Shown here piece after piece: positions 1-11,175 of a stretch of 11,175 nucleotides of DNA. The notes under the pieces were generated by a model. It worked only from the letters and a program-made list of their open reading frames with translations. It was not told the DNA's origin and did not search any database. The stretch's first letter is position 1; each line of letters begins with the position of its first letter. This DNA is from Rhizobacter sp. (lineage in GTDB: Bacteria; Pseudomonadota; Gammaproteobacteria; Burkholderiales; Burkholderiaceae), in assembly GCA_014379885.1 (NCBI GenBank), contig JACMKW010000117.1, positions 1-11,175 on the forward strand. The letters run 5' to 3'. Both the position numbers and the translations under genes were made by a program.

Positions 1-1
1 C

Positions 2-3000
2 GCCACCCCCGCCATCGCAGCCACCGCCACCACCACCCCCCAACTGCGCGTCGTGCAAGACATGCACAACGCCCCCGTCGGCCAGATACGCGCTGACGCC
101 GCCCATTCGCGCCTCTTCACCATCTCGCTCGACAAGACCCTGCGCATCTGGCGCATGGCCGACCTGCAACCGCTGCGCACCGTCTACCTGCCAGCCGAGC
201 CCGGCCTGGAGGGCACGCCACACGGCCTGGCGGTGAGCCGTGACGGCCAGCGCGCCTACGTGGGCGGCGTGACCGGTTGGCAGTGGAACCGCGCAGCCCA
301 CGTCTATGTGGTCGACGCCGACCGCGGCCGCATCAGCAACAAACTCGGCCGCTTTGACAACGACGCCGTCATCTCGCTCGACCTCTCACCCGACGGGAAG
401 CGCCTCGCCGTGGGCTTGGCGCGCGGTGGGGTGCACGTCATCGACGCCGACACCGGCGCCACGCTCAGCGCTGACTCCGCCTATGCCGCACCCGTGACCT
501 TCGTTCACTTCGCACCCGATGGCCGCCTGGCCTCGACCTCTGAAGACGGCTGCGTGCGTGTCTATGCCAAAGACATGGCGCTCAACTTCCGCAACCAATA
601 CCCGCCCGTGCCCGCCGGCCAGCCGCAATGCACTGGCTCGCAACTCGGTGGCATCCGCTTCTCGCCCGACGGCAAGTGGCTGGCCTTTGGTGTGCGCTAC
701 CGCGCCGATGGCGGCCGCTACCAACCCGAAGTGACGGTGATGGACGCCACCACGCTCACCGTGCACCGCACCCTGCGCACCGCCGAGGCTGACCAACAAT
801 CGTTGTGCTGCGTGGCCTGGTCGCCCGACAGCGCCACGCTCTACGTGAGCGGCAACGTGGAAGGCGATGGCCCCACGCCCATCTATCGCGTGCAAGGCCC
901 GCTCACCGGCGCATTGGAGCGCTGGAACGTGGGCCGCCAGCAGATCAGCAACATGCTGCCGCTGCCGCAAGGGCAGATCGTGCTCGCCACCACTGTGCCC
1001 TCCATCACCCGCGTGGGGGCAGACGGCCATGTGGTGATCGACCGCGAGGGCCGGCCACAGCAAATGCTGCCCCACAACATCGACTTCTACGCCCAGCGCG
1101 CCGACCTAAACGCCCTGCGCGCCTCGGCCGACGGCCAGTCGCTCGCTTTTGCAAGAGGTGATGCCTCGCGCCTGCGCGCCAACCTCTCCGCACAAAATCA
1201 GTTGAGCGTGCTCACCACCGAAGGCCTGGACGACAAGGCTTTGCAACCCGCACGCCGCGGCGGTGCTGTGAAAGTCGAAACCAGCACCGGCATCTACGCC
1301 TACCGCGAGCCCACCCGCGTGAATGGCAAACCCGTGGCGCTCGAGCGCGAAGAAAGCGTGTGGAGCTGGGCCGTGCATGCCACACAGCTCATCGCCGCAC
1401 TCGGCACGCAGTGGCGGCTGCGTGTGGTCGATGCACAAGGCAAACCGCTGCGCGCCTGGGAGAGCCCACCCTATCTGCCGGCGGCGGCTTTCCACACCCT
1501 CATCACCGCTGACGGCAAGAAGGTGGTGGTGGCTTTGGGCGACGGCACCATCCGCTGGTACGGCGTTGAGAGTGGCAAAGAGCTGCTGGGCCTGTTTGTG
1601 CACACCAACGGCAGCGACTGGGTGGCGTGGCGGGGCGATGGGTACTACGCGTCGTCACCCCAAGGCGACCAGTACGTGGGCTGGCTGGTGAACCGCGGTG
1701 ACCAGCAAAGCCCCGACTTCCATCGCGCCGTGCAGTTCGAGCGCCGCCTGTACCGGCCCGACCTGGTGCGCACGGCGCTGGGTGCGTCCACGCTTGCTGC
1801 CGTGGCCGCCGCCGATCAACTGGCCGACACACTGCGCCAGATGGCCGCACCGCGCGTGAGCATCGAAGCCATCAGCGCTGGCAGCGAGCCGGGGGTGCTC
1901 AACGTGCGCCTGAGCGCCGAGAGCACCGGCCAGCCCATCAGCGAGCTGGGTGTGTATGTGGACGGCGTGCCCGTGCTGCGCGCGGCCGAGCGCACGGTGG
2001 GCGCCGCCGAATCACAACGTGTCACGCGCACCGTGAGTGCAAGAGTGAACAGCGCGCAATCGGTGATCCGTGTGGAGGCCGAGACCGATCGCTCATTGGG
2101 CATCGACGAATCGGCCCCACTGGCGCAACCCGCTGCGGCGCGCGCCAAACCCGGCAAGCTGTGGCTGGTGGTGACGGGCGTATCGCGCTTTGACAGCGTG
2201 CTGGCCTGCGAGGCCGACAAAGACCCGAACAATGCCTGCAAGGTGCGCCTGAGCCAACTGCCCAACACCGCCAACGACGCGCGCGAACTGGCCGCCACCA
2301 TCACCCGCCACAGCGGCAAACTGTTCAGCAGCGTGAGCACTGTGTTGCTCACCGAAGACAGCGCCGACAAGCCCACCAAGGCCAACCTCGTGTCGCGCCT
2401 TCAAGCGCTCGACAAGGTGAACCCCGAAGACACCGTGCTCGTGTTCGTGGCCTCACACGGCTTCACGCCAGACCCGGCCTCGGGCGAGTACTACTTCGTC
2501 ACCAAAGACGCGAGCCAGCAAGACCTGTTGGCCGTCTTCACCGCCAAGCCCGGCCAGCCGGTGCAAGCGCGCGCCGCAGCGAGCCTGATGAGCGGCACCG
2601 AGCTGCACACACTGCTCAAGCGAGTGCCCGGCAAACGCATCCTGGTGCTCGACACCTGCCATTCAGGGGCGGCCGATGGCCGCAGTGATCCGTTCGCCCT
2701 GGCCAAGCGCAGCGCCTCGGCGCAAATTGCAGTGTTGTCGGCATCGCAAGGCGATCAAGAGAGTTATGAAATTCCGCAAAACGCGGCAGGCACCGCGCCC
2801 AAGCACGGCGCGTTCACCTATGCGCTGATGGAAGCCCTGTCGGGCAAAGCCGCGCCGGAGCAGGGTGGAGCGGTGACGCTGCAAGGCGCGTTCAAGTACG
2901 TGGGGCCGCGGGTGACGGAGATCTTGAAGGGGGTGCCGAGGAAGGCGTCGCAGGGGAGCTTGCAGACGCCGACTTTGACGGCGAGCCCGGCGTTGGCGGG

Positions 3001-3022
3001 GGCGGGGTTGGTAGGGCGGTGA
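2..3022 (+). CDS. WD40-like beta-propeller / caspase-family (C14) protease, 5' truncated by window edge
   Basis: The reading frame is open from the window edge, so the true start lies upstream; the first in-window start codon is GTG at 53, used here for residue numbers. Residues 1 to about 500 carry degenerate WD40-type blades with repeated 'SPDGK.LA' and 'LRIW'/'VHVID' strands. Residues 522 to about 570 (DWVAWRGDGYYASSP, then a VGWLVNRG stretch and RPDLVR) are a segment I recognise from bacterial WD40-caspase proteins. An Ig-like beta region follows at about 610-690. The C14 caspase-like domain runs from about 702 to 975, with the catalytic histidine in ASHG (H802) and cysteine in DTCHSG (C869), both intact. 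Family knowledge: such proteins are regulated cysteine proteases, often suspected in cell death or defence, with the propeller as sensor or partner-binding module. The substrate is unknown. The last ~50 codons switch from C-ending to G-ending codons. It ends 14 bp before the cassette array. Confidence 0.93.
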   Translation, partial: ATPAIAATATTTPQLRVVQDMHNAPVGQIRADAAHSRLFTISLDKTLRIWRMADLQPLRTVYLPAEPGLEGTPHGLAVSRDGQRAYVGGVTGWQWNRAAHVYVVDADRGRISNKLGRFDNDAVISLDLSPDGKRLAVGLARGGVHVIDADTGATLSADSAYAAPVTFVHFAPDGRLASTSEDGCVRVYAKDMALNFRNQYPPVPAGQPQCTGSQLGGIRFSPDGKWLAFGVRYRADGGRYQPEVTVMDATTLTVHRTLRTAEADQQSLCCVAWSPDSATLYVSGNVEGDGPTPIYRVQGPLTGALERWNVGRQQISNMLPLPQGQIVLATTVPSITRVGADGHVVIDREGRPQQMLPHNIDFYAQRADLNALRASADGQSLAFARGDASRLRANLSAQNQLSVLTTEGLDDKALQPARRGGAVKVETSTGIYAYREPTRVNGKPVALEREESVWSWAVHATQLIAALGTQWRLRVVDAQGKPLRAWESPPYLPAAAFHTLITADGKKVVVALGDGTIRWYGVESGKELLGLFVHTNGSDWVAWRGDGYYASSPQGDQYVGWLVNRGDQQSPDFHRAVQFERRLYRPDLVRTALGASTLAAVAAADQLADTLRQMAAPRVSIEAISAGSEPGVLNVRLSAESTGQPISELGVYVDGVPVLRAAERTVGAAESQRVTRTVSARVNSAQSVIRVEAETDRSLGIDESAPLAQPAAARAKPGKLWLVVTGVSRFDSVLACEADKDPNNACKVRLSQLPNTANDARELAATITRHSGKLFSSVSTVLLTEDSADKPTKANLVSRLQALDKVNPEDTVLVFVASHGFTPDPASGEYYFVTKDASQQDLLAVFTAKPGQPVQARAAASLMSGTELHTLLKRVPGKRILVLDTCHSGAADGRSDPFALAKRSASAQIAVLSASQGDQESYEIPQNAAGTAPKHGAFTYALMEALSGKAAPEQGGAVTLQGAFKYVGPRVTEILKGVPRKASQGSLQTPTLTASPALAGAGLVGR

Positions 3023-3036
3023 CGGGCTGGCGATAA

Positions 3037-3126
3037 GCTAATTCGCATGAATCGGCGAGGGCTTGCCGCAGGTTTCCATTGCTAGGCACGTGTGGCAAGC
3101 TGTGTAACGTATATATCGAGTTAGGC
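3037..3126 (+). other. Degenerate attC (or attI-like) site at the array start
   Basis: The right core is a perfect GTTAGGC at 3120-3126. Upstream, GCTAATTCG (3037-3045) is partly complementary to the CGAGTTAGGC end, giving outer arms. Inside lies a perfect 7-bp inverted repeat, GCTTGCC (3061-3067) and GGCAAGC (3094-3100). This nested-arm layout is what attC sites have. It does not share the AACCCTTCAAT or CCGCCTCTCAT motifs of the other sites, so it could be a foreign attC, an attI-type site or the original insertion point. Confidence 0.5.
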
Positions 3127-3199
3127 GTCGCATAGCCTCCAGGGCGCGGTTCACCGCTTCACGCTCTTCAAGCCAGGAACGTCCATCGCAAATCAAGTT

Positions 3200-3451
3200 A
3201 TGGAATACATCAATCACCTTCAGTGGCCCGCGATGATCGTCACAGTCATCGCCGCCTGGCTCATTGCTTCTCAGTCCAAAACCAAACGTGAGTTCGGCTT
3301 CTGGTTTTTTTTGGTCAGCAATGCTCTCTGGATAATTTGGGGTTGGAATGATCGTGCCTATGCTCTGGTCGCCCTGCAGGTTGCTTTGGCGGGTCTTAAT
3401 ATCCGCGGCGCCTACAAGAATGAATCAGCGTCACCAAAGGCCGACGCCTAA
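3200..3451 (+). CDS. Small three-helix integral membrane protein (cassette gene)
   Basis: An 83-residue protein with three probable membrane helices at about residues 9-25, 32-49 and 53-70, and a short polar C-terminal tail (KNESASPKADA). Small charged clusters (SKTKRE) separate helices 1 and 2, and the second segment is rich in aromatic residues (FGFWFF, LWIIWGW). I recognise the type as an uncharacterised small membrane protein seen in Proteobacteria, with a loose resemblance to part of PnuC-like transporters; I assign no function. ATG at 3200 has only a weak upstream purine stretch. The stop TAA (3449-3451) lies inside the left core of the next attC (GCCTAAC), which ties the gene to its cassette. 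Confidence 0.75.
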   Translation: MEYINHLQWPAMIVTVIAAWLIASQSKTKREFGFWFFLVSNALWIIWGWNDRAYALVALQVALAGLNIRGAYKNESASPKADA

Positions 3452-3514
3452 CCCTTCAATTGAGCGGACGTCATCCGGCAAGCCGGGCGCCGCCTCTCAT
3501 GTCAAACGTTAGGC
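3446..3514 (+). other. attC recombination site, canonical (69 bp)
   Basis: The left core GCCTAAC (3446-3452) and right core GTTAGGC (3508-3514) are perfect reverse complements and match the RYYYAAC / GTTRRRY consensus. The inner arms CCTTCAATTGAG and CTCATGTCAAAC pair imperfectly with unpaired bases, as expected for the folded bottom strand that IntI recombines. A CCGGC..GCCGG pair (3475-3485) forms the hairpin tip. It is the best preserved site in the window and looks functional. Confidence 0.92.
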
Positions 3515-3543
3515 TGCACGAGCCAGTCCCATTCGATCTTCAC

Positions 3544-3549
3544 AAGGAG
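3544..3549 (+). promoter_or_regulatory. Shine-Dalgarno AAGGAG that decides a GTG start
   Basis: AAGGAG lies 7 nt upstream of GTG at 3557. The spacing is ideal and no ATG in that frame is as well placed, so the GTG is taken as the start of the NTF2-like gene. Confidence 0.75.
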
Positions 3550-3556
3550 ACTCACC

Positions 3557-3997
3557 GTGAGTGACCCCGAGAAGCAGGTTCTACGAGCACTCGACACGTA
3601 CAAATCAGCCGTCCTGGCAAAGAACGCCGAGACGTTCATGCACCTCTACGACTCTGAAGTCAGGGTATTCGACACTTGGGGTGTGTGGTCATACGAAGGC
3701 GCCGCGGCTTGGAGAGTGGCCGTAGAAGGTTGGTTCTCTTCGCTTGGCAGTGAGACCGTCAGGGTCACTTTCGAAGACGTCAAAATCACGGCTGAGCCGA
3801 GCTTCGTCTCCATGAGTGCCTTCGCCAGGTACGCTGCCTTTTCGGCCCAAGGCGAAGAGCTTCGGGCAATGCAGAACCGTTTTACTTGGGTGCTTAAGTC
3901 TCGCGGCCATGTTCTACGCGTCATCCACGAGCACACATCTGCGCCGATCGGATTCGAAGATGTGAAGGCAATATTGAAGCGTGAAGGCAAGTCGTGA
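3557..3997 (+). CDS. NTF2-like / SnoaL-like (DUF4440-type) protein, cassette gene
   Basis: A 146-residue protein starting at GTG behind a strong AAGGAG. The pattern fits the cone-shaped alpha+beta NTF2/SnoaL fold: an N-terminal helix (LRALDTYKSAVLAKNAETFM), then LYDSEVRVFDTWG, a second helix around AAAWRVAVEGWFSSL, then long beta strands ending in RFTWVLKSRGHVLRVIHEHTS. The last segment is a typical C-terminal strand pair of the SnoaL_3/DUF4440 group. Members include small enzymes (isomerases, cyclases, hydrolases) and non-catalytic binding proteins, and the sequence does not decide between them. There is no signal peptide, so it is probably cytoplasmic. The length is full for the family and no frame damage is seen. 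It lies alone between two attC sites as a complete cassette; expression likely depends on an upstream promoter. Confidence 0.85.
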   Translation: MSDPEKQVLRALDTYKSAVLAKNAETFMHLYDSEVRVFDTWGVWSYEGAAAWRVAVEGWFSSLGSETVRVTFEDVKITAEPSFVSMSAFARYAAFSAQGEELRAMQNRFTWVLKSRGHVLRVIHEHTSAPIGFEDVKAILKREGKS

Positions 3998-4016
3998 GAG
4001 CACAGTGTCGCGTGCC

Positions 4017-4085
4017 CCCTAACCCTTCAATCGAGAGGGCGGCACCGGGCAAGCCAGGCCCCGCCTCTCATCTCAAACGGTGGAT
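4017..4085 (+). other. attC recombination site with variant right core GGTGGAT (69 bp)
   Basis: It aligns ungapped over its whole length to the site at 3446-3514, sharing CCTAACCCTTCAAT, GGCAAGCC and CCGCCTCTCAT. The left core is CCCTAAC (4017-4023). The right core is GGTGGAT (4079-4085): the second base of the invariant GTT triplet is G. Read as protein this site gives NPSIER...ASHLKR, a known signature of translated attC in this bacterial group. Confidence 0.88.
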
Positions 4086-4123
4086 GTCCGACCCATGGCG
4101 CGTACCAAACACTCGAGATTGCG

Positions 4124-4547
4124 ATGAACGAATTCAAGCTCTACTCCGGCCCGCTGAGCATGTTTGGCGCGAAGGTCGAGATCGCTGCGCACGAGAAGGG
4201 AATCAAGTTCGATTTGGTGATGGTGCCGTTTGACTTTGAACGCGGCTACGCGCCGAAACACCCGGAGGTGCTGCGCATCAATCCCAAACGTCAGGTGCCC
4301 GTCATCGTTGACGACGATGTTCAGCTCTTCGATTCCACGCAGCTATTCGAGTACCTTGAGGATCGCTGGCCCGAGCCGCCCCTTTTCGGTACCGTTGACC
4401 TCGGAGCATCCGAATCTACTTGCATGGCGCGGGCGCATGATTGATCGGCCACCCGTGAAGCTCGTAGTTGGGGCAATGGCGGACTACCTGCGCAGTCACG
4501 GCAAAGTGGTGCCGGAGCTTGGCGCCGCCTCTCATCTCAACGGGTAG
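4124..4547 (+). pseudogene. Glutathione S-transferase, internally deleted and frameshifted (cassette gene remnant)
   Basis: Residues 1 to about 90 form an intact GST N-terminal thioredoxin-fold domain: MNEFKLYSGPLSMFGAKVEI, the cis-proline segment NPKRQVPVIVDDD, and FDSTQLFEYLEDRWPEPPLF. Shortly after LFGT (around 4391-4403) the frame goes wrong and stops at 4444. In the +1-shifted frame the sequence resumes as SEHPNLLAWRGRM.DRPPV...YLRSHGKVVPE, which is the extreme C-terminus of the same family. The middle of the helical domain, roughly 80-100 codons by comparison with a ~210-residue GST, is missing at the join. The shifted frame then runs into a right-half attC and ends ELGAASHLNG. At best a ~106-residue N-domain fragment is made, without the helical domain that binds the second substrate. 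It is called a pseudogene; that the fragment has its own role cannot be excluded. Confidence 0.8.
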
Positions 4548-4549
4548 GC
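4513..4549 (+). other. Right-half attC remnant fused to the GST 3' end
   Basis: GGCGCCGCCTCTCATCTCAA (4521-4540) followed by GGTAGGC (4543-4549) matches the right half of the other sites. The left half with AACCCTTCAAT is absent and GST coding sequence abuts it directly, so the site cannot fold as a full attC. Its TAG (4545-4547) serves as the stop of the shifted GST frame. Confidence 0.75.
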
Positions 4550-4573
4550 CGCGAGCAGCTTGCTCCAAGGAAA

Positions 4574-5098
4574 ATGAGCGCCATCTCCTCACGCCGCTTC
4601 TTCATTGTTGTCGTGCTCCTCGTCGCGGCGGTGGCGGGTGCGCTGCTCAGGATCTTTTCGGCGCCACAGTCCACGCCGTACGATCTCGGCACGCTTCTCA
4701 TGGTCATGTGGATTCCGGTTGTCGGGAACATCATCTCGTTCCTCGCCAGGAAGCTGAGGCCCACGGCGCCATCGCCACCAACGTTCTCGTCCTCGATGGC
4801 ATTTGTTCCGCAGTTGGTTGTCGAACTCCAGTTGCATTCAGAGCCTGGCCTCGATCTGCCAAGGAAAGAACAAGACGGAAGAATTCACTGCCTCTTCCTC
4901 CTGGGAACAGAAGGCTTTTCGGTTCGGGTCGCTTTGCTGGAGAGTCACACGATTGGCACACCGCCGTGCGCGCAAGCCCAGTTTCTGTTCCCGGCAGCGG
5001 CACTTCCGAAGTTTCAAATCGGCAGCACGTTTCAGTTGATGCAAGGTCGGTCTGGTATTGGCACGGGCCAGGTTCTTTCACTGTCACCAAATGCCTGA
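4574..5098 (+). CDS. Two-helix membrane protein of unknown function (cassette gene)
   Basis: A 174-residue protein I do not recognise. Two strong hydrophobic helices lie near the N-terminus, at about residues 9-27 (FFIVVVLLVAAVAGALLRIF region) and 38-58 (LGTLLMVMWIPVVGNIISF). A basic link (ARKLRP) and then a soluble domain of about 110 residues with alternating beta-like strands follow (LVVELQLHSEPG, HCLFLLGTEGFSVRVALLES, KFQIGSTFQLMQG). SSRR before the first helix suggests the N-terminus is inside. AAGGA (4567-4571) precedes ATG by only 2 nt, which is short, but no better start is in frame. The stop TGA falls in GCCTGAC (5093-5099), the left core of a possible attC, the same arrangement as in the first cassette. 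The overlapping plus-frame ORF at 4468-5112 runs through a GST remnant and an attC half and is not protein-like. Confidence 0.7.
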   Translation: MSAISSRRFFIVVVLLVAAVAGALLRIFSAPQSTPYDLGTLLMVMWIPVVGNIISFLARKLRPTAPSPPTFSSSMAFVPQLVVELQLHSEPGLDLPRKEQDGRIHCLFLLGTEGFSVRVALLESHTIGTPPCAQAQFLFPAAALPKFQIGSTFQLMQGRSGIGTGQVLSLSPNA

Positions 5099-5194
5099 CC
5101 CATTCAGCATGACCCCCTTCACCAGCACCAGAGATCAAATGTCACGCCTGCGCCACGCGTGCCGGGCCATGCCTCTCAGCAAGATCCGCTAGCC
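5093..5194 (+). other. Possible degenerate attC, 102 bp
   Basis: The left end GCCTGACCCATTCAGCATGA resembles GCCTAACCCTTCAATTGAGC of the canonical site. The right end GCCTCTCA..AAGATCCGCTAGCC resembles GCCTCTCATGTCAAACGTTAGGC. The right core GCTAGCC (5188-5194) is off consensus at two positions. The middle is longer than in the 69-bp sites. Its position between two ORFs fits a cassette boundary. Confidence 0.45.
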
Positions 5195-5196
5195 TC

Positions 5197-6192
5197 ATGC
5201 ACACCGCCGAAGAATTCCTCGCGCTCGACCGGCTCACGCTGGGCGCGCAAGTCGAGCAGGGCGGCAAGGAGATGAGTACCGATCAACTGCTTCGGCGGTT
5301 TGAAGAAACGTTTCCCGTTTCACAGGTATGCACGGTGCGCCGAGACGCGATGCTCGTGGCGTACGCCATGTTGCAACCACAGTCTGAGACGTGCTGGTTC
5401 GTCACCTGTTTCAACGTTCATCCGCTCTATCGCACGTCGTCAGTCTTGTTTGAACTCTTCTCGGAGTTTGGTTCGCTGGTGCGTCGCTTTGGCATCGCCG
5501 AGTTGAAGAGCAACGTGTACAAGACCAATCAACTTTCGCTGTCATTTCACAGGCGGCTTGGCTTTCGGGTGACGCGCGAAAATGATCAAGCCGTTGAAAT
5601 GTTCACCACGGTGGCCGAGATGGCGGCCAACCCTTCCATCGAGAGAACGTTCAGAAGGCTGAGCCTCTTGAGCGCCTCCCCACGCAGCGAAAGTGTCGTC
5701 ACGCTTGAGCCGAGAACAAGGGCTCATGCAGAGGAGTTGTTCCCGGTGCTCTCCGAAGCCCGCCTTTACGACTTCCTGGACGAAAGGCCGCCCCACTCCG
5801 TTGATGCTCTCCGGGAGCGTCTGGCCCGCAGCGAGTCAAGAAAATCACCCGACGGCTCGGAGCACTGGCTGAACTGGGTTGTTCGCGATGCAACGGGCCA
5901 GGCCGCGGGTTACGTCCAGGCCACAGTGATGGCCACGCTGGAAACCAATGTTGCGTACTTCATCGGCAGTGCGCACTGGGGGCGTGGGGTCGCTTATGCA
6001 GCCGTTGGTCAAATGCTCCGGCTGGTCGAGGCCGAGTTCGGGGCAAAGCGGTTCTTTGTCGTGGTGGAAAGAGAAAATGTGAGATCAATCCGCTTGGCTG
6101 CGCGGCTTGGCTTCCTGCCAGCGTCGCCCGAACAGCCCGTAGAGAGAGCGATATCACCCACCGAGATCCTCATGGAAAGAGTTCTCCCCTGA
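5197..6192 (+). CDS. Tandem GNAT N-acetyltransferase: two GNAT domains fused across an attC remnant
   Basis: A 331-residue ORF with two acetyltransferase domains. Domain 1 (residues 1 to about 143) is a compact GNAT: strand LVAYAMLQ, CWFVTCFNVHPLYR, a helix ending RRFGIAELKSNVY, and the C-terminal NQLSLSFHRRLGF that closes the acetyl-CoA site. Domain 2 (about 167-331) is of RimJ/RimL type (Acetyltransf_3): VTLEPRTRAHAEELFPVLSEARLYDFL, VAYFIGSAHWGRGVAYAA (pyrophosphate-binding loop) and ENVRSIRLAARLGF. Each is about the length of a complete stand-alone enzyme. The linker begins NPSIERT (residues 145-151), the translation of an attC left half, so two cassettes appear to have been joined when the site between them was damaged and the first stop lost. 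Both would transfer acetyl from acetyl-CoA to unknown amine substrates. ATG 5197 has no clear Shine-Dalgarno; ATG 5272 is possible. Confidence 0.82.
   Translation: MHTAEEFLALDRLTLGAQVEQGGKEMSTDQLLRRFEETFPVSQVCTVRRDAMLVAYAMLQPQSETCWFVTCFNVHPLYRTSSVLFELFSEFGSLVRRFGIAELKSNVYKTNQLSLSFHRRLGFRVTRENDQAVEMFTTVAEMAANPSIERTFRRLSLLSASPRSESVVTLEPRTRAHAEELFPVLSEARLYDFLDERPPHSVDALRERLARSESRKSPDGSEHWLNWVVRDATGQAAGYVQATVMATLETNVAYFIGSAHWGRGVAYAAVGQMLRLVEAEFGAKRFFVVVERENVRSIRLAARLGFLPASPEQPVERAISPTEILMERVLP
5625..5655 (+). other. Left-half attC remnant inside the fused GNAT ORF
   Basis: GGCCAACCCTTCCATCGAGA (5625-5644) matches CCCTAACCCTTCAATCGAGA of the site at 4017 at nearly every position. No right half (CCGCCTCTCAT..CAAACG) follows at the expected distance; only loosely similar CTCTTGAGCGCCTCCCCAC is seen. 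The match ends before the second GNAT domain begins. Confidence 0.75.
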
Positions 6193-6199
6193 GGCAAGG

Positions 6200-6267
6200 T
6201 CGCAACCCTTGTATCGCGAAAGCGAGGCCCGAAAAACTGGGCGCGCCGCAGATCTCAAACGGTGGAC
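6200..6267 (+). other. attC recombination site with variant right core GGTGGAC (68 bp)
   Basis: It begins TCGCAACCCTTGTATCG, related to CCCTAACCCTTCAATCG of the 4017 site, and ends ATCTCAAACGGTGGA, a 15-base exact match to the end of that site. The right core GGTGGAC (6261-6267) again has GGT in place of GTT. The left core TCGCAAC is poorly complementary to the right core, so folding and activity are doubtful. It starts 8 nt after the stop of the double-GNAT gene. Confidence 0.8.
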
Positions 6268-6320
6268 TTCCATTTCAATTCGTTGGCTTTAGGCGTGGCG
6301 TGCGCTCAGGAAGCGAGAGA

Positions 6321-6337
6321 CCGCGCTGGCAGCGCGG
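6321..6337. repeat. Perfect 7-bp hairpin, 3-nt loop
   Basis: CCGCGCT-GGC-AGCGCGG is a perfect GC-rich hairpin in the non-coding leader between the 6200 attC and the PH-domain gene. No T-run follows on the plus strand and only a mixed TCTCTCG on the minus strand, so it is not a standard terminator. A second TTAGGC (6289-6294) just upstream may be another attC core fragment. The remaining leader (6268-6422) holds nothing else I can identify. Confidence 0.6.
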
Positions 6338-6412
6338 AAAGCCGTCGTGACCTGCGTATTTGGATCAGCCTCTGAACACGCCGGGACTAAACTTTGCCGT
6401 TGCACAGAACCC

Positions 6413-6416
6413 AGGA
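6413..6416 (+). promoter_or_regulatory. Shine-Dalgarno AGGA that decides the start of the PH-domain gene
   Basis: AGGA lies 6 nt before ATG 6423. The longer frame would need a TTG at 6360 without such a site and would add 21 residues with no family counterpart. Confidence 0.6.
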
Positions 6417-6422
6417 ACCCCC

Positions 6423-6845
6423 ATGACGAGCTACGTTGAAGGCGCTTTGGTCAAAGACGAGAAGATCGTGCACCTCGGGCATATCAGTCTCTGGTCCATT
6501 TGGCATCTCATCGCTCTGGGTGTTGTATTGCTTCCGGTCTTCGGGATGGGCTTGGTGTTCCTGGTCATGGCATACGCCAAGTACAAGACCACCGAGCTGG
6601 CAATCACAACCAAGCGAGTCATTGTCAAGTTCGGGTTCATTCGGCGCAGCACGATCGAGATCAACATCAACAAGGTCGAAAGCATCCAGGTTGATCAAGA
6701 AGTGCTCGGCCGCATGTTCAATTTCGGCACGCTGCTCATTTCAGGCGCCGGCACGCCACAAGCGCCTATCGCTGGCATCTCCGGGCCGATGGAGTTTCGC
6801 AAGGCATTCATTGAAGCCCAGGACCAGGCGAAGTCAGGCGCCTGA
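6423..6845 (+). CDS. Bacterial PH-domain (bPH2 / DUF304-like) membrane protein, cassette gene
   Basis: A 140-residue protein from ATG 6423. It opens with MTSYVEGALVKDEKIVHLGH, the usual lead-in of small bPH proteins. A hydrophobic hairpin follows at about residues 22-53 (two membrane helices, split at P38), then the PH-like beta domain from about 55. The family signature is clear: ELAITTKRVIVKFGFIRRST, then EININKVESIQVDQEVLGR, then FGTLLISGAGTP, then GPMEFRKAF. Such proteins sit in the inner membrane with the PH barrel in the cytoplasm; their function is largely unknown. The length is normal for the single-domain type and nothing is broken. The stop TGA lies in GCCTGAC, and the last residues (AKSGA) seem to be written by an attC right-half remnant. 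An alternative start is TTG 6360. Confidence 0.85.
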   Translation: MTSYVEGALVKDEKIVHLGHISLWSIWHLIALGVVLLPVFGMGLVFLVMAYAKYKTTELAITTKRVIVKFGFIRRSTIEININKVESIQVDQEVLGRMFNFGTLLISGAGTPQAPIAGISGPMEFRKAFIEAQDQAKSGA

Positions 6846-6857
6846 CAGACGGTGGCC
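6831..6857 (+). other. Possible right-half attC remnant at the PH-gene 3' end
   Basis: AAGTCAGGCGCC (6831-6842) resembles AAGCCGGGCGCC of the 3446 site at 10 of 12 positions. After a shortened middle, ACGGTGGCC (6849-6857) resembles the ACGGTGGAC end of the 6200 site. The CCTCTCATCTCAA segment is missing. It is short and could be chance; position and the pattern of the other remnants support it. Confidence 0.35.
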
Positions 6858-6882
6858 GCAAGTATCAAACTGCGAGGTCGAC

Positions 6883-7446
6883 ATGAAAACCCAGTACTAC
6901 ACCGCCAGCAGCCTGGACGGTTTCATCGCCACGGAAGATCACTCGCTGGCATGGCTGTTCCCGCTTGGCGACATCAATGACACCAGCTACCCCAACTTCA
7001 TCCGGGACGTGGGGGCACTGGCCATGGGGGCGTCAACCTACGAGTGGATGCTGCGTCACATCGTCAAGCCGGGCACCCCGGAACAGGCCAACTGGCCCTA
7101 CTCGCAGCCAACTTGGGTGTTCAGCCATCGCGAGCTTCCTGCTGTGCCTGCCGCCAACATCCATTTCGTGCGAGGTGACGTGAGGCCCGTGCACGAGGCC
7201 ATGGTGCAGGCCGCTGGCGGCAAGAACGTCTGGGTCGTCGGGGGTGGCGATCTGGCGGGCCAGTTCCATGACCAGGGGTTGCTGGGCGAGATCGTTGTTC
7301 AATTCGGGTCGGTGACCCTGGGCTCAGGCAAGCCGCTGTTTCCAAGGCGTATCGTTTCGCCGCCCCTGCAACTCACATCGGCACAGTTTGTCGGGCCCGG
7401 ATTTGCCGAGCTCACGTATACGGTGCCGCGCGCCCTGCAGTCTTGA
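6883..7446 (+). CDS. RibD_C / dihydrofolate-reductase-like family protein
   Basis: A 187-residue protein from ATG 6883, with GAGG (6874-6877) 5 nt upstream. The pattern is that of the DHFR-like RibD_C family: MKTQYYTASSLDGFIA at the first strand, LAMGASTYEWML (the usual '.mGr.TYe' helix), TWVFSHR, VRPVHEAMVQAAGGKNVWVVGGGDLAGQF (the NADPH-binding 'wv.GGg.l...f' segment), and LFPRR..PPLQLTSAQ at the end. Known members reduce a pyrimidine intermediate of riboflavin synthesis or other small substrates with NAD(P)H. Stand-alone copies like this are mostly uncharacterised, and it is not a classical dfrA/dfrB resistance gene. It lies 37 nt after the PH-domain gene and could be the last cassette, but no clear attC is visible downstream. 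It appears intact. Confidence 0.87.
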   Translation: MKTQYYTASSLDGFIATEDHSLAWLFPLGDINDTSYPNFIRDVGALAMGASTYEWMLRHIVKPGTPEQANWPYSQPTWVFSHRELPAVPAANIHFVRGDVRPVHEAMVQAAGGKNVWVVGGGDLAGQFHDQGLLGEIVVQFGSVTLGSGKPLFPRRIVSPPLQLTSAQFVGPGFAELTYTVPRALQS

Positions 7447-7597
7447 ACCTGCGGAGGGGCCTTAGTTCGATGTAGCCACGGGCCCCGGGCAGCGACTGAC
7501 GTGTCGCGCATGTGAATTCAAGTTCTCGCGAAGCAAGCCGCATCGCGAAGAAGGGCAGCACCCGGCTTACGCGCAGGTGCTGTCTTACAAGCAACGC
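7447..7597. other. Intergenic stretch between convergent genes
   Basis: 151 bp between the DHFR-like gene and the stop of the isomerase gene. I see no gene and no full attC; CTTGAAC (7442-7448) and GTTCGAT are weak core-like words only. TCGCGAAG occurs twice about 17 bp apart. The one clear structure is the hairpin at 7556-7582. Confidence 0.6.
7556..7582 (-). terminator. Possible weak terminator of the isomerase gene
   Basis: A perfect 7-bp inverted repeat CAGCACC (7556-7562) / GGTGCTG (7576-7582) lies 15 bp past the isomerase stop. On the minus strand it is followed by CCCTTCTTCG, which is pyrimidine-rich but lacks a proper T-run. Intrinsic termination is plausible but weak. Confidence 0.4.
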
Positions 7598-8488
7598 TTA
7601 CTTCGACGCGGCCGTTGCAGGTGCCGACGCCGCAGGCGCCGGTGCGCCGACCACGTCGATCTTGGCTGCCGTCTTCAGCGCATCCAGCTGCTTCTTCACG
7701 TTTTGCTGCAGCAGTTGCTGGCTGAGCTGCGGCTTGAGTGAATCAATCGGCGGGGCTTCGATGGAGCGCGAGTCGTCGAGCAAGATGACGTGGTAGCCGA
7801 ACTGGGTCTTGACAGGCTCTTCGGTGAACTTGCCCTTTTCGAGCTTTTGCACCGCAGCGCTGAACTCGGGAACCATGCCCTTGGGGTCAAACCAGCCGAG
7901 GTCGCCGCCGGTGGCTTTGGAGCCCGGGTCTTTCGACTTTTCTTTGGCCAGGGCGGCAAAGCCGGCCGTTGACTTCTTGAGCTTGGCGATGATGTCCTTG
8001 GCGTCAGCTTCTTTCTCTACCAGGATGTGGCGTGCCTTGTATTCGGTGCCGCCTGACAGGGTCTTCATGCGCTCGTATTCGGCCTTCATCATTTCGTCGG
8101 TGACGGGGTTCTTCTTGACGTAGTCTTCCACGTAGGCATTGGCCAAAACCGACTGCTTGATCGCTTCCAGCTGCTGCGAGAACTCAGGTGTCTTGTCCAG
8201 GCCTTGTTTGACCGCTTCTTGGGCGATCACCGTCTGCAAGGTCAAGTTGTCGAGGATGGCCTTGCGCATCTCCGGTGTGACGGGCTGGCCTGAACCGGAG
8301 CGCTGCTTGACCACCATGTCGACGGTGCCCTGCGTGATGGCCGTTCCGTTCACCGTGGCAACCACGGTGGTGTCAACGCCTGAGGCGGCGGTGGCGGCGG
8401 GCTTGGCATCTTTGCCACCGCCGCACGCGCTGAGGGCGAGCAATGAGACGGCACTGGCCAGAAGAATTCCGGTTTTGAAGGTACGCAT
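7598..8488 (-). CDS. Parvulin-type peptidyl-prolyl cis-trans isomerase, lipoprotein
   Basis: A 296-residue protein. The N-terminus is a lipoprotein signal, MRTFKTG then a hydrophobic stretch to LSAC with the lipid-attached cysteine at residue 22, so the protein is likely anchored in the membrane and faces the periplasm. A SurA/PrsA-like helical region follows (VNGTAITQGTVD, then RKAILDNLTLQTVIAQEAVKQG). The parvulin domain begins at YKARHILVE and continues through FAALAKEKSKDPGSKATGGD, LGWFDPKGMVPEFSAAV and TQFGYHVILLDD. This is the full set of rotamase motifs. Role: proline isomerisation and chaperoning of exported proteins. The C-terminal tail is Ala/Pro-rich. AGGA (8496-8499) lies 7 nt before the start. 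High GC and regular codon use mark it as core chromosome rather than cassette. It is convergent with the DHFR-like gene and divergent from the patatin gene. Confidence 0.93.
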   Translation of the reverse strand: MRTFKTGILLASAVSLLALSACGGGKDAKPAATAASGVDTTVVATVNGTAITQGTVDMVVKQRSGSGQPVTPEMRKAILDNLTLQTVIAQEAVKQGLDKTPEFSQQLEAIKQSVLANAYVEDYVKKNPVTDEMMKAEYERMKTLSGGTEYKARHILVEKEADAKDIIAKLKKSTAGFAALAKEKSKDPGSKATGGDLGWFDPKGMVPEFSAAVQKLEKGKFTEEPVKTQFGYHVILLDDSRSIEAPPIDSLKPQLSQQLLQQNVKKQLDALKTAAKIDVVGAPAPAASAPATAASK

Positions 8489-8652
8489 CGGGTTGTCCTT
8501 GAGACGGGGTTAGAGAAATTGAGAGGTGAATCGTGAGCCGCCTTCGTGCTCGCAGTCGACACGAACATGGCGGTAGGCGGCAAGCACTTCTGCATTTCGG
8601 GGTTGAAAAGGCGGGCGAAGGGTAGCAGACGGCGTGGTGACGCCCGGAGCCC

Positions 8653-8688
8653 CCGCTTCCAAGCACATCAGTCAACCTAGGGAAGCGG
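8653..8688. repeat. Perfect 8-bp inverted repeat between divergent genes
   Basis: CCGCTTCC (8653-8660) and GGAAGCGG (8681-8688) flank a 20-nt spacer within the 278-bp divergent intergenic region. A 10-bp palindrome GACGATCGTC follows at 8694-8703. They could be operator half-sites or a leader hairpin; no confident -35/-10 pair is visible. The rest of 8489-8766 holds nothing else I can name. Confidence 0.5.
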
Positions 8689-8766
8689 CAGCAGACGATC
8701 GTCATTAGCATCATCGGCTCCAGGCAGGTTCACAACGCCTCCCACTCACGCTGAGGAGTTACCGCA

Positions 8767-11058
8767 ATGAGCACACCGCCCAAGCCGCCCAAGCCGCCAA
8801 ACCGCTTCGAACGCGCTCTCGATGTGATTGCCCGGTTCATCGCCCCGGCCATGCCCTGGTTGTTTTTGGCGCTGCGGCGCGCGCTGGTGGCCACGCTGGT
8901 GGCCGTGATCGTGGCGGTGGTGTTCTTCGTTGTGCCGCAAAGCCGCGAGGTGCTGCACGGGCTGGGTGAAGCGCCGCTTCGGTCGCTGCAAGAGTTTGAT
9001 GAGGCTCACGCGAAGCACATCAACTTCTGGGCGTATGTCTTTTATGTGCTCACGGCCATCGGGCTCGGGGTGGCCACCTGGTATGCAGCGCGCTTGCTCT
9101 GCGCCGTCGAGGCCCGGCTCGCCACACCCAATGCGATGGAGGAGGGTGATGCTGCCGCGGGCCTGAAACGCGCCACCACCTGGCTGCCGCGTGGCCTGGG
9201 TGTGTTTGTGCTGGGTGCCGCGCTCGGTGCGCTGCTGTATGCGAGCTACACACCGCGGCTCACACAATTGCAGGCGCTGGGCTTGGTGGCCCTGGCGCTG
9301 GCCGGCCCGATGCTGGTGGCCGTGGGGGCGCTGAGCCAGAAGCGGCTGCTGACGTGGGCGGGTGTGGCGGCCATGCTGGTGGCGGCCGTGCTGCTGTACG
9401 TATTCGCCACCAAGTGGCGCATCTGGGCGGCCAGCATGGTCTGCTCCACCTTCCCGGCCTTGCTGCTTTGGTTTCTGGTCACACGGCGGCAAATGCTGGA
9501 GCGGCGTGGCTGGCGTGTTGATCAGCAAACGGCTTATCAGCAGCGCGGGTTCGGCGAGGTGCTTCTCACCTTGCTGATGTTCCTGGGGTTGAGTGTTGGG
9601 CTGCTGCTGTTGCTGGCGCTGTTGCCTGCCGCGCCGGTGCGCGGGTTTGGCTCGGGTGCTGCCTTGTTGCTGTTCCTCACGGCGGCGGTGCTGCTGTTCG
9701 CGGCGCTGCACATCATGTCGCGCCGTGCTTCGCGCAACGTGCCGGGCCTCACGCTGGCGGCAGTGGTGGTGGTATCGGTGGCCGTGGCTTTTGTCGGCAA
9801 AGAGTCTCTGGGTGAAGAGACGCTCTCCATCGTGGTGCAACCGAGCGTGGATTCGGCCGCTACAGCGCCGCCCGCCGCGGTGCCGCCGCGGCCGTTCTAC
9901 GTCAACGCCTATGGCGGCGGACTGCGCGCCGCCGCGTTCACGGCACAACTGCTGGCACGTGCCGACGACGTGAGCTGCGGCCGCTTTGGTGAGCAGGTGG
10001 CCGCGTTCAGCGGTGTGTCTGGCGGCAGCCTGGGCATTGCCACCTACCTGGTGGCGCGGCAGGAGCTGGTGCAACGTGGTGGCTGGCCGGCCGAGTGTTC
10101 AACGAACGCCCTCGTGACGGCCACCCCATTGACTGACATCGTGGTGCGCGCGCTGGTTCAAGACCATCTCTCATCCACAGTGGCTCGCATGCTGACGGTC
10201 GATGCACTGCACCTCCCCAAGTGGTCGCCTGCGCGTGGCCAGGCCTTGCTCGACAGTTGGCAGAGCGCTTTGGTTGACTCTCTGGCGCAGGCGCCCGCCC
10301 AGCCCGGCGGTGAAAAGGCCTTTGGCAAACCGGCTGCCTTTGCCCAGCCTCTGGGCACACTGACGGGCGGCATGAAGCACCCGGTGGCGGTGTATTTCAA
10401 TGCCACCGACGCCGACAGCGGGCACATCGTCTGGTTCAACAACCTGGCCGGTGGACGCATGCTGCCGCGCTTCAACCAGGAGCCCGAGTCGGTGCCTGCG
10501 AATTTCACGATCGGCCAGGCGGTGCTGCACAGCGCGCGCTTCCCCATCGTCAGCCCTGCTGGCAAGCTGGGCACACAACGCCTGGTCGATGGCGGTTACG
10601 CCGACAACTCGGGCACCATCACCTTGCTGAGCGTGATGACGCAAACGCCACCCCCTCACGGCACGGCGGCGCAACGTCTGCTCAACATCGACGGCAACCC
10701 GCCAGACAAGACCGAGTGCGACAAGAGCACCAACACGCCACCGATCCTGACCGGGTTGCGGGCGCTGTTGCAGGCGCGCAGCGCACACGCCGCGTTGGCC
10801 GTGCAGCAATTCCAGCAAGCCACCAAGGCCACAGCGGTGAACGTGTCGCTCGATCTGGGGAAGACCGTCACCGACGACCGCCTCGGGGACCGCTGCGAAC
10901 AAGTGCGCCGAGCCAACCACGCGCCCCTGGGCTGGTACATGAGCTATGCGGCGGCCAAGACGATCGAAGCGTCGGTCAAGGCTGGCACCGATCAAATTTG
11001 TGCCGAGCTTGGCGGGGTGTGCAAGCTTGAAAGCCCGGCGGCGGGGAAGAAGCTGTAA
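8767..11058 (+). CDS. Polytopic membrane protein with C-terminal patatin-like phospholipase domain
   Basis: A 763-residue protein. ATG 8767 follows GAGGAG (8753-8758) by 8 nt, a strong site. After a proline-rich start (TPPKPPKPPNRFER) about nine hydrophobic helices lie between residues 25 and 342. A Pro/Ala linker (about 355-375) leads to the patatin domain: oxyanion-hole GGGLRAA (383-389), nucleophile in FSGVSGGSLG with S418 (GxSxG), and catalytic aspartate in LVDGGYADNSG, D608 (DGG). All three elements are intact, so an active serine lipase/phospholipase using a Ser-Asp dyad is expected. Two CEQV/ICAEL..VCKLE cysteine-containing segments near the end could form disulfides if that part is periplasmic. 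The domain combination is known as a patatin-like family of Proteobacteria whose substrate is uncharacterised. Opposite-strand ORFs here, one of 442 codons, are rich in H, R and Q and are shadows. Confidence 0.92.
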   Translation: MSTPPKPPKPPNRFERALDVIARFIAPAMPWLFLALRRALVATLVAVIVAVVFFVVPQSREVLHGLGEAPLRSLQEFDEAHAKHINFWAYVFYVLTAIGLGVATWYAARLLCAVEARLATPNAMEEGDAAAGLKRATTWLPRGLGVFVLGAALGALLYASYTPRLTQLQALGLVALALAGPMLVAVGALSQKRLLTWAGVAAMLVAAVLLYVFATKWRIWAASMVCSTFPALLLWFLVTRRQMLERRGWRVDQQTAYQQRGFGEVLLTLLMFLGLSVGLLLLLALLPAAPVRGFGSGAALLLFLTAAVLLFAALHIMSRRASRNVPGLTLAAVVVVSVAVAFVGKESLGEETLSIVVQPSVDSAATAPPAAVPPRPFYVNAYGGGLRAAAFTAQLLARADDVSCGRFGEQVAAFSGVSGGSLGIATYLVARQELVQRGGWPAECSTNALVTATPLTDIVVRALVQDHLSSTVARMLTVDALHLPKWSPARGQALLDSWQSALVDSLAQAPAQPGGEKAFGKPAAFAQPLGTLTGGMKHPVAVYFNATDADSGHIVWFNNLAGGRMLPRFNQEPESVPANFTIGQAVLHSARFPIVSPAGKLGTQRLVDGGYADNSGTITLLSVMTQTPPPHGTAAQRLLNIDGNPPDKTECDKSTNTPPILTGLRALLQARSAHAALAVQQFQQATKATAVNVSLDLGKTVTDDRLGDRCEQVRRANHAPLGWYMSYAAAKTIEASVKAGTDQICAELGGVCKLESPAAGKKL

Positions 11059-11070
11059 TGTGAACAGGCC

Positions 11071-11175
11071 CTAGTCCACCCGCACGAAGTGCTGGCGCAC
11101 GTGGCTGCGGTCCAGCATGTCGAAGTGCCACCACTCGTTGTCGACACCGTTGAAGCCACCGGCGGCCATCGCCCG
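11071..11175 (-). CDS. D-Ala-D-Ala dipeptidase (VanX/DdpX-like, M15 family), C-terminal end only
   Basis: Reading the minus strand from the window edge gives 34 codons and a TAG stop (11071-11073): RAMAAGGFNGVDNEWWHFDM, then LDRSHVRQHFVRVD. The EWWHF motif is the hallmark of M15D dipeptidases; its glutamate and histidine correspond to the catalytic base and the third zinc ligand of VanX. The enzyme cleaves D-alanyl-D-alanine, for peptidoglycan recycling or use as a nutrient (DdpX type); in van clusters it serves resistance, of which there is no sign here. The gene continues beyond the window. It converges on the patatin gene with a 12-bp gap. Confidence 0.8.
   Translation of the reverse strand, partial: RAMAAGGFNGVDNEWWHFDMLDRSHVRQHFVRVD

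Follow-up and report, generated by a model that had tools for sequence, protein, structure and literature searches.

The stretch of DNA analysed in this work (hereafter the window) is 11 kb long and is represented by a single record. An open reading frame (ORF) of 331 aa that begins with ATG and has no stop inside lies at 5197..6192 of the plus strand, and it is predicted to encode a two-domain enzyme. The first GNAT domain (residues 1-143; 5197..5625, plus strand) was matched by Acetyltransf_1 of Pfam when it was searched alone (E 1.4e-4, 22.6 bits against a cut-off of 20.7), and this is the weaker of the two matches. The second GNAT domain (5692..6189, plus strand) is RimJ/RimL-like, and residues 168-306 were matched by Acetyltransf_3 (E 1.1e-20, 75.1 bits against a cut-off of 25.4). 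Both domains are above the curated cut-offs of the GNAT profiles. The whole protein is related by sequence to the distant solved structures 1mk4 and 3juw, and the profile of the first domain matched 11 solved-structure sequences, the best of which is 1mk4 at 1.3e-7. The window has no match in Rfam.

The canonical acetyl-CoA loop motif of GNAT proteins is R/QxxGxG/A. The preliminary description of this locus had reported two complete GNAT domains, which holds for the second domain, where 55 of 55 highly conserved positions are kept, a fraction not reached by 61 of 80 relatives. It holds only in part for the first domain, which belongs to a family without the usual loop glycines. According to the alignment, the first domain reads HPLYRTSSV at the loop position and departs from the canonical motif, and the glycines are also missing in 21 aligned relatives; weak or no activity would be predicted for this domain. 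It retains 48 of 51 conserved positions, with only 4 of 33 relatives scoring lower by this measure, so divergence may be somewhat greater in the first half than in the second.

The relatives of the two halves were searched together and separately. The search with the whole protein, which admits proteins of approximately 182-579 aa and hence a fusion of similar size if it is close enough, returned 66 matches including the fusion itself, and none of the 65 others covers more than 56% of it in the best local alignment. The search with the first half returned 44 relatives of 149-183 aa, the best of which (P0067) is 78% identical. The search with the second half returned 212 relatives, and the top match among the best 120 of these 212 reaches 79% over 94%. 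Judging from these matches, the two domains normally occur as separate proteins, because each half matches stand-alone GNATs while no other protein covers more than 56% of the whole. The rarity of the fusion and the stand-alone matches of each half had both been anticipated in the preliminary description, and the many homologues with the same two-domain layout that would have spoken against it were not found among the 65. A joint alignment of both halves was unusable, with first-domain relatives placed on the second domain. The first domain was also sought in viral contigs, where 19 stretches matched the pattern and none is a true relative, and in plasmids, where 21 records matched and none spans 80% of the query.

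At the linker between the two domains, the fusion reads NPSIERTFRRLSLLSAS and then PRSESVVTLEPRT. Residues 145-151 (NPSIERT) are encoded by 5629-5649, and these bases agree with the left arm of an attC site at 20 of 21 positions when G is required as in the consensus of the other sites. The agreement is 21 of 21 on the pattern AACCCTTCMATYGAGAGRACG, whose R was written to admit the A of the fusion itself. With up to three mismatches allowed, this pattern has three matches in the window (3450, 4021, and 5629, the last being exact), whereas shuffled sequences (n=200) gave 0.00 on average. The matches at 3450 and 4021 fall on the left arms of two good attC sites. The left-arm score of 5629-5649 is 39, compared with a null maximum of 31. 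Codons alone do not account for this likeness, because, when NPSIERT was back-translated 200,000 times with the codon usage of the window, only 865 of the resulting sequences reached 20/21 on the strict pattern and only 81 reached 21/21 on the wider one.

We refer to this translated attC remnant, which comprises a left arm and a loop and reads NPSIERTFRRLSLLSAS, as site D (5629..5680, plus strand). Its left arm was placed by pattern and its right edge is approximate, from comparison with P0067. The right arm is absent at the join. As a complete attC, site D scores 9.9 bits (E 0.59) with a covariance model built from eight attC sites, two of which are sites A and B of the window (90 and 81.8 bits). 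No attC-type hairpin is formed when site D is folded (z 0.50 and 0.32); the corresponding values are -2.38 for site A, -1.66 for site B, -0.75 for site E, and -6.26 for the G172 site. The attC left half recognised earlier in the linker is thus borne out by the 20 of 21 agreement, and the view that only this half was retained should be corrected, as attC sequence seems to continue to approximately 5680 in the comparison with P0067.

Four other attC traces were identified in the window, all on the plus strand. Site A (3446..3517, 90 bits) is intact. Site B (4017..4088, 81.8 bits) has a right core that is damaged in the alignment (GGTGGAT). Site C (4525..4549) is a right arm only, with three mismatches and a chance expectation of 0.00. 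Site E (6200..6270), which has a degenerate core, directly follows the fused ORF and scores 21.9 bits (E 6.4e-4). It is the least sure of the five traces, with E 0.012 in a larger search and single-arm scores of 27 and 24 that lie in the chance range (null maxima 28 and 31). The starts of sites A and B are 571 bases apart, so that two or more attC sites follow one another, as in a CALIN. Four of the five traces are damaged, site A being the exception. An attC-like right arm before the ATG (approximately 5170-5194) is weak and was rejected as being at chance level (23 against a null mean maximum of 25.1).

The genes between the sites are small and unrelated. They include an 83-aa ORF with a match to NMN_transporter below the cut-off, a SnoaL-like gene, and a fragment of a glutathione S-transferase, and further small genes in the row are a 174-aa ORF without Pfam match, bPH_2, and RibD_C. 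The glutathione S-transferase fragment at 4124-4549 retains the N-terminal domain only (106 aa) and is followed by the right-arm-only site C, so that the damage here mirrors that seen at the fusion. At 3994-4233, site B is open throughout in the NP-frame (NPSIERAAPGKPGPASHLKRW and onwards), since GGTGGAT replaces GTTAGGC in its right core; the resulting frame of 79 aa differs from the frame of the next gene. The left flank of the row carries a WD40/caspase-domain gene, and the right flank carries a gene for a PPIC-type isomerase and another whose match to patatin is below the cut-off. No integrase was found among the window ORFs that were scanned, which are part of the 76 ORFs of the 11 kb.

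The flanking genes suggest that the host is probably Burkholderiales-like and that the window is probably chromosomal. The isomerase was matched in 151 of 300 genomes of the order at E up to 1e-60, and the closest matches are three members of one family of 22 genomes (61-63% identity). In that family, 16 of 22 genomes have matches to the attC model and 15 of 22 have an integron integrase over the curated cut-off, compared with 0 of 14 controls. Both genes of the fusion were sought in the 22 genomes with 0 and 0 matches, and an empty answer there is not evidence of absence. The attC patterns were found in 0 of 5 genomes that hold relatives, in 2 of 399 genomes of the order, in 2 of 4, 2 of 61, and 3 of 22 in further searches, and in one stretch of IMG/VR. 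The window is most simply understood as a decayed piece of a sedentary chromosomal integron, or as lying beside one. It resembles a CALIN or a sedentary chromosomal integron array in its several attC sites, the small unrelated genes between them, and the lack of an integrase among the scanned ORFs. It differs in that four of its five attC traces are damaged, and an integrase could lie beyond the 11 kb.

The stand-alone protein closest to the first domain is P0067, for which the protein sequence was used; it ends with NPSIERTFKRLRLLNASHVKR and a stop. We infer that its C-terminus, EMTANPSIERTFKRLRLLNASHVKR and the stop, would be the reading of a whole attC with the stop at the core site. Complete attC sites that are read in the same frame give NPSIERTSPGKPGAASHVKR (G172 site) and NPSIERTSSGKPGAASHVKR (site A of the window), each terminated by a stop in the core site GTTAGGC. 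The stretch common to the fusion and P0067 ends at approximately 5680, and the last arm, together with the stop of P0067, is missing from the fusion. The motif N[PTR]S[IV]ER occurs at the linker position in 10 of the 44 first-domain matches, and two of these (P0084 and P0107) carry NRS and are less surely attC. Five of the 44 read on to an [AS]H[VL][KE]R end, as a full attC would. In a tree of 64 rows, which omits L011 because a stop interrupts its frame and L020 because its match is short, P0067 is the row nearest to the window, and one well-supported set of 24 contains 9 of the 10 rows that carry the attC-tail label. The tails of two other close relatives of the first domain, AAARAIGRTFKRLRRLNVARTQP in P0068 and AAARAIGRTFKRLRLPNAGRAQS in P0069, look like a decayed attC reading kept as protein.

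None of the attC tail patterns searched for was seen in the second-domain relatives that were compared. Those with the TLEPRT motif start from 1 to approximately 24 residues before it, so the start of the second gene is consistent with a junction near the boundary between SAS and PRSESVV.

The frequency of genes that end inside attC sites was surveyed with the covariance model, which gave 66 matches in 22 sources. Of these, 53 were kept, and 13 were dropped as being on the opposite strand or under 25 bits (except site E). The longest upstream ORF ends before or within the first core site at 39 of the 53 sites, inside the site at seven, and beyond it at five, and two sites have none; no read-through case is longer than 183 aa. 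In the NP-frame, the first stop lies in the right core at 12 sites and between at 22, 18 sites are open throughout, and one stops at once. Genes that end inside attC are therefore a minority but not rare. According to PMC8876359, the TAG that occupies positions 3-5 of the core site can act as the stop codon of a gene. Two genes have their last codons and their stop inside their own attC and are independent cases of attC as a coding tail: a stand-alone 173-aa GNAT by Pfam (L072, 1666-2187, minus strand), which lies in another frame than the read-through ORF of that locus, and a deaminase-type gene (L079, 4740-5225, plus strand). No fused gene comparable to 5197-6192 was seen among the 53 surveyed sites.

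The fused gene is very probably a cassette in an old attC row whose frame was opened by the partial loss of an attC site. The first gene would belong to a GNAT family in which some members are translated into their own attC reading and stop at the TAG of the right core (GTTAGGC), and the parental cassette would have been of the kind suggested by P0067 and others. The last arm of the attC and the leader of the following cassette would have been deleted, together with the probable stop codon of the first gene. With this stop lost, translation would continue in frame into the RimJ/RimL-like GNAT. The product, if expressed, would have 331 aa, of which approximately 17-20 residues, read from attC, would form the linker; any activity of this protein is likewise predicted from sequence. 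The end points of the deletion are estimated from protein comparison, and site E is a weak indication that the second gene was also a cassette. The attC row would be no longer maintained, and decay by deletion would be the likeliest cause of the join. Plain decay is favoured because four of the five attC traces are damaged and no integrase was found among the scanned ORFs. The partial loss of attC that had been proposed in the preliminary description fits the left arm that is present and the right arm that is absent, and it explains the open frame.

The alternative that keeps most weight, and which we regard as possible but doubtful, is that no fused enzyme is made, either because the second GNAT starts from an internal codon or because the gene is silent. 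An in-frame TTG was read from the sequence at 5668..5670 (plus strand), and AGAAGG lies nine bases 5' of it, inside the translated attC remnant. A product from this codon would be 174 aa, which fits the 172-175 aa of several stand-alone relatives, and a crude scan found no promoter-like site in 3000-7600, as a silent gene would have it. However, the upstream frame runs through this codon and would also yield the fused product.

It is unlikely that the two genes were joined by illegitimate recombination of the integrase or by slippage at the attC hairpin and not by plain decay. Both routes, slippage during replication at the attC hairpin and illegitimate recombination by the integrase, are named for fused cassettes in the review PMC8876359, and the integron integrase of 15 of 22 genomes in the host-like family would have been at hand for the latter. 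However, the break lies in the right arm before the core site, away from the crossover point, and both the damage to four of five attC traces and the lack of an integrase among the scanned ORFs of the window speak for decay.

That the fusion is an artefact of assembly, in which two cassettes that are separate in the cell were joined, is highly unlikely. The attC sites are repeats and one record supports the junction, but the sequence beyond approximately 5680 is unique and continues in frame into a second gene with 55 of 55 conserved positions, and the alignment shows little sequence in common with attC at the break. A sequencing error that hides a stop had also been raised earlier. The stop is not masked by a one-base error, because the whole stretch that reads SHVKR and a stop in P0067 has no counterpart in the fusion.

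The C-terminal tail of the first GNAT family was compared with the reading of attC. The motif [NKRS]P[AS][IV]xR is found at the corresponding position, without gaps, in 10 of the 18 chromosomal first-domain loci read, a count that leaves out a 19th locus (L011) broken by a stop, and the attC covariance model found no site in the chromosomal loci L001-L020 at E up to 1. The peptide NPSIERT is therefore not proof of attC by itself, as had been supposed, and it is the DNA that is diagnostic: the tail of the Glaciimonas locus (L005) reads NPAIERTLKKLRGQPG and a stop, and its DNA agrees with the attC arm at only 14 of 21 positions. It is extremely improbable that NPSIERT is simply the native tail of this family, with a chance likeness to attC and an ordinary deletion between the genes, which is what the ten tails and the empty model search would suggest, because the linker DNA matches attC beyond the constraint of codons, the Glaciimonas DNA does not come close, the window contains two good attC sites, and five relatives continue to the attC end.

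The overlap between the two readings is nevertheless considerable. The attC left arms in the same frame commonly spell NP[SA]xxR[TD]. A tail profile was made from 34 rows outside the cassette-bearing set, omitting L017, L018, and L019 (distant), P0107 (attC-labelled), and P0101 and P0103 (near copies), and NPSIERT was outscored on it by only 130 of 300,000 random 7-mers. Against the same profile, 36 of 52 attC readings (the 53 surveyed sites minus one that stops immediately) are above the 99th percentile of random 7-mers. Eight registers in three frames were tried and just one scores well, in a comparison made after the fact, and for this reason the overlap of the attC left-arm reading with the native enzyme tail is treated as a lead only. 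A further reading is that the tail of this family is a fossil or a recurrent product of translated attC, kept in chromosomes after the death of the site and serving both as attC and as tail in cassette-borne members. We consider it distinctly unlikely: the chromosomal tail DNA is not attC-like (14 of 21), the attC model found no site in L001-L020, six rows were omitted from the profile, and the register was chosen for comparison in hindsight. If it were true, the fusion would be a second step in which attC became first a tail and then a linker.

The partial loss of attC that we favour for 5197-6192 is not a new route to fused genes. Fused cassettes that arose through partial or total loss of attC are described in the excerpts of PMC4670013 and PMC8876359 that were seen. 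In the class 1 integron cassette blaGES-1/aacA4, the first attC is cut to 6 bp (PMC4670013, in part), and ant(3'')-Ii/aac(6')-IId is reported to give one bifunctional ANT/AAC protein (PMC8876359, in part). Two pairs of acetyltransferases that are fused in class 1 integrons, AAC(3)-Ib/AAC(6')-Ib' and AAC(6')-30/AAC(6')-Ib', are mentioned in PMC3656343. As far as these excerpts go, 5197-6192 would share with the class 1 fused cassettes the merger of neighbouring cassettes by partial or total loss of attC; both ORFs of 5197-6192 are found separately elsewhere, and the attC of the first cassette is partly lost. The two fused AAC pairs, like 5197-6192, are two acetyltransferases fused within an integron. 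However, the class 1 fused cassettes are resistance genes, whereas 5197-6192 has no integrase among the scanned ORFs around it and no sign of membership in the AAC proteins, for which the best NCBIfam model scores 21.0 bits, far below its cut-off of 140. In contrast to the 6 bp of blaGES-1/aacA4, a large part of the attC seems to survive in 5197-6192 and to be translated into the linker.

No report of the 5197-6192 fusion or of a translated attC as linker was found in the parts of the open-licence literature that were covered, and NPSIER gave one match, which is unrelated by its title. The kind of event is rare but known, and what is notable is the specific pair of genes, the translated attC linker, and the overlap with the native enzyme tail. 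The locus extends gene fusion by damage to a recombination site beyond the resistance genes in which such fusions were found described. It also suggests why some cassettes fuse easily: where the stop codon lies in the core site of attC, the loss of the site opens the frame. The raw material for such fusions would be common, because the NP-frame is open to the right core site or beyond at 30 of the 53 attC sites.

One relative of the second domain, P0003, in which no attC-like linker was detected by the tail patterns searched, carries another N-terminal partner that is YhfF-like according to the name given by its source.
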